This document shows, piece after piece, positions 1-64,000 of a stretch of 64,000 nt of DNA; within the stretch, counting starts at the first letter, position 1, and every line of letters starts with the position of its first letter. A model generated the notes under the pieces. The model saw nothing but the letters and a program-made list of their open reading frames with translations. It was not told where the DNA came from and made no database searches. Source of the DNA: Granulosicoccus sp. (lineage in GTDB: Bacteria > Pseudomonadota > Gammaproteobacteria > Granulosicoccales > Granulosicoccaceae); NCBI GenBank assembly GCA_023301725.1, contig JALZUD010000076.1:1-64000 (forward strand). Direction: 5' to 3'. The translations under genes were made by a program, and so were the position numbers.

Positions 1-1045
1 CTTCACTACCCGCTTCACTTTCAATTAATGATGCTATTCGCCGCCGATAAACCATTGGGCCCTTATCAATAGCCAAACGAATGGGCTTGCGCACTTGAGG
101 TTTTTTCTCGGCTTCATCAATGGCTTGAAGGATCTCTTTATCCTCGTTAAAAGCGATACGAAACATGGCGTCCATCTGCTCCGATGCCTGCTCGTCATTA
201 ATCGCTGCATTTCGCAGATGCATCCACCGATCAATCGTGTAATGCTCATTAACCGGCGTGAGAAAATGCAGCGCGAATATTCGAACGCCTTTATCACGCT
301 CTGATTCTTCAAGCTCGGCATCTACCGACGCACTACCAAAATCTATCACTGCGGTACAGGGCATGTGCAAGTAGTAGTAATGCCAACGATCGACATTTCC
401 TTCAAACCCACCAAATTTCTGGAAAAAACCAATGGGCGGTGCATCACGAATCCAGCGCCAAGCTACCAGCACATCGCTATCGACATCAACATGCACGGGG
501 ACATCTTCACTGGCTGAATTACCCAAAGTGGTGGGATGTACAAAGCTGACATGTGCTGGATCAACCAGATTTTCAGCTACATTCAGATAATGAGATTGAA
601 GGTGTAGAGCATCACCTTGATGCGCATGCCACTGCTCACTGGCAAACTGCGGCAGATCAAAAATGGTTGCGGTGTCCGCTTTTTTGGGATCACCCATCCA
701 AATAAACACGATATCGTTCTTCTCATGTATAGGAAAGGCCCGTACGTAAGCAGTTGAGGGAATATTGTCCTGACCAGGAATTCGTACACATTGGCCACGC
801 TCGTTAAACGTCATACCGTGATAGCCGCATCGGATGTTGTCATCAACACGCTGGCCTTTAGACAATGGCAGCAGCCGGTGCGGACAGCGATCTTCCAGAA
901 CAGCAACAGAGCCATCAGCACAGCGGTAAGCAACCAATGCCTGCTCGAGGATAACAAGCGGTGTGAGCTCTTGGGTAAATTCAGACGACCAGCCGGCTAC
1001 GTACCAAGCATTGAAAACATAGGCATTCGTGTCACCGCTGAGCAT
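1..1045 (-). CDS. Rieske [2Fe-2S] ring-hydroxylating oxygenase, VanA-like, 3' end cut by window
   Basis: Reading the minus strand from the ATG at 1045 gives 348 open codons that run off the left edge without a stop. The Rieske cluster ligands are visible as C54-P-H56 and C73-G-Y-H76. The mononuclear iron motif NLVDPAHVSFVH gives D162, H165 and H170. This is the layout of vanillate O-demethylase oxygenase-type enzymes (about 350 residues), so only a few residues are missing. Such enzymes O-demethylate or hydroxylate aromatic acids using a separate reductase, which is not in the window. A GAGGAG ribosome-binding site lies about 10 bases before the ATG. It is divergent from the MarR gene, which probably controls it. 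The substrate cannot be told; a link to the heterocycle cluster at 1.8-11 kb is only positional. Confidence 0.85.
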   Translation of the reverse strand, partial: MLSGDTNAYVFNAWYVAGWSSEFTQELTPLVILEQALVAYRCADGSVAVLEDRCPHRLLPLSKGQRVDDNIRCGYHGMTFNERGQCVRIPGQDNIPSTAYVRAFPIHEKNDIVFIWMGDPKKADTATIFDLPQFASEQWHAHQGDALHLQSHYLNVAENLVDPAHVSFVHPTTLGNSASEDVPVHVDVDSDVLVAWRWIRDAPPIGFFQKFGGFEGNVDRWHYYYLHMPCTAVIDFGSASVDAELEESERDKGVRIFALHFLTPVNEHYTIDRWMHLRNAAINDEQASEQMDAMFRIAFNEDKEILQAIDEAEKKPQVRKPIRLAIDKGPMVYRRRIASLIESEAGSE

Positions 1046-1082
1046 ACCGACCGTACTCCTCTTTTGAGTTTGTCAATTAGTA

Positions 1083-1119
1083 TTTGTTCATAAATGGTAC
1101 TGTTTGTACACGAACAAAC
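1083..1119. promoter_or_regulatory. Inverted repeats in the Rieske/MarR divergent promoter
   Basis: TTTGTTC (1083-1089) and GAACAAA (1112-1118) form an inverted repeat, and inside it GTTTGT (1102-1107) mirrors ACAAAC (1114-1119). The nested palindromes lie between the divergent starts at 1045 and 1191, where a MarR dimer would bind to control both genes. A TATACT -10-like hexamer follows near 1135 on the plus strand, without a clear -35. Operator function is inferred. Confidence 0.5.
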
Positions 1120-1190
1120 TGTTGCACGATTATTTATACTGAATTACCGCAAAAGGTCAAGCTTGTATCTGAATTACGGAGATTATTCTT

Positions 1191-1646
1191 ATGCATAAAG
1201 TTGGAAAAAAAATAGGCGAGACACCTGAAGTGTTTGACAATTACGCACTGTCAGAGCAGATCGGCTACCTACTTCGTTTAGCAAACCAGCGCCATCTGGA
1301 CATTTTCCAACGGCATATGCTTGATCTGACACCAACCCAGTTCTCTTTGCTGGTAAAGCTGCAAGAGCTTGGAGGCGCCTCACAAAACGAACTGGGACGT
1401 CATATTGGCATCGATGCAGCGACAACCAATGGAGTAGTAGATCGTCTGGTAAAAAAACGCTTTGTACAGTCAAAAGCGGACCCAGCTGACAAACGCAGAT
1501 TGAAGATTACATTAACAGCTGCTGGATTGAGCAAACTGACTAGCGCTATCCCTTTGGCTCAAACCATCACACAAAAAACGCTAGAGGGTTTAAACGTGCG
1601 AGAAACAGAGCGACTTCTCCAGCTGTTAAAGAAAATACACAACTAA
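1191..1646 (+). CDS. MarR-family transcriptional regulator
   Basis: This 151-residue protein has the length and layout of MarR regulators. An N-terminal dimerisation helix precedes a winged helix-turn-helix around residues 45-95 (TPTQFSLLVKLQELGG, then SQNELGRHIGIDAATTNGVV), with the wing signature DPADKRRLKITLT. MarR proteins are dimeric DNA-binding repressors often released by aromatic or phenolic ligands. The ATG has no strong Shine-Dalgarno. The gene is divergent from the Rieske oxygenase across a 145-base gap holding palindromic sites, and 133 bases upstream of the enamidase, so it may control either or both. The ligand is unknown. Confidence 0.9.
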   Translation: MHKVGKKIGETPEVFDNYALSEQIGYLLRLANQRHLDIFQRHMLDLTPTQFSLLVKLQELGGASQNELGRHIGIDAATTNGVVDRLVKKRFVQSKADPADKRRLKITLTAAGLSKLTSAIPLAQTITQKTLEGLNVRETERLLQLLKKIHN

Positions 1647-1779
1647 GACAAATCACTCAACTTTGCAATAATTTTTCTGTGGTGTACAGCCTCTTGCACT
1701 TATCTCGTAATTTGTAGCACTATTGATTATTCATTATCTATTTTCTCCATCACCCATCCACTAATGTGACTCATCAAAA

Positions 1780-2958
1780 ATGACTGAAAACACTGCAGCA
1801 AAGCTGGTAATCCGTCATATAGGACGCATCCTGTCTGGCAAACTTGAAGCCCCGCTGATCGATGGTGATTGCGTCATTGCTATCAATGGTTCAATCACAA
1901 ACATCGGATTCGAAAAAGATCTCGACACCGATAATGCAGATGTGATTATCGATGCAGCTGACACGTGGCTAGCACCCGGGCTTATCGATAGCCATGTTCA
2001 CCCGGTCATTGGCGATTACACGCCTCGTCAGCAGCAGATTCACTGGATAGACTCTTGCCTGCATGGTGGCGTCACTACCATGATCTCCGCCGGTGAGGTG
2101 CACCTACCAGGCAGACCAAAAGATATCGTTGGCTTGAAAGCCATGGCCATTGCATCACAACGTTGGTATGAAAATTTTCGGCCCTCAGGCGTAAAGATGC
2201 ATGCAGGAGCGCCAATACTCGAAGAAGGTATGGAAGAGCACGACTTCAAGGAGTTGTCTGAAGCAGGTGTAAAACTTCTGGGTGAGGTTGGCTTGGGTAC
2301 CGTTAAGGCCGGTGAGACCGCAGCCCAAATGGTCAAGTGGGCGCGCAAGTACGGTATGCAGTCCACTATTCATACAGGCGGCCCCTCAATTCCAGGTTCT
2401 GGCCTGATAGACAAAGATATTGTCCTAGAAGCGGACGCTGACATTATTGGACACATAAACGGCGGCCATACCGCTTTACCTGATGACCAGATTATTTGTC
2501 TTTGCGAGGGCTGCAAACGCGGCATCGAGATAGTTCACAACGGCAATGAGCGCGCCGGCTTGCTGGCTATGCGCACCGCCTTTGAAATTAAAGAATCAGA
2601 ACGAATCATTCTTGGCACCGACTCACCAGCGGGTTCAGGCGTACAGCCGTTAGGAATTCTGCGCATGATTGCTATGTTATCCAGCTTAGGCAACGTACCA
2701 GCTGAAATTGCATTCTGCTTTGCCACAGGCAATACTGCACGTATGCGCGAACTGGACACAGGCATTATTGAAGAGGGAATGTCTGCCGACTTTATTATTC
2801 TTGATCAGGCACAGCACTCGCCAGGTAAGGATATGCTGGAGAGCATTCAACAGGGCAACTTACCCGGAATTGGCATGACCATTATCGATGGCAAAGTGAC
2901 CTCTACGCGAAGCCGAAATACACCCCCTGCTGCGCGGTTGCCGATCGTGGTGTCTTAG
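1780..2958 (+). CDS. ena: Enamidase-like amidohydrolase (6-oxo-1,4,5,6-tetrahydronicotinate hydrolase)
   Basis: This 392-residue amidohydrolase has the binuclear metal site of the superfamily. H72 and H74 lie in DSHVHP, E169 in LLGEVGLG takes the bridging role, H198 is in IHTGG, H225 and H230 are in GHINGGH, and D281 is in LGTDSPAG. Length and motifs resemble enamidase of the Eubacterium barkeri nicotinate pathway, a metal-dependent enzyme that opens 1,4,5,6-tetrahydro-6-oxonicotinate to 2-formylglutarate and ammonia. The next gene (37 bases on) is the matching 2-formylglutarate reductase type and the convergent operon has 6-hydroxynicotinate reductase, which supports the assignment. The exact substrate is inferred; a dihydropyrimidinase-like or other cyclic amidase is the alternative. 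Confidence 0.82.
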   Translation: MTENTAAKLVIRHIGRILSGKLEAPLIDGDCVIAINGSITNIGFEKDLDTDNADVIIDAADTWLAPGLIDSHVHPVIGDYTPRQQQIHWIDSCLHGGVTTMISAGEVHLPGRPKDIVGLKAMAIASQRWYENFRPSGVKMHAGAPILEEGMEEHDFKELSEAGVKLLGEVGLGTVKAGETAAQMVKWARKYGMQSTIHTGGPSIPGSGLIDKDIVLEADADIIGHINGGHTALPDDQIICLCEGCKRGIEIVHNGNERAGLLAMRTAFEIKESERIILGTDSPAGSGVQPLGILRMIAMLSSLGNVPAEIAFCFATGNTARMRELDTGIIEEGMSADFIILDQAQHSPGKDMLESIQQGNLPGIGMTIIDGKVTSTRSRNTPPAARLPIVVS

Positions 2959-2994
2959 CGGTAAATTTTCTTAACTAAAGTTAAAGAGTTATAC

Positions 2995-3864
2995 ATGAGC
3001 AAAAAAGAACGTGTTGGTTTTATAGGGCTAGGCGCTATGGGTGTGGGCATGGCGGCCAATGTGGCAAAGGCAGGTTACCCGCTGAGTATCATGGGCCATT
3101 CTCGCCGTGAGCCTGTTGAGCGCTTAGTAGCGATCGGGGCCACTGAGTTCAAAAGTGCAGCTGACATGCGAGGCCACGTGGATGTTGTCATCCTGTGTGT
3201 CACAACTTCAGATGTTGTTGAAAATATTGTTCATGGATTGCTTAGTGTCGATGGCGACCCTTTTCTACTCATAGATTGTGGAACATCCAAGCCTGAATCT
3301 ACACTTGCACTAGGCAAAGCCCTTGAAGCAAAAGGTTGCTCCATGATGGATGTGCCACTCGGGCGCTCCGCAGCTGCTGCAGAGGCAGGCACGTTGAATA
3401 TGATGGCAGGCGGCAGTGAAGCTGATTTCGAGCGAGCCACGCCTTTACTGGAAACCATGTCAGAGAATCTGTTTCACGTCGGCGGGCTTGGCATTGGCCA
3501 TCGCATCAAGCTAATTAACAATGGTTATTCAATGGCTGTTGCTTGCTTGACTGCCGAGGCCATGGCTGTGGCTCGCGCTGGTGGCGTTGACATTGGGCGC
3601 GTTAATGATGTCATGGCCGCTGGCCCTAACCGCAGTGATTTCTTTGGCTGGATGATGGAAGCGGCAATTTCAGGTGATGAGTCAAAGCTTGAATTCGCTT
3701 TAAAAAATGGCTACAAGGATATGGGTTACTTTAACTCAATGGCAGAGGCTGTGGGCGTTGATGCAACCATACCGGCTGCCGCTGAGAAGCGCCTCAAAGC
3801 GGCTGTTGACGATGGGCACGGTGAGTCAACCATACCCGCATTGATGCGCTTGATTCAGAGTTAA
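2995..3864 (+). CDS. hgd: HIBADH-family dehydrogenase, probable 2-(hydroxymethyl)glutarate dehydrogenase
   Basis: This 289-residue protein belongs to the 3-hydroxyisobutyrate/6-phosphogluconate dehydrogenase family. The N-terminal Rossmann fold has GFIGLGAMGVGMA near residues 8-20. A variant substrate signature, DVPLGRSAAAAEAGTL, stands where DAPVSGG is usual, and KLINNGY carries the catalytic Lys and the conserved Asn residues. In nicotinate fermentation an enzyme of this family reduces 2-formylglutarate to 2-(hydroxymethyl)glutarate with NADH, and the gene directly follows the enamidase that makes that aldehyde. The family assignment is firm; the substrate comes from context. A tartronate-semialdehyde or hydroxyisobutyrate role is possible. 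Confidence 0.82.
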   Translation: MSKKERVGFIGLGAMGVGMAANVAKAGYPLSIMGHSRREPVERLVAIGATEFKSAADMRGHVDVVILCVTTSDVVENIVHGLLSVDGDPFLLIDCGTSKPESTLALGKALEAKGCSMMDVPLGRSAAAAEAGTLNMMAGGSEADFERATPLLETMSENLFHVGGLGIGHRIKLINNGYSMAVACLTAEAMAVARAGGVDIGRVNDVMAAGPNRSDFFGWMMEAAISGDESKLEFALKNGYKDMGYFNSMAEAVGVDATIPAAAEKRLKAAVDDGHGESTIPALMRLIQS

Positions 3865-3922
3865 TACATAGGTCGGGGTTGCATTAAATACAGCCGTGCG
3901 TTTAAAGCAGCCCCTACTATTT

Positions 3923-4510
3923 TTACTTCAGACCGTCTTTGCCTTCAGCATCGCTTGCCTCAAGCCCACCCACGCGCGGCAAGGGCCGGCCACTGTCAGT
4001 GACGGCTACAGCCACCATGATCTCATTGGCACGAGGTGCATCGTTAATACGCACTTCCATACCATCAAAGTGTGAACGAACATACGCGGCATCCTTATGG
4101 CCTAAGGGCACATCAAGCGCTTGCCCCATTGAGCCCATTTTTTTACTTGATGCCACCAACGCAGCACCTTTCTCAACAGCTACACGTAAGGGCTTACCTA
4201 AACGCGGGTGCAAGATAGCTGCAGCATGCTCCAGCTCCCCGTTCTCACCCACCATGGCAGATTTTCCATAGCTCTGTGCTTGGGCAGGCTCTATGCCCAA
4301 TGCTTCAACACACTTGGTACCTAACAAACCACCCAGCTCTTCGCCAATCACCATCAGCGCTTCAAGATCCTCGTGATACTCGCCTGCAAACGGGTTTTCA
4401 ATGACGGCAACACTTACCGCACGACGCGTAGGCGGATTAATTGCCTGCCCCATTTCCAGATATGTGCAGTCAACACTGGTTACAATTTTTCTGATTTTTG
4501 CAGTATTCAT
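3923..4510 (-). CDS. PF06684/DUF1185 'amino acid synthesis' family protein, copy 2
   Basis: This 195-residue protein is a clear paralogue of the gene just upstream. Both share an N-terminal strand with a conserved Y/FxE or FxEGG segment, NPFAGEY or NPYAGRY, SYGKSAMVGENGELEHAA or GYGKGSIVGEAGELEHGA, KKMGSMGQALDVPLGHKDA or KKVGGPGTLLDVPVTHSNA, and NDAPRANEM/I. Members of PF06684 adopt a variant of the Bacillus chorismate mutase fold, and their reaction is unknown. The start codon overlaps the stop of copy 1 (ATGA), so the two are translationally coupled and may form a hetero-oligomer. It is the last gene of the minus-strand heterocycle operon and converges with hgd. Confidence 0.88.
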   Translation of the reverse strand: MNTAKIRKIVTSVDCTYLEMGQAINPPTRRAVSVAVIENPFAGEYHEDLEALMVIGEELGGLLGTKCVEALGIEPAQAQSYGKSAMVGENGELEHAAAILHPRLGKPLRVAVEKGAALVASSKKMGSMGQALDVPLGHKDAAYVRSHFDGMEVRINDAPRANEIMVAVAVTDSGRPLPRVGGLEASDAEGKDGLK

Positions 4511-5091
4511 TTTAATCCATCCTCACCTTTAATATCAGCAGCGGCAAGCCCACCCGCTCGATTATGAATGCGTGCACCCGTTGTCATAACCAGTATCACC
4601 ACCATCTCGTTAGCTCGTGGCGCATCATTCAATCCTACCTCTATCGCATCAAAATGCGAACGCACATAAGAGGCGTTTGAATGTGTTACCGGGACATCAA
4701 GCAAGGTACCCGGCCCACCCACTTTCTTGGTTGAAGGCACGATTGCTTTTGATGCGGGCAATTGATCACGCATGGAGTATCCACCGGGGGCATGCCACAA
4801 AGCACCATGCTCAAGCTCACCAGCCTCACCCACTATTGACCCTTTACCGTAGCCTTCCACCACGGAAGGATCACCACCCAATGCTTGCAATAGGTCTTTA
4901 GCCATTTGCAAACCTAACGGTCGCAAATCATCAATAAATTCCATAATATTTTCCACATAGCGACCAGCGTACGGGTTAACGATAACCGACGATATCGCCC
5001 CGCGTCTTAATGGCACTTTGCCGGGTGGGCCACCCTCATGGAAAATTTCGTCGATAGTCACGACAGACTTGCGGACAATCACTTCAGACAT
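4507..5091 (-). CDS. PF06684/DUF1185 'amino acid synthesis' family protein, copy 1
   Basis: This is the paralogue of the downstream gene, sharing the motif series NPYAGRY, GYGKGSIVGEAGELEHGA, DVPVTHSNASYVRSHFD and NDAPRANEM. I place the start at the ATG at 5091 because AGGAG lies six bases upstream; an in-frame GTG at 5106 is less likely. That gives 194 residues. The start overlaps the end of the UPF0280 gene by a few bases, so it sits in the tightly packed operon with hydroxylase and 6-hydroxynicotinate reductase genes. The function is unknown. The conserved GKxxxVGExGELEHxA segment, with its Lys, Glu and His residues, is the obvious candidate active site. Confidence 0.88.
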   Translation of the reverse strand: MSEVIVRKSVVTIDEIFHEGGPPGKVPLRRGAISSVIVNPYAGRYVENIMEFIDDLRPLGLQMAKDLLQALGGDPSVVEGYGKGSIVGEAGELEHGALWHAPGGYSMRDQLPASKAIVPSTKKVGGPGTLLDVPVTHSNASYVRSHFDAIEVGLNDAPRANEMVVILVMTTGARIHNRAGGLAAADIKGEDGLK

Positions 5092-5992
5092 GCATTGCTC
5101 CTGCACATAGTTTGTTGGTTTTTTGATCGCATACGATGTTGGTGCCAGCTAGAGAAATATAAGCGGCTGATATCGCCTGCCTTGACAGCAACTCGTAAGC
5201 TTTACTGCGACCACGTTGCAATGCTAACTCAATCTCAGCCGTGGTTAGCGCATCCACAGCTACCGTCACCAGGCGTGAACCCAGATCGGAGTCAGGTGAA
5301 AGCTCTACGGCGGGCACTCGATGTACCCCACGAGAACCTGGGACATCCACTGCATTAGCAATGACTGTGGCCGCAGCATCAGCATCAGCCGCACAACTGG
5401 CAAGCACCGTCACTGCATCAGCAATGCCCAATGAGTGACTCCTGCCACGCCACCCACTCGTGGCAATGCCACGAACCAAGTGTTTAGCTTCCAGAGTCAG
5501 GTTGGCGGCAATGGTCCCTGTTTCAACGTTGTCGCAAATACCTACCGTAAAGGTTTGGTCGGCAGCTATCCATAGGGCTATATCACCTCCGTTATTCACG
5601 TATACCCGATCTAGAGCGGGTGCTTTTAGCATAGCGTCAAGGATATGATCTGCTACCGAGCCTGCAACCGCAATCATGGGAGTGACTGTATCCAGATCCG
5701 TACATTGGCTGGCCGCACAAACCATACGCTTGGCAACCGAGCACAAAGGCTCTGTTGATGCCGAAGGCAGAACTTGTTTAAGAGACACCAACTCGGCAAC
5801 CAGGTCATCAAGCACGGTTTTAAACGCTCCATGCGCATACTGATAGGCGCGGGCAACTGATCGCCGCTCACCTTCCGCGCTAATGATGAGATCGATGGGG
5901 CCATGCTGAAGATGCAATCGCTGACCACCTTCCAGCCATCGATACTGTGCGCCGCTATTGATGAGAAGTATCCGGCATCGGCCAGTCAACAT
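5084..5992 (-). CDS. UPF0280 family protein, ApbE-related (candidate FMN transferase)
   Basis: About 302 residues. It has typical UPF0280 segments: LHLQHGPIDLIISAEGE near the N-terminus, MIAVAGSVADHILDAM, VYVNNGGDIALWIA, TSGWRGRSHSLGIADAVTVLA and DADAAATVIANAVD. The family is structurally related to ApbE, the FAD:protein FMN transferase, and the NNGGD and DAVTVLA-DADAAAT blocks correspond to ApbE nucleotide and metal-binding segments. I use the ATG at 5992; an in-frame TTG at 6007 also exists, and neither has a good ribosome-binding site. The start lies inside the end of hnr, so translation is probably coupled. Since Hnr of E. barkeri carries covalent flavin, this protein may attach it; that role is inferred. 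Confidence 0.82.
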   Translation of the reverse strand: MLTGRCRILLINSGAQYRWLEGGQRLHLQHGPIDLIISAEGERRSVARAYQYAHGAFKTVLDDLVAELVSLKQVLPSASTEPLCSVAKRMVCAASQCTDLDTVTPMIAVAGSVADHILDAMLKAPALDRVYVNNGGDIALWIAADQTFTVGICDNVETGTIAANLTLEAKHLVRGIATSGWRGRSHSLGIADAVTVLASCAADADAAATVIANAVDVPGSRGVHRVPAVELSPDSDLGSRLVTVAVDALTTAEIELALQRGRSKAYELLSRQAISAAYISLAGTNIVCDQKTNKLCAGAMHV

Positions 5993-7469
5993 CGGGATGC
6001 GCAACAACCGAGCGTTGTCCAGTCAATATATGATCGTTCTGCTTACCAGTGGCACCAGCCAATGCATCGCTTAGCGGCATGATATGCCCCATGTGACCAC
6101 CCATTGCTTCATAGTCTTTTTCACGCATTGTGAATTCGATAGGTGCAACCAGTGCCGGGGTGGGCACATAGCCAAATGCATTACTGGGCATAAGCGTCAC
6201 ATCGCTCATCACTGTGATGCCCCCTCCAGGCCACGTATAAGTGGGTGCGCCACCGCAGGTCACCTGCGTCAGCGATTGTTTTACTGAGCGAGTCAACTGC
6301 ACAGGGTTAGTGGTTACACCTGCACGCAGGGAACCACCAGCACCCCCCATAAAGACGACACTGCACAATGCAGGCTCACAATTCTCTTCAATTAACTCGA
6401 TGCTGGGTTGAAGTCGTTCTGGCATAGGTAACTTCATTGGCACAAGCTCATCATTGAGTTCGTAGTACGCGAATTGTTCACCCGTTGTTGACACCATGAG
6501 CACTGATAGCCCTGGCTTGGCAATGTCAGATTTAAATTCACCCACGATACTCAAGGGGTCTGTCAGGTCAGTGCCACCCCAGCCAGTACCAGGATCGGCT
6601 ACTTGAAAGTACCGGCCAGGCGTGGATTTACGACCGTTAATGCGAATACCCGATTCGGGCCAACCGAGCACCTTGCCCGCTTGATGCTCTGACACGACGC
6701 CCGTGATGTGATCATCAACTACCACGACCTCATCCACAAGGCCTTGCCACTGCGATGCAAACATGCCCACCGTGGCCGAACCACAACCCACACGCATACG
6801 CTCCTCTTTCACGCCATCAATGACAGGCGCAGCTCCCGCTTGAACGATAACCGTAGAGCCCTCATCAATGCATAGCTCAACCGCTTCACCATTGCATAGC
6901 GACAACAAGGTTGCGCAGGTGATACGCCCTTCTTTTTTACTACCGCCCGTTAAGTGGTGCACCCCACCCAACGACAACATTTGCGAACCATACTCGCCCG
7001 TGGTCACATGACCTACCGCCTCGCCTGCTGCGCGCACTGTGCTGCATTCTGCGCCCAAATGCCTGTCAGTATCAATTTTCAACTTGGCGCCACAATAGCT
7101 GAAGATGCCTTCGGTAACCACTGTCACCATATCCACACCGTCAACAACACTGCCCACAATAAAGGGGGCAGGCTTGTAGTCTGGATAGGTGGTACCCGCA
7201 CCAATAGCGGTAACAAATGCGTCTTCAGCTTGCACGATCGTGCCATCCCAATCGCCACCTTTACTGTCGATAAAAGGTACAAGCTCCCCACCTTCCTCAA
7301 CTCGGCGCTGCAAAATGGTTAACGGGTCAAGGCGCACCAGCTGTCCCGCTTTGTTTGCATATCGATCGCAGGCGCCAGAGCGCCCATCGGCGATGTAACA
7401 CATCACTGGGCACGCATCACAACGAATTTTTACACGTTGTTCGCGTCGTGGTTTAACGGCATCGCTCAT
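5955..7469 (-). CDS. hnr: 6-hydroxynicotinate reductase (iron-sulfur flavoprotein)
   Basis: This 504-residue protein matches the 6-hydroxynicotinate reductase family. The N-terminal cysteine cluster is C17-x2-C20-x3-C24-x9-C34, followed by many further Cys residues (TCATLLSLC, VGCGSA, NCEPALC, TCGGAP). In E. barkeri this enzyme reduces 6-hydroxynicotinate to 1,4,5,6-tetrahydro-6-oxonicotinate and contains covalent flavin plus [2Fe-2S] and [4Fe-4S] clusters. Near the C-terminus DALAGAT (468-474) closely resembles the Dxx(S/T)GA(S/T) sites where ApbE attaches FMN to threonine, here T474. The ATG overlaps the stop of the hydroxylase gene (ATGA) and the 3' end overlaps UPF0280. It is cytoplasmic, with no signal peptide. 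The electron donor is unknown; no ferredoxin gene is adjacent. Confidence 0.85.
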   Translation of the reverse strand: MSDAVKPRREQRVKIRCDACPVMCYIADGRSGACDRYANKAGQLVRLDPLTILQRRVEEGGELVPFIDSKGGDWDGTIVQAEDAFVTAIGAGTTYPDYKPAPFIVGSVVDGVDMVTVVTEGIFSYCGAKLKIDTDRHLGAECSTVRAAGEAVGHVTTGEYGSQMLSLGGVHHLTGGSKKEGRITCATLLSLCNGEAVELCIDEGSTVIVQAGAAPVIDGVKEERMRVGCGSATVGMFASQWQGLVDEVVVVDDHITGVVSEHQAGKVLGWPESGIRINGRKSTPGRYFQVADPGTGWGGTDLTDPLSIVGEFKSDIAKPGLSVLMVSTTGEQFAYYELNDELVPMKLPMPERLQPSIELIEENCEPALCSVVFMGGAGGSLRAGVTTNPVQLTRSVKQSLTQVTCGGAPTYTWPGGGITVMSDVTLMPSNAFGYVPTPALVAPIEFTMREKDYEAMGGHMGHIMPLSDALAGATGKQNDHILTGQRSVVAHPDVDWPMPDTSHQ

Positions 7470-10204
7470 ACGTTCTCCTGCATACTATTGATGGCAGCTA
7501 GCACTTTGTCGGGAGTACAAGGTAGATCCCGAACCACAGCACCCGTAGCATGACGAATAGCGTTAATAATGGCTGGCGCTGTAGGAATCAGCACGTGTTC
7601 ACCCAAGCCTTTCGCACCATAGGGTCCAACCGGATCTTCCACTTCTATAATAATATGCGTGAAATCTGGCATGTCACCGATGGTTGGCATCAGATAGTCG
7701 TGTAAGTTTTCTGTGCGTCCAGGTTGGTAGTCTTCCATTAGCGTCATACCAATACCTTGCGCCACTCCACCCTCAATCTGGCCTTCTACCAACATGGGAT
7801 TGATCGCTTTGCCAACGTCATGTGCTGTAGTGATGTGATCAAGCTTAATCAATCCTAAGCGAATATCAACACTGAGCTCAATCAACTGCGCACCATAGCC
7901 ATACAACGCATAGGGTTTGCCCTGACCTTTTTCGTCAAGTGCTTCGGTAACCGGATCATAGGTTTCCTCAGCCATAAATACATAACCGAGTATGTTTACT
8001 GGCATGGCGCTTAAATCTAACGATACTGTTGACCCATCACCTGTCACAGTGATAGCACTGTTGCCCGATTCTATCTGCGCATCCGGGCCCACATTGGCGT
8101 GACGCAAAATTTGCGTGCGCAACACCTCGCCTGCCTGTTTGGCTGCAGCGCCTGTAATAAAGGTCTGGCGAGATGCAGACGTTTTTCCGCAATCTGGAGT
8201 CAGATCGGTATCGCCATCGACCAGCGATAAATCATGCGCTGACACACCCAGCGCATCGGCGGCTATCTGTGCAATCACTGTGTTTGAGCCTTGGCCGATA
8301 TCCATAGCACCTTGGTGCAACACAATTTGACCACTGGGCTTTACACCGAATCTGATAGTTGATGGATTTGGCAGGGATGTATTACCGCAACCGTACCAAC
8401 AGGCCGCAAGCCCAACACCTTTTCTTATAGCTGAATCGTTTGCTTGCTCGTTGTGATCATTAACTTTACGCAATGCAGCTTGCCAGACAGGCTTTAAGGC
8501 TTGCAAGCACTCAACGATGCCAACACCTGAGTCAAACACCTGCCCGGTAACGGTGGGCGCTCCATTGACCAGCGCATTACGCAAGCGAAATTCGAGCTTA
8601 TCCATGCCTAGTTGATCCGCCAACTCATCGAATGCGCACTCTTGCGCGATAGCTGATTGCGGAACACCAAAGCCGCGAAATGCACCGGCTGAAGGCGCAT
8701 TGGTGTGTACCGCTAAGCTAGCTGCTTTGTAATTGGGAATGAAGTATGGGCCAGAGGCATGCACCGGCACTCTGTTGGCAACCGTTGGCCCCCAGCTAGC
8801 ATAGGCCCCAGTGTTAAAGGTACCTTCAAAGTCAAAGGACTGAACCAGCCCGTGCTCATCACAGCCCACCTGCAAAGTAATGGACGACGGATGACGCTTG
8901 GTGGTCGATCGCATCGACTCCGGGCGCATGTAGCAGACGAAAACAGGCTTGCTGGTGCGCCATGCCGCGAGCGCAATGTAAGGCTGAAAAGAGATATCGA
9001 GCTTGGAACCAAAACCTCCACCACACGCAGAAGGCACAACACGTACATCATCCTCGCCGAGTCCCATGATATCAGCAAGCGATTGCCGATCCATTTGCGT
9101 GGCTTGCGTACAGCCGAATATTTCGATTCGGTTACCCACGCGTTGCGCGTAGCCCGCTTCCGGCTCAATGTATCCGTGTTCGATAAACGGCGTAGACGAC
9201 CTCACCTTTGTTGTATGCGCACACTGAGCCATGCTTTGCGACACATTCCCTCGCTCAACCAGCCCTCTTATGAGAATGTTGTTTTCCCGAGATTCGTGCA
9301 GAACTGGAGCATCAGCATGCAGCGCCGTTTGTGGGTCAAGCACAACATCAAGCTCCTCCCAAACAACAGGAAAATTAGCTAAATCAAGCGTGGCAACAAC
9401 ACGCGGATCACCGACAACAGCGGCAATTGCCTCGCCTCTAAAGCGCACCTGCTGATCGGCAAATACAGGTTGATCGGCAAAGGGTTCAATAACCCCGAAG
9501 CAGTTGCGACCACTAATATCGCGTACCGTCAATACGCATTCCACACCTGGCAAAGCACTGACATAAGCGTCTATATCACCGATAGTAAAACGAGCGCTGT
9601 GATGTTCACTACGCACAACCCTGAGTGCCAGCGCATTGTCCGGAACCGTGTCGGCACCAAAACGCAGCGCACCTGTAACTTTTGGCATCCCATCAAGATG
9701 CTTTATGGACGCACCTACGTTTTTACCATCCACCAAGTCCACCAACTGTGCATCAAGATCGGTCGCTTGCATCACCGCCTGAATAATTTTGCGATATCCA
9801 GTACACCGGCACAGCACACCACCTAAGGCGTCTTCAACTTCAACCTGAGAGGGTCGAGGTATTTCCAACAGCAAGGCTTGTGCACTAATGAGCATGCCGG
9901 GCGTGCAAACACCACACTGCGCAGCCCCAAAGTTGAGAAAGCTTTTTTGCAATTTGCTGAGTATGCCAAGTTCTGACAAGCCTTCTACCGTCTGCACGTT
10001 ACGACCCTGTATTTGTGCAATAGCCGTTATGCAACTGCATACCGGTTTACCGTCAAGCAGCACGGTACAGGCGCCACAATCTCCCGTGCCGCATCCCACT
10101 TTGGTGCCTGTTAAACCCAATGGACCGCGCAGCACCTCAGACAAGCATTCTGTTGGGTCTACATCAACACTGACATTAACGCCATTCGCCGTGAAATCTA
10201 TCAA
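7466..10204 (-). CDS. XDH-family hydroxylase: fused [2Fe-2S] and molybdopterin subunit
   Basis: This 912-residue protein fuses two subunits that are often separate. Residues 1 to about 155 are the two [2Fe-2S] domains: a plant-ferredoxin cluster (C38-x4-C43-x2-C46 and a later Cys) and an all-helical domain with QCGVCTPGM and LCRCTGY. The rest is the molybdopterin-binding subunit, with GGGFGSK, AFRGFGVPQS, GQGSNTV and the C-terminal GAKGLGE holding the catalytic Glu. Such enzymes hydroxylate N-heterocycles next to the ring nitrogen with water as oxygen source. Next to 6-hydroxynicotinate reductase, nicotinate C6-hydroxylation is the likeliest reaction. The start is a TTG overlapping the stop of the FAD-subunit gene. 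The substrate is inferred. Confidence 0.88.
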   Translation of the reverse strand: MIDFTANGVNVSVDVDPTECLSEVLRGPLGLTGTKVGCGTGDCGACTVLLDGKPVCSCITAIAQIQGRNVQTVEGLSELGILSKLQKSFLNFGAAQCGVCTPGMLISAQALLLEIPRPSQVEVEDALGGVLCRCTGYRKIIQAVMQATDLDAQLVDLVDGKNVGASIKHLDGMPKVTGALRFGADTVPDNALALRVVRSEHHSARFTIGDIDAYVSALPGVECVLTVRDISGRNCFGVIEPFADQPVFADQQVRFRGEAIAAVVGDPRVVATLDLANFPVVWEELDVVLDPQTALHADAPVLHESRENNILIRGLVERGNVSQSMAQCAHTTKVRSSTPFIEHGYIEPEAGYAQRVGNRIEIFGCTQATQMDRQSLADIMGLGEDDVRVVPSACGGGFGSKLDISFQPYIALAAWRTSKPVFVCYMRPESMRSTTKRHPSSITLQVGCDEHGLVQSFDFEGTFNTGAYASWGPTVANRVPVHASGPYFIPNYKAASLAVHTNAPSAGAFRGFGVPQSAIAQECAFDELADQLGMDKLEFRLRNALVNGAPTVTGQVFDSGVGIVECLQALKPVWQAALRKVNDHNEQANDSAIRKGVGLAACWYGCGNTSLPNPSTIRFGVKPSGQIVLHQGAMDIGQGSNTVIAQIAADALGVSAHDLSLVDGDTDLTPDCGKTSASRQTFITGAAAKQAGEVLRTQILRHANVGPDAQIESGNSAITVTGDGSTVSLDLSAMPVNILGYVFMAEETYDPVTEALDEKGQGKPYALYGYGAQLIELSVDIRLGLIKLDHITTAHDVGKAINPMLVEGQIEGGVAQGIGMTLMEDYQPGRTENLHDYLMPTIGDMPDFTHIIIEVEDPVGPYGAKGLGEHVLIPTAPAIINAIRHATGAVVRDLPCTPDKVLAAINSMQENV

Positions 10205-11076
10205 GAGAGTGATTTCCCAAGGCTTGTCAATGTGCGTTGTATTAATTCTATTGAAGCTTGTTTACGGTAGTGAGCTGTACTCCTGACATCATCAATAGGT
10301 GCTAGTGAATCGATGTGGGCAACCGATACAAGGGCGGCCAAGTTATCGTCAACGCGCTGCGAAATCAGCTGCCTCTCAAGCGCTGTCAATCGCTGCGCCA
10401 CCAGAGAACACGACCCGACACTCACTGCCGCATCGGTAATCAGCCCTTCCTCATCACAAGCTAGGCGGGCAGCGACCATGGATATCGAAATGATGAGATA
10501 TTTTCGAGCACCCAGTTTTACAAACGAGGAATGACCTGATGCAAACTCCTTTGGTATCACAATTGCCGTGACCAATTCATCCTGCTGACGAGCAGTTAGG
10601 CGATTGCCGAGGATAAATTCTGTCAATGGCAGTGTCCGAATACCCCTGATTGAGGTGAGCTCCACCATTGCGTTCAGAACAAGTAGTGGCGGCACGCCAT
10701 CAGCCGCTGGCGATGCATTGCATAGATTGCCAACAAGCGTGCCCTGATTTTGAATTTGTACAGACCCAACCTCACGCGCTGCAAGCTTCAGCGCATCGAA
10801 TGCGGGCGGCAATTCAGCCTGAATCAGATCACTCCAGGTGACTCCAGCACCGATACGGATACGTGAGGCATTTTGGCCTATATGTTTAAGTTCATGAAGA
10901 AGGTGAAGATCAAGAATGCGGCGCGGCATCGATTTTTCGTACGAGGAGGGGTAAACATCAGTGCCGCCGGCAAGAATAGTCCATGGAACCGCCATCTCTG
11001 CAGTTTTCGGCTGAATCGAATTGCTGTCTTGAAGCAATCGCAACGCATCATCAAGATCATCAGGCTGGGCGTACAC
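10201..11076 (-). CDS. XDH-family FAD-binding subunit
   Basis: This is the medium FAD subunit that passes electrons from the iron-sulfur clusters to NAD or another acceptor. The FAD-binding signatures are TILAGGTDVYPS near the N-terminus and QIQNQGTLVGNLCNASPAADGVPPLL, followed by the CO-dehydrogenase flavoprotein C-terminal domain (KLGARKYLIISISMVAARL). I choose the GTG at 11076 because GAGGT lies eight bases upstream and the family begins at about this point. A longer reading from an ATG at 11160 would add 28 residues with four cysteines that look non-homologous. It is the first gene of the six-gene minus-strand operon, and its 3' end overlaps the start of the molybdopterin subunit. Confidence 0.88.
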   Translation of the reverse strand: MYAQPDDLDDALRLLQDSNSIQPKTAEMAVPWTILAGGTDVYPSSYEKSMPRRILDLHLLHELKHIGQNASRIRIGAGVTWSDLIQAELPPAFDALKLAAREVGSVQIQNQGTLVGNLCNASPAADGVPPLLVLNAMVELTSIRGIRTLPLTEFILGNRLTARQQDELVTAIVIPKEFASGHSSFVKLGARKYLIISISMVAARLACDEEGLITDAAVSVGSCSLVAQRLTALERQLISQRVDDNLAALVSVAHIDSLAPIDDVRSTAHYRKQASIELIQRTLTSLGKSLS

Positions 11077-11296
11077 CGCGGCACCTCGTTGAATTCGGTG
11101 CTGTTGGCATGCGCCACACCAAAAATGTTGTTTGCACACAAACAATACTACGCATCGCAAGTCTGTTAGGTCAATGTCTTTTTGTCATATCGGTGATCTT
11201 TAAAAATAATGCCGAGCCTGACAACACGCGAGTACAATCAAAGCTCGCAAGCAAAATCAGTTTTGTGCCCTGCCCGTCACACCTCAGCCCTTACTA

Positions 11297-12166
11297 ATGC
11301 CCAATAGCCATATTCTTTTACTGGTAGTCATCAACTTGTGCTTTGGATTCAACTTCGTAGCGGGCAAAATCGGCACGGAAGTCTTTCCACCACTACTGTT
11401 CAGTGCCATACGATTTGGCTTCGTCATTGTGCTACTGCTGCCTTTCCTGCGCTGGTCACCTGGACAAATGGGCCGCGTATTGGCAATCGGCTTAGCTCTC
11501 GGCGCAGGCCATTACCCCATCATGTTCTATGCAATTCATAAGGGCAACGTGCTCTCCATGGTTGCCATTGTTTCGCAGCTGGTGGTTCCTTTATCGACTC
11601 TGCTGGCGGTACTCTTTTTAGGCGAACGAATCAAACTGGTCAGATCCTTAGCCATAGCACTTTGCTTTCTTGGCGTAGTCATTATTGGTTTCGAAGCTGT
11701 TGGCCCCGACGATCTGCTAGCGCTTTCGCTGACAGCAATTGCGGCCCTTGCCATGTCAATAGCGACGATACTGATGCGACAGGTGAAGGGCGTGGGGGTT
11801 TTTAATATGCAAGCATGGATAGCACTGATAGCGACACCTGTTATCGCTATGCTGTCACTGAGCATTGAACAAACAGGCCTAGCAAATCTTACCTCCGTTG
11901 CATTAACTGACTACTGGTCACCTTTGTATTCTGGCGTAGGCGCAACCATCTTTGGCCATGGTGTGATGTACTGGTTACTGCAAAAGCATCCTATCAATCA
12001 GGTCATGCCGTTTGTAACGTTGTCTACCGTGTTTGCCGTGATGTTCGGAATATGGCTGTTTAACGATGAACTCACCCTACAAATCATGGTAGGCGGGATG
12101 ATGACTTTGACCGGCGTGTTTATTATAAGTAAGCGGGCAAAGCCACCGTTGGCTACGCAGCCGTAA
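11297..12166 (+). CDS. EamA/DMT-family permease
   Basis: This 289-residue hydrophobic protein has about ten membrane helices in two homologous EamA halves (first half residues 1-135, second about 140-280). The conserved second-half motifs LYSGVGATIFGHGVMYWLLQ and PFVTLSTVFAVMFGIWLFNDEL are present. DMT proteins export or import small metabolites; the substrate cannot be read from sequence. It starts 220 bases from the hydroxylase operon and diverges from it, so it could serve that pathway. Its last 14 bases overlap the 3' end of the convergent dehydrogenase gene. Confidence 0.88.
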   Translation: MPNSHILLLVVINLCFGFNFVAGKIGTEVFPPLLFSAIRFGFVIVLLLPFLRWSPGQMGRVLAIGLALGAGHYPIMFYAIHKGNVLSMVAIVSQLVVPLSTLLAVLFLGERIKLVRSLAIALCFLGVVIIGFEAVGPDDLLALSLTAIAALAMSIATILMRQVKGVGVFNMQAWIALIATPVIAMLSLSIEQTGLANLTSVALTDYWSPLYSGVGATIFGHGVMYWLLQKHPINQVMPFVTLSTVFAVMFGIWLFNDELTLQIMVGGMMTLTGVFIISKRAKPPLATQP

Positions 12167-13190
12167 AATCGATCTGTGCCTTCATTGCCTGATCTCGATC
12201 AGTGGCAATCTTGAATGCCTCTTCTGCGCGCTCAAGCGGCAAGGTGTGAGTAACCAGTGATTTAAGATCTATGAGACCGCCCTGCATCAATTTAACGGCC
12301 AAAGCAAATTCTTCATGAAAGCGAAATGAGCCGCGCAGCTGTAACTCTTTAGCGGTAATAGCCATCATCGGCAGCGACATGTCGCCACTAAGACCCAATT
12401 GCATGATGACGCCACCGGGACTCATTACATGAATAGCCGAGGTAAGTGCAGACACGGCACCTGAGCATTCAAACAAGACATCGAAGTAGCCTTTGTCCGC
12501 CTGGTAAGGCTCAAGTGCGTCAGGGTTTTTAAGCGAGTTGATCGTGCGATCGGCACCGGCGCTCTTGGCAAAGCTCAAGGCATTGTCAGATAAATCAGTG
12601 ACAACAATCTCAACCGCACCTGCGCGTCTGGCCGCAATAATGCTCAATACACCGATTGGGCCACAGCCGGTAATCAACACACGCTTGCCCAGCATCTCAC
12701 CCGCCTTGCGCGCAGCGTGCAACACAACCGCCATAGGTTCTGCCATGGCAGCTTCCGCCGAGCTCAGCCCTGCAGCGTTAACGCACTGATCAGCGGAGGC
12801 ATTCAAGGTTTGCCTGAACGCGCCTTGAATGTGCGGCATGGGCATCGCTGAACCGTAAAAACGCATATTCAAACACTGGTTACGCATACCTTGCGCACAG
12901 TAGCGACAGCTGCCACACGGGCGCGATGGTGACACAGCGACCAGATCGCCTTCACGCAGCCCTGTGACGCCTTTTCCCAAAGCCACAACACGGCCCGCCA
13001 CTTCATGCCCCAGGATCATGGGTTCTTTCAATCGAATTGCACCAATTCCACCGTGGTGGTAGTAATGCAAATCTGAACCACAAACACCACCTGTTTCAAT
13101 GCTTACCTGCACTTCACCCGCTGCGGGCGAAGCCAGCTCTTGTTCTTCAAGACGTAAGTCGTGAACACCGTGTATGACTAGGGCTTTCAT
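12153..13190 (-). CDS. Zinc-dependent medium-chain dehydrogenase, L-idonate 5-dehydrogenase type
   Basis: This 345-residue MDR enzyme has the catalytic zinc motif VCGSDLHYYHHGGIG and GHEVAGRVVALG, and four structural-zinc cysteines in CGSCRYCAQGMRNQC. The Rossmann motif is TGCGPIGVL, followed by VVTDLSDNAL for the NAD ribose. Overall it resembles L-idonate 5-dehydrogenase, which oxidises the C5 hydroxyl of idonate to 5-ketogluconate; other polyol or threonine dehydrogenases share these motifs. No gluconate kinase or second idn gene is adjacent, so the substrate is uncertain. The gene stands alone, with 211 bases of non-coding DNA upstream. Confidence 0.8.
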   Translation of the reverse strand: MKALVIHGVHDLRLEEQELASPAAGEVQVSIETGGVCGSDLHYYHHGGIGAIRLKEPMILGHEVAGRVVALGKGVTGLREGDLVAVSPSRPCGSCRYCAQGMRNQCLNMRFYGSAMPMPHIQGAFRQTLNASADQCVNAAGLSSAEAAMAEPMAVVLHAARKAGEMLGKRVLITGCGPIGVLSIIAARRAGAVEIVVTDLSDNALSFAKSAGADRTINSLKNPDALEPYQADKGYFDVLFECSGAVSALTSAIHVMSPGGVIMQLGLSGDMSLPMMAITAKELQLRGSFRFHEEFALAVKLMQGGLIDLKSLVTHTLPLERAEEAFKIATDRDQAMKAQIDFTAA

Positions 13191-13401
13191 TATTTTGCAG
13201 ATCCTTTAAGACAAGTGTATCCGAAGCACCCTTATTCACAAAAAATGCATTCGCCAACACGCACTCGCCGGCCTGCACACTAGTGGAACAATAATTTCCG
13301 TGCAAAGAGTGTGGTTATTATAGTATGCCGATAGGCCAGTGGACTAAAGTCAAAGCCAATCCTGATCTGTCACAAGAGCTAGCTCGAGAGTAGACACACC
13401 G

Positions 13402-14088
13402 CTATGTCACCGCTTCTGGCTCAGGCTCAGGCTCAACGAAAAATTTAACGCTATTGGGAGTTTCGACAGGTGATACCGCTTGCCCACTGACTGGATCAAA
13501 TGGACTTGGGAGTTTGTAGAGCCTCTTGCCTCCTATGACGAATTCTGAAGCCATCGCACAGCGTTTGAAGCCTATCGTCTCAACGCTTTTCAAGAATGAT
13601 TCGTTAGTCCAATCCGTGGTGGTCACAATGGTTTTAAGCGATTTTTCAGCCGAATTGTTCACCGCAAACTGGAGCATAGCCGCATTGATACGCTGCCCGC
13701 GCTGAGACGACTTCACAATAGCTTTGAAAAGAAAGTACACACCTTCTGGTAAATCGACTGCAATACCGGTAAACGCCGTTCCACCGCTGTTGTGCCTGGC
13801 GGCCACCTCTTTGGGCACAAGGAACAGCAGCCCTACAGGCTGTTCATCTATCTGAGCGACCACACCGAGGAATCCGTCAGTTCGAAAGTCCTCAAGGAAC
13901 GAAGCTTTAACCTTGAATTCCGGATCGCCAAGCAGACCTTGCAATTCGTTTTCATCCAACCAACGACAAGTTGAGACGGAGCTACATTTTGTCATCCGCC
14001 AGGCCGATACCGGCAAGGAGAGGACCTGCGTCACATCGACACGGCACACCTTGTTAAGCGCTTTGTAGAGTAGTAATTTGAGCTTCAT
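13402..14088 (-). CDS. GNAT-like acetyltransferase, weak match
   Basis: About 228 residues from the ATG at 14088; a TTG at 14163 would add 25 residues but has no supporting signal. The middle resembles a GNAT fold: a substrate-side strand (FLGVVAQIDEQPVGLLFLV), a strand before the pyrophosphate loop (TAFTGIAVDLPEGVYFLFKAIVKSSQRGQRINAAMLQFAV, with QRGQRI as the acetyl-CoA loop) and a C-terminal TNESFLKSVETIGFKRC. The tail is rich in Pro and Glu (EPEPEPEA). The substrate is unknown. It diverges from the JmjC/cupin gene at 14264 across 175 bases. The family call is moderate. Confidence 0.55.
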   Translation of the reverse strand: MKLKLLLYKALNKVCRVDVTQVLSLPVSAWRMTKCSSVSTCRWLDENELQGLLGDPEFKVKASFLEDFRTDGFLGVVAQIDEQPVGLLFLVPKEVAARHNSGGTAFTGIAVDLPEGVYFLFKAIVKSSQRGQRINAAMLQFAVNNSAEKSLKTIVTTTDWTNESFLKSVETIGFKRCAMASEFVIGGKRLYKLPSPFDPVSGQAVSPVETPNSVKFFVEPEPEPEAVT

Positions 14089-14263
14089 CTTAACGCTGTT
14101 GTAGAAAACCAATCTGGGGGTCGGGTTACAGTACCAAAAAACTTGTTCCTGAGACAAATTCAAATTTCAGGCATTTGCCCAGAATTAACACTATATGACG
14201 ATAAGAGGGTTCATACTTGGCTGCTAAATCCCAATTTTTCGCACTCTTGCCATCGGGTGGCCT

Positions 14264-15292
14264 ATGAACACATCATCCCCAATTGCGTGGACGCAAGAAG
14301 AATACGATGCTTTCGGCACCGTGCCTATGGTTAGCAAGCACCGGTATCACGAGCGCACATTGTTCGACAAACCTGAACTGGTTAGTCTTTTGGATACTTA
14401 TCCACGAAAGTGGTTACAGGCATTCACGATGGGCGACGACCCCTGCAACGCCAGCGAATGGGGTTGTGTGGACATTGCACCAGAAACAACAGGCGAAGAA
14501 CTCTGGCAAGCGGTAAGCCTCGGCAGGCTGTGGCTGAACATCACCCATATTGAAGAATTCAATGAGGATTACGCGCAAATCGTTAAGGACATGTACGAGC
14601 ACCTGGACGAACATTGCACCCATCTGCAAAGCCCAAAAGCTAATTACAGCACCCTTCTCATTAGCTCTCCTGGCGCTCAGGTCTACTACCACGTCGATGC
14701 CGAACCCAACATGCTCTGGCATCTTCGCGGACAGAAAAAAGTATGGATCTACCCCGCCATGGACACAGATTTGGTGCCTCAGGAGCTGCTAGAGGACATC
14801 TACGCTGGCGAGATTGACGAAAATTTACCCTTCGACCCCAATTTCGACAAGCAAGCCCAAGAATTTTTGCTGTCGCCAGGCGACGTAGCATCATGGCCAC
14901 ACAATGGCCCTCATCGTATTGTCAATCAGGATATGAATGTATCGCTGGCAACCAGCTACTACACACCCACCATTTATAAACGTCAGTACGTGCAGCTGGC
15001 CAATCGTTTTGTACTTCGCAATCTAGGTATTAAATCGCGAAGCATGGAAGAAAATGGTGCTGTGGCAGCTTTCAAACGTTTCACTTATCGTGCAGCCAAC
15101 AAGATACGCCCCTTTCCGCGTCGTGATCGCTCAGCGAGCTATATCACTGACCTTCAAGTCGATCCACAAAGCCCCAACGGATTAAAAAAACTGGACCAAG
15201 CTGTTGCTGCCTCGTTTTCTCGGCAAGCAAACGCGGCACAATCGGAGCACGACGAATCACAAAACAGCGAAAATCTTAAAGCCACTGGTTAA
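14264..15292 (+). CDS. JmjC/cupin-like Fe(II)/2-oxoglutarate oxygenase
   Basis: This 342-residue protein has the facial-triad pattern of JmjC/cupin_8 dioxygenases: H143 and D145 in YYHVDAEPN and H217 in GPHRIVN, with LLSPGDVASWPHNGPH forming the second cupin strand. Such enzymes hydroxylate protein side chains or small molecules using iron, oxygen and 2-oxoglutarate. The N-terminal 120 residues and the basic, Ser/Asn-rich C-terminal 60 residues are not recognised. It is the first plus-strand gene after a divergent GNAT gene and is followed by YdcF and FemAB-like genes, so this neighbourhood may handle envelope or protein modification. The substrate is unknown. Confidence 0.72.
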   Translation: MNTSSPIAWTQEEYDAFGTVPMVSKHRYHERTLFDKPELVSLLDTYPRKWLQAFTMGDDPCNASEWGCVDIAPETTGEELWQAVSLGRLWLNITHIEEFNEDYAQIVKDMYEHLDEHCTHLQSPKANYSTLLISSPGAQVYYHVDAEPNMLWHLRGQKKVWIYPAMDTDLVPQELLEDIYAGEIDENLPFDPNFDKQAQEFLLSPGDVASWPHNGPHRIVNQDMNVSLATSYYTPTIYKRQYVQLANRFVLRNLGIKSRSMEENGAVAAFKRFTYRAANKIRPFPRRDRSASYITDLQVDPQSPNGLKKLDQAVAASFSRQANAAQSEHDESQNSENLKATG

Positions 15293-15349
15293 TAGTGTGG
15301 GCCTGTGTCACAACCTGTTGATCAGAGAAAAGCTAGCATTACGGATAAG

Positions 15350-16120
15350 CTAGCTAAGCAAGTGATACTTCAGCGTTGCTAGTAACTCTCTAAACGCCAA
15401 GGTCGTCTTGTTCAGGCCAGCGATGTACGGCAATAAACCCACCCAACCCGCTGACACCGAGTACAAGGTTGCTGAGGCACTGGGGCAAACAGTAAATCCC
15501 CTTTCACTGAAAATATCAACCGCTCTATTCATATGCAAGGACGACGTGACTAAAGTGATGGGGTCAGAAATCATTGAAGAACGCAATTCAAACAACTGCT
15601 CGGCATTGGTCTGGGTGGATAGGCTAAGCGTGTCAAGCACTATTCTGTCACTAGACACACCTTGGTCGATGAGAATCGGAGCCATGAATTCGGCGAGTTT
15701 TCGAGATGTCTGACCTCCCCCCATCAAGTACAACTGACTGCTTCCCGAGTCAAGGCTTGCGGCATGCAGTGTGCGAATCAATGAGTCACGCGATAACACG
15801 CGGTAAGGATTGTCACTTTTTACGTAGGCATCAAGATCGGCTCCCAGAACCACGATTGTTGAATGAGCAGCTGGAAGATCAAGATCAGCGTTGCTTTCGC
15901 ACACACTGGGTAACGCGTACCGTGGCGACTCCATCACTTTTACCAAGGTGTTGGATGTCAGCGGAGCGCTACAGACCCATAAAAACAGAGCACTGCCAAA
16001 CAACAACGCACGCTGCAGGCCTGATACACCGCGCGCCTTTAGGGATATCATCAGGCAGATGAGTAACGCGGAAAAAAACAAGCCCAAAGGCTGTACAAAC
16101 CAATCGATCACCAACGGCAT
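15350..16120 (-). CDS. YdcF/SanA (DUF218) family membrane protein
   Basis: 256 residues. Two hydrophobic N-terminal helices (about 7-25 and 36-55) are followed by a DUF218 domain: STIVVLGADL, LYLMGGGQTSRKLAEFMAPILIDQGV, DTLSLSTQTNAEQL and ITLVTSSLHMNRAVDIF. DUF218 proteins such as ElyC and SanA act in envelope maintenance and bind nucleotides in some cases; the chemistry is unresolved. Its 5' end overlaps by 62 bases the start of the divergent FemAB-like gene, so either one start is further inside or the promoters lie within each other's coding sequence. Confidence 0.8.
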   Translation of the reverse strand: MPLVIDWFVQPLGLFFSALLICLMISLKARGVSGLQRALLFGSALFLWVCSAPLTSNTLVKVMESPRYALPSVCESNADLDLPAAHSTIVVLGADLDAYVKSDNPYRVLSRDSLIRTLHAASLDSGSSQLYLMGGGQTSRKLAEFMAPILIDQGVSSDRIVLDTLSLSTQTNAEQLFELRSSMISDPITLVTSSLHMNRAVDIFSERGFTVCPSASATLYSVSAGWVGLLPYIAGLNKTTLAFRELLATLKYHLLS

Positions 16121-17222
16121 CGAACCCTGTCCTCAGTCAGATATCAGCGTACAAGTTATCACCACTGAGATTGAATTTGATGCTCTCGCAGAAGACTGGA
16201 CACATTTACATGATCTGAATGCTAATGCGGGGCTGTTCAACAGATGGTACTGGAATAGGATCTGGTGGCAACACTACGGCCAATCCAGTTCACTCTACAT
16301 TTTAGTTGCGCGCACACAAGAGCGCATCATTGGCATTGCACCACTCTATCAATCCATGACGCGCCGGCTAAAAGTCATCAAAGCCAATACTGTGCAATTT
16401 ATTGGCAGTGGTGGGGATACATCGCCCGACGATCTTATCGTGCTCTGCCACCCGGACTACGAGGCGGCGGCTACAAAGGCGTTTTGCCAGCACCTATTCA
16501 CAGAGAGCCCATTTACTCGCATTCGCCTTAGCGATATTGATATGGCGTCACCACTTTTCAAGTCACTGCTTGAAAGTGCAAAAGTGGCACGCTGGAACGC
16601 ACCCTTGCAAAAATCGCAACACCGTCTTGTCGATAGTCTTCCGGAGACGATTAGCGAATTTGAAAAAAAATTGAGCCGTAACGCCAGAAAACAGCGAAAG
16701 CGGCGGCGAGCGAAGTTAACCCGTGCGGGCGATGTCAGTTTCAATTTCTGCAGCACGGCTGATGAAATTGATGAAGCGTACGCAGCTTTAATCAGCTTGC
16801 ATCAAAAGCGATTCGCAACAAAAGGCGGATCCGACGCGTTTAGAACAGATCGTTATCGGAGCTTTCACCTTGACGCCATGAGGAGTGCGCACAAGCAAAA
16901 CGAGTTAAAACTACTAACCCTTGCCCTAGACGGCCAGATTGTAGGTGTTGAGTACGCCTACCTGTGCGGTGGCAAGCTTAGCTTCCTTCAGACAGGCTTC
17001 GATCCAGAATTTCAGCACCTATCTATTGGGCATGTGCTCATGATGCTCACCATTGATCAGGCAATTATCGATGGCGCAAATACCATCGACTTACTCAAAG
17101 GCAACTACGACTATAAAAAGACCTATGCAAAACACACCAAAACAACGGTAGATGTTGAGTTTGTGAAAAGCAAGCTTGCCTTGGGCCTGCTGAAACTGGT
17201 AACAGCCATACGCGGTTGGTAG
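16059..17222 (+). CDS. FemAB-like / BioF2-type GNAT protein
   Basis: About 387 residues from the ATG at 16059, which has a nearby CAGG; an earlier ATG at 15891 would place 168 more bases opposite YdcF. The protein has the Acetyltransf_6 layout. The first half has NRWYWNRIWWQHYG and a GIAPLY strand, and after it comes a basic stretch (KLSRNARKQRKRRRAKL). The second half has RFATKGGSDAF, GVEYAYLCGGKLSFLQTGFDP and IDLLKGNYDYKKTYA. Members transfer amino acids or acyl groups in peptidoglycan or exopolysaccharide synthesis. The specific substrate is unknown, and no polysaccharide cluster is nearby. Confidence 0.72.
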   Translation: MSNAEKNKPKGCTNQSITNGIEPCPQSDISVQVITTEIEFDALAEDWTHLHDLNANAGLFNRWYWNRIWWQHYGQSSSLYILVARTQERIIGIAPLYQSMTRRLKVIKANTVQFIGSGGDTSPDDLIVLCHPDYEAAATKAFCQHLFTESPFTRIRLSDIDMASPLFKSLLESAKVARWNAPLQKSQHRLVDSLPETISEFEKKLSRNARKQRKRRRAKLTRAGDVSFNFCSTADEIDEAYAALISLHQKRFATKGGSDAFRTDRYRSFHLDAMRSAHKQNELKLLTLALDGQIVGVEYAYLCGGKLSFLQTGFDPEFQHLSIGHVLMMLTIDQAIIDGANTIDLLKGNYDYKKTYAKHTKTTVDVEFVKSKLALGLLKLVTAIRGW

Positions 17223-17495
17223 ATTCCAGCCCCACAGACGGTCATTTTTTTTGATTCTGCCTGCCAGAAGTTTGCTATCTAGAAAAATTAAGTTTGATTC
17301 CCAATTGGCAACAGTATGAACACTGTGTTTAAATCGGACGGGTGTGTTCGGTTCAGCAAACAGTTCGCCAAGTGTTAGAGGGGGTATTCTCAAACCAGTC
17401 GTACTAGAGCCTGTACTTCGGATCGATACCGCAAATACCAATCGAGCTTTGTTACATAAGCTCGAAAAAACAAAACCATTTAAGCGAGGATCACC

Positions 17496-18527
17496 ATGTA
17501 CAACTGCAAAACACCCTTTGCCAAACTAGCGCTCGCAAGCGCTGTGGCATTAGCCATTTCTAGCGGCACAGCCATTGCGCAAGACACCACAAAGCTGCGC
17601 ATCTCCACTCACTTCTCAGTTGAGACCTTGTCAGGAAGCCTGGCGGCTGAGTTCGTTGACGATGTCACAATGATGTCTGCCGGTGGCATCGAAATTGAAA
17701 TGTTCTATGGAGGCTCGGTTGTAAAAGCCACTGAAACATTCGATGCTGCAGTCACGGGCGTACTCGATTGCGATATGACAGGTGGTGCTTATCAGGTCGG
17801 CAAAAACCCAGCCTTCCAGTTCGCTGGTGATCTCAATGGTGGCTATTCTGACCCGTACCAGCAGTACTCCTGGCTCTTGCACGGCAATGGCTACGAAGCA
17901 CTGAACACGCTTTACAACGCTAACGACATGGAATTTGTTGGCTGGTGGATTCCAGGTCCTGAGTCACTGGTTTCAACCAAACCGATTCGTGGTGTGGATG
18001 ATCTGGACGGCTGGAAATTTCGTGCCCCTCCAGGCGTTATCACCAACATCTTCGACCGACTTGGTGCATCACCTATTGTTATGGATTTCAACGAAATCTT
18101 TACCGCACTGGAAACCGGCATTATTGACGGTGCTGACGCGTCCACTATCGCTAACAATGTGGGCTTAGGACTCTACGACATTGGCGAGCACACCAACTAC
18201 CCGGGTTTCCACTCAATGCCTGCTGATCATTTAGCGTGCCGAAAAGATATGTGGGACGACATGCCAGAAGCGCATCAGCGCATCCTGACCGTTGCCATGC
18301 AGGCATTAGCGTTAAAGACCACAACCAAGCAAGATATCGAAATGCAAAAAGCTGCAGCTGAGCTGCGTGGAAAGGGCGTCACGCTCTACACATGGCCAGA
18401 AGAGGAGATGCAAAAATATCGTGAGGCAGTAGCAGCCACTTGGGTTGAGTATGCAACAACGCCAGAATCAAAAGAGCTGCTGGCAGCTCATCTTGATTTC
18501 CTGAAAGACATTGGTGCTGTTAAGTAG
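17496..18527 (+). CDS. dctP: TRAP transporter solute-binding protein (DctP family)
   Basis: 343 residues, with a signal peptide ending near AIAQD (about residue 28). The DctP fold is recognisable from KLRISTHF, GGIEIEMFYGGSVV, GWKFRAPPGV, MDFNEIFTALETGIIDGADAS and the C-terminal EEEMQKYREAVAATW. The conserved Arg in KFRAPP normally binds the carboxylate of the ligand. It captures an organic acid in the periplasm for the DctQM permease encoded next. GAGG lies seven bases before the ATG. A stem-loop separates it from dctQ, which would favour higher expression of the binding protein. The ligand is unknown; the large DctQ and DctM suggest a non-C4 acid. Confidence 0.92.
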   Translation: MYNCKTPFAKLALASAVALAISSGTAIAQDTTKLRISTHFSVETLSGSLAAEFVDDVTMMSAGGIEIEMFYGGSVVKATETFDAAVTGVLDCDMTGGAYQVGKNPAFQFAGDLNGGYSDPYQQYSWLLHGNGYEALNTLYNANDMEFVGWWIPGPESLVSTKPIRGVDDLDGWKFRAPPGVITNIFDRLGASPIVMDFNEIFTALETGIIDGADASTIANNVGLGLYDIGEHTNYPGFHSMPADHLACRKDMWDDMPEAHQRILTVAMQALALKTTTKQDIEMQKAAAELRGKGVTLYTWPEEEMQKYREAVAATWVEYATTPESKELLAAHLDFLKDIGAVK

Positions 18528-18545
18528 TTAGTTCTCTGAGCTGTT

Positions 18546-18582
18546 CACGCAAGCGATGAGGCATACGCCCAACGCTTGCGTG
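18546..18582 (+). terminator. Intercistronic stem-loop after dctP
   Basis: CACGCAAGCG (18546-18555) pairs perfectly with CGCTTGCGTG (18573-18582) across a 17-base loop. It lies between the binding-protein and permease genes and lacks a U-tract. It is more likely an mRNA-stabilising or attenuating hairpin than a full terminator. Confidence 0.6.
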
Positions 18583-18664
18583 GACTTAACTTCGCTTTGA
18601 TTTTCTTAAAAAATGAACAAAGCGTGTGCTTGATTGACAATTCGAATGGCACGTGGCGAGAAAA

Positions 18665-19519
18665 ATGACTAAAGAGATATCCGGCAGGTTTATTGAATGG
18701 CTTATGCCATTCGTCTTTGTACTGCTGGCAGGATGGGCTATTTGGCATACGCCAGCCTATATCGTTGACTTTGGCATACACGACTTGGAATCTCGCGTCG
18801 TTATGCAAACCGCGGAACTGCATAAACGTAAAGATGTAACACCAAACCTACCAGGTCTGTTTGGCGGTTTGGCTGATGCTATTGATTATGCAGTGCTCGT
18901 TCTGCTCCCGCTGGTTTTTTATGCTGGAGTCAAGACGGTAGTACCTGCTCAAATGGAATTCCCTCAGCACAGCCGAGTTGACAAAATTGCCATGTTTATC
19001 GGGCGCATTGTCATGATACTGGTCATATCAATGACATCAGTGATGCTCTACGAGGTCTTTCTGCGCTATGCCTTAGAGCGCCCCACTTTGTGGGCCAATG
19101 AGCTCACTCTTTGGATCGGTAGCTTTGTTTTCATGTTGTCGGGTATTTATGCCATGCAGCAGCGCAGCCACATCCGCATCTTCATTATTTACGATGTGCT
19201 TCCCCGGTCTATACAACATCTCTGCGATACCATCTGGGTTGCGCTTCTATGGTTTTTTACGGTCTGTCTGATATTCGGTAGTTACAAACAAATCTTCATT
19301 AACAAATTCTATAAATGGCAAACCTTTGGTACGGCGTTCGACCCGCCTATTCCGGCGACCATTCAACCTCTGATCCTTATCGCTTTCACGCTTATCAGTG
19401 TGCAAGCTTTACTCAATCTTATCGCCGACTGGAAACGGGACCCCGCAGACATAATGGAAAAAGGCCTTGTTGATGAAGAAGAGCTAAAAGCTCTGAAAAA
19501 GAGTGCGGGAGTCAACTGA
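18665..19519 (+). CDS. dctQ: TRAP transporter small permease (DctQ family), large variant
   Basis: About 284 residues from the ATG at 18665, with GGCGAG just upstream; a GTG at 18653 adds four residues. DctQ proteins usually have about 160-200 residues and four helices. Here an extra N-terminal segment, with helices at about residues 15-30 and 78-90, precedes the standard core (MFIGRIVMILVISMTSVMLYEVFLRYALERPTLWANELTLWIGSFVFMLSG). The motif with FLRY...WANEL is the family hallmark. It is the helper membrane subunit for DctM. Its stop overlaps the dctM start by one base. Confidence 0.88.
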   Translation: MTKEISGRFIEWLMPFVFVLLAGWAIWHTPAYIVDFGIHDLESRVVMQTAELHKRKDVTPNLPGLFGGLADAIDYAVLVLLPLVFYAGVKTVVPAQMEFPQHSRVDKIAMFIGRIVMILVISMTSVMLYEVFLRYALERPTLWANELTLWIGSFVFMLSGIYAMQQRSHIRIFIIYDVLPRSIQHLCDTIWVALLWFFTVCLIFGSYKQIFINKFYKWQTFGTAFDPPIPATIQPLILIAFTLISVQALLNLIADWKRDPADIMEKGLVDEEELKALKKSAGVN

Positions 19520-21147
19520 TGGACGTCGGCACTCTTTCAATCATTGTAATACTCGGACTACTTTTCCTTCTTGCCATCGGTATGCCACTAGGCTTTGCCT
19601 CTGCAACACTTGCAGCTGTGGTCATGATCCTGAAGTTCGAGCCTACGCTTTTTACAGACCCGATGAGCTTTGGCGAAGGCCTGCTAAGTAGCCGCCCAGG
19701 CACTGGGCCGTTGTACATCCTGACCCAGAAGGTCTACGACCTAATGACAGAATACGTACTGCTGTCGGTACCGCTATTTATTTTTATGGCGTCACTACTG
19801 GAAAGATCAGGTGTGGCCAAGCAGATGTACGACAGCCTGAATTTCTGGATGAGCCGCATGCGCGGTGGCATCGCGGTAGTCACCTCACTCATGGCCGTGT
19901 TGATGGCTGCCATGTCAGGCATTATTGGTGGCGAGGTGGTGTTGTTAGGCCTTATCGCATTGCCACAAATGCTTCGACTGGGTTACAACCAGAACCTTGC
20001 CATAGGCACTATCTGCGCTTCAGGCTCTCTGGGCACCATGATCCCTCCTTCCATTGTATTAATTATTTTTGGACTTATCACCGAGACGTCCATAAAGTCG
20101 CTATTTACCGGTGCATTTTTGCCAGGCTTCATGTTGGCCAGTTTTATCATTATCTACATCATCATCCGCACACAGCTCGACCCCTCGCAAGCACCGTTGC
20201 CTGAACCTCGTGATGATGATTTACCCACTGGTGAAAAATTAAGGGCATTTTGTGCCTTCTTAGCGATTGTCGTTACCGGATTCACGGCATTGCTACTGGC
20301 AAGGCTGGCGTTTCTGACTGTCACAGGCCGCAATGTCTCAAGCGGCGATAGTTTTGAAGAACCCGCCTTAGGTATGGTGCACCATACGCCCATGCTATTA
20401 GGCATCCTAGGCGTTTGCCTACTACTGATGTTCGTGGTTTGTGGCTGGAGAATCACCAAACTTGGCTGGCTACACGGCAAAGGACTAGTACCACCATTCA
20501 CGGTCATTGGTATCGTATTGGGCTCCATTTATGGTGGTATCACTGGTATTACAGAAGCGGCCGGTATGGGCGCTTTGGCAGTCTTTTTAATTGCCTTGTT
20601 TCGCGGTGAAGCCTCAGTGGAACTGGTTTGGGTCAGTTTGATGCGAACACTTCGCTCCACTGGCACTATCATCTGGGTGACAATAGGCGCAGCCGCGCTT
20701 GCGGGTGCATACACTTTGGCGGGTGGCCCTACCTATATCGCTGATTTAATTGTTGGGGCTGAAATGCCGACTATGGCCGTGATCCTTGTCATGATGCTAA
20801 TCCTGCTGTTCATGGGTGCATTCATGGACTGGGTAGGCATCGTGCTACTGATTATTCCTGTGTTCTTACCAATTGTGCAGCGTCTACCCATAGAAGAAAT
20901 TGGATTCATCGGGCAACTTGAGCCTCGGCACGTAGCCGTCTGGTTCGGCGTTCTGTTCTGCATGAACATGCAAGTGAGTTTTCTGTCACCGCCTTTCGGG
21001 CCAGCTGCTTTTTACTTAAAATCTGTAGCACCGCCACATATTTCGCTAACAGATATTTTTAGAGGCTTCCTGCCCTTTATTGGCATTCAGCTACTGGCAT
21101 TGTCAGTGTTGCTAATCTGGCCTTCTATTGTGACTATTTTGTTGTAG
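19519..21147 (+). CDS. dctM: TRAP transporter large permease (DctM family)
   Basis: This 542-residue membrane protein carries the DctM signatures: LLSVPLFIFMASLLERSGV, GIIGGEVVLLGLIALPQML, GTICASGSLGTMIPPSIVLIIFG, GGITGITEAAGMGALAVFLIALF and MDWVGIVLLIIPVFLPI. It is the sodium-coupled channel subunit. It is about 100 residues longer than common DctM proteins; the extra stretch (roughly residues 215-330) includes two added hydrophobic segments and a hydrophilic linker. It is the last gene of the TRAP operon, with a broken TcuB-like gene immediately downstream. Confidence 0.92.
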   Translation: MDVGTLSIIVILGLLFLLAIGMPLGFASATLAAVVMILKFEPTLFTDPMSFGEGLLSSRPGTGPLYILTQKVYDLMTEYVLLSVPLFIFMASLLERSGVAKQMYDSLNFWMSRMRGGIAVVTSLMAVLMAAMSGIIGGEVVLLGLIALPQMLRLGYNQNLAIGTICASGSLGTMIPPSIVLIIFGLITETSIKSLFTGAFLPGFMLASFIIIYIIIRTQLDPSQAPLPEPRDDDLPTGEKLRAFCAFLAIVVTGFTALLLARLAFLTVTGRNVSSGDSFEEPALGMVHHTPMLLGILGVCLLLMFVVCGWRITKLGWLHGKGLVPPFTVIGIVLGSIYGGITGITEAAGMGALAVFLIALFRGEASVELVWVSLMRTLRSTGTIIWVTIGAAALAGAYTLAGGPTYIADLIVGAEMPTMAVILVMMLILLFMGAFMDWVGIVLLIIPVFLPIVQRLPIEEIGFIGQLEPRHVAVWFGVLFCMNMQVSFLSPPFGPAAFYLKSVAPPHISLTDIFRGFLPFIGIQLLALSVLLIWPSIVTILL

Positions 21148-21203
21148 TGCGTAAAGATAGTTAATCAAATACTTTGTTCATGCCCTCAGTGTTTCCTGCC
21201 ACC

Positions 21204-21433
21204 ATGCGTCAACTCAGTGGTGGACAGGGACAGGGTTGCAACTATGAATCGGAAGATTTTTTACTTCTTGGTGCCGCTGGGCTCACCAGGCCACGATGTA
21301 CGGATTTTTATTGTGTTTTGCCGGTACATCAACAGCTACGCTATATTACTATCTGTTTTGGTTGGAAGCGCCTTACCCAATGCTTAGCTTACCCAAGTTG
21401 TTTGGCATAGAAGAAGGAGTATTGCTGTCATAA
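21204..21433 (+). pseudogene. Fragment of TcuB/CitB-like (tricarballylate utilisation) membrane protein, frameshifted
   Basis: Two adjacent frames give pieces that resemble one protein. The frame from 21204 reads RQLSGGQGQGCNYESEDF. A second frame from the ATG at 21296 reads YGFLLCFAGTSTATLYYY and then EAPYPMLSLPKLFG before a stop at 21431-21433. TcuB proteins have a GGxGxGCxYxxE segment followed closely by YGFLLCFASTxxATLYHY and WEAPYPxxSLP in their C-terminal membrane domain, so this looks like a small leftover with a frameshift. TcuB passes electrons from the tricarballylate dehydrogenase TcuA to the quinone pool. The N-terminal iron-sulfur half and tcuA are missing. The resemblance is from memory of the family. 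Confidence 0.55.
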
Positions 21434-21455
21434 GGCACAGTTAAAGCGTTAGTGC

Positions 21456-22415
21456 TCAACTTGGCTCTATTACCCGAATAGGTTTACCGTTATAAAACGC
21501 CTGAAATGCATCCAGCATTTGCCCATAAAAGACCTCGAATGTCTCATTGGTGCAATAGCCGATGTGTGGCGTTGCCAACACCTTTGGATGACTCACCAAC
21601 CAATGGGTTTGTGCAGCGGGCTCAACATCAAACACATCGGTGGCAAGCCCTGCGATCACGTTCATGTTAAGCGCGTCGCGTAGAGCATGCTGATCGATAA
21701 TTTCAGCTCGCGATGTGTTAACAAGATACCCACCTGGACCCAAGCGTTCAAGATCGCTCTTGCCAATAAAATTGTGGGTTCGAGTGGAGTGACGCAAATG
21801 AATAGATACGGTATCGGACTCAGTGAACAAGGCTTCACGGTCTACTTTCGTGACGCCTAGCTCTGAACAGCGTTCATCGCTTAAATTCTCACTCCAGGCA
21901 ACTACTCGCATGCCCATGGCCTTAGCAAAACCTGCCAATTGACCGCCAAGACGACCTAAACCGAGAATTCCCAGTGTTTGATCTCGCAAGTCTCTGCCCA
22001 TCATGGGCTGCCAATTGCCGCCCTGTTGCAGAGCATTGGATAGAGGCACCAGTTGTCGCGACATCGCCATGACCATCAGGAACGCTAATTCGGCAGTTGC
22101 GTGTCCGGGTGACTCTGTCCCACACACGATCACGCCGTTTTCCGCTGCTGCGTTTACATCAATGGCGGCGTTTTTCTTGCCACTGGTAACGATCAATTTC
22201 AACGTTGGTAATTGATCAATGACTGCTTTGGTAAATGCTGTGCGTTCTCGCATTATTCCAATGGCATCGAAACCCTGAAGATCAGCGACGAGTGCTGCTT
22301 CGGTTTCATGATGATTGTCGAAAAAATGGAATTCGGCAAAATTTGCAGATGACCAATTAGCGAATTGATGGGCTCGACTATGATAATCATCGAGCAGGGC
22401 GATCTTAAGTTTCAA
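21456..22415 (-). CDS. D-2-hydroxyacid dehydrogenase (phosphoglycerate dehydrogenase-like)
   Basis: About 319 residues. I choose a TTG start at 22415 because AGGAG lies six bases upstream and the product then begins MKLKIALLDDYH, as in the family. The NAD-binding domain has LGILGLGRLGGQLAGFAKAMG. The catalytic residues are the Arg in NTSRAEIID, the Glu in DVFDVEPA and the His in TPHIGYCT. Such enzymes interconvert 2-keto acids and D-2-hydroxy acids with NADH. It converges with the TRAP operon and could process the imported acid, though this is only positional. The substrate is unknown. Confidence 0.85.
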   Translation of the reverse strand: MKLKIALLDDYHSRAHQFANWSSANFAEFHFFDNHHETEAALVADLQGFDAIGIMRERTAFTKAVIDQLPTLKLIVTSGKKNAAIDVNAAAENGVIVCGTESPGHATAELAFLMVMAMSRQLVPLSNALQQGGNWQPMMGRDLRDQTLGILGLGRLGGQLAGFAKAMGMRVVAWSENLSDERCSELGVTKVDREALFTESDTVSIHLRHSTRTHNFIGKSDLERLGPGGYLVNTSRAEIIDQHALRDALNMNVIAGLATDVFDVEPAAQTHWLVSHPKVLATPHIGYCTNETFEVFYGQMLDAFQAFYNGKPIRVIEPS

Positions 22416-22531
22416 TATTTTCTCCTGTTTGCCTCCCAACAATCACAGTAGTCTAGCAAAGACGCAAAACCGGTCTTGCCAATCGATTGAATGATGTATA
22501 CATTTTTATACTTAGACCTCTAGTATCAATT

Positions 22532-22753
22532 GTAGATTTTCAACTCAATGGAAAGAGCGCTCTCATAACTGAAGCCAGCGCAGGCATCGGTCGTGGAATT
22601 GCCAAGGCACTCGCAGCTGAAGGCGTGAAAACTGTGCTTGCTGCGCGTCATCAGGAAACTCTCGATGAATTAGCCAGGGAAATCAAAGCCAAGGGCCACC
22701 CTGCTCCTATCGTTATAACCAGCGATTTGTATGAAGATGAAGCATCGGTAAAG
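22532..22753 (+). pseudogene. N-terminal remnant of a short-chain dehydrogenase
   Basis: The frame encodes the start of a classical SDR: DFQLNGKSALITEASAGIG, RGIAKALAAEGVKTVLAARH and LAREIKAKG with a following VITSDLYEDE. It then ends in unrelated sequence just before a 34-base palindrome. The cofactor glycine motif TGxxxGIG is changed to TEASAGIG, and the catalytic Tyr-x3-Lys half is absent. It is a decayed gene rather than a working enzyme. No clear start codon or ribosome-binding site is present. Confidence 0.7.
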
Positions 22754-22772
22754 GTAAGCAATAGCAGCAGTG

Positions 22773-22806
22773 CAAACAATCATCACTCGAGAGTGATGAT
22801 TGTTTG
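22773..22806. repeat. 34-base near-continuous palindrome (16-base perfect arms, 2-base centre)
   Basis: CAAACAATCATCACTC (22773-22788) is followed by GA and then its exact reverse complement (22791-22806). The flanks TGC and GCA extend the symmetry if one G is bulged. It begins about 20 bases after SDR homology stops. No T-run follows. It might be a terminator, an element scar or a protein-binding site; the sequence does not decide. Confidence 0.75.
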
Positions 22807-22985
22807 GCAATGCGCGCCAGTCTTAATCAGATTCTTGAGGTGCCAGACAAGTCAGCCACAATGGTGGATAAGCTCTTATCTGCTGTCAGCGATGAAGGGC
22901 AAGTGTTCTCTAATGACGAATTTCACGAACTGACCCAACCGTTCAGAACAAGCGGTTCGCCCTTTGGGAAAGGCAGTAAGGCAAC
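22807..22985. other. Unassigned spacer with coding-like remnant
   Basis: Between the palindrome and the end of the VWA gene, one plus-strand frame (from about 22804) reads amphipathic, natural-looking protein (LNQILEVPDKSATMVDKLL, then SDEGQVFSNDEFHELTQPF) before running into the VWA gene. It has no good start or ribosome-binding site and I do not recognise it. It may be another gene remnant from the same decay event as the SDR fragment. Confidence 0.3.
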
Positions 22986-25900
22986 TCATTCCTCAATCAC
23001 GATGGTCCGTGTGAACAACACGGTTTTGTATTCGCGCAACAAATACCGAAGTTCATACTCACCCGGCTCAGCTGGCATAGTCAACGATGCTGGATTGCCA
23101 CGGCTGGTGCGAACCGAACTAATCCGTTTCGTGTCACCAGGTTTTGCCAAAACGATACTATCTCTCTTCGCATCTGGGCCAGTCCAACTGATTTCTATTG
23201 TTTCGGACGGCTTAGCTTCATCAGGTGCATCTAGAAAAACATCACCTTCATCCACGGTAATAAGACGAGTTGCTAAGACAGTATTACCTTGACGCAATAC
23301 ATAGCGTATTTCATATTCGCCCTCTTTTGCAGGCATTTGAAGTTCTAACGGCGATCCTTTGTCGGTGCGCGTTGCATTGATACTCTTTTCTTTACCCACT
23401 TCAGCTATCGCAATCGTGTCATTTTTTTCATCAGGGCCATCCCATTCAATTAAGATCGGTTCGCCCACACTCGCTTGATCTGGAGCATCAAGAAATACCT
23501 CAGCCGCAGTCACCGAAATAAGGTGAGTTGCAAGAACTGTTGTTCCTTGACTTAGTACATAACGAATCTCGTATTCACCGGGGCTGCTTGGCATTTGAAT
23601 TTTCAGTGAGTTGCCGTTCTTTGTAAATATCTGAGTAATGTTCTTCTCTTCACCCACTCTAGCAATGGCAATGAAGTCGTTGCTTTCACCTAGTCCGTTC
23701 CATTCAACTAGTACCAATTCGCCCACATGTGCTTCATCAGTGGCTGTGAGATTTACCTCTGCGGCGACAACCGTAATAGGGCGTGTAGCGATTACAGTTC
23801 TACCTTGATTCAATACGTAGCGTATCTCATAGTCGCCAGGACTGGTTGGCATCTGAATCTTCAGAGGGTTGCCTTTATTCGTGCGGATTTCATTGATGTG
23901 CTTCTGTCCGCCGACTGGTGCGACCGTTATAAGATCGTTGTCCTCATCCGGTCCATCCCAGTCAACCGTAACTGATTCACCCACGCTGGCTATATCGACA
24001 GCTTCTAGTGATACATTGGATTCCGTTACCATTATTGGGCGCGTAGCGATAGTGGTTGTACCTTGATCGAGCACATAACGCAGTTCATATTCGCCAGCGA
24101 CAGTCGGCATTTGAATCTTCAGCGGATTGCCCATATCGGTGCGTGTTTGATTAATGTGTTTTTTACGCCCAACTTGTGCAACAACAATAAGGTCGCGTTT
24201 CTCATCAGGGCCTACCCATCGAACAACAACCGATTCACCAACACCCGCCTCATCTGTAGCTTCCAGTGACACATTGGCTTCAGTAACTGTAATAGGGCGT
24301 GTGGCAATGGTGGTTATGCCTTGATTCAGAACATATCGAATCTCATATTCGCCAGGCTCTGTTGGCATTTGCAGTTGAAGCGGACTACCTTTATTTGTAC
24401 GAGTTTCGTTAATGTGATTAGGACTACCTACCACCGCAACTGTGATGAGGTCACCACTCTCGTCAGGACCCTCCCACTGAACCGCGACAGACACTCCAGC
24501 AGCTGCTTGGTCAATAGCGTCTAGTGACACCTCTGCCGCTACCACTGTAATGGGGCGTGTTGCTATGACGGTAGAGTCTTGAGAAAGCACATATCGCAAC
24601 TCGTATTCACCCGGCGCAGTTGGCATTTGTATCTGCAATGGATTGCCCTTTTTCGTGCGCGTTTGGTTGATATTGTTTTCCGCCCCAACGGTTGCAACGG
24701 CGATGAAGTCATTGGTTTGATCAGGACCAAGCCATTCGACGGTGACCGACTCGCCAGTACCAGCCTGATCAACGGCTGTTAGCGCAGCGTTGGTTGGAGT
24801 AACGGTAATGGGGCGTGTTGCTATGACGGTAGAGTCTTGACTCAACACATACCGAAGCTCGTATTTCCCCGGCTTAGTTGGCATTTCAATACTCAGCGGG
24901 TTGCCACTATTTACACGGGTCTTATTAATCGCTTTCGGTTCACCCGTGACAGCTACGACAACACGGTCGTAAGCTTCGTTCGGCCCTACCCATGCAACGG
25001 TGACTGATTCACCAACCATAGCTTCATCAATAGCCTCCAGTGACACCTCTGGAGGGTTAATGGTAATTGGGCGAGTTGCCAATACTCGGTTCCCAAGATG
25101 CTGTTTATAACGCAACTCATATCTTCCGATCTTTGGTGGCATCTGTAGCGTTACCGGATTCCCATTTTTAGTGTGTGTTCGATTGATGATCTGCGGCTCA
25201 CCAATTTCAGCGACAACTATTTCATCGTGTTCTTCATTTGGGCCAGTCCAGCCGATATCGATGCTCTTGCCAACGGTGCTTTCGTCAGGTGCATCGATTG
25301 TGGCAATCAGTTGTTCTTTCTCAATTTCTGCTGGGGCCGCTTCAACCGCTTCAACCGCCTCAACCGCCTCAACCGCCTCAATCGCTTCAACTACTTCAAC
25401 TACTTCAACCACTTCAACAAGTGCTTTTGTTAGTTCAGATGCATTGCTCGCCGTTAGAAACTGACCGCCTGTGTTCTCAGCCAAACACCTTAGTTGATCT
25501 AGGTCTTTTTTCTCACCAATATCAAAACCGATAACATGGGTGGTGAAGTCAATGCCTCGATTTTCTAACTCTGTACCAACGGCGCATGGATCCAGATCGC
25601 ACGTTTCGCGACCATCAGATACTAAAATTACCGTTGCTGGATTCTCTTCAACTCGGAGTTCTTCAGCCGCTAATGTAACCGCTGCCGATAAGGGCGTTCG
25701 ACCTTTAGGATCTAAAGAATTCACCGCGTCAGCAATCGCACCTTTGGTGCCACTGCTTGGTGCCACCATTAATTCAATATCACTGCAATCACCTTTGACT
25801 CTGTGTCCATAAGCAATCAGTCCGAGTTCCTGATTCTCAGGCAGTGATTCAAGCAGATCGTTGATGACATCTTGAGCGACGCTGATTTTATGTCCGTCAT

Positions 25901-26096
25901 CGATCTCCGTCCACATAGAGCCGGATGCATCAAGTACCAGAATGGTTTTTCCTGTATCCGCAAAAGCACTTGCAATGAACAGCAACATACCCAGCGCTAA
26001 ATAGACACCTGCTATTGATGTGCAATTCAATCTACTTGGTATGGTCCGTCTAATTGAGACGATGCCAAGTATTGGCTTACAGGCTCTGAAGTTCAT
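22986..26096 (-). CDS. Exported von Willebrand factor A protein with nine tandem 86-residue repeats
   Basis: 1036 residues. A late hydrophobic segment (about 28-46, ending ASAFA) acts as signal peptide or anchor. The VWA domain follows (about 50-225), with the metal-site motif D56-x-S58-x-S60 and later TPLS and SDGRE. Residues 227-253 are nine VEx triplets. From about 263 to the end there are nine repeats of 86 residues, each with the pattern VGESVTVxWxGP, DxIxVAxVG, INxTRTxxGNPL, QMPTxPGEYELRYVL and VIATRPITV, which look like beta-sandwich (Ig-like) units. Such proteins bind partners in the envelope through the VWA metal site. The gene stands alone on its strand; the partner is unknown. Confidence 0.88.
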   Translation of the reverse strand: MNFRACKPILGIVSIRRTIPSRLNCTSIAGVYLALGMLLFIASAFADTGKTILVLDASGSMWTEIDDGHKISVAQDVINDLLESLPENQELGLIAYGHRVKGDCSDIELMVAPSSGTKGAIADAVNSLDPKGRTPLSAAVTLAAEELRVEENPATVILVSDGRETCDLDPCAVGTELENRGIDFTTHVIGFDIGEKKDLDQLRCLAENTGGQFLTASNASELTKALVEVVEVVEVVEAIEAVEAVEAVEAVEAAPAEIEKEQLIATIDAPDESTVGKSIDIGWTGPNEEHDEIVVAEIGEPQIINRTHTKNGNPVTLQMPPKIGRYELRYKQHLGNRVLATRPITINPPEVSLEAIDEAMVGESVTVAWVGPNEAYDRVVVAVTGEPKAINKTRVNSGNPLSIEMPTKPGKYELRYVLSQDSTVIATRPITVTPTNAALTAVDQAGTGESVTVEWLGPDQTNDFIAVATVGAENNINQTRTKKGNPLQIQMPTAPGEYELRYVLSQDSTVIATRPITVVAAEVSLDAIDQAAAGVSVAVQWEGPDESGDLITVAVVGSPNHINETRTNKGSPLQLQMPTEPGEYEIRYVLNQGITTIATRPITVTEANVSLEATDEAGVGESVVVRWVGPDEKRDLIVVAQVGRKKHINQTRTDMGNPLKIQMPTVAGEYELRYVLDQGTTTIATRPIMVTESNVSLEAVDIASVGESVTVDWDGPDEDNDLITVAPVGGQKHINEIRTNKGNPLKIQMPTSPGDYEIRYVLNQGRTVIATRPITVVAAEVNLTATDEAHVGELVLVEWNGLGESNDFIAIARVGEEKNITQIFTKNGNSLKIQMPSSPGEYEIRYVLSQGTTVLATHLISVTAAEVFLDAPDQASVGEPILIEWDGPDEKNDTIAIAEVGKEKSINATRTDKGSPLELQMPAKEGEYEIRYVLRQGNTVLATRLITVDEGDVFLDAPDEAKPSETIEISWTGPDAKRDSIVLAKPGDTKRISSVRTSRGNPASLTMPAEPGEYELRYLLREYKTVLFTRTIVIEE
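25338..25418 (-). repeat. Nine tandem 9-base units coding for VEx triplets
   Basis: On the coding strand the unit is close to GTTGAAGTA or GTTGAGGCG, repeated nine times without interruption. It encodes the acidic-hydrophobic linker between the VWA domain and the repeat region. Because the unit is a multiple of three, copy-number slippage would change linker length without breaking the frame. Confidence 0.85.
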
Positions 26097-26243
26097 AGAA
26101 TTCCAATTTCATACGATTTGTGGGGTACAGTATATTAAATTCCAAGGCTAAGCTAAAGCATCACAGGTGGACGCTTCAGGCATTGGCTGGTACACAGAAT
26201 TAAAATCTGACTATCGACAAACACCGTTCTGGAGAGTTAAAGC

Positions 26244-27428
26244 ATGAGTCACGATATTTTCATTATTGACGGAGCAAGAACACCGATTGGTGCTTTTGGC
26301 GGTTCTCTGTCTGGTCACTCACCTATCGAGCTGGCCACCTTGGTCACTAAAGAGGCTATTTCACGTAGCAAACTCTCGCCAGATGCTGTAGGCCATGTTG
26401 TGTTTGGCCATGTTATCAATACCGAACCACGCGATATGTATTTATCGCGAGTTGCAGCCATTGAAGCAGGCATTCCTCAAGAGACTCCTGCACTGAACGT
26501 CAATCGCTTATGTGGCTCAGGAGCTCAGGCTGTTGTTTCAGCGGCACAACATCTCATGCTAGGTGACACTGATGTGGCCGTTGCAGGTGGCAGTGAGGTC
26601 ATGTCGCGTTCTCCCCACATGACACCGGGCATGCGTTTTGGTCAGAAAATGGGCAACCTCAACATGCAGGACATGATGATAGGCGCATTGTCAGATCCTT
26701 TTGGTGCGGGGCATATGGGCATAACGGCTGAAAATGTGGCGACCGAAAACCAGATTGATCGTGAGCAACAAGATGCGTTTGCCGCGGAGAGCCAACGTCG
26801 CGCAAGCGCTGCCATAAAGGCAGGTCATTTTCAAAGCCAGATACTGCCTGTAGATGTCAAACAACGGCGAGAAACCATCAGCTTTGATACCGACGAACAC
26901 CCCAAACCTGACACCACAGCGCAAAGCCTGGCAGGACTTCGCGCGGCCTTTAAAAAAGACGGTAGCGTCACGGCTGGCAATGCATCAGGCATAAACGATG
27001 GTGCAGCCGCCATGGTGCTGGCAACTCAAACTGCAGTGGATAAGCACGGGCTCAAACCTCGCGCCAAGCTGCTTGGCTACGCCCACGCAGGTGTGCGTCC
27101 CGACATCATGGGTATTGGTCCTGTGCCCGCAGTCACCAAGCTACTAGAAAACCTGAAGATGTCGCATGAGCAGTTCGATGTTATCGAGTCTAATGAAGCG
27201 TTTGCATCACAAGCGTGTGCAGTCAATAACGCACTGGGATTAAACACCGATAAAGTGAATCCTAATGGCGGTGCAATTGCGCTCGGACATCCAGTGGGTG
27301 CGACGGGCTCTATCCTAGTTATAAAAGCCATGTACGAGCTTGAACGAACCGGTGGTCGTTACGGAATTATCACTATGTGCATCGGTGGTGGACAAGGCAT
27401 TGCCTTGGCGATAGAACGACTTGCGTAG
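26244..27428 (+). CDS. Acetyl-CoA C-acyltransferase (thiolase)
   Basis: This 394-residue thiolase has all catalytic residues: nucleophilic C90 in NRLCGSGAQ, H349 in GHPVGATG and C379 in CIGGGQG. The size and SGINDGAAAMVLA and ESNEAFASQA motifs fit biosynthetic or acetoacetyl-CoA thiolases, which condense two acetyl-CoA or cleave beta-ketoacyl-CoA. GGAG lies about nine bases before the ATG. It is monocistronic here, without phaB or fadB neighbours. It could also finish glutaryl-CoA breakdown together with the dehydrogenase at 30.4 kb, since that route ends in acetoacetyl-CoA. The chain-length preference cannot be read. Confidence 0.92.
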   Translation: MSHDIFIIDGARTPIGAFGGSLSGHSPIELATLVTKEAISRSKLSPDAVGHVVFGHVINTEPRDMYLSRVAAIEAGIPQETPALNVNRLCGSGAQAVVSAAQHLMLGDTDVAVAGGSEVMSRSPHMTPGMRFGQKMGNLNMQDMMIGALSDPFGAGHMGITAENVATENQIDREQQDAFAAESQRRASAAIKAGHFQSQILPVDVKQRRETISFDTDEHPKPDTTAQSLAGLRAAFKKDGSVTAGNASGINDGAAAMVLATQTAVDKHGLKPRAKLLGYAHAGVRPDIMGIGPVPAVTKLLENLKMSHEQFDVIESNEAFASQACAVNNALGLNTDKVNPNGGAIALGHPVGATGSILVIKAMYELERTGGRYGIITMCIGGGQGIALAIERLA

Positions 27429-27453
27429 TTATCCCTAAGTGTTGCGTCTATGC

Positions 27454-27477
27454 GGTGTTGGCTATCACGCCAACACC
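27454..27477. terminator. Hairpin between thiolase and ruvA
   Basis: GGTGTTGGC and GCCAACACC form nine perfect pairs around a six-base loop, in the 88-base gap between the convergent thiolase and ruvA genes. It could serve both strands; there is no clear U-tract on either side. Confidence 0.65.
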
Positions 27478-27516
27478 CATACCCGCCACTACCACCGCCT
27501 CATGCGTGAGTTCAAC

Positions 27517-28113
27517 CTAACGAGCAGCACCACGCAGCGCAGCACGAATCATCTGCTCCACAGTGTCATCAGCTTTGGCATGTTTATCCAATAACTTGGT
27601 AGCTTCTGCCGGCTTGTAACCCAATGCCGCCAAGGCATCTTCTGCCTGACTACGTGCAGACTCATCATTGGTTTTGGGCAGAGAACCCGTCGATAGGCCT
27701 CCAATGTCCAGCGTGCCCACCTTATCTTGCAGCTCCACTAAGAGTCTTTCTGCAGTCTTTTTACCAATACCTGGCACCCGAGTTAAAGCTGCCACATCTT
27801 TGTTGGTAACACAGGCCAGAAATTCGTCAGAGTTCATACCGGACAAAATGGATAAGGCAACCTTGGCACCCACGCCATTCACCTTAAGCAAGGCTCTAAA
27901 CAAAACGCGTTCTGTGCGAGTGGCAAACCCGTAGAGCAATTGCGCATCTTCGCGCACCACCAGATGGGTGAACAAGGCAACACTTTCGTTCAATGCAGGT
28001 AAGGCATAGTGCGTGGACATAGGTGCATCCACCTCATACCCTACACCCTGCACATCTAGCACAAGTGAAGGTGGATTTTTCTCTACCAACTTGCCAGTCA
28101 GGCGTCCTATCAC
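27517..28113 (-). CDS. ruvA: Holliday junction branch migration protein RuvA
   Basis: 198 residues beginning MIGRLTGKLVEK, the conserved RuvA start, here with a GTG codon. The OB-fold domain I is followed by helix-hairpin-helix motifs (FRALLKVNGVGAKVALSILSG and LTRVPGIGKKTAERLLVEL) that grip the junction, and by a C-terminal domain III (ARSQAEDALAALGYKPAEATKLL) that contacts RuvB. The start overlaps the ruvC stop by four bases. The usual partner ruvB does not follow; the next gene is a convergent thiolase. It is essential to RuvAB branch migration, so ruvB must lie elsewhere. Confidence 0.97.
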   Translation of the reverse strand: MIGRLTGKLVEKNPPSLVLDVQGVGYEVDAPMSTHYALPALNESVALFTHLVVREDAQLLYGFATRTERVLFRALLKVNGVGAKVALSILSGMNSDEFLACVTNKDVAALTRVPGIGKKTAERLLVELQDKVGTLDIGGLSTGSLPKTNDESARSQAEDALAALGYKPAEATKLLDKHAKADDTVEQMIRAALRGAAR

Positions 28114-28661
28114 AATCTCAAACCTCTTCCTCGACTTCGTTTACGCGCGGGAATACCTGTGCCAGTGGGTACATGACGTGAGTGCGCATGACATACAGCA
28201 ATGGCTAGCCCGTCCGCAGCATCTGCCTGTAACTCAGACTCAATGTGTAACAAAGCACGCACCATAGTCTGAACCTGCTTTTTATCAGCTGCACCCGAAC
28301 CGGTAACCACCTTTTTGATCAATCGAGCGGCGTATTCAGATACGGCCAACTGACGCGATACAGCGGCTGTGATGGCAGCTCCCCTCGCCTGTCCCAACTT
28401 CAAGGCTGACATGGGGTTGTTGCTTAGGAACACTTGTTCAATAGCGACCTCTTGAGGTTGCCACTGCTCAATGATGTCACCCAAGGCCGCAAAAATATGC
28501 CCAAGCTTTTCGGGGAAATTATCACCCTTAACCCGTATATGACCATGCGCAAGGTGAAAACTTCGCGCACCGTCAGATTCAATAATACCGTAGCCGGTGA
28601 TAACCGAGCCCGGATCAATGCCTAGAACACGAACTAGTGGTTTGGATCGATGAGCACTCAT
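28110..28661 (-). CDS. ruvC: Holliday junction resolvase RuvC
   Basis: About 183 residues from the ATG at 28661; a TTG at 28688 would add nine. The RNase H-like fold has the catalytic Asp in VLGIDPGS, the Glu in VAIEQVF and the C-terminal acidic residues in ADAADGLAIAVCHA. RuvC cuts Holliday junctions symmetrically as a dimer. It lies between yebC and ruvA as in many proteobacteria. The extreme C-terminus is Arg-rich (RKRSRGRGLRL). Confidence 0.97.
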   Translation of the reverse strand: MSAHRSKPLVRVLGIDPGSVITGYGIIESDGARSFHLAHGHIRVKGDNFPEKLGHIFAALGDIIEQWQPQEVAIEQVFLSNNPMSALKLGQARGAAITAAVSRQLAVSEYAARLIKKVVTGSGAADKKQVQTMVRALLHIESELQADAADGLAIAVCHAHSRHVPTGTGIPARKRSRGRGLRL

Positions 28662-28706
28662 CAAGCGCTTACTTAGACGCTGGCACAACAGTAGCTAATT
28701 AGTCGT

Positions 28707-29447
28707 TCAATCCTCATAGGATTCGCCGGGGATTTGCGCGTTGGTGTAAACCTCTTGAACATCATCAAGATCTTCTAGCGCATCAATCAGCTTCAGTAGT
28801 TTCTGGCCCTGCTCAACATCTAGCTCAACATCGACGCCTGCACGCATGGTGACTTCAGAATGCTCTGAAGTGAGGCCTACCTCAGCCAATGCTTCCTTGA
28901 CATCAATAAACACCTCTTCGGTGGTCAGCACTTCCAGTGAACCATCGTCACTGGCCACGATGTCTTCGGCACCTGCTTCCAACGCCGCTTCCATGACCTT
29001 GTCTTCATCGGTGCCTACCGGGTAGTTGATGATGCCCTGCTTTTCAAACAGATAGGACACCGAACCCTGTGCGCCCATGTTGCCACCGAATTTAGAAAAT
29101 GCATGCTTCACTTCTGATACGGTGCGGTTTCGGTTGTCGGTCATGGTGTCGACCATGATGGCAACGCCATTCACACCATAGCCTTCGTAACGGTTTTCCT
29201 CGTAGGCCACATCATCCTGCTCGCCAGCGCCTTTCTTGATAGCTCGCTCGATGGTGTCCTTGGTCATGTTGCCACCAAGGGCTTTATCCACCGCGAGACG
29301 CAAACGTGGATTCGCACCCAGATCTGAACCACCTAATCTTGCCGCGATATTTATTTCGCGAATAAGTTTGGTGAAAAGCTTACCGCGTTTTTTATCCTGC
29401 TTACCTTTACGATGCTGGATATTGGCCCACTTACTATGACCGGCCAT
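28707..29447 (-). CDS. yebC: YebC/PmpR-family regulatory protein
   Basis: 246 residues with the typical start [22 protein letters not shown] and the internal [22 protein letters not shown] and [15 protein letters not shown]. YebC proteins are now viewed as translation factors for difficult sequences or as transcriptional regulators. The order yebC-ruvC-ruvA is the standard proteobacterial arrangement. It is the first gene of this operon, and its promoter should lie in 29448-29630. Confidence 0.96.
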
Positions 29448-29630
29448 TGGTTGCCTCTTTTAGCTGAAATTATTAATTGCGGCTATTGTCGCCTATTCAA
29501 CTGCAGTTCGCCAGTCCACTGGAGGTCTGGTGTTAATATCGCGTCGACAGGTTTCGCCTTCGCACCGATCAGCTCCCCTTCAAACAGGCTTGACACACAA
29601 AGGCAAGTTGCCAAGGGCCAGCAAACACAC

Positions 29631-30284
29631 TCAGCTGCCAAAACGACTTCGCTTCAGAAAATTTGCCACGTGTTCAGCGCATTTTTTGGAAAAAATCATT
29701 GACGAATGCGAATAAGGCAGACAAATACGATCAGTAGCGTTGTCCAAAAAAGACTCACTGCCCCGCACAACCCCATCGCTATCCGTGCCTGCCGAGTACA
29801 ACAACGCCAAAATGCCCATTCGACCAGAGCCTGTAATGATTCCCAAAGGCGTTTTGCTCTCGTAATCTGGCGCACCTCTTAGCAGCCCACCAGTGCCTGC
29901 ACTGCGACCTAAAAGAGGACGTAGCACTCTATTCTGATGCACCCGTCTTGCTATGTGGCTGCCTTTCACTGGGGACCCTAGCAGCACGATTTTGCCAATT
30001 TCCAGCGTCGGATACTGGCTCAGCAAATTGAGGATAATGATGCCTCCCAAGCTGTGCCCCACCAGATTCACACGTTTGGCCCCTAATTCACCAATTCGGC
30101 GATACAAATCCTGAGCGTTTTCCGCAGGCGTATTGGTCAAAAAGTCGTAACTGAAAGTGACGGTCGGAAAACCCAGCGCTTTCAGCCGCTTAGCCATGAC
30201 TGCCATCATGAAACCCTGCATCCAGATACCGTGCACCAACACGGTGATTTCGCCTTGGTTTGGCATTTGCTGACTTTTGTTCAT
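29631..30284 (-). CDS. Alpha/beta hydrolase, lipase-like
   Basis: 217 residues with the oxyanion motif VLVHGIWMQG and nucleophile elbow GHSLGG (Ser near residue 78), then LLGSPVKGSHIARR and a late LPYSHSSMIFS holding the catalytic His. The RRIGELGAKRVNLVGHSLGG layout resembles PGAP1/triacylglycerol-lipase-like hydrolases. No signal peptide or membrane segment is apparent, so it is probably cytoplasmic. The substrate is unknown. It diverges from glutaryl-CoA dehydrogenase. Confidence 0.85.
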   Translation of the reverse strand: MNKSQQMPNQGEITVLVHGIWMQGFMMAVMAKRLKALGFPTVTFSYDFLTNTPAENAQDLYRRIGELGAKRVNLVGHSLGGIIILNLLSQYPTLEIGKIVLLGSPVKGSHIARRVHQNRVLRPLLGRSAGTGGLLRGAPDYESKTPLGIITGSGRMGILALLYSAGTDSDGVVRGSESFLDNATDRICLPYSHSSMIFSKKCAEHVANFLKRSRFGS

Positions 30285-30414
30285 CCTGCCGATTTTTACA
30301 CGTATCAGCTTGGTAGTGGCATCGCCGTTACCTACTTATCGGCATTTGAACTTGTACTTTAAAAATGGTGGATAATCATGCAAAACCATTCAACGTATCA
30401 CTCGGAGTGCTCTA

Positions 30415-31644
30415 ATGAATAAAGCTGTTGCCGAACTAACCGGTCCTGAACTGGCCCGTGCCAAGCCTGCAGAGTCGATCTGGGACGATCCGTTCTTGCT
30501 GGAAAGCCAGCTTAGCGAAGACGAAAGGATGATACGCGACAGTGCCCGTGCCTACTGTCAGGACAAACTGGCGTCGCGGGTATTGATGGCCAACCGAAAC
30601 GAGACCTTCGACCGCGACATCATGACTGAGATGGGCGATCTAGGCCTACTGGGTGTCACCATTGGTGAAGAGTTCGGTGGTGTGGGTGCAAATTATGTTT
30701 CCTACGGGCTGGTTGCCCGTGAAGTTGAACGCGTAGACAGTGGCTATCGCTCCGCCATGTCAGTGCAAAGTTCTTTGGTCATGCACCCAATTCACGCCTA
30801 CGGCACTGACGAGCAGCGAACAAAATTTCTGCCCAAGCTTGCCTCAGGCGAGTTGGTCGGTTGCTTTGGCCTCACAGAACCAGATGCCGGATCTGACCCT
30901 GCCTCCATGCTCACGCGCGCCAAAGTGGTGGACGGTGGTTTTAGTGTTTCCGGTGCGAAAAACTGGATAACCAACTCCCCCATTGCCGATGTCTTTGTCG
31001 TCTGGGCAAAGTCAGATGCGCACGATGGAAAAATTAAAGGCTTTATCCTTGAAAAGGGTATGAAAGGACTAAATGCACCCAAAATTGAAGGTAAGTTCTC
31101 GTTACGTGCATCGGTGACTGGCATGATCCAGATGGACGAGGTGTTTGTGCCAGAAGAAAACCTGTTACCCAATGCTAGCGGACTAGCCGGCCCCTTCGGT
31201 TGTCTAAACCGTGCACGATTCGGTATCGCCTGGGGTGCTATGGGCGCTGCTGAAGCATGCTTCCATGCTGCACGCAGCTATACAATGGATCGTAAGCAGT
31301 TCGGCAAGCCGCTGGCACAAACCCAGCTCATTCAGCGCAAGTTGGCCGATATGCAAACAGAAATAGGCCTTGGACTACAAGGCGCGCTACAACTTGGCCG
31401 CATGTTTGATGATCACACCGCTTCAGCCGAACTCATTAGCCTCATGAAGCGCAACAACTGTGGCAAAGCCATTGCCATTGCCAGAGACGCACGTGACATG
31501 CACGGCGGAAATGGGGTGAGTGATGAGTATGGTGTTATTCGCCATGTGATGAATCTGGAAGCGGTTAACACCTATGAAGGCACACACGATGTGCATGCAC
31601 TGATTCTTGGTAGAGGTATCACTGGGCTTCAGGCTTTTAGTTGA
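30415..31644 (+). CDS. gcdH: Glutaryl-CoA dehydrogenase
   Basis: This 409-residue acyl-CoA dehydrogenase has glutaryl-CoA dehydrogenase features: [10 protein letters not shown]-like [16 protein letters not shown], the FAD/substrate segment [33 protein letters not shown], and the catalytic Glu388 in [20 protein letters not shown]. The enzyme oxidises and decarboxylates glutaryl-CoA to crotonyl-CoA in lysine, tryptophan and aromatic catabolism. GGAG lies near the ATG. It is monocistronic, with a perfect 15-base-arm palindrome 75 bases downstream. It would also suit a nicotinate route that ends in glutarate, but nothing links it directly to the cluster at 2-11 kb. Confidence 0.9.
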
Positions 31645-31718
31645 ATCGCCAGAATTTCAGGCTTGAATTAGCCTTGCATTTTCAGAGGGCAACTTGAACT
31701 TAACCTTATGCAAAGAGA

Positions 31719-31750
31719 CAATTGCGAACCTCAAATGAGGTTCGCAATTG
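31719..31750. repeat. 32-base near-continuous palindrome (15-base perfect arms, 2-base centre)
   Basis: CAATTGCGAACCTCA (31719-31733), then AA, then the exact reverse complement (31736-31750). It lies in the 250-base gap after gcdH and before the convergent Tat-peptide gene, so a bidirectional terminator is the simplest role, though no U-tract follows. The architecture (long arms, two-base centre) matches the unrelated palindrome at 22773. Confidence 0.75.
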
Positions 31751-31894
31751 ACTGCAACTAGTACAGCAACTGGCATTAGTGCTGCGTTTTTACACGATTT
31801 GATCTGAGCCGCATTGCTCTGGTCGCAAGCAGCGAAAAAACCCATGTCAGTTGTACGCCCAACTGCATCGCAGAGCGGCAGAGCACCCTACGAA

Positions 31895-32224
31895 TTAAAC
31901 AATAACCTTCCCAACCTTCACAGATTTAGGCTTGTCTGGGGACTGCAACGGATCTGCACGCGAAATTTTGGGCTTTTCGTTGTAACTACGCCCACAGCCT
32001 GTAGGATCAGCTCCGGTTCCAGTGTCGCTATCTGAACCATTTCCAGCATGTTCAGGTTTTTTCTCCCCTGACCCGCCGCGATCACACTCAGACGCAAGTG
32101 CCTGCCGGCCGGTGGCCAGTTTAGCTGCACCCACTGCGGCAACGAAAGTAGCTCCACGCCTCATGAAACTTCTTCGCTGTGCTCTATCGTGAATAACGAC
32201 GCAATCTGATTCTGATTTTTTCAT
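31895..32224 (-). CDS. Small Tat-exported peptide with an SDSDTGTGADPTGCGR motif
   Basis: 109 residues from the ATG at 32224; a TTG at 32236 is the alternative. The twin-arginine signal is RRSFMRRGATFVAAVGAAKL with predicted cleavage near ALASE. The mature part is only about 65 residues, hydrophilic and Gly/Asp/Pro-rich, with ECDRGGSGEKK and then SDSDTGTGADPTGCGRSY and a basic tail. I recall, without a name, small Tat-exported proteins with similar DSDxGxxADPxGxGR stretches. It has just two mature cysteines. It lies downstream of a JmjC oxygenase on the same strand (gap about 200 bases), which could be a modifying enzyme. The function is unknown. Confidence 0.65.
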   Translation of the reverse strand: MKKSESDCVVIHDRAQRRSFMRRGATFVAAVGAAKLATGRQALASECDRGGSGEKKPEHAGNGSDSDTGTGADPTGCGRSYNEKPKISRADPLQSPDKPKSVKVGKVIV

Positions 32225-32421
32225 GTGCAGGTTCAACTCTTTGCCGTGTTGTGACGGTTGAAGCTATCAATTGTTCAGCTGCTGGTCAAGCAGGATTATT
32301 CGTGCCTAACGTCGTTCAAAGAGCTGAGATAACCCCATCGTTACACGATAACCCACGTCCAGACGCTTGCAGCACGATGCGCCACATTGGGCGTTTCGCA
32401 GAATTTCAGGCTGTGCCAACG

Positions 32422-33594
32422 CTAACGTGGTACCTCGATCAAATTCTCGCGAACTAGCCGCGACACCAAGGCTTCCCGTTGATCAACTTCCAGAGCATCC
32501 AGCTCCCCTGCATCCAAACTGCCTCTTTCACAAAGAAGTGCTACAAGCCCAGCTACCGGCTCCTCAAATTCAAACACCTGTCCGAATGTACGAACCTTAA
32601 TGCCATTTTCAGAATGCTCGACATTCAATAATAAATTCTGCCGAATGGTCAATTTTTCGATATGTTCAAGAGGCTTTGCCAATGACGACTGTGCTTGTAA
32701 AAGCCCCCTGCAGTCTTGTTGCGCATCCAACGCTAGCTCATCAAGTAGTTGTGAATAGATGCTCTGAGCAAATGCAAGATCTCTTAGAGACTGACCTAGC
32801 TGCTCCACTAAAACCGCCACTGTATCCAAGCCCGTTGAACTTGCTGCAGACTGCGCAAACGATTCCCGAAAACATCGATTTTCAAGCGTTGAACGTTGCA
32901 CAATTTCCTGCAATACATCAGCCACAATAATGGGGTAAACACCGAGAGTTATGTGCAGCGAAGGTGAATCTTGATCAGCAATTGCATCATGCACAACGCC
33001 GCGGGGAATATACAGAGTGTCTCCCGGACTCAGCGAAATGGATTCATCAACTGGAGACGGTGACAGCCTTGTTGCATCAAAAATCTCACCCGGACATGGC
33101 AACTCTAGGGGTGAGGGATAGAAGTTAAAGGTCTTTGAACCGCTCACCTGAAGAATAAAAACATCGTGCGTATCGTAGTGCGCGTTAAATCCCTGATTAG
33201 CAGGCGCTGAAAGATAGACGTTTGCCTGACAACGCATCTGTAGGTGCTTTAAGCACTCTCTGCATAGGTCGCTTAGAGGGCCAAGAAGTTTTTGAGCCTG
33301 TGAAATCACAATGGTAGCTCCATCATTGTGGAGATCTAGCAACCGTAAGGGCAATATCTGATTCTGTGCATCAGCATAGGATGCGACGTCTATTGATTGT
33401 CCAGACTGAGTGAGCTGCACACCGGGGAAATAAAGGGGTTGCGTTGAGAGCAGGTTTTCGATGTCTGAGGTGCTTAACAGCTCATTAAAAGAGGCGCTGT
33501 TTCGTTCAATATGCAACGGTTGTTTTTCCCAGTAAGTTGAGAAAAATGTTTCGAGCGAAACAGGCTGAAGAAAGGCAGGTGAGCTACTCATCAT
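32422..33594 (-). CDS. JmjC/cupin_4 Fe(II)/2-oxoglutarate oxygenase
   Basis: About 390 residues from the ATG at 33594. The N-terminal FFSTYWEKQPLHIER is the classic JmjC/cupin_4 entry. The iron triad is H141 and D143 in NAHYDTHDVF and H204 in IPRGVVHDAI, with FILQVSGSKTFNFY holding the 2-oxoglutarate Lys. The C-terminal 150 residues contain a winged-helix-like part (VRTFGQVFEFEEPVAGLVALLCERGSL, then ALVSRLVRENLIEV). This resembles YcfD/ROXA ribosomal arginine hydroxylases, but it is more divergent and sits between genes for two Tat-exported proteins. The substrate is unknown; a ribosomal or peptide target is possible. Confidence 0.78.
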   Translation of the reverse strand: MMSSSPAFLQPVSLETFFSTYWEKQPLHIERNSASFNELLSTSDIENLLSTQPLYFPGVQLTQSGQSIDVASYADAQNQILPLRLLDLHNDGATIVISQAQKLLGPLSDLCRECLKHLQMRCQANVYLSAPANQGFNAHYDTHDVFILQVSGSKTFNFYPSPLELPCPGEIFDATRLSPSPVDESISLSPGDTLYIPRGVVHDAIADQDSPSLHITLGVYPIIVADVLQEIVQRSTLENRCFRESFAQSAASSTGLDTVAVLVEQLGQSLRDLAFAQSIYSQLLDELALDAQQDCRGLLQAQSSLAKPLEHIEKLTIRQNLLLNVEHSENGIKVRTFGQVFEFEEPVAGLVALLCERGSLDAGELDALEVDQREALVSRLVRENLIEVPR

Positions 33595-33716
33595 CTTCAC
33601 GTTGTGGCGTCCGGCTGTAACTGAGAGTTATCACAATGGTAGCCGATCGTTCATTCAATCAACAGGGTCGCGCGCTCCAAGCAGCCGCGCACGACCCAAC
33701 ATCAGTTACGACATCT

Positions 33717-34724
33717 TCACAGCATCATCTGATAGCTCACGGGTACAAAGCGATAACCGCCTTCGCCCCGTGCTTCCGAATAGCCCAAACCAGGAAATGG
33801 CATGTGGTATCCCACAAAAGGAATTTTGTCGGCCGTTAACATGTCGAACATCTGTTTCCTGGTCGCCGCAGCCTTTGCCTTGTCCATATCGAATTTCACC
33901 TCCCACTCGGGGTAGCCCAACGACCAGACATAATGATTTGCAGCATCGGCAATTAGCACTAACTGCTTACCACCAGACTCCAGTCTGTAGGCCATGTGGC
34001 CGGGGGTATGCCCAAACGCTGCCAAACCAGTGATGCCTGCCACAACACTATCGCCATCTCCAATAAAACTCATTTTTTCGGCCAACGGCTGCACCTTGGC
34101 CTTAAAATTATCGTTGTCTTGTTTTGCCCATGCGTCGTATTCGACCTGACCTGTCACATAACGGGCATTGGGGAAAGTGGGCGTACCGTCGTCTCCAGTT
34201 AAACCGCCAATGTGGTCTCCATGCATATGCGTTATCACAACCACGGTGACATCTTCTGGGGTGACACCCGCGCTTGCCAAGGGCGCAGTAATTCCCGCAG
34301 CATTCAAACCAGTATCGAACAAGACGACGTCCTCACCTGCCCTCACAACGGTTGGCGTGAAGAAAAACTGCGCCGCTGTGGTGGGAATAAAGTTCGATTC
34401 ACTGACCGCAGCGAACTCGTCAGCGCTTATGTTCATGCCAAAGATAGACTGCGGGTTCTCTACAGTTCGGGTACCTGCGAGTAGCGTTGAAACCTCAAAT
34501 TCGCCAAGCATAAATGTGTTTTTGATGGCATTGGGCTGCGCTGCATGCCCATCAGCACGAGCGTCTTGCATACGGGTCGCCAGAGCCGCCGCTGCTGGGA
34601 TAGCCACCGATGCCGCCAGCCATTTCCTGCGTGACAATCCTTCTGGTCGAAGCTCTATGGTCTTGGCTGTTGGCCTTATTGGCATCGTGGATTGAGTTGA
34701 GCGTGAACGATAGTGGCTATTCAA
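33717..34724 (-). CDS. Tat-exported metallo-beta-lactamase-fold hydrolase
   Basis: I choose a TTG start at 34724 because GGAG lies seven bases upstream, giving about 335 residues; the ATG at 34685 is the alternative. A Tat signal (LSRRKWLAASVAIPAAAAL) ends near DARADG. The MBL metal motif is THMHGDHIGGL, followed by GHTPGHMAYRL, the bridging Asp in LIADAANHY and the last His in VGYHMPFPG. Members include lactonases and other hydrolases of the glyoxalase II-like group. The cofactor-loaded export route fits a binuclear metal enzyme that folds in the cytoplasm. The substrate is unknown. It is upstream of and co-directional with the JmjC gene. Confidence 0.85.
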   Translation of the reverse strand: MNSHYRSRSTQSTMPIRPTAKTIELRPEGLSRRKWLAASVAIPAAAALATRMQDARADGHAAQPNAIKNTFMLGEFEVSTLLAGTRTVENPQSIFGMNISADEFAAVSESNFIPTTAAQFFFTPTVVRAGEDVVLFDTGLNAAGITAPLASAGVTPEDVTVVVITHMHGDHIGGLTGDDGTPTFPNARYVTGQVEYDAWAKQDNDNFKAKVQPLAEKMSFIGDGDSVVAGITGLAAFGHTPGHMAYRLESGGKQLVLIADAANHYVWSLGYPEWEVKFDMDKAKAAATRKQMFDMLTADKIPFVGYHMPFPGLGYSEARGEGGYRFVPVSYQMML

Positions 34725-34988
34725 AAGACTTCTCCTTTTCGCGGTTATTAATAACTTACGGATGTCTGAGGGCGTCGGATGCAAAAAAGTTGCACCCTTG
34801 AAATCAAGCAAAGCGATTCGTTTGGCTGACTTTTTTCATCAACACATTTTAGTTACAAAGCAAGTATCAGCTAACCGTAACATTCGACACTTGGGTTTAT
34901 TTGGAGCGTTTGGCGTGATTATAATGAGTCTCCCTTCAGAATTCGGAGGATTCATGCTTGTGACTACGTCTGCACGGCCGTTGTACTT

Positions 34989-35816
34989 GTGGTGGATATC
35001 TCTCTTGATTATTACAAATTGCTGCACGTGCAGCCTGACGCGCCGGGGCCTGTCATCAAGGCCAGTTACCGGGCAATGATGCAAAAGTTGAAGCATCATC
35101 CTGACAAGGGTGGCGACGTTGAGTTTGCACAGTTGCTTAACGATGCCTCCAAAACCCTGTGCAACCCTGACACGCGTGCGCAATACGACGCTCTACGCAA
35201 AGAAATGCGGGAAAGTCAGTCAGCAGCTCAGCCGCAAGATAACAAAGAGCAGACCGGCAAGAATGGCGGCTCCAAAGACTGGGGAGAACCCGGTGGCTCC
35301 CCGGCAGCTGAACAAAGCGAACCCGATTCGCCCAAAGATCATCCTGTGCCAAGCAACTTTTTTCCAGCTGCAACACAATGTTCTTTCTGCCTGACGAGCG
35401 ATACCGCTGATAGCTCCGGGCTGTACTCCGTTCCAGCTTATGAGAATTCACGCCGCTGTAAAAAGTGTAATGGGGCAAGCACCCCGATAACACACGTTAC
35501 CCTGTCAGACGATGAAGAGCTTCGGCGGTTGCACCGGCAAGCTTTTAAATCAACTGCGCAACTGTGGCTCAGCTGGCCGCAGAGTGTCGACAAAAACGCA
35601 ACCATTACCGACTTTTCACCCGAGGGTTGCGCGATGCTTAGCGACACCCAACTCGCACTGGGTCAAATTGTCATGATCGAAACCACGTTGTTCAATGCAA
35701 TTTGTCGCGTTCGACACTGCTCATCTATCAATTCTGACGAATGGATGAGTGGTTTATCGTTTATCACACTCGACATGCGCTCAACGCCGGGGACGCTGCT
35801 TAACGCAACGGCCTGA
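34989..35816 (+). CDS. J-domain protein fused to zinc ribbon and PilZ domain
   Basis: 275 residues, starting at one of two consecutive GTG codons. The J-domain (residues 5-70) has YYKLLHVQPDA and the essential H37-P38-D39. A hydrophilic linker (72-125) follows. A probable zinc site comes next, with C131-x2-C134 and C157-x2-C160. The C-terminus is PilZ-like, with R179-x3-R183 and D208-x-S-x2-G213, the two motifs that bind cyclic di-GMP in PilZ proteins. J-domains stimulate DnaK; PilZ senses cyclic di-GMP. No dnaK or grpE is near. The combination suggests a chaperone adaptor switched by cyclic di-GMP, which is inference. Confidence 0.78.
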   Translation: MVDISLDYYKLLHVQPDAPGPVIKASYRAMMQKLKHHPDKGGDVEFAQLLNDASKTLCNPDTRAQYDALRKEMRESQSAAQPQDNKEQTGKNGGSKDWGEPGGSPAAEQSEPDSPKDHPVPSNFFPAATQCSFCLTSDTADSSGLYSVPAYENSRRCKKCNGASTPITHVTLSDDEELRRLHRQAFKSTAQLWLSWPQSVDKNATITDFSPEGCAMLSDTQLALGQIVMIETTLFNAICRVRHCSSINSDEWMSGLSFITLDMRSTPGTLLNATA

Positions 35817-35851
35817 TTTTGACCTACATAACGCTCCCGAGCCGGTTGAAG

Positions 35852-36406
35852 TTAAGCGGCTACGGGCACCCAACCCAGCTGACGAACGGCAGTACGGTTT
35901 TGCAACACGGCACCCGATGCGTTTTCGCTGGTCAGATTGACCATTACCCATAGTCGACCCTGCGGGCAAACACAGGCGTCAACAACTTGCAAAGTTGCTT
36001 GAAAAGCTGATTCGCGCAATCTTTCCCCACTCGGTGTGCGATAGACCACGCCATCCCATTTACTCACTAACTGAGTGATAGCGGACATCACCAGAAAAGC
36101 GTAAGGCTTGTACGTCATTGAATCGTTGTGCTCAATCCAGATCATTTCAGATTCCACCTTTGCACAGCTATCATTGGCAGCAGTGATAGATAGAGAATGC
36201 TGACTTTCGATCTGTACTTTTTCAGTAGGGTCGACCAGATACGACACTACCTCGTCATCAGAATGTTTGAACTCGTACACCGGTTGGACAAAATCGATGC
36301 CATTTGAGTGCGTTTGCAACTGCGCCACAGAACGGCGCGGCTCGACGTGTCGGCTGTCAAGTTGAACTGGAGTAAATGGCAGAGTGCTGGCAAGCTGAAT
36401 TTTCAT
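35852..36406 (-). CDS. Hypothetical protein
   Basis: About 184 residues from the ATG at 36406; an upstream start at 36481 adds 25 residues without support. No family is recognised. The sequence is mixed alpha/beta with few charged clusters, and has no signal peptide, membrane segment or cysteine motif. Notable segments are YEFKHSDDEVVSYLVDPTEKV, LSITAANDSC, YKPYAFLVMSAITQLVSKWDG and WVMVNLTSENASGAVLQNRTAVRQLGWV. It converges with the J-domain/PilZ gene 35 bases away and diverges from the SLC13 permease. Confidence 0.6.
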   Translation of the reverse strand: MKIQLASTLPFTPVQLDSRHVEPRRSVAQLQTHSNGIDFVQPVYEFKHSDDEVVSYLVDPTEKVQIESQHSLSITAANDSCAKVESEMIWIEHNDSMTYKPYAFLVMSAITQLVSKWDGVVYRTPSGERLRESAFQATLQVVDACVCPQGRLWVMVNLTSENASGAVLQNRTAVRQLGWVPVAA

Positions 36407-36774
36407 AGTGACAGTTGAAATAGAGTAGTTTTTAAGAGGTGCAGTTATTAAACGATGACTGAGCCTTGAAGTGATGTACAAAAACCCGGCAAATTATGAC
36501 GAATAATGACTAGGCCTTTGATCAACCTGAAACCGGTTTAGTTGTTACATTAAATTGCAACAATGACTCTGGGCTAGCACCGTTATCAGGCTAGAATATA
36601 GTTGGTCATAAAATACTTTCACGGTTAATTTGCCTGGGAGCCTTCACAGCCAATTGATTTTTTTACCGCGTCGTTTTTTTAGTTATTCTATTGCACGTGG
36701 CACAGCTTTTGCTGCTCTAAACGGTTTCCACCGATAATTGCCCACCTAACCCAAGCTTGTAGTTAAGAGATCTA
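36407..36774. other. AT-rich divergent intergenic region
   Basis: This 368-base gap separates the divergent hypothetical gene and the SLC13 permease and should hold both promoters. The stretch is AT-rich, with several TAT-rich hexamers (for example around 36590-36620), but I could not settle a -35/-10 pair or an operator. No small ORF with a ribosome-binding site was seen. Confidence 0.4.
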
Positions 36775-38628
36775 ATGACTGAGACGGTTGTGCTTACAGT
36801 TGAGATGGCCATCGTGCTGTTTTTACTAGCCGTGACAGTCTGGATGTTCGCATTCTCAATTGTGCGTGTCGATGTAGCCGCCCTGATTATTTTGGTGTCA
36901 CTGGGCCTGCTCTCTCAAATGCCCCTTATCGACCCAATACTGTCTTTAAACGAGCTGTTTGCCGGATTTTCCAGTAACGCCGTCATATCGATTATTGCGG
37001 TCATGATCATCGGTCGTGGCCTGGATAAAACTGGCCTTATGAGCAAACTTGCTCAGCTCATACTCAATCTTGGTGGTAAAACAGAGTCTCGTATTAGCCC
37101 GCTGATGAGTGGTATCGCCGCTCTGGCATCAGCTTTTATGCAAAACATCGGCGTAGCCGCTTTATTTCTGCCCGTTGTGAGCCGAGTGTCAGCCCGCACA
37201 GGCATTCCTATCTCTCGTTTGCTGATGCCAGTAGGTTTCTGCATCATCTTGGGTGGCACGGCTACCATGATTGGCTCGAGTCCCCTCATACTACTTAACG
37301 ATTTGCTGTTGTCGTCTAATCGGCAATTGCCAGAATCGTTGCAAATGCAGGAATTCAGCCTGTTTTCAGTCCTACCCATCGGCCTGGCATTGAGCGTTAC
37401 CGGCTTGTTATATTTTTACATCGCTGGACGCTTCGTCTTGCCAGCCATTGATACGGATAGTGGAAGAACCTCTCGAACCGACGACTATTTCAAAAGCCTC
37501 TACGGCATCAGCGGTGAATTGCTTGAGGCGCAAGTGACTGTCGATAGCCCCATGGTGGGCATGAGCATCCATCAAGTGGAGGAAACTTACGACAAGACCC
37601 CGTTCATGCTGGCGCTCTACAGTGGTGATGTTGTCAAGGTACCGCCAGATCGTGAGGAAACAATCTGGGTGACCACACGGCTGGGTTTGCTGGGCGACAG
37701 AGAACAGGTAGAGGCGTTCTGCAACGAGTACCACTGGGTTCTGAAAGGCGAGCCTGACAGATTTGCCAAGGTTCTCAACCAGCAGTACAGCGGCATTGGT
37801 GAGGTCGTTATTCCACCCGCTTCAAGTCTTGTAGGTAAGGCCATCGGCGATATCAAGCCACGCCGGAATTTTGGCGCAAATATTTTGCAAATTTACCGCT
37901 CAAACCAGATTATTAGTCGTGGTTTTCGTGACACCACGCTGCAAGCTGGTGACACTTTGGTGGTCCACTCTAGCTGGAAGGATCTGCACAAGCTGAAATC
38001 AAACCGTGACTTCGTAGTAGCCACCGATGTGAAGTACGAGGATATACGCACGCACAAACTCAAGCCTGCATTGTTTTTTTTCGCCCTGTCTTTGATCCTG
38101 TTTCTGCTCACCGAAACGCTCTCAATCTCACTACTTGCTGGCGCCTTAGGCATGGTGTTGTCAGGCGTACTCAACATAGACGAGGCCTATGATGCGGTCA
38201 GTTTGCAAACGGTTTTCTTGCTTGCGTGCTTGATTCCATTGGGTATTGCAGTGGACCACTCGGGCACGGCGCTTTGGATATCTCAGCACCTTCTTGAACT
38301 CATAGGCGATGTGCCTATTTGGGTCATGCAAACAGTTATCGCAGGCCTTGCTACATTTTTCACATTAGTCATGTCCAATGTCGGTGCTACGGTGTTGCTA
38401 GTACCACTGGCCGTGAACATTGCCGTCACCATCGGGGCCGACCCTGCGATGTTTGCACTGACAGTGGCCATTTCCACCTCCAATACGTTTCTGATACCCA
38501 CCAATCAGGTCAACGCATTGATCATGGGCCCTGGCGGTTACAGCGTGGCTGATTTCATGCGCGTGGGAGGCGTTATGACCATCCTCTACTTAATAGTGAG
38601 CATGTTGGTCATTAATTTCATCATGTAG
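36775..38628 (+). CDS. SLC13-family permease with two TrkA_C domains
   Basis: 617 residues. Hydrophobic helices fill residues 1-215 and 430-617 in the DASS/SLC13 pattern, with the repeated substrate/sodium segments FMQNIGVAALFLPVV and TATMIGSSPLILLND in the first half and VMSNVGATVLLVPLAVNIAV and STSNTFLIPTNQVNALIMGPG in the second. Two cytoplasmic TrkA_C (RCK_C) domains lie between (about 245-325 and 335-410), for example VVIPPASSLVGKAIGDIKPRRNFGANILQIYRSNQ. Members move sulfate, dicarboxylates or other anions with sodium, and the RCK_C domains may sense ligands. The substrate is unknown. No partner genes are linked. Confidence 0.9.
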   Translation: MTETVVLTVEMAIVLFLLAVTVWMFAFSIVRVDVAALIILVSLGLLSQMPLIDPILSLNELFAGFSSNAVISIIAVMIIGRGLDKTGLMSKLAQLILNLGGKTESRISPLMSGIAALASAFMQNIGVAALFLPVVSRVSARTGIPISRLLMPVGFCIILGGTATMIGSSPLILLNDLLLSSNRQLPESLQMQEFSLFSVLPIGLALSVTGLLYFYIAGRFVLPAIDTDSGRTSRTDDYFKSLYGISGELLEAQVTVDSPMVGMSIHQVEETYDKTPFMLALYSGDVVKVPPDREETIWVTTRLGLLGDREQVEAFCNEYHWVLKGEPDRFAKVLNQQYSGIGEVVIPPASSLVGKAIGDIKPRRNFGANILQIYRSNQIISRGFRDTTLQAGDTLVVHSSWKDLHKLKSNRDFVVATDVKYEDIRTHKLKPALFFFALSLILFLLTETLSISLLAGALGMVLSGVLNIDEAYDAVSLQTVFLLACLIPLGIAVDHSGTALWISQHLLELIGDVPIWVMQTVIAGLATFFTLVMSNVGATVLLVPLAVNIAVTIGADPAMFALTVAISTSNTFLIPTNQVNALIMGPGGYSVADFMRVGGVMTILYLIVSMLVINFIM

Positions 38629-38770
38629 GGTCTGTTTGTCTCACTGGCAATCTGGACTGCATCACAAATCAAAGACATCGCCTACCTTGGAGGTGGCTAC
38701 CGCTATTGACGCGGGGGACTCTCGGGCCGTTATCCGCATTGTGCACCCGCACTAAACGGAGAGAATAGCC

Positions 38771-39040
38771 ATGGGACAAGCATATAGCGCGCAGCTCAAC
38801 GAATTTGATGATTTTGATGACGAATCGGACGACGACATGCTCGACGTCGATATGGACTTTGAAGACGATATAGGTTCCTATTTGCTTCGACAAAGGGCTT
38901 CTTCAGGAACTCCTGAAACTAAAAATCGCCTGCGTGGTGGCAGAAAATCGAAGTCAGGCGGCAGATCAAGCCTCAATCATTTGCCACAAGATTGGCAGGA
39001 TTTTGACTATGGGGAGGATGACGATTTCATCGACTACTAA
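38771..39040 (+). CDS. Small acidic hypothetical protein
   Basis: 89 residues with a GGAGAG ribosome-binding site before the ATG. The N-terminal half is strikingly acidic (LNEFDDFDDESDDDMLDVDM, then FEDD), a central part is basic (NRLRGGRKSKSGGRSS), and the C-terminus is acidic again (DFDYGEDDDFIDY). The protein is probably disordered and soluble. The charge layout is like small proteins that bind nucleic acid or act as counter-ion mimics, but no family is recognised. Confidence 0.6.
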   Translation: MGQAYSAQLNEFDDFDDESDDDMLDVDMDFEDDIGSYLLRQRASSGTPETKNRLRGGRKSKSGGRSSLNHLPQDWQDFDYGEDDDFIDY

Positions 39041-39493
39041 AACAACACGCGGCAAGCCCAACAATATCGAGTCTCGCAGGCTACAGGCCTGCGGGCAATT
39101 GTCAGCACTGTACTGCCAACATTAACGCCCATATCGACAATAACACCCGAAGTGAACCAGTCCCACAAGGCCTCTCTTTCGTCTTCGACGAACTTATTTT
39201 TACAAAAACTTCTTGTAAAAATCCCCACCAGCGATAGGTTCTAGCTACCTTTTCATCTAATTGTGATCCAAATCTGCACTGTAGGGGCTGTAAAAAGCAT
39301 CTCGATACAGGTATGGTGTCGCAAGCGGCCCGTGAGCCAACTTGTTCAAGGACATGCGAACAAATCGTATGCGACGTCTATTGAATGAGGCCACGCGTCA
39401 TTTTATCTGCGCTTAGAAAATCTGCTTCTTTGTCGAGTACTCGCATGGGGCGTGTTCTGAGCCAGAAAACAATAGATTGCAATAGGTTAATAG
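39041..39493. other. Gene-free interval upstream of the ABC importer
   Basis: 453 bases without a convincing ORF on either strand. Short palindromic stretches (CAGGCCTGC near 39080 and ACAAGAAG/CTTCTTGT-like sequences near 39205) are present. No tRNA cloverleaf, riboswitch or repeat family was recognised. The last 100 bases should hold the ABC operon promoter. Confidence 0.4.
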
Positions 39494-40609
39494 ATGAGTT
39501 CATCTGTTCAGACGTCATCAGATGTTCGTGGCGCGGCTGTTAGATTCGAGCATGTGCAAAAAAGCTACGATGGCGAAGTTCTCGTTGTTAAGGATCTAAA
39601 CCTTGACATCGCTCCCGGAGAATTCGTCACTATGCTTGGCCCCTCTGGCTCTGGCAAGACGACTTGTCTGATGATGCTGGCAGGCTTTGAGCCCGCCACA
39701 AACGGCGAAATTTTTCTAAACAATAAACCGATCAATAATGTGCCGCCCCGCAAACGTGGAATTGGCATGGTGTTCCAGAACTACGCTTTGTTTCCCCACA
39801 TGAGCGTCTTCGAGAATCTTGCATTTCCTCTGACCATTCGTAAGATAGGCAAAAGCGAACGTGAAGCAAAAGTCAGACGCGCTCTGGACATGGTGGAGCT
39901 TGGAGACTTTGGCAATAGGCGTCCAGCCCAACTCTCCGGTGGACAACAGCAACGTGTGGCCGTAGCTCGCGCACTGGTATTCGACCCTGACCTCGTACTA
40001 ATGGACGAACCGTTGGGCGCACTGGACAAGCAGCTACGAGAACAAATGCAGTACGAGATCAAGCACATTCATGAAAGCCTTGGCGTCAGCGTTGTTTACG
40101 TCACCCACGACCAAACCGAGGCGCTCACCATGAGCGATCGAGTGGCCGTATTCCAGGATGGTGTTATTCAGCAATTGTCCTCACCTGATGCCCTCTACGA
40201 GAGTCCGCAAAATTCATTTGTTGCACAATTTATTGGTGAAAACAACAAGCTCTCAGGCGTTGTTACCGGCACAGACAACGGCTTGTGTGGAATGACGCTA
40301 GACGATGGCACAAAGGTGACTGCAGAAGCCGTCAATATTGGCGAGATTGGCTCGCGTGCCACCATTTCGCTGCGACCAGAACGTGTTGAGCTTGAACCCC
40401 AAGAGCCACGAGAGAATATCGTTAATGGTAAGGTCATCGAGGTGTTGTACCTCGGCGATCACTTACGCATTGTTATGTCTGTGGCAGGCAATAACGAATT
40501 CATTGTGAAGCTGCCAAATGGTGGAAGGCACTCATCTCCAGTAGAGGGTCAGAGCTATCAACTGGGTTGGAGTGCAATAGATGCCAAAGCCCTAGACCCT
40601 GTCTCTTAA
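39494..40609 (+). CDS. potA: ABC transporter ATPase, spermidine/putrescine (PotA) type
   Basis: 371 residues with Walker A GPSGSGKTT, Q-loop VFQNYALFPHM, signature LSGGQQQRVA, Walker B LVLMDEPLGALD and switch His in VTHDQ, followed by a TOBE domain from about residue 245 to the end (RATISLRPERVELEP, GKVIEVLYLGDHLRIVM). This is the MalK/PotA layout. The ATPase powers import of polyamine-like or other organic cations by the two permeases downstream. AGG lies seven bases before the ATG. It heads an operon with the binding protein and two permeases. The ligand is inferred from family only. Confidence 0.9.
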   Translation: MSSSVQTSSDVRGAAVRFEHVQKSYDGEVLVVKDLNLDIAPGEFVTMLGPSGSGKTTCLMMLAGFEPATNGEIFLNNKPINNVPPRKRGIGMVFQNYALFPHMSVFENLAFPLTIRKIGKSEREAKVRRALDMVELGDFGNRRPAQLSGGQQQRVAVARALVFDPDLVLMDEPLGALDKQLREQMQYEIKHIHESLGVSVVYVTHDQTEALTMSDRVAVFQDGVIQQLSSPDALYESPQNSFVAQFIGENNKLSGVVTGTDNGLCGMTLDDGTKVTAEAVNIGEIGSRATISLRPERVELEPQEPRENIVNGKVIEVLYLGDHLRIVMSVAGNNEFIVKLPNGGRHSSPVEGQSYQLGWSAIDAKALDPVS

Positions 40610-40786
40610 TCTGCCAAAAAGTGTCCAGGTATTAACAAAATTTATTCGTTTTCAAAAAGTTACACGAATCCTATTGTAAGCATCGACGCTTTGGCTTACT
40701 TTAAAACCACGGGTTGCAGGCCAACGGCTTATTCACCATGCAATCGACATTTCTACATTAAAAATATAAAACTAAGGAGATTTATC

Positions 40787-41917
40787 ATGAAGTTTACTGC
40801 CGGATTAACTGGCCTTTTTGCTCTCACAGCTATCGCAAATGTTGCCACTGCTGCTGACGAGCTACCTGCCTGTGAAGACTGCGCCGACGAGCTGACAATT
40901 GTCTCTTGGGGTGGTGCTTATTCAAATTCTCAAAACGAGGCTTATCACAAGCCGTACACAGAACTTACCGGTGTTTCGGTCATCAATGATGAGTCATCAG
41001 CCGAGGCTGTCGCTAAGCTGCGCGCTATGGACGAAGCCGGCAACATCACTTGGGATGTTGTTGATGTTGTGGCCTCTGATGCCATTCGTCTGTGTGACGA
41101 AGGCTTAGCTATGGAAATCAACCATGATGAGCAACTCGCTGCTGCGCCAGACGGCACTCCAGCCTCTGAAGACTTTGGCGACCTTCTGGTCTCTGATTGC
41201 TTCATACCGCAAATCGTATACTCCACAACATTCGGCTACCGAACAGATGTAGAAGCTTGGGCTGGCAACACGCCTACAGATGTCTGCGCTGTATTCGACA
41301 CGGAGGGATTCCCTGGTAAGCGTGCGCTGGAAAAACGTCCTATCAACAACATGGAATGGGCGCTTATCTGTGACGGCGTTGCAAAAGACGATGTTTACGA
41401 TGTGCTTTCAAGCGATGAAGGCGTACAACAGGCACTCGACAAACTTGCTACGATTAAAGATGACGTCATCTGGTGGTCAGCGGGTGCTGAAACTCCTCAG
41501 CTACTTGCAGATGCAGAAGCTGTTATCGGCTCTACTTACAACGGCCGCCTATTTGCGGTAATTGAAGAGCAAGATCAACCTGTAGCCATGTTGTGGGACG
41601 CCCAAGTGTTTGATCTTGACGGCTGGATCATTCCTGCTGGCTTGAGTGACGAGCGTAAGGCTCGTGCACTGCACTACATGAAATTTGCCACAGACACTCA
41701 GCGTCTGGCAGATCAGGCCAAGTACATCTCTTATGGCCCTGCCCGTCTTTCATCTGCGCCTTTGGTAGGTAAGCATGCTGAACTGGGTATCGACATGGCG
41801 CCACATATGCCAACTGATCCTAAAAACGCGGAAAACACCTTCTTGTACAACTACGAGTGGTGGGCTGACAATCGCGACGATCTCGATGGCAAGTTTCAAG
41901 CTTGGCTTTCACAGTAA
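40787..41917 (+). CDS. ABC transporter substrate-binding protein, PotD/PotF-like
   Basis: 376 residues from the ATG at 40787, supported by AAGGAG seven bases upstream. The signal peptide (MKFTAGLTGLFALTAIANVATAA) is cleaved near ATAAD. The mature part has the polyamine/opine-type fold: ELTIVSWGGAYSNSQNEAYHKPY, WDVVDVVASDAIRLCDEGL, NPTDV-like NTPTDVCAVFDTEGFPGKRALEK and PALWDAQVFDLDGWIIPAG. It holds several cysteines (CEDC near the N-terminus), unusual for such a protein. It delivers an amine or quaternary-amine ligand to the permeases. A strong stem-loop follows the gene. Confidence 0.88.
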   Translation: MKFTAGLTGLFALTAIANVATAADELPACEDCADELTIVSWGGAYSNSQNEAYHKPYTELTGVSVINDESSAEAVAKLRAMDEAGNITWDVVDVVASDAIRLCDEGLAMEINHDEQLAAAPDGTPASEDFGDLLVSDCFIPQIVYSTTFGYRTDVEAWAGNTPTDVCAVFDTEGFPGKRALEKRPINNMEWALICDGVAKDDVYDVLSSDEGVQQALDKLATIKDDVIWWSAGAETPQLLADAEAVIGSTYNGRLFAVIEEQDQPVAMLWDAQVFDLDGWIIPAGLSDERKARALHYMKFATDTQRLADQAKYISYGPARLSSAPLVGKHAELGIDMAPHMPTDPKNAENTFLYNYEWWADNRDDLDGKFQAWLSQ

Positions 41918-41945
41918 TAACCAGCTTTTATAGCTTATTAGTATC

Positions 41946-41969
41946 CGGGCCAGCCTTAGTGCTGGCCCG
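41946..41969 (+). terminator. Stem-loop after the binding-protein gene
   Basis: CGGGCCAGC and GCTGGCCCG form nine perfect, GC-rich pairs around CTTAGT and are followed by TTTA. It lies 29 bases after the stop of the binding protein and 75 bases before the permease gene, a usual place for partial termination that keeps binding protein in excess. Confidence 0.75.
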
Positions 41970-42043
41970 TTTACCCTCCGAGTTGTGTTTTTTACTCGCA
42001 GTTTTGTGTCTACCATTTTACACCTACCTCCACGGAGCCTGAA

Positions 42044-43639
42044 TTGTCAGCGAGCGTTCAAGCCACTACCGACCCCAGCACAGCTAAGCCGTTAACGACC
42101 GATGGCCGACCGCTGAAAAAAAGCCTGGCAAAAGCCCTTCGACGCGAAAAATTGCGTGCATTCTTGCTGATTCTTCCGCTTCTGGCGTTCATCGTCCTCA
42201 GTTTCGTTATGCCGATTGGCGATATGCTATTCCGGTCAGTCGAAAACTCGATTGTGGAAGACACGCTACCCGGCACAGTAAAAGTTCTATCCCGTTGGGA
42301 TTCCACCGCGGGGGAAATACCTAACGAAGCTGTATTTACAGCCCTTGCCGACGATTTAATGCTGGCACAAGAAATCAAGCGACATACGCGATTGGGTAGT
42401 CGCCTGAACTACGACCAACCAGGTATATCAAGCCTGTTTCGCAAGACCGGCAGGCGTCTTAAAAATTTCGAAAACACAGCAGCACAAGATGCGTTGGTAC
42501 AAATCAACGCAGATTGGGACTCCCCTGCGGCTTGGATCTCACTGCAAGAAATACCTGCATTCGACACTAATTTTCCTGCAACAAAGCAATCGTTGCAGAA
42601 CTGGACACTCTGGGTCGCCAGCGAAGAAGGTGAAGAAGTAGATGCAACGACACTTCTGCCACACGGCTTTACCTATGCGTCGATGTTGCAGGATCTCAAA
42701 TCTCTTGACGCGTCAACGTGGGAGACCCTTGAAGCGGATGCATCTGGTCTATTTGCTGGTGTCAACGCACAGCTTCAAAAGCTTCCTGAAGAAAACTTTA
42801 CCAACCAATTTGCAGAAATTGATGATGGCTGGACAGACCTAGACACCTGGCAAGCCATTAAACGCTTGTCGCCGCGTTACATTGATAGCTACTTTCTCGC
42901 GTCAATTGATGCCCAGAAAACTGAGTCAGGAGTCGAAAGAAAACCAGACAACGAGCGCATATATGCCACCTTGTTTGTACGCACACTTTTTATGAGTCTG
43001 GTCATTACAGTGAGCTGCATTTTACTGGGATACCCTGTTGCCTTCCTTCTGGCTAACCTGCCAGTTAGAGCCTCGAATCTCGTCCTCATACTCGTGTTGT
43101 TACCTTTTTGGACATCGCTCTTAGTCAGAACCAGCGCATGGAAAGTCCTGTTACAACAGCAAGGAGTCATCAACGACCTGCTAGTCTGGATTGGCTTGAT
43201 AGACAATGCAGGACGTCTAGTTATGATCAATAACATGACGGGTACCATTATCGCTATGACGCACATCTTATTACCGTTCATGATTTTGCCTTTATTTTCA
43301 GTCATGAAAACCATTTCACCCACCTATATGCGAGCAGCTAAATCAATGGGAGCTAGCGACTCACTAGCGTTCTGGAAAATTTATTTCCCAAACACCATCC
43401 CCGGCATTGGTGCAGGCTCTATTCTGGTCTTCATTCTTTCCATTGGTTATTACATCACCCCGGAACTTGTCGGTGGTACTAAAGGCGTATTCATATCCAA
43501 CCGCATCGCTTATCACATTAGTTCGTCATTGAATTGGGGATTAGCCGCAGCATTAGGCTCGATTCTCTTGGTGTTGGTGCTCGCTCTCTACTGGACCTAC
43601 GATCGAATTGTGGGTATCGACAAGGTCAACCTGGGATAA
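42044..43639 (+). CDS. ABC permease, PotB type, with a large periplasmic insertion
   Basis: 531 residues. It starts at TTG (42044) with GGAG six bases upstream. One helix (about 38-60) is followed by an unusually long hydrophilic loop (about 62-305) and then the standard permease core with five more helices. The core has RTLFMSLVITVSCILLGYPVAFLLA and the EAA motif region AAKSMGASDSLAFWKIYFPNTIPGIGAGSILVF. Ordinary PotB proteins have about 280-300 residues. The loop includes repeated aspartate- and tryptophan-rich segments (NADWDSPAAWISLQEIPAFD, DDGWTDLDTWQAI) and should lie in the periplasm, where it could contact the binding protein. It pairs with the PotC-type permease six bases downstream. 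Confidence 0.88.
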   Translation: MSASVQATTDPSTAKPLTTDGRPLKKSLAKALRREKLRAFLLILPLLAFIVLSFVMPIGDMLFRSVENSIVEDTLPGTVKVLSRWDSTAGEIPNEAVFTALADDLMLAQEIKRHTRLGSRLNYDQPGISSLFRKTGRRLKNFENTAAQDALVQINADWDSPAAWISLQEIPAFDTNFPATKQSLQNWTLWVASEEGEEVDATTLLPHGFTYASMLQDLKSLDASTWETLEADASGLFAGVNAQLQKLPEENFTNQFAEIDDGWTDLDTWQAIKRLSPRYIDSYFLASIDAQKTESGVERKPDNERIYATLFVRTLFMSLVITVSCILLGYPVAFLLANLPVRASNLVLILVLLPFWTSLLVRTSAWKVLLQQQGVINDLLVWIGLIDNAGRLVMINNMTGTIIAMTHILLPFMILPLFSVMKTISPTYMRAAKSMGASDSLAFWKIYFPNTIPGIGAGSILVFILSIGYYITPELVGGTKGVFISNRIAYHISSSLNWGLAAALGSILLVLVLALYWTYDRIVGIDKVNLG

Positions 43640-43645
43640 GAACTC

Positions 43646-44503
43646 ATGAGCAGCTTGCCTCCTTACGCATCCGTCGGCCAACGTGTCTGGTTCTATACGT
43701 TTCGTTACGTCATCTGTGGTTCCATACTTTTCTTTCTGGTAGCCCCGATCCTGACAATCATTCCGCTATCGTTCAACGCACAAGATTTCTTTACGTTCAC
43801 CCCAGAAATGTTGTCACTTAGTCCAGAGGGCTATTCCTTAAAGCATTATCAGGACTTCTTTGGTAGCGGAGATTGGCAGCAGGCGTTTGCAAATTCTTTC
43901 AAGATTGCACCTGTAGCCGCCCTCCTCGCCACAACCTTGGGCACGCTCGCAGCCATTGGTTTATCGCAAAGCCATGTGCCTTTCAAGCGCGTGATTATGG
44001 CTATCCTGATATCCCCCATGATCGTACCGCTGATTATCTCCGCAGCTGGCATGTACTTCTTTTATTCACGTATTGGCTTACAAGGTACTTACTGGGGTGT
44101 TGTACTGGCGCACGCAGCTCTTGGAACGCCGTTTGTCATCATCACAGTCACTGCCACCATGGTGGGCTTTGATCAGTCTTTAACGCGAGCTGCAGCCAGT
44201 ATGGGAGCAGACCCATTAACCACTTTTTTCAAAGTGCAAATGCCGCTGATCATACCTGGTGTTGTCTCGGGAGCCCTATTTGCTTTTATCACCTCCTTCG
44301 ATGAGGTGGTAGTGGTCTTGTTTCTCGGTTCTGCCGGACAAAAAACCATTCCATGGCAAATGTTTACCGGGCTGAGAGAGCAAATATCTCCCACCATACT
44401 AGCGGTGGCAACCATTATGGTCGCGGTTTCCATCCTGCTGCTGAGCGTGCTTGAAATACTGAGAAGGAATTCTGAGAGGCAACGCGGACTAACCCCGAAT
44501 TAG
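43646..44503 (+). CDS. ABC permease, PotC type
   Basis: 285 residues and six predicted helices. The EAA signature is AAASMGADPLTTFFKVQMPLIIPGVVSGALFAFITSFDEVVV, typical of PotC-like subunits. It forms the heterodimeric channel with the preceding permease and is the last gene of the four-gene importer. A REP-like repeat and a convergent thioredoxin gene follow. Confidence 0.9.
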   Translation: MSSLPPYASVGQRVWFYTFRYVICGSILFFLVAPILTIIPLSFNAQDFFTFTPEMLSLSPEGYSLKHYQDFFGSGDWQQAFANSFKIAPVAALLATTLGTLAAIGLSQSHVPFKRVIMAILISPMIVPLIISAAGMYFFYSRIGLQGTYWGVVLAHAALGTPFVIITVTATMVGFDQSLTRAAASMGADPLTTFFKVQMPLIIPGVVSGALFAFITSFDEVVVVLFLGSAGQKTIPWQMFTGLREQISPTILAVATIMVAVSILLLSVLEILRRNSERQRGLTPN

Positions 44504-44576
44504 AAGGATCGTTTTCTCCCTGATCGACAGACACGCAAATTTCAGAAATTAGAGCCCGAGGCGCTAGGAACACCAC

Positions 44577-44633
44577 TCCCGCAAAAGCGGGGACCCGGTT
44601 ATTGGAGCGATGGATCCCCACTTTCGTGGGGAT
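44577..44633. repeat. REP/BIME-like paired palindrome
   Basis: Two hairpins stand in a row: CCCGC-AAAA-GCGGG near 44578-44591 and ATCCCCAC-TTTC-GTGGGGAT (44614-44633), the second followed by GAC. The reverse strand reads GTCATCCCCACGAAAGTGGGGATCC, the head of many proteobacterial REP elements. It lies in the 173-base gap between convergent genes, where REPs usually insert. No RAYT transposase is in the window. Confidence 0.75.
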
Positions 44634-44676
44634 GACGAACCAATGTTCGCTAAGATGAAAAACCGAACTCTACTAT

Positions 44677-45168
44677 TTAAGAGGCCACGTTTTCCATCTG
44701 GCCAACGACATTATCGATAAGGTCGGTAAGTTGCTCAGCAGTTTGCAATCCTGTGTGCGTGTACTGATGCTCTCCTGACGCATCAAAAAACAGCAGAGTG
44801 ACTTTGGGTGCGTTGTACTTTCGCCCCATTTCGCCACCTTTAGCACTTGCCAAGTCCGCGATGCGGTAAATGACGTCAGTTCGATCACTCATCACCACAC
44901 TCATGGTGCTCTTCAAACGGCGGCAAGTAGGGCACGAGCGATCATGAACCTGCACAACGACGGGTTTTCCTTGACCAATCACCGTAAGATCGTGTTCTTC
45001 TTTTGTGCGCGTGTCCCAAGCGTGCAGGACTGACGCCCCACCAATAGCTCCCACGCCGCCTAGCGCGCCAATGATCCATTGGCGTCTGGAAAACGAGAGT
45101 GGTTTAGCTGATGCACCCGCTTTGCCCGATGGAGAGGTAGGTGAACTCTTGCGCTTTTTACGTGCCAT
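44677..45168 (-). CDS. Tat-exported thioredoxin-fold protein
   Basis: 163 residues. A long basic n-region leads into a Tat motif (SFSRRQWIIGALGGVGAIGG), then a thioredoxin fold with the redox pair C79-P-T-C82 in VVVQVHDRSCPTCRRLKS and the later TLLFFDASGEHQYTHTGLQTAEQL. Such a protein would exchange disulfides in the periplasm after folding in the cytoplasm. It is divergent from the Tat-exported DsbA-like gene across 377 bases. The CPTC pair and the substitution of the usual cis-Pro segment (NAPKVTLLFF, lacking Pro before the strand) leave its redox direction uncertain. Confidence 0.8.
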   Translation of the reverse strand: MARKKRKSSPTSPSGKAGASAKPLSFSRRQWIIGALGGVGAIGGASVLHAWDTRTKEEHDLTVIGQGKPVVVQVHDRSCPTCRRLKSTMSVVMSDRTDVIYRIADLASAKGGEMGRKYNAPKVTLLFFDASGEHQYTHTGLQTAEQLTDLIDNVVGQMENVAS

Positions 45169-45310
45169 AGCTTGTTATAAACCGAAGGTTAGACTTTAAA
45201 ATACAACGAATCGCCGGTGCATTTGATTGCAAAAACTACACATTAAGACTAAGGATTGTAGAGCAATGAGATTACAGAGAATTGGCAGAGAATGTGTATA
45301 ACTGTTACGC

Positions 45311-45411
45311 CGTGAACAATTCACGCGACCGTAATGTGCGCTGGATCCTTCAAATGCCGACTTTCCGTAAGAATAAATAGCCGTATAACGTCACAACGCA
45401 CAAATTGTTCA
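45311..45411. promoter_or_regulatory. Palindromes in the thioredoxin/dsbA divergent promoter
   Basis: CGTGAA-CAA-TTCACG (45311-45325) is a perfect palindrome, and its core TGAACAATT recurs in inverted orientation as AATTGTTCA at 45403-45411. These paired sites lie in the 377-base gap between the divergent redox genes and suggest a dimeric regulator or looped operator. The rest of the gap shows no ORF. The function is inferred. Confidence 0.45.
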
Positions 45412-45545
45412 TATCGATGCATTCAAACGCAGTACCCATTCGTTATATTCATATAAAGTAGTTTTGGATCGGTTTTTTGACAAGAGACACGCTTGGCAAA
45501 AAATCAACTGACAACAACACGCGAACCTTACTAAAGAGCCCATTT

Positions 45546-46229
45546 ATGAGCATCAAAGATAAAAGTCTTGCCGCCAGTCCCACATCAAATAACAGACGAA
45601 ACTTCATCGCAGGCGCCGGCGCATTAGCATCGACCGCAATTCTGGGAGGCTTGCCTACTATCGGACGAGCGCAAGCTCTCGGGTACCAGCTGCTGGAAAC
45701 TCCTGTACTAACAAGAAATCCGGAACGCATCGAGATTCTCGAGTTTTTCTGGTTCGGCTGCCCACATTGCAACGCATTCGAACCCACCATTAATGCTTGG
45801 AAAAAGACCAAGCCTGAAGATGTGGATTTCATCCGCGAGGCACCGGCATTGAATCCTGCATGGGAAACGCATTCACGTATTTTCTATGCAGCAGAGGCTC
45901 TTGGTATTACAGAAAAAATGTTCGATCAAACGTTCAACGAAATTCATCAGAACGGTAATCGTCTGCGCTCACCCAAAGCAGCCGGAAGCTTCATCGAAGA
46001 TCTCGATATTGGCGTAAGCGCTGAAGACTATATGAAGGCCATGCAAAATTTCAGCGTTCAAAATTCTCTGCAGCGTTCAGAAAAACTGGCCCGTGATTCT
46101 AGAGTTTCTGGTGTGCCAAGCATACTTATTAACGGTAAATACATCACTAGCGCATCCTTAGCCGGTGGCAATGATGGAATCATTAATGTCATGAACCAGC
46201 TCATAGAAGTAGAACGAAAAGCCTCTTAA
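45546..46229 (+). CDS. DsbA-family thiol:disulfide oxidoreductase with Tat-like signal
   Basis: About 227 residues from the ATG at 45546, with AAAGAG upstream; a TTG at 45477 is the alternative. A Tat-like signal (NNRRNFIAGAGALASTAIL) ends near GRAQA. The DsbA fold has C72-P-H-C75 in EFFWFGCPHCNAFEP, an inserted helical domain (THSRIFYAAEALGITEKMFDQTF) and the cis-Pro loop SGVPSILINGKY. DsbA forms disulfides in exported proteins. Export through Tat rather than Sec is unusual for this family. The sigma factor gene starts 20 bases after the stop. Confidence 0.87.
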   Translation: MSIKDKSLAASPTSNNRRNFIAGAGALASTAILGGLPTIGRAQALGYQLLETPVLTRNPERIEILEFFWFGCPHCNAFEPTINAWKKTKPEDVDFIREAPALNPAWETHSRIFYAAEALGITEKMFDQTFNEIHQNGNRLRSPKAAGSFIEDLDIGVSAEDYMKAMQNFSVQNSLQRSEKLARDSRVSGVPSILINGKYITSASLAGGNDGIINVMNQLIEVERKAS

Positions 46230-46248
46230 ATCAGCAGGTGCTACTCAG

Positions 46249-46740
46249 GTGACCCAACCGCTAGACGTACTCCTAACAGATGCCTATCGTTATGCGTATG
46301 GCCTCTGTTCTAACGAGGCGGTTGCCTGGGATCTCGTACAAGAATCATGGTTGCGAGTATTCGAACGTTACGACAAGAACGTAACCCGTCCATTGTTGTA
46401 CCGGACGGTTCGCAACTTGTTTTATGATCGACGACGTCACGAGACACGTTTCCCTCAAGAGGTCTTTGAGGAGAGCGTGTCTCAGCTGGAAGCGAACAAC
46501 CAGTATGACCACGACCCGGGGCTAGATGCTGCCCTACGCACTTTGCCCGACCTAGAGCGTGAAACCCTTTTTTTGGCGGTAGTTGAAGGATACACAGCTG
46601 CCGAGATCACAGCATTAACCGGACACCCACGTGGCTCAGTGTTGAGCCGTTTACACCGCGCGCGCCAGAAGCTTGCCAAGCTACTGGGCGATACCCAGAC
46701 CAGCAAAACCAAACAGCTTTTGTCTTTGGTGAGTCGTTGA
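46249..46740 (+). CDS. ECF-type sigma-70 factor
   Basis: 163 residues with a GTG start. Region 2 is DAYRYAYGLCSNEAVAWDLVQESWLRVFERYD and VRNLFYDRRRHE; region 4 is LPDLERETLFLAVVEGYTAAEITALTGHPRGSVLSRLHRARQKLAKLL. This is the compact two-region layout of extracytoplasmic-function sigma factors. It lies between dsbA and a gene for a single-helix membrane protein in the position of an anti-sigma factor, so it may respond to envelope redox state. No target promoter consensus could be confirmed here. Confidence 0.9.
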   Translation: MTQPLDVLLTDAYRYAYGLCSNEAVAWDLVQESWLRVFERYDKNVTRPLLYRTVRNLFYDRRRHETRFPQEVFEESVSQLEANNQYDHDPGLDAALRTLPDLERETLFLAVVEGYTAAEITALTGHPRGSVLSRLHRARQKLAKLLGDTQTSKTKQLLSLVSR

Positions 46741-46763
46741 TCATGTTGGCGAGATAACTTGTG

Positions 46764-47366
46764 ATGGATGTTGAACAACGTCTGCGTAAATTTCATGCGC
46801 AAGCAGCCCCTGACCCAATCGCAGTTGAAGCATTGCTGCGGGCAACAGTAGGCTCAGCGAACACAGCGCAAAGCTCCTCTTTTGAGCGATTAGTAGCGTC
46901 AATCAAACAATCATGGGCACTTTACCTGTCGGCTGCAAGCGTGGCTTGTTTAGTGTTCGCATTCGTAGGCTTCAGTTTTCATGAACAAGGCTCTCTTAAC
47001 GAACGCACGTCACGCACCGTTCGTGAAGTAGCCATGAATCACATAACACACCTTAAATCCGAACACGAAAGTTCTAGCATTGTTGAATTGAGCCATGTTA
47101 TGCAGCAACTTCCGTTCTTATTAAAAGTGCCTGAACACTTGCGAGCCAATTTCACAGTGGCGGGCTCCCGTTACTGTTCGCTTGCTGGACACCTGGCGGC
47201 CCATATTAAACTTCGCAATATTCACGATGGCAAATTATCCAGCCTGTTTGTTGCTCTGCTAGAGCAAGATCTAAAGAGCATAGGCTTACAGAGTCAGTCG
47301 GTTGCCGGAGTTGATGTTGAGCTCTTCAATGAGGATGGCTTGTTTTACGCCTTTGCCAGTCGGTAA
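46764..47366 (+). CDS. Membrane protein, putative anti-sigma factor
   Basis: 200 residues from the ATG at 46764 (GTG at 46761 just before). An N-terminal cytoplasmic part of about 50 residues, one transmembrane helix (WALYLSAASVACLVFAFVGFSF, about 52-73) and a periplasmic part of about 125 residues make the standard anti-sigma topology. The N-terminal part lacks a recognisable zinc-binding ZAS motif (HxxxCxxC). The periplasmic part has a single cysteine in SRYCSLAGHLAAH, near the level expected for a redox or metal-responsive sensor. It follows the sigma gene by 23 bases. The anti-sigma role is inferred from topology and position. Confidence 0.65.
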   Translation: MDVEQRLRKFHAQAAPDPIAVEALLRATVGSANTAQSSSFERLVASIKQSWALYLSAASVACLVFAFVGFSFHEQGSLNERTSRTVREVAMNHITHLKSEHESSSIVELSHVMQQLPFLLKVPEHLRANFTVAGSRYCSLAGHLAAHIKLRNIHDGKLSSLFVALLEQDLKSIGLQSQSVAGVDVELFNEDGLFYAFASR

Positions 47367-47493
47367 CGCAGATACTCGGACCACGTACGCACGTCGCTAG
47401 TTGGTACTTCAGAAAATGCATACACAAGACCACGACTCCTGAACACCAACCTTTCTAACGATGGCAACCTTGCTGTCAACGCATTGATGAATC

Positions 47494-49887
47494 ATGAATC
47501 TCTTATTCAAAAGCAAACGCCCGTTAATGAAACAGACTATGCGCATACTGTGTTGTTTGTTACCGCTACTGTCACTGCAAGCAATAGCAGACGAACAAGT
47601 CATAGCGCCCGATGGTGACACTACGCTTCAACAAACGCTCGTAGATGCCTGGCAGGGGCAAGGAGCTGACTACGTTCCACGCACACATCATTTGCTCGAC
47701 AATGGCGATCCAGAATATATCAACCGCCTGATGATCGAAGCTTCCCCGTATTTAAAGCAGCACGCGCACAACCCTGTGAATTGGTATGCATGGGGTGAGG
47801 AAGCATTCGAGAAAGCACTGGCAGACAACAAACCTGTTTTTCTGTCTATCGGCTACTCAACCTGTCATTGGTGCCACGTCATGGAGCGTGAAAGTTTCGA
47901 GAATCTCGAAATTGCACAGTATATGAACGAACACTTCGTAAACATTAAAGTGGATCGCGAGCAACTACCTGATGTTGATGCTTTGTATATGACAGCGGTA
48001 CAAATGATGACCGGCCGAGGGGGCTGGCCAATGTCATCGTTTCTCGACGCTGAAGCCCGTCCTTTTTTCGGTGGCACCTATTTTCCACCCACACAGTTTT
48101 CATCACTATTGAACCAAGTGAACGATGCATGGGTTAACAACTACGATGCCCTGAAATCTGAAGCAGACAAACTCGCTGACGCCTTGCAAGCGTCGCAGCA
48201 ATTAGCCGCACAAAGCAACACGGTTGGCGCTGAGGATTTACGCGCAGCGACGCAGCAATTAATGGCAACCTATGACAGCGTCAAGGGCGGTTTTGGAGCG
48301 GCACCAAAGTTCCCACAAGAATCAAGCTTGTTGTACTTGCTAGAGCAAGCGCGAGACCACAGCGACAAACAGGCACTAGATGCCGTTGATTTCACACTAC
48401 AACGAATGGCTGCAGGTGGTATCCACGATCAGATTGGTGGGGGCTTCCATCGCTATTCTGTTGATGACATCTGGTTGGTCCCTCATTTCGAAAAAATGCT
48501 CTATAACCAGGCGGGTATGGCGCGTGCTTACACACTAGCCAAACAGCTTACCGGCAATCAAGTTCATGAAGAGACTGCCAGAAGTGTGCTCGACTACGTC
48601 ATGCGCGAAATGACCAGTTCAAACGGACTCTTCTATTCCGCAACTGATGCTGATTCCGAAGGGCGTGAAGGAGCCTTTTTTGTATGGACGCAAGAACAGC
48701 TAGAAGAGGCACTGGGTAAAGAGGATGCACAAATCGCAAAAATTCTTTGGGGCGTGCATGATTTTGGAAACTTTGAGGGCGAGTCAATATTAGTTCAGCC
48801 CATGGAGCCATCATTGTTAGCTATCCGCTTAGACATGTCAGTAGAAGAAGTACTATCCACCAAAGCCGGGTTTGCCAGCAAGCTGTTAGCGGCAAGAAAT
48901 AAACGAGAGGCACCGTCTCTGGATAACAAGGCATTAACAGGTTGGAACGGCATGATGATCGCAGCCTTTGCTCAAGCAGGTCGTACCTTTGACGAGCCTA
49001 GGTACTTGAGTGCTGCTCTTAATTCAGCGGAGACTCTATGGGCCACCGCCTGGTCTGAGTCAGACGGACTACTGCGCTCTCGTTACAACGGCGAAACTAC
49101 ACTGCCTGCTCGTCAAACTGACTATGTCTGGCTTGCAGACGGCTATATCGAACTATACGACGCTGTGGGCGACGAGCTATGGCTAGATCGTGCCGTGCTG
49201 CTCATGAAAGAGATGGATGAACGATTTGCAGCTATTGATGGCGGCTACTTTCTGGGCGCTGATGATGTCCAAGGTGCACCCATGCTCGTCAGGCCACGTG
49301 ATACATACGATGCATCAACTCCATCAGGTAATGGAGTTGCATTATCGGCTTATGCACGTTTGTTCGAGCGCACTGGCGAAGCAGAATTTCAAGACTCCGC
49401 AACCTCATTAGTGGCAGCATTTTCAGGATTAATCAGTGAGCGCCGTGGTGGTTTGTCGTCCATGCTCAGTGGGCTTGGTATCTTCTTAGAAGAAAATCGC
49501 TCGACCACGCAATATGCTGGCCGCGGAAAAGCAAAGGTATCTGCGTATGCGGACGACAATGAGCGCGTTCAGGTGACTATCGAACTTGACGAAGGCTGGC
49601 ACGTCAACTCATCCGAGCCTCTGCAGGACTATTTGATAGGCACAGCACTAACCGATACTAGCGGTGAGAATTTACCTGCCCCCAATTTTCCAGAAGCGAC
49701 GGTGCGACAGCTGGCATTTCAATCTGAAGCTCTGGCGCTGTACGAGCACAATGTCAGTTTAAGTGCCGAACTACCTGAAAATCGTAACTCTTTGGGTCAT
49801 GCTGATGTGTCTATACGGCTACAGGTATGCAGCGATAAGGTATGCCTTGCTCCAGAGACTCTATCGCTTTCTGTACTGCCTAACTGA
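47494..49887 (+). CDS. Exported DUF255 (YyaL-like) thioredoxin protein fused to DsbD-alpha-like domain
   Basis: 797 residues. A signal peptide ends near LQAIADEQ. The DUF255 domain starts with [21 protein letters not shown] and has a redox pair C124-H-W-C127 ([15 protein letters not shown]). A long (alpha/alpha)6-type region follows, with [31 protein letters not shown] and [15 protein letters not shown]. The last 110 residues look like the N-terminal domain of DsbD ([21 protein letters not shown], then C-x4-C in [12 protein letters not shown]), which trades electrons with periplasmic thiol proteins. YyaL-like proteins are normally cytoplasmic and lack this domain. It is downstream of the sigma/anti-sigma pair. 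The 3' end overlaps the convergent esterase gene by 27 bases. Confidence 0.85.
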
Positions 49888-52341
49888 AGCGATGTTGCTC
49901 CACCGGCATAGCCACATTAACAGCATCAGCATACTGGACCAGTAAGTCAAGGCGCCGCTAGCCGATACGCTGACAACGCCAGATTCATCACTGTTTGTCA
50001 GCTCGTCAGCGGCGGCGTTGTCTGCGTCGTCGCCAGAATCACCGAGAGCGTCTTCAGCTAATTGCAACGCGATTTTCTCGTCAATCTCCCCCAACCAATC
50101 AAGCATCCGTTGCACTGATTCACTTGTTCGTTGAGCGCTTGTCGGTGAACCAGCAAGGCACAGTTCATCAGCGATACACAGGTCGAGAGCGTGCTCACCT
50201 TCCGTAATCAAGTGCAACTCGCTTCCATCATCGCCGCAGCCGACCACACGTTTTAAAGGTCTTTGTGAGCCAGCATTGCGATCTTGCGCAACCGCTAATG
50301 AGGCAGGACCACTATCAGGATTGCCCGATAAGGCATCACAAAAACGCACCGATTGTTCAAACGGCAACACGGTATCTTGCAACCCTTGCAGCAAGAAGAA
50401 TGGTGGAGTATCGATACCCGCATCCGTAAGCCGAGTGGTTAGTGTATTGCGAAGAATAATCGCTGAATTCAGATCAAGCGTCTCTAGGCTCTGCCCTACA
50501 ACTGTCTCGAGAATTCGTTGCCCCGTTCCGCTATCAACCTCGCCACTGAGCAGCGCATTGGCAAAATCAGTAAAGTCTGTTGGCGCATAGAACAGCACTG
50601 CGCTGGCTATGTCCTCTGCACGTTCAACAGCGAGAACTGCCGATATATGCCCACCAGCAGATTGGCCGAATACTACAGGCTTCCCGCTTGCGCCAAAGCG
50701 CATCGCATTCGCTTGAACCCAATCAAGAGCCGCACTGGCATCTTCCAGTACATCGTCCAAGCTGGCATCGTTGCATTCAATAGAACCCTCAGTGGTACCA
50801 ATGAGGCGATAGAACGGTGCAAACACCACATACCCGGCATTTGCAAACTGCGTAGCAAACGATTCAATGCCCAATGCACCAGAGGAACGTCGTTGCCAAC
50901 TACCGCCATGAAACGCAATCAGCGGTTTCAACAATGTTGTACCGGTATTGTTAGATTCTGGATTGAGTGCATGAATACGCATCTCTAGCGAGCATTCGCC
51001 TTGCGGTGTGCTTACTTGTCGATAAGCAACACGCTGGGTGAAGGGCTGCTGCTTTCCTGCCAATGGCAATGCACCGATATCAAAACGTGTACCGGGTGAT
51101 AGCGTCCATTTGTCCAGCGTGTCAGTTCTGGCTGCAGCATTACCCAATGATTCGATGTCGAGTACATAATTACAAAAATCCACCTCTGACGTGGAAGTAG
51201 AATCAAACGCTATTTGACATTTATTATCGGTATATAGCTGTGTGCTGCTAGAAAGCGCTTCAGGAACTTGCGCATCGACGAGTACTTCACAAGAGCCTGT
51301 TGCCAGCTGGTAAACAGGTGTTACTGAAAGAGACGTTTGTAAAAAACCTGCAGCTTCGCACTGTGCCGCTGTGCTGAACAATGATTGCAGGGCTTCATCA
51401 TCACCTGTGACCAAAGCAGCAATAAGCTCAAGACGTCTTTCACGTAACAAACCGAGCGATAGAGAAAAATCACCTTGCGCGGATAACAAATCGTACAAGC
51501 GAGAAATCTGTTCGTCTGTGGGCTCAGGCAGTTCCACCACTAACACTCCGTCCTCTAGACGTGACGTTAAGTCCTCTCGTAAATCAGCTTCAAGATTGCG
51601 CAGTGCCTCACTGACCCGACTCTCACGCAAGGCATCATCAACCTCGTCTTCAATCAGATCTTCCAGAAGGCTGCGCAGCAATGAATCATCCACATCAGCC
51701 CTGATATTTTGCGACTGCAATGAACCTTCTAGTGTAATGACCGGGCGCATAACCAGGCGTTCAAGACTTCGATCTAGCACAGGGTTGAGTTCAATACGTA
51801 AATTCAATGAGAACTGAACTTGACCCGTAACACTGAACGAGAAATTATCTTCGCCTAATTTCTGGCAATTGCCGAACAAACGAAAGCCAAACGTCTGTCT
51901 TGCTCGCCCCTGTGCATTGAGCGTTGCCGCAATATCCAACCCTAGCTCAATGGGTTCGTTGATCGAATCTAGGGACAATCTGAGCCTTGTGTCAGAGTCC
52001 AGTGCGACACTGCTTGTTAAGGTGCGAATTTCAGTACTGTTGCAACTGTCATCGTCAATTAGGTTTTCACTGGTATCTGTAAATAACAGCTGCCCTTGAT
52101 CAAACTGCAAGCCTGCGTCGATTAAGGCTTCCTCAACACGCCGTAACACTAGACGCTCTATGGCATCAGGGTTGCCATCGATCTGATCTATGGCCTCATC
52201 CAGTTCACCCAGAGTAACTTCAAGCGTTGATGCCTGCGCAGTGGCAGGCTGCGACACCAACAGCAAAGCAGACAAAACAACCGCCGCTAATCCGCTGTAA
52301 AAAAATGAGGAACGCAACGACGGTGTGTTCTTTCTATACAT
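49861..52341 (-). CDS. Exported alpha/beta-hydrolase (esterase) with C-terminal membrane tail
   Basis: About 826 residues from the ATG at 52341; a TTG at 52359 is in frame. A signal peptide ends near ATAQAS. The first 400 residues are an unrecognised acidic region with many Asp/Glu/Leu helices. The C-terminal half is a BD-FAE/carboxylesterase-type hydrolase with [16 protein letters not shown], the nucleophile motif [20 protein letters not shown] and a late GEHALDL His. The end is a hydrophobic stretch ([18 protein letters not shown]) with a basic tip (RQYRKR), preceded by an acidic linker, like a C-terminal sorting or anchoring signal, but the double Gly of rhombosortase signals is absent. 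It ends 22 bases after the phosphatase stop. Confidence 0.78.
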
Positions 52342-52362
52342 ATCAGCTTGGCTTATCAACCA

Positions 52363-54150
52363 CTAGTTATTCAATATTACGTTAGCACGACTTACCAGAT
52401 CAGCAGCGTAGTCCATGACATGAAACAACACATTTTGTTCGGAGGTTCCAGCAACCAGCGATGCGCCTGGCCCTTGCGCATAGACTCCAACATCTTCAGC
52501 TCCATGACTCTCAGCTCCCAGCGGCACCAGAGCCTCTTGGTGAAAGCCTGAAGATGTGGTTTCAACAGAGGTGAGATCTTGCCGATTGTTATCAGCAGGC
52601 ACTGTGTACGACCTGTCGAAATTAGTATTTTCGCCGAAATTTCTAAATCCCAAACCATTGCCATAAGCCAAGGTGGTGTAAGGGAGACCATCCGCAGCCA
52701 AAACTGGTTGATCTGAACCAATGGGCACAGACAAACCCAATATAGGGTTACCGCGTTTGGCGATACCACCCACTGTAAACACGTGACTGTGATCAGCTGT
52801 GACCATAATCAATGTGTTATCAGTGCTGGTTGCATCCATAGCGACTTGCACAGCTTGCGACATCTCGATGGTGTCAGTGAGCGCACCATAGGCACTGCCC
52901 GCGTGGTGTCCGTGATCAATTCTGCCTGACTCGATAACCAGTAGATAGCCACGATCATTGTTGTCGAGCATGTCAATCGCTTTAGCCGTCATCTCAGCCA
53001 AGCTAGGTTCACCACCCAGATCGTTACCACGGTTAGCTTCATACTCCATGTGCGAGCCTTCAAACAGACCCAACACCTGAGGTGTATTGTTAACATCAAG
53101 CGCATCGAAACCTGCCTGATCGATAATGTAATCGCCTTGTGGATACAAAGCTTGCCACTGCGCCGTTAGATCAATTCCATCGGCACGTGCACCCTCTGTT
53201 CCACCATCGGTGTCGGTTGTGTTGAAGGCCGCATCGGCTGGCAGGAAGTTGCGCCGTCCGCCACCCATGACCAACTCTATCCCATCAATATCGAGACCCG
53301 CGTATCTGGCCTCCAGATTAGCTTCGAAGTTGATGAGCTGTGTTGCGATATCTTGACAACCTTGCGCTAAGGCGTCCGCTGGCATAACAGCATCATTCTC
53401 CCAACCTCGCTCCACTGACTTTGAATACGTGGCAGCAGGTGTGGCATGTGTAATGCGCGCGGTACTTATCATTCCAGTCGACATGCCGGCAATTTCAGCC
53501 AGCTCCAGAGCGGTGACCAACTCGTTACCTGATTGCGAGGAGCAATCGCCACGCACTACATCCTCATCGACACCAAAGACACCCGCATCAGTTTTAACAC
53601 CGGTTACGATCGCCGACATGGTGCCTGCTGAGTCAGCAGTCTGTGCATCAACGTTATAGGTTTTGGTCAAGCCGGCATAAGGCATCGCGCCCCAAGCCAA
53701 GACATTTTCTTCACCTGTCATTCCTTTGAACTGACCATCGAGAATACGCGCAGAAGTAATGGTGCTAATGCCCATACCATCGCCTATAAATAGGATGATA
53801 TTGCGCGCAGCCCCTTGCGTCTCGTTTGCAGGGGCAGTGGCAACGACTTGCTGCTCAGCAGTTCTGAACTCATCGTTATTGACTGTGTTATCAAACGTAG
53901 CTGACCCTTCTAATGTAGAAGACGGCGCAGTCGGCGGCACTGGTGGCGTCTCGTCAGGCCCCACAGGAGGACTCTCGCCCGTGGGCACTTCACTATTGCC
54001 TGCCGAACCTGAACTACCGTTTACGCTGGTGTCAGAGCAAGCAGCGGCGATCAAAAGAGTAAGCAGTGTTAACCCAGTTACACGAGCCTTTGAGGAGGTG
54101 GCAGTTTGCAGCCATGCACTAGCGCTAAACATGTTGTTCAATTCACTCAT
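52363..54150 (-). CDS. Alkaline phosphatase, PhoA family, likely lipoprotein
   Basis: 595 residues. The N-terminal hydrophobic stretch ends LLIAAACSD, a weak lipobox at C38. A Pro/Ser/Gly-rich linker of about 60 residues follows. The alkaline phosphatase fold has IGDGMG (metal Asp124), the nucleophile S174 in TADSAGTMSA, THATPAATYS, GGGRRNFLP, ESGRIDHGHHAG, TADHSHVF and GAESHGAEDV. It removes phosphate from organic monoesters at the cell surface. It starts within the stop of the paralogue upstream (ATGA). The sequences clearly derive from a tandem duplication, and this copy gained the long linker and anchor. No PhoB box was settled. Confidence 0.88.
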   Translation of the reverse strand: MSELNNMFSASAWLQTATSSKARVTGLTLLTLLIAAACSDTSVNGSSGSAGNSEVPTGESPPVGPDETPPVPPTAPSSTLEGSATFDNTVNNDEFRTAEQQVVATAPANETQGAARNIILFIGDGMGISTITSARILDGQFKGMTGEENVLAWGAMPYAGLTKTYNVDAQTADSAGTMSAIVTGVKTDAGVFGVDEDVVRGDCSSQSGNELVTALELAEIAGMSTGMISTARITHATPAATYSKSVERGWENDAVMPADALAQGCQDIATQLINFEANLEARYAGLDIDGIELVMGGGRRNFLPADAAFNTTDTDGGTEGARADGIDLTAQWQALYPQGDYIIDQAGFDALDVNNTPQVLGLFEGSHMEYEANRGNDLGGEPSLAEMTAKAIDMLDNNDRGYLLVIESGRIDHGHHAGSAYGALTDTIEMSQAVQVAMDATSTDNTLIMVTADHSHVFTVGGIAKRGNPILGLSVPIGSDQPVLAADGLPYTTLAYGNGLGFRNFGENTNFDRSYTVPADNNRQDLTSVETTSSGFHQEALVPLGAESHGAEDVGVYAQGPGASLVAGTSEQNVLFHVMDYAADLVSRANVILNN

Positions 54151-55736
54151 TGCGTTAATCCCAGTGCCTTGTCCATAACGTGAAAAATCACATTCTGCTC
54201 AATGGTGCCTCGCACCCGGTAGGCACCAGCTCCAAATGCATGCAAGCTGACATCTTCACCACCGTGAGTTTCTGCGGCCAATGGAATCAGGGTTTCCTGA
54301 TGAAAGCCCGGGGATTCAGTATTAACAGCCGACAGATCTTGTCGCCCTCCTAAAGGGGCATCTTGGTAAGTTCTATCCGGATTCAGATTATCGTCGCCGT
54401 AGTCTCTGAAGCCTGGTCCGTTGGCATACCCTATTGTGGTGTAAGGCAGGCCATCGTCGGCATTCGATGGACTACTTCCTCCGGAGCCTACAACTTTTCC
54501 CAGAATAGGGTTACCGCGACGCGGGGTACCGGCTAGAGTCATTACGTGACTATGGTCAGCTGTTACCAGAATTAAGGTGTCATCACTATTGGTCAGGTCT
54601 ATGGCGCGGGATATAGCCAATGACATTTCCAGTGTTTCGTTCAATGCACCAGAGGCATTTCCAGCGTGATGAGCTTGATCAATTCGACCGGCCTCCACCA
54701 CTAGAAGAAAACCATCCGGGTCACGGCTCAATAACTCAATCGCCTTGGTCACCATCTTGGAGAGTGAAGGCTCGATGCCTGAGTTAACCGACCTATCTGA
54801 CTCGTATTGAAGATGCGAGCTATTAAACATCCCAAACACGTTGCCTGCTTGTGAAACGTCTAGAGCGTCGAGTCCGGATTCGTTAAAAACATAGCGCCCA
54901 TCGGTGTATTGACTCTGCCATTGAGCTATCAAATTTTGTCCGTCGGTGCGATCACCACCACTTTGGCCAAATGCCGCTGTGAGATCACCGCTTGTACCAT
55001 CATTGGGAAGAAAATGTCGTCTGCCGCCGCCAAACACAACATCAATACCGTCAACATCAGCATTGGGAAAGCGTTGCTCCAGATTGGCTTCAAAGTTGAC
55101 AAGCTGAGAGGCTATGTCTTCGCACCCCTGGCTAATAACCTGTTCAGACTGATCGGAGATATCTTCCCAGCCTCGGTTGACCGATTTGGCATAGGTTGCT
55201 GCAGGTGTCGCATGTGTAACACGGGCCGTACTGACAACACCCGTTGCCAGGCCTCGAATTTCAGCCAGATCAAGCGCTGATACCAACTCGTTGCCAGCTT
55301 GTTGTAAGCAGTTACCCACCGTTGCTGATGCGTTGATTCCAACCACACCGGCGTTGGTTTTAACACCCGACATCATGGCAGTCATGGTGCCCGCCGAATC
55401 GGGAATTTGCGCATTCACGTTGTACGTTTTCACTAAGGCTGTATGTGGGAACTGTTCAAAACTCAATGAAGATTCCTCTCCCAATCCACCCGCACGCTGC
55501 CCTCCAAGAATGCGCGCCGCTGTCACAGTGGATATCCCCATGCCGTCGCCAACAAACAGAATGACGTTTTTGGCTGTGGCTGGCTGATTGGCGTCCACAC
55601 TGGCTCTTGCGGTGACTTGTTGCTGCCCAGCCGAGAACCATGGACTCTGGGCTTGCGAATCGGGAATCGCTTGCGCCTGCGCTGCCGCAGTGAAAGGCAA
55701 TATCGACGCAGCCACTATTAATGATGATATTTTGAT
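54147..55736 (-). CDS. Alkaline phosphatase, PhoA family, secreted; apparent AUC start
   Basis: About 529 residues. The fold motifs parallel the neighbouring copy: FVGDGMG, IPDSAGTMTAM with the nucleophile Ser, THATPAATYA, GGGRRHFLP, EAGRIDQAHHAG, TADHSHVM and AAETHGGEDV. The start is unusual. In the expected place, six bases after GGGGAGA, stands ATC (55736); reading from it gives a clean signal peptide (KISSLIVAASILPFTAAAQA). The only earlier alternatives are TTG codons at 55760 and 55751, which lie before or inside the ribosome-binding site. The product lacks a lipobox and should be secreted, unlike the anchored copy downstream. Confidence 0.85.
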   Translation of the reverse strand: MKISSLIVAASILPFTAAAQAQAIPDSQAQSPWFSAGQQQVTARASVDANQPATAKNVILFVGDGMGISTVTAARILGGQRAGGLGEESSLSFEQFPHTALVKTYNVNAQIPDSAGTMTAMMSGVKTNAGVVGINASATVGNCLQQAGNELVSALDLAEIRGLATGVVSTARVTHATPAATYAKSVNRGWEDISDQSEQVISQGCEDIASQLVNFEANLEQRFPNADVDGIDVVFGGGRRHFLPNDGTSGDLTAAFGQSGGDRTDGQNLIAQWQSQYTDGRYVFNESGLDALDVSQAGNVFGMFNSSHLQYESDRSVNSGIEPSLSKMVTKAIELLSRDPDGFLLVVEAGRIDQAHHAGNASGALNETLEMSLAISRAIDLTNSDDTLILVTADHSHVMTLAGTPRRGNPILGKVVGSGGSSPSNADDGLPYTTIGYANGPGFRDYGDDNLNPDRTYQDAPLGGRQDLSAVNTESPGFHQETLIPLAAETHGGEDVSLHAFGAGAYRVRGTIEQNVIFHVMDKALGLTQ

Positions 55737-55828
55737 TTTGTATCTCCCCAATCCGTGCAATTCACAGTGCCAACCAGCGTGAGCTTAAAATATACTCGCA
55801 AAACGAAGCATCTTTTTTGCACATTTTG

Positions 55829-55843
55829 TCGTTAGTCTAACGA
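55829..55843. promoter_or_regulatory. 15-base palindrome between phosphatase and RND genes
   Basis: TCGTTAG-T-CTAACGA is a perfect seven-base inverted repeat around one base, in the 186-base gap between the divergent alkaline phosphatase and RND genes. It has the size of an operator for a TetR- or LysR-type dimer. No regulator gene is adjacent, so its role is open. Confidence 0.4.
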
Positions 55844-55922
55844 TGTTCCCATTTTCTTACCCTGTTCGTATCATTAACATGTCCATCGTTAACTGTCTGA
55901 CACAATTTAGAAGAGCATTATT

Positions 55923-57149
55923 ATGAATAACCCCACCCGTAGCGTGGTTGGCGCATTGATTCTCATGGCCGTGGTTATAGGGGCTTGGTTTGTTTTCTAT
56001 GCCTCTGATCCATCTGCTGCGGGAGGTGCTGGATCTGGGCAGGGAGCTGCAACTTCCGGCAAAGGCGGCGGTGGTGGACGCGGCGGCCGGCAAGCTCCTT
56101 TGGTTGTGGCCAGCCCAGTTGTTGAACGATTAGTCGACAACAGACTCAAGGCGGTCGGTAACGGCGAGGCTTTGGCCTCGATAAGTGTTGTTCCCTTGAC
56201 CGGTGGCATTCTTACTGAGATTCTTGTCTCTGCGGGCCAACAGGTAGAAGCTGACACGATATTGGCGCGACTAGATAATGAGGAGCAACAGATTGCACGT
56301 GATCGCGCTGCCCGAACCGCCGATGAGGCGAACGCTGACGCTGCACGTCTCCAGCGACTGTTTCGATCACAAACGGTCACAGAGGTCGAATACAACAGGG
56401 CTCTGGCAGAGAGCAGCGATGCCCAACTTGCGCTGCGTGATGCAGAGCTGACATTGGCACGCCGCACTATATCGACCCCCATGGCTGGTATTGTCGGATT
56501 TGTCGAACATAATCGCGGCAATTATATATCTGCTCAATCCCAGCTTCTTACCGTCGATGATCGCTCAAAGCTCATCGTAGAGTTCTGGATTCCCGAGCGA
56601 TTTGCCAACAAAATACGTATTGGGCAAGTCATCAAAGCTGTTGCTCTCTCCACACCAGGCTCACCGATAAACGGCACAATCATAGGAGTTGGCAGTCGTA
56701 TAGAGCCAAACAGCCGTACCTTAGAGGTGAAGGCCGTCATTGAAAACATCGGCGATATCTTTCGTCCGGGCATGTCGTTTGAACTCGAATTGACATTTCC
56801 AGGAGAGACTTACCCGGCGGTAAACCCACTCGCTGTTCAATGGGACTCAACAGGCTCTTATGTCTGGAAAATGCAAGACGATATCGCCACACGCGTTCCT
56901 GCAATCATTATTCAGAGAAATCCAGAATCGGTGTTAGTTGACGCGGAGTTAAAGGCAGATGATCAAGTTATTATCGAAGGCTTACTCACATTACGCGAAG
57001 GTTCAAAGGTGAGAGTGGATGGCGCGCCCCAAGGCAATCGAGGTAACGCAGCAGCTCAAGCCAATCAAGCAAAAGCGGACACCGCAAAGACAGGTACTGC
57101 AGAGCTTACAAAACCCACCGTAAAAGCCTCCGAAGGTGGTGGCTCATGA
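55923..57149 (+). CDS. RND efflux membrane fusion protein
   Basis: 408 residues. An N-terminal anchor (VVGALILMAVVIGAWFVFY) leads to a Gly/Ser-rich linker, then lipoyl halves and a coiled-coil hairpin (AARTADEANADAARLQRLFRSQTVTEVEYNRALAESSDAQLALRDAELTLARRTI), the beta-barrel (VEFWIPERFANKIRIGQVIKAV) and a membrane-proximal domain. It links the RND pump to an outer-membrane channel, which is not encoded nearby. It overlaps the permease gene by four bases. The extended C-terminal Ala/Lys-rich tail is extra. Confidence 0.9.
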   Translation: MNNPTRSVVGALILMAVVIGAWFVFYASDPSAAGGAGSGQGAATSGKGGGGGRGGRQAPLVVASPVVERLVDNRLKAVGNGEALASISVVPLTGGILTEILVSAGQQVEADTILARLDNEEQQIARDRAARTADEANADAARLQRLFRSQTVTEVEYNRALAESSDAQLALRDAELTLARRTISTPMAGIVGFVEHNRGNYISAQSQLLTVDDRSKLIVEFWIPERFANKIRIGQVIKAVALSTPGSPINGTIIGVGSRIEPNSRTLEVKAVIENIGDIFRPGMSFELELTFPGETYPAVNPLAVQWDSTGSYVWKMQDDIATRVPAIIIQRNPESVLVDAELKADDQVIIEGLLTLREGSKVRVDGAPQGNRGNAAAQANQAKADTAKTGTAELTKPTVKASEGGGS

Positions 57150-60100
57150 GCACGTCCAATGCAAAAATAAACATCAACGATATGACGGCGTTGTTTGTCA
57201 GGCGCCCGGTGCTCGCTGTAGTACTCAGCCTACTGATCATAGTCGCTGGAGTAGCCGCCGTAAATGGCGTGGAAATTCGAGAACTGCCAGCAGTAGAAAG
57301 CCCGGTAGTGACGGTAACGACCTCTTATACAGGGGCATCTCCCGAGACGGTAGATCGCGAGGTCACAGCCATTATCGAAGCTGCGGCTGGACGTGTTTCG
57401 GGTGTTAAGAACATCTCGTCTTCTTCCTCATTTGGAAGTAGCCGAGTCACTGCTGATTTTCGAGACTCAACCGACCTTGATGTCGCTGCCAGTGACATGC
57501 GAGACGCCATTGCTCGTGTGTCAAGAGAATTGCCAGACGATGTTGATGATCCTCAAATCGTCAAGGCTGACAGTGATGCACAGCCCGTTATGCGACTGGC
57601 TGTTACATCAGCCAACATGAGTGCTGAGGAAATGACTCTCGTTGTGGAAGAGCTTGTTGTTGACAACTTCACAACACTCAATGGGGTCGCTGATGTTCAA
57701 GTTTACGGCGACCGTGAACAAGTGTTTAGTGTTGATGTAGACCAATCAAAGCTTGCCAGTCGCGGCTTAAGCATTGCTGATATCGCTTCAGCCCTTTCCG
57801 ATGCAGCCTTTGATGCCCCTGCGGGTTCGTTATCCAGTGACACTCAAAATCTATCGGTTCGCGCTATTGCCTCAGTGGATACACCTGAAGAATTTGAAGA
57901 CCTTATTATTAGTGGCAGAACGCGCATTGGTGATGTAGCCACAGTAACGTTGGGTGCAGACGTAGGCTCCAGCGCTTTGCGCGCTAACGGCAAGACAGGT
58001 GTTGGCCTGGGCATCGTCAAACAAGCTGGTGCCAACACATTGGAAATATCAACCGACGTCAGTGCTGCGGCAGACCGGGTCAGAGAGCTACTACCTGAAG
58101 GCATGGACATACGAGTAACCAGTGACGATGCAGTGTTTATCAATAGCTCTATAAAAGAAGTATTAACCTCATTGCTTCTGGCTATCAGCATTGTGGTAGC
58201 CATTATTTTCATCTTTTTATTGAACTGGCGCGCCACATTGATTCCAGCACTGACCTTGCCTGTCGCGCTTATCGGCACGATTGCTGGCATCTGGTTGGCT
58301 GGGTTCTCAATTAACATCCTCACTTTGCTGGCTCTGGTGCTCGCAACCGGCATGGTGGTGGACGATGCCATTGTGGTGCTGGAGAACATTGTCAATCAAC
58401 GCAACAAGGGCATGGGTGCGAAAGCGGCGGCCGTCATTGGTACACGCCAAGTGTTTTTCGCGGTAATAACTACCACCGCTGTACTTGCCGCTGTATTTGT
58501 CCCCTTATCGTTTCTACCTGGCCAAGCCGGTGGTCTGTTTCTTGAGTTTGGCTATGTGCTGGCGATAGCTGTCACTATTTCCTCCATCGTGGCGTTGTCG
58601 CTGTGCCCCATGCTTGCCTCAAAATTACTAACAAACAACCCTAAAAACCACAGACCTGTCGCGCCAGTGCGTGCTGTGCATGCTGTTGGGTATTACTTGG
58701 CCGGCATCTATAAACGCATTCTAGCGTTGTGTTTGGCCGTGCCACTGTTGGTTGTCTTGGCAGCCTCTAGCGTGGGCGCGCTGGCGTGGTTCACGCTGGA
58801 TAAAATCCCAGAAGAGTTAGTACCACGCGAAGATCGTTCAGTCGCGCTGTTAAGAGTTTCAGCGCCTCAAGGTGTCAGTGTGGAATATACCTCTTCACAA
58901 CTACGCAAGATAGAAGAAATACTCGAGAAATTTCAAGACAACGGAGAGGCCGCAAACATCTTCTCTATTTCAGGTCGAGGCGGAACAAACAGTGGTTTTA
59001 TGGTGCTCACGCTAAAACCGTGGGATGAACGAGAGCGTAGCCAAGCAGAAATTGTTGCTGAACTCAATCGAGGGCTGGCGAAAATTCCTGCTGTGCGCGC
59101 TTTTGCCATCCAACCCAATAGTCTGGGCATTCGTGGTGCTGGCTCTGGTTTATCAGTGGCGATCACAGGCGAAAACTATGGGGATCTTGCCGCTACTGCC
59201 GATAAACTGATTGAAAAACTGGAAGCAGACTCAAGGTTTGGCAGAGTGAGCCTAAACTATGAAACCAACCGGGCACAACTATCAATCACCATTGATAGAG
59301 AACGTGCTGCAGACTTGGGTATTCCTATTGATGGGTTGGACTCGGCGATGCAATCGGTACTCGATGGGCGTGACATAGGCGATGTCTTCATAGAAGATCG
59401 CGCGGTGGCTGTAAAACTGGTATCAACCACTCAGCCAATTAACGATCCTACAGATCTTGCGAACCTGTTTTTGCAAGCCTCTGACGGGCGTATCGTACCG
59501 ATGAGCACCATCGCCACTGTGGAAGAAAACGCGATAGCTGCCTCCCTACCACGCGAGGGGCGTTCACGTTCTGTGACGATAAGTGCAGGACTCACACCTG
59601 AATTTGCTCTACGTGACGCGATGAATGAACTGGAATCACTTGCGACACCCATCCTGCAATCCAATATGCGCCTATTACCTTTGGCAGAAGCTGCGACGCT
59701 TAATGAAACCTCTAGCGGCCTGCTGCTGACGTTTGGCTTCGCCATTGTCATTGTGTTTCTGGTCTTAGCCGCACAATTCGAAAGTTTTGTAAGCAGCCTA
59801 ATCCTCATCTTTACCGTACCGTTTGGTTTGGCTAGTGCCGTCTTTGCTCTGCACCTGACAGGTACTTCATTGAATGTTTACAGCCAGATTGGACTTGTGC
59901 TTTTAGTGGGTATCATGGCTAAAAACGGGATTTTAATGGTCGAATTTGCCAACCAACTACGCGACGAGGGCATGTCCGTAAAAGAGGCCTCGATGGAAGC
60001 TGCAACTCGTCGCTTGCGTCCTATTTCCATGACCATGTTGTCTACAGTTCTAAGTGGAATACCTTTAGTGCTTGCCTCTGGAGCCGGCGCAGAAGCACGT

Positions 60101-60280
60101 ATTGCACTGGGCTGGGTCATCGTAGGTGGCTTGGGGCTGGCCACAGTCTTTACTTTGTTCTTAACACCAGTTGCCTATAGTTTATTGGCAGGTTTATCCA
60201 AACCAAAAGCTGCCAATGAGAAGCGCCTGCATGAGGAATTGAAGAAAGCAGAATCCTTAATACTGGCTGAGGGTGCTTAG
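57146..60280 (+). CDS. RND-family efflux permease
   Basis: 1044 residues with the RND layout: a first helix near 22-40, a large periplasmic loop, helices 2-6 around 335-500, a second large loop and helices 8-12 near 855-1015. Signature segments are SYTGASPETVDREVT, ATGMVVDDAIVVLENI with the two proton-relay aspartates, FVPLSFLPGQAGGLFLEFG and FANQLRDEGMS. It exports lipophilic compounds with proton influx. It starts inside the fusion-protein stop. The sequence resembles the MdtB/C-AcrB-like HAE1 group rather than metal pumps. Substrates are unknown. Confidence 0.92.
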   Translation: MSTSNAKININDMTALFVRRPVLAVVLSLLIIVAGVAAVNGVEIRELPAVESPVVTVTTSYTGASPETVDREVTAIIEAAAGRVSGVKNISSSSSFGSSRVTADFRDSTDLDVAASDMRDAIARVSRELPDDVDDPQIVKADSDAQPVMRLAVTSANMSAEEMTLVVEELVVDNFTTLNGVADVQVYGDREQVFSVDVDQSKLASRGLSIADIASALSDAAFDAPAGSLSSDTQNLSVRAIASVDTPEEFEDLIISGRTRIGDVATVTLGADVGSSALRANGKTGVGLGIVKQAGANTLEISTDVSAAADRVRELLPEGMDIRVTSDDAVFINSSIKEVLTSLLLAISIVVAIIFIFLLNWRATLIPALTLPVALIGTIAGIWLAGFSINILTLLALVLATGMVVDDAIVVLENIVNQRNKGMGAKAAAVIGTRQVFFAVITTTAVLAAVFVPLSFLPGQAGGLFLEFGYVLAIAVTISSIVALSLCPMLASKLLTNNPKNHRPVAPVRAVHAVGYYLAGIYKRILALCLAVPLLVVLAASSVGALAWFTLDKIPEELVPREDRSVALLRVSAPQGVSVEYTSSQLRKIEEILEKFQDNGEAANIFSISGRGGTNSGFMVLTLKPWDERERSQAEIVAELNRGLAKIPAVRAFAIQPNSLGIRGAGSGLSVAITGENYGDLAATADKLIEKLEADSRFGRVSLNYETNRAQLSITIDRERAADLGIPIDGLDSAMQSVLDGRDIGDVFIEDRAVAVKLVSTTQPINDPTDLANLFLQASDGRIVPMSTIATVEENAIAASLPREGRSRSVTISAGLTPEFALRDAMNELESLATPILQSNMRLLPLAEAATLNETSSGLLLTFGFAIVIVFLVLAAQFESFVSSLILIFTVPFGLASAVFALHLTGTSLNVYSQIGLVLLVGIMAKNGILMVEFANQLRDEGMSVKEASMEAATRRLRPISMTMLSTVLSGIPLVLASGAGAEARIALGWVIVGGLGLATVFTLFLTPVAYSLLAGLSKPKAANEKRLHEELKKAESLILAEGA

Positions 60281-60352
60281 CTCACATTGCAAGCAACTCA
60301 ATAGGGCGATTATTAGCCTATAGTGTTGGCTAGAACCCACAAGTAATATTTC

Positions 60353-61183
60353 ATGTCAAAGCACTCCATATTGATCACTGGCTGTTCATCAGGAATTGGT
60401 GAACATGCCGCTCACACCCTGCACCAACGGGGTTGGCGTGTTTTTGCCACGTGCCGCTATCAAAACGACTGCGATGCATTAAGCGAACAAGGCCTAGAGT
60501 CTTTTGTACTGGACTACGACAGTAGCGAATCTATCGAGGATGCCGTTGCGAAAGTGCATGAGCTAACGGATGGAAAACTGGATGCGCTTTTCAACAATGG
60601 AGCGTTCGCCATTCCGGGACGTGTAGAAGACTTACCACGCGATGCCCTGCGATCTATATTCGAGACCAACTTGTTTGGTCAATTCGAGCTGATCAATGCA
60701 GTGTTACCCAAAATGCGACAACATGACCACGGCAGAATTATCAATAACTCATCTGTGCTTGGGTTTGCCGCACAACCTTTTCGCGGTGCCTACAATTCCA
60801 CCAAGTTTGCGATGGAAGGACTAACCGACACACTACGCTTGGAACTGCATGACACCAACATCAAAATTGTGTTGATTGAACCGGGCCCTATAGGTACAAA
60901 AATACGCGAAAATTCCATACCTCACTTTGAGCGCTGGATTGACTGGAAAAAATCAGCTGCACGCGAGCAATATGAAGAACAACTCATTCCTCGGCTGTAT
61001 ACACCTGCCACGAAAAAAGATCGATTCGAACTGGACTGTTCAGCAGTAACCGAGAAGTTGATACACGCACTGGAAAATGCAAAACCCAAACCACGTTATT
61101 ACATCACTACCCCAACTCATGTTGCGGGTTTTCTCAAGCGAGTGCTGAGCACTAGGTTGCTTGATTGGGCTTTGCTTAGGTGA
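60353..61183 (+). CDS. Short-chain dehydrogenase/reductase
   Basis: 276 residues with the classical SDR cofactor motif TGCSSGIG, NNGAF and catalytic S-Y-K (NNSSVLGFAAQPFRGAYNSTKFAMEGL, Tyr and Lys spaced by three). The C-terminal part (KPKPRYYITTPTHVAGFLKRVLSTRLLDW) is like retinol-dehydrogenase-type SDRs of gammaproteobacteria. It oxidises or reduces an alcohol/ketone with NAD(P). It stands alone, following the RND pump by 72 bases. The substrate is unknown. Confidence 0.88.
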   Translation: MSKHSILITGCSSGIGEHAAHTLHQRGWRVFATCRYQNDCDALSEQGLESFVLDYDSSESIEDAVAKVHELTDGKLDALFNNGAFAIPGRVEDLPRDALRSIFETNLFGQFELINAVLPKMRQHDHGRIINNSSVLGFAAQPFRGAYNSTKFAMEGLTDTLRLELHDTNIKIVLIEPGPIGTKIRENSIPHFERWIDWKKSAAREQYEEQLIPRLYTPATKKDRFELDCSAVTEKLIHALENAKPKPRYYITTPTHVAGFLKRVLSTRLLDWALLR

Positions 61184-61209
61184 TATTCCGACACCGATGC
61201 ATGGGACAA

Positions 61210-61479
61210 CTAAACAGAAAACATATTTTCTAAATCGTGCTTTGAGAAAGCTTTAAACGCTAACATCGATTCGGTTGTCTCTATTCCTTCGATATCCACA
61301 AGCTGATTGGTCACCAAATCTGCAAGGGCGTCATTGGTCGCTACCCTTATCATTACTACTAAGTCATAGTTACCACTGACTGAATAGACTTCCGTTACAC
61401 CCGGTACGTTAGTCAGCTTTTCAGCAACTTCATTGACTTTATGTCTATTAACTGTCAGAAGAATAATAGAAGTGACCAT
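61210..61479 (-). CDS. Stand-alone Lrp/AsnC ligand-binding (RAM) domain protein
   Basis: 89 residues from the ATG at 61479; a GTG at 61485 adds two. The sequence SIILLTVNRHKVNEVAEKLTNVPGVTEVYSVSGNYDLVVMIRV is a RAM domain of the Lrp/AsnC family without the N-terminal DNA-binding part. Such small proteins oligomerise and may bind amino acids or modulate full-length regulators. The core has the GNYD motif that forms the effector pocket. It converges with the SDR gene. Confidence 0.88.
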   Translation of the reverse strand: MVTSIILLTVNRHKVNEVAEKLTNVPGVTEVYSVSGNYDLVVMIRVATNDALADLVTNQLVDIEGIETTESMLAFKAFSKHDLENMFSV

Positions 61480-61782
61480 ATCCACACTGCCTTAAAAAAG
61501 TAGGTTGCACTATACCACTCGACATTGCACTTTCAGACTTACACACGTAACGACACGATTTTTAAGCACCAGCAAAATTAGCACTAGCTTGGCACCCGCC
61601 ACTGCAAAAGCTGATACTTAGACGCTCAGCTAAGCGACCGCTGTCAATACAAAAACACTACAAATAACGCCACTGGCAGTATCCAGCATAGTTAATCTTT
61701 GAAAAAATGAGCAATTTCAAGAATACCTTGATTTTACCAAACTGTTCAGTAAACTACGAGCTGAACAATTTGGACTGCGGGC

Positions 61783-61971
61783 ATGCTGCAAGAAATAGTG
61801 GAAGGCAAATGGATAGCCTCTTTTCGCAGAGCCTTAGAACTTAATGGCATTGGCAAAGGTAGTCAAATTACTGTTGTGGCTGAGATCCAATTTGGCATAC
61901 CTATTCCGACAGGTACGCTTTACCAAAATTTTCCAGAGCCGCTTTCCACCATTTTGATAAATTGGTCTTAA
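61783..61971 (+). pseudogene. Possible N-terminal fragment of an M29 aminopeptidase-like protein
   Basis: 62 residues from an ATG at 61783. The first 36 (LQEIVEGKWIASFRRALELN, then GKGSQITVVAE) resemble the start of proteins annotated as leucyl aminopeptidase/aminopeptidase T, with the pattern ExKWIxxFxxxLELNGxxxG. After that the sequence turns into unrelated residues and a stop, so only a fragment would remain. The match is from memory and short. The rest of the 503-base gap between 61480 and 61982 shows no gene or RNA that I can support. Confidence 0.35.
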
Positions 61972-61982
61972 TTCGATCCTGA

Positions 61983-62405
61983 ATGATGAACCCACGCATA
62001 GAAGCTGACACCTTCCCGGTTTGCACAACCGCTTTTTCAAATGTGCGCCTGATGAACGATAAACGTTGGCCCTGGTTTATACTACTGCCCAATGAACCTG
62101 AGCGTTTAAACACTGAGGACGCGGCTAGCGCTGAATTACATGACTTGCCAGAGAAGCTACGCACAGGATTTATGGGTGATGTGACGCGTGTTAGTGAATT
62201 AGTAAAGCAACACACGCAATGCAAGAGCGTCAATATTGCGATGCTGGGCAACGTGGTGCCAGACTTACATTGTCATGTAATCGCTAGAGAGGAAGGCGAT
62301 ATAAATTGGCCTAGCCCTGTGTGGGGGTTCGAACACGCCATAGCGTATTCCAATGACCAGCCTCAGGCGCTCATTGATTTTATTAAAGCAGGTTTGGCAA
62401 GTTGA
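61983..62405 (+). CDS. HIT-domain protein
   Basis: 140 residues with RWPWFILLPN, a helical middle part and the HIT segment MLGNVVPDLHCHVIAREEGDINWPSPVWG, where the two histidines of LHCHVI match the nucleotide-binding and catalytic positions in this subfamily. HIT proteins hydrolyse or transfer nucleotide phosphoramidates and dinucleotides. The start is one of two adjacent ATGs, with no good ribosome-binding site. It converges with the GNAT gene. Confidence 0.9.
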   Translation: MMNPRIEADTFPVCTTAFSNVRLMNDKRWPWFILLPNEPERLNTEDAASAELHDLPEKLRTGFMGDVTRVSELVKQHTQCKSVNIAMLGNVVPDLHCHVIAREEGDINWPSPVWGFEHAIAYSNDQPQALIDFIKAGLAS

Positions 62406-62413
62406 AAGAATGT

Positions 62414-63478
62414 TCAGGAGTCAACTGGCCACACATTAACAGCGGCGGCGCTGTTCACTAAGCGATCTAACTCTTCGCTACCAGTAACGGTATGCATCAG
62501 TATTGATATATCGGCTTTTGATGAATGAATCCAGCGACTCAACATGCCTGAATTTTGTAGCTGTGCAAACAAATGACTTTGTGGGTCGACGTACACAGCC
62601 GCAAAGTGGCATTGATACTCACACATAATCGAACTCACAAATTGAGGCCACAGTTTTTCAGATCCTGTGCGAATACTCACATCTGAAAACGACACGTAGC
62701 TGAATTGTTCAGGATTAAATCGTCTACGGGCAACGGCGAATGGTGTTACAAATAATCGAGTGCACCAGCGTGCTATTGCCCCCATGTGGCGAATACTAAA
62801 ACGCGTGACAGCAGCGCGAGCACAGATTACGACCCCTTGAGCATCTTTGAGTATGTAGGCCGGGAGTTTGGATAGAGTGATATCTTGTAGTTGGTAATCG
62901 TTGGTAGTCGTTGTCTGTAAAGCATGCCATTGTGTGGGGCTCAGGTTATCAAGCCGCTGCACACTCTCTAGCATTTTGGGCCACTGTTTGTACGTCATGT
63001 ATATTGACAAGCCAGCGACTTCAACCGCACCCATAGCCCTCAACAATTGCAATGAGCGGGCATTGTCATTATCAATACATCCGTACGACATTGCGGCTGA
63101 CTCAGAAGATTGCCTGGCCATCCATTGCATGGCTGTAGTGGTAAGTGATTTACCAATGCCGCGTCGCTGATATTCCTCGTGTACGGCAAGCACACCTCGA
63201 TAATAACCAGTGATATTTTTATCGAATAGCCGTAGATCACGTTTATCGATAACATAAGCGCCAATTAACTGCTCATCCAATAAGGCATGGAAAAATACGG
63301 GTTGGTTAAAGCGTGTTAACTGCTGTGCAACGTCTAGACGTCTATAATGCAGACCTTCGGCACCAAACGTGACGGACTCCACCAAACCCACCAACTGTTC
63401 GTGCGCTTGCTCTTCAATACTTATGGTGATATCGGTTGAACATATTGGCGCCTCATCAGACATCATGCCAGCCCACAT
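62414..63478 (-). CDS. GNAT-family acetyltransferase
   Basis: About 354 residues; ATGs at 63478, 63466 and 63463 are all in frame. The N-terminal half has a full GNAT core: FFHALLDEQLIGAYVIDKR, GYYRGVLAVHEEYQRRGIGKSLTTTAMQWM (the acetyl-CoA loop QRRGIG) and NDNARSLQLLRAMGAV. The C-terminal half resembles a second, degenerate GNAT-like domain (SIRTGSEKLWPQFVSSIMCEYQCHFAAVYVDP). The substrate is unknown. It overlaps the end of the ATP-grasp gene by 23 bases, so the two are translationally coupled and probably act on one pathway. Confidence 0.75.
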   Translation of the reverse strand: MWAGMMSDEAPICSTDITISIEEQAHEQLVGLVESVTFGAEGLHYRRLDVAQQLTRFNQPVFFHALLDEQLIGAYVIDKRDLRLFDKNITGYYRGVLAVHEEYQRRGIGKSLTTTAMQWMARQSSESAAMSYGCIDNDNARSLQLLRAMGAVEVAGLSIYMTYKQWPKMLESVQRLDNLSPTQWHALQTTTTNDYQLQDITLSKLPAYILKDAQGVVICARAAVTRFSIRHMGAIARWCTRLFVTPFAVARRRFNPEQFSYVSFSDVSIRTGSEKLWPQFVSSIMCEYQCHFAAVYVDPQSHLFAQLQNSGMLSRWIHSSKADISILMHTVTGSEELDRLVNSAAAVNVWPVDS

Positions 63479-64000
63479 CTTTCATCAGCAATTCAGTCAT
63501 TGGTGTACGCATTACAATAGCTTTGATAAATAGGGGCGCTAAAATAAAGCTCATCAACAAAAACGGCTTGCTATCTGACCAGCTCCAATTGATATCTTTT
63601 GTAGTGAACAAACGTCGCCAGCCGGAACGATATAGCTTGCCTTTAAATAACTGCGCTTCAACAGAGGTGAGGCACGACCAGAATTCCTGCAGCCTATCAG
63701 CCAATGGCGCTGTTTCAACAGCTATTGAATTAGCCTTAATCAGCGCTTCATACACAACATCAAACGTTAAGAAATGCAGACCACTGGTTGCTCTTGGATT
63801 GCATTCTATAGCACGCCACTCCCCCTTTTCATCGGCCATAAAATCAAACGAGATCATACCGCTATAGGCTGTGGCTTTCACAATGGCGTTTACAGACTCA
63901 GCAATGCGCACAGGCACTGGCAAGTACTCAAAACTTACAGACACTGAACCCGACATCTCCAAGCTGCGGTAGCATACGGTATGCATAACCACACCATTCG
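63456..64000 (-). CDS. ATP-grasp family protein, 5' part cut by window
   Basis: The frame is open to the right edge, so the start is outside. The visible 180 residues hold the end of an ATP-grasp domain (GMISFDFMADEKGEWRAIECNPRATSGLHFL, with the metal-binding Glu and Asn of ECNPRATSG) and a C-terminal part with a hydrophobic stretch (PFLLMSFILAPLFIKAIVM). ATP-grasp enzymes join a carboxylate to an amine or thiol using ATP. With an overlapping GNAT gene it may form a small biosynthetic pair. The substrate is unknown. Confidence 0.78.
   Translation of the reverse strand, partial: NGVVMHTVCYRSLEMSGSVSVSFEYLPVPVRIAESVNAIVKATAYSGMISFDFMADEKGEWRAIECNPRATSGLHFLTFDVVYEALIKANSIAVETAPLADRLQEFWSCLTSVEAQLFKGKLYRSGWRRLFTTKDINWSWSDSKPFLLMSFILAPLFIKAIVMRTPMTELLMKDVGWHDV

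Follow-up and report, generated by a model that had tools for sequence, protein, structure and literature searches.

In a 64,000-nucleotide stretch of Granulosicoccus sp. DNA (hereafter the window), the gene for a 6-hydroxynicotinate reductase (Hnr) is followed on the same strand by a UPF0280 gene, which overlaps its end from either possible start (TTG 6007, ATG 5992). The question is whether UPF0280, a relative of the flavin transferase ApbE, attaches a flavin to Hnr, and at which residue. The first-pass annotation had proposed that UPF0280 is a dedicated flavin transferase for Hnr at T474; the maturase part of this proposal gained from adjacency, co-occurrence and fold, the site T474 was lost, and the transfer is argued for indirectly. 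The genes concerned are as follows.

3923..4510, minus strand: AA_synth (PF06684) protein, second copy, by Pfam match
4507..5106, minus strand: AA_synth (PF06684) protein, first copy, by Pfam match
5084..6007, minus strand: UPF0280 (COG2122) protein with ApbE fold, start TTG 6007 or ATG 5992
5955..7469, minus strand: Hnr, 6-hydroxynicotinate reductase, 504 aa, by kinship to annotated Hnr
7466..10204, minus strand: fused [2Fe-2S]/molybdopterin subunit of a nicotinate-dehydrogenase-type hydroxylase, by Pfam matches, with the role suggested by the cluster
10201..11160, minus strand: FAD subunit of the same hydroxylase, by Pfam match, with the role likewise suggested

The hydroxylase genes lie upstream of hnr, and UPF0280 and then the two AA_synth genes lie downstream; the latter may belong to steps after Hnr. 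Matches to the two AA_synth genes were found in 66/80 and 46/80 Hnr loci, and an enamidase-like gene in 16/80 of the same flanks. The [2Fe-2S] and molybdopterin parts of the hydroxylase are fused in one 912-aa protein (7466-10204).

The proposed flavin site near the C terminus of Hnr

Alhapel et al. are said to have described, in 2006, covalent flavin in the Hnr of E. barkeri, that is, in that enzyme and not in a proteobacterial Hnr. Neither Pfam nor NCBIfam gave a family match for the window Hnr at E ≤ 0.01. The protein has 26 plasmid relatives at 60-80% identity, many annotated as 6-hydroxynicotinate reductase. The segments of Hnr discussed below are these.

6048..6068, minus strand: DALAGAT (Hnr 468-474), put forward as the flavinylation site; unconserved, and placed where a C-terminal tail of lower model confidence begins
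6690..6716, minus strand: Hnr 252-260, DDHITG-x-x-S, with an invariant D-x-x-T-G, second candidate region
7113..7133, minus strand: D113-M-V-T116-V-V-T119, conserved as D-x-x-T-x-x-[T/S], with T119 as a weak candidate acceptor
7368..7421, minus strand: N-terminal four-Cys segment C17-x2-C20-x3-C24-x9-C34, presumed [4Fe-4S] site

Each cysteine of the four-Cys segment, where the cluster would presumably be of the [4Fe-4S] type, is kept in 82/82 homologues. Hnr 8-45, which contains this segment (window 7335-7448), resembles a stretch of a protein from another genome (locus L005; 42% over 38 aa, E = 4e-4) that by eye looks like a radical-SAM protein.

DALAGAT was found at residues 468-474 as described, and it is the single motif-like occurrence, close to the C terminus. 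It does not match the ApbE target motif, having Ala at the fourth position where D-x-x-[S/T]-G-A-[S/T] (PMC12052999, in the part available) has Ser or Thr. Conservation of T474, whose absence the first-pass annotation had itself named as a refutation, was determined in an alignment of 83 Hnr proteins; 80 came from loci kept in a genome scan and two from sampling a class, and the last is the copy of the window itself (L002). Relatives were encoded by 593 of the 595 stretches among the matches listed in that scan, and the sample is skewed towards near relatives of the window protein, which they match at 65-76% identity in alignment A1 (55 rows); one such homologue is 42% identical to E. barkeri Hnr (PMC3511419, in excerpt). 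Position 474 is Thr in 9/83 including the window copy, or 8/82 others, and in many homologues, for example the Bradyrhizobium loci, the segment is visibly shortened. The strict pattern D..[ST]GA[ST] occurs in 0/83, and the relaxed D...GA[ST] in 1/83, the window copy only. Among 474 long ORFs from the loci, D...GA[ST] was matched 5 times in 245,566 aa (0.010 per 504 aa), which by arithmetic gives about 0.4 per 20,000 coding residues, approximately one window, so that a lone match is unremarkable. The AlphaFold2 model of Hnr (pLDDT 79.4) also loses confidence here, the mean pLDDT dropping from 84 at residues 461-470 to 68 at 471-480. The proposed site is wrong, and flavinylation of T474 by UPF0280 is extremely improbable.

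Association of UPF0280 with Hnr and with DUF39

UPF0280 was adjacent to Hnr in 78 of the 80 loci kept. Its aligned start lay between -33 and +186 nt from the hnr stop in all 78, and within 120 nt in 77; apparent intervening ORFs in two loci (L044 and L079) were reverse-strand ORFs beginning upstream of or over hnr. As for the two exceptions, the contig of L017 ends shortly after hnr and a UPF0280 piece is found at the edge of another contig, and L038 has its UPF0280, which contains one TAG, on a different contig. In L004, from a genome sample with short flanks, UPF0280 was not nearby, yet it is present elsewhere in that genome (G190). In the single-contig genome G286, Hnr is split into two matches in different frames (L126 and L127), and UPF0280 is still there.

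The expected co-occurrence was borne out, since the same 21 of 299 genomes in the window's phylum (Pseudomonadota) hold both proteins; a 22nd UPF0280 match among the 299 (G552, 22 bits) is weak and far below the cut-off. UPF0280 is likewise on 26/26 plasmids with Hnr, and on a 27th UPF0280 plasmid, pBPS33-1, an hnr remnant precedes it. There (L106) a unit made up of UPF0280, the hnr remnant, a PDR/VanB-type reductase and a Rieske-domain protein recurs with IS1071 copies; the stretch read holds two such units, and the plasmid has them in four places. A canonical ApbE was not found in 9/22 Hnr genomes, and that of the window's genome looks exported. Adjacency, identical genome sets, plasmid co-presence, the ApbE fold and the missing canonical ApbE in 9/22 together make a dedicated role of UPF0280 as Hnr maturase more credible.

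The description of UPF0280 as having no assigned reaction holds for the reaction itself; genetically, though, COG2122 has been given roles in making homocysteine (Desulfovibrio) and in using sulfide (Methanosarcina; PMC5764234, PMC12068725, both in excerpt). In Desulfovibrio, homocysteine synthesis required COG2122, DUF39 and a NIL/ferredoxin protein (PMC5764234, same excerpt). DUF39 (PF01837) was found in 0/299 genomes of the window's phylum. It occurred in 6/149 genomes of the phylum of G558 (whose locus L029 is labelled Acidobacteriaceae), with UPF0280 in all 6. In one class of that phylum, 35/142 genomes had DUF39 and 34/142 had strong UPF0280 matches, all of these being among the genomes with DUF39; G752 lacks UPF0280, its DUF39 being limited to a piece of 69 residues, and G693 has a partial UPF0280 match (20.9 bits) without DUF39. 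UPF0280 was within 1.5 kb downstream in 32/32 DUF39 loci fetched, on the same strand in 31. By eye, 4/6 DUF39 proteins of alignment A4 have a ferredoxin-like C-terminal segment, and the listed PDB matches of the DUF39 profile, which are ferredoxin-like proteins, cover it.

Overall similarity between Hnr and DUF39/HcyBio (PF01837) did not clearly exceed chance (hhalign probability 0.2, E = 0.34, from thin profiles; window test p = 0.07-0.20). Their UPF0280 proteins form two branches of clearly one family, sharing P-M-x2-V-A-G, N-G-G-D, T-S, S-x-S-x-G-x-A-D and A-D-x2-A-T. UPF0280 is a genuine partner of Hnr, and its partnership extends beyond that enzyme.

Differences between the branches bear on a sulfur function. 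Persulfide trafficking was proposed for MA1715 (Rauch and Perona 2016, as cited in later papers), and UPF0280 might act likewise, in accordance with the homocysteine and sulfide roles above (PMC5764234, PMC12068725) and with a Methanococcus voltae member whose abundance is higher on sulfide and in which Cys residues near the C terminus may form a metal site (PMC9431491, in excerpt). Position 182 is indeed Cys in 30/32 DUF39-linked proteins; in the Hnr-linked branch, however, it is Ala in 79/79, and no column there has Cys at 90% or more. Reduction of 6-hydroxynicotinate, moreover, needs no sulfur transfer, and we give this explanation little credence.

The ApbE-like core of UPF0280

The window protein scored 337 bits against NCBIfam NF003322 (cut-off 290), which places it in UPF0280/COG2122. 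The kinship to ApbE claimed for it was confirmed by profile matches and by structure. Its score against Pfam ApbE (PF02424) was 16.4 bits, under the gathering cut-off of 25.6, and 24 of 53 family members matched PF02424 at E ≤ 0.1 (best 1.1e-6); the ApbE fold covers nearly the whole chain. The conserved core is the following.

5354..5461, minus strand: UPF0280 core T183-S184...G188-R189-S190-x-S192...A209-D210...T214...N218, numbered from TTG 6007

S184 and D210 are invariant and fall, in the profile alignment, on two members of the ApbE catalytic triad, its Ser and its Asp; from their equal spacing to His, they probably correspond to Ser241 and Asp285 of V. cholerae ApbE. The catalytic His is not kept, as the aligned H191 is His in only 22/80 UPF0280 proteins (window copy included), and in place of a conserved H191 the Hnr-linked proteins have an invariant R189. 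The only His at 90% conservation in this branch is H32 (72/80), outside the T183-N218 core. In the DUF39-linked branch position 189 is His in 30/32, as against Arg in 79/79 Hnr-linked proteins, so that a possible ApbE base is kept there, and His189 could serve as one if the positions are equivalent. Position 109 also differs, being Gly in 32/32 DUF39-linked proteins and Thr in Hnr-linked ones.

Thus UPF0280 resembles the ApbE/Ftp/FmnB FAD:protein FMN transferases (PF02424) in whole-chain fold, triad Ser and Asp, and AD..AT segment, and differs from them in the unconserved His, the sub-threshold Pfam score and a DPRTG loop with no full counterpart. By eye, the AKG lysine is gone and the window protein has no signal peptide. 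From the UPF0280 proteins of DUF39 pairs (DVU1097, PDB 2O34; MA1715) it is distinguished by their His189, Cys182 and Gly109, and by a partner that is DUF39 instead of Hnr. The cytosolic ApbE of Klebsiella, which flavinylates soluble fumarate reductase (PMC12052999, in the part available), resembles UPF0280, in the role proposed here, as a cytosolic maturase with a dedicated target; unlike UPF0280 and Hnr, it is a canonical ApbE acting on a canonical target motif.

The loss of the catalytic His and of the full DPRTG loop would fit a different role, in which UPF0280 is an Hnr-specific ApbE-fold factor that loads or protects the flavin and Hnr attaches it by itself to His or Cys. Hnr has invariant candidates for this, H172, H254 and H262 and, outside the N-terminal four, C126, C185, C229 and C364 (82/82 each). 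However, S184 and D210 are identical in 111/111 sequences across both branches, and the AD..AT segment is almost as constant, as expected for an active site, and we consider self-attachment rather unlikely. Transfer of another nucleotide-derived or phosphate-linked group instead of flavin is somewhat less probable still. The residues lining the ApbE FAD site differ in UPF0280, and AMP, ADP and ATP also fit the ApbE cavity (PMC12052999), but FMN transfer is what the nearest structural relatives are known to catalyse, judged from structure titles and the same source. Hnr, too, reportedly carries covalent flavin, which speaks against another group.

Candidate acceptors and a model of Hnr maturation

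No conserved canonical flavinylation motif was found in the aligned Hnr homologues. D113 (81/82), T116 (82/82) and T119 (Thr in 76 and Ser in 6 of 82) form the sole site where an Asp of Hnr has a conserved Ser or Thr at both +3 and +6, as in the ApbE motif, although the inner GA residues are not kept; T119 is inside a predicted strand of the AlphaFold2 model. DUF39 also has a single such Asp, in D51-T54-T57 (each 32/32), and VDxVTxxT is common to the two sites. In the second candidate region, D252-G257 and S260 are identical in all 84 printed rows (the window and its own copy among them), with S260 one place past the ApbE acceptor position.

A ferredoxin-linked reductase receives single electrons and delivers two, and needs a carrier for which a flavin is suited. 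If the flavin of Hnr is covalent, UPF0280 is the obvious installer, because it has the ApbE fold and accompanies Hnr in every genome checked for both, and flavin transfer by UPF0280 is likely. The explanation we prefer, though its chances are evenly poised, makes UPF0280 a dedicated, cytosolic maturase of Hnr with an ApbE fold, which transfers FMN to a conserved residue other than T474 and does an equivalent job for DUF39. The ApbE-type cavity would hold Mg2+ and a flavin nucleotide, most likely FAD, whose FMN half would be moved onto a conserved Thr or Ser of apo-Hnr, with T119 as first candidate. 6-Hydroxynicotinate would then receive electrons from the iron-sulfur sites through the covalent flavin. 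A protein of this kind would act on DUF39, an aspartate-semialdehyde sulfurtransferase.

More tentatively, UPF0280/COG2122 proteins may be cytosolic flavin transferases for at least two kinds of ferredoxin-linked reductase, Hnr and DUF39. If so, the acceptor would be the Thr of the shared D-x-x-T-x-x-T, T119 in Hnr and T57 in the DUF39 of L162. T57 is five residues ahead of C62, which should be, from its spacing of 77 to C139, the essential Cys54 reported for the DUF39 enzyme (PMC12068725). The DUF39 homocysteine enzyme would then be an unrecognised covalent flavoprotein with a one-/two-electron carrier, which would account for the need for COG2122 in homocysteine synthesis. Sulfur trafficking has been put forward as the reaction of COG2122, which Desulfovibrio needs to make homocysteine (PMC5764234, PMC12068725). 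The pairing with Hnr gives COG2122 a partner without sulfur chemistry, in easily grown aerobes. If UPF0280 attaches flavin, a conserved family would gain a function, and an enzyme of methanogens and sulfate reducers an added cofactor.
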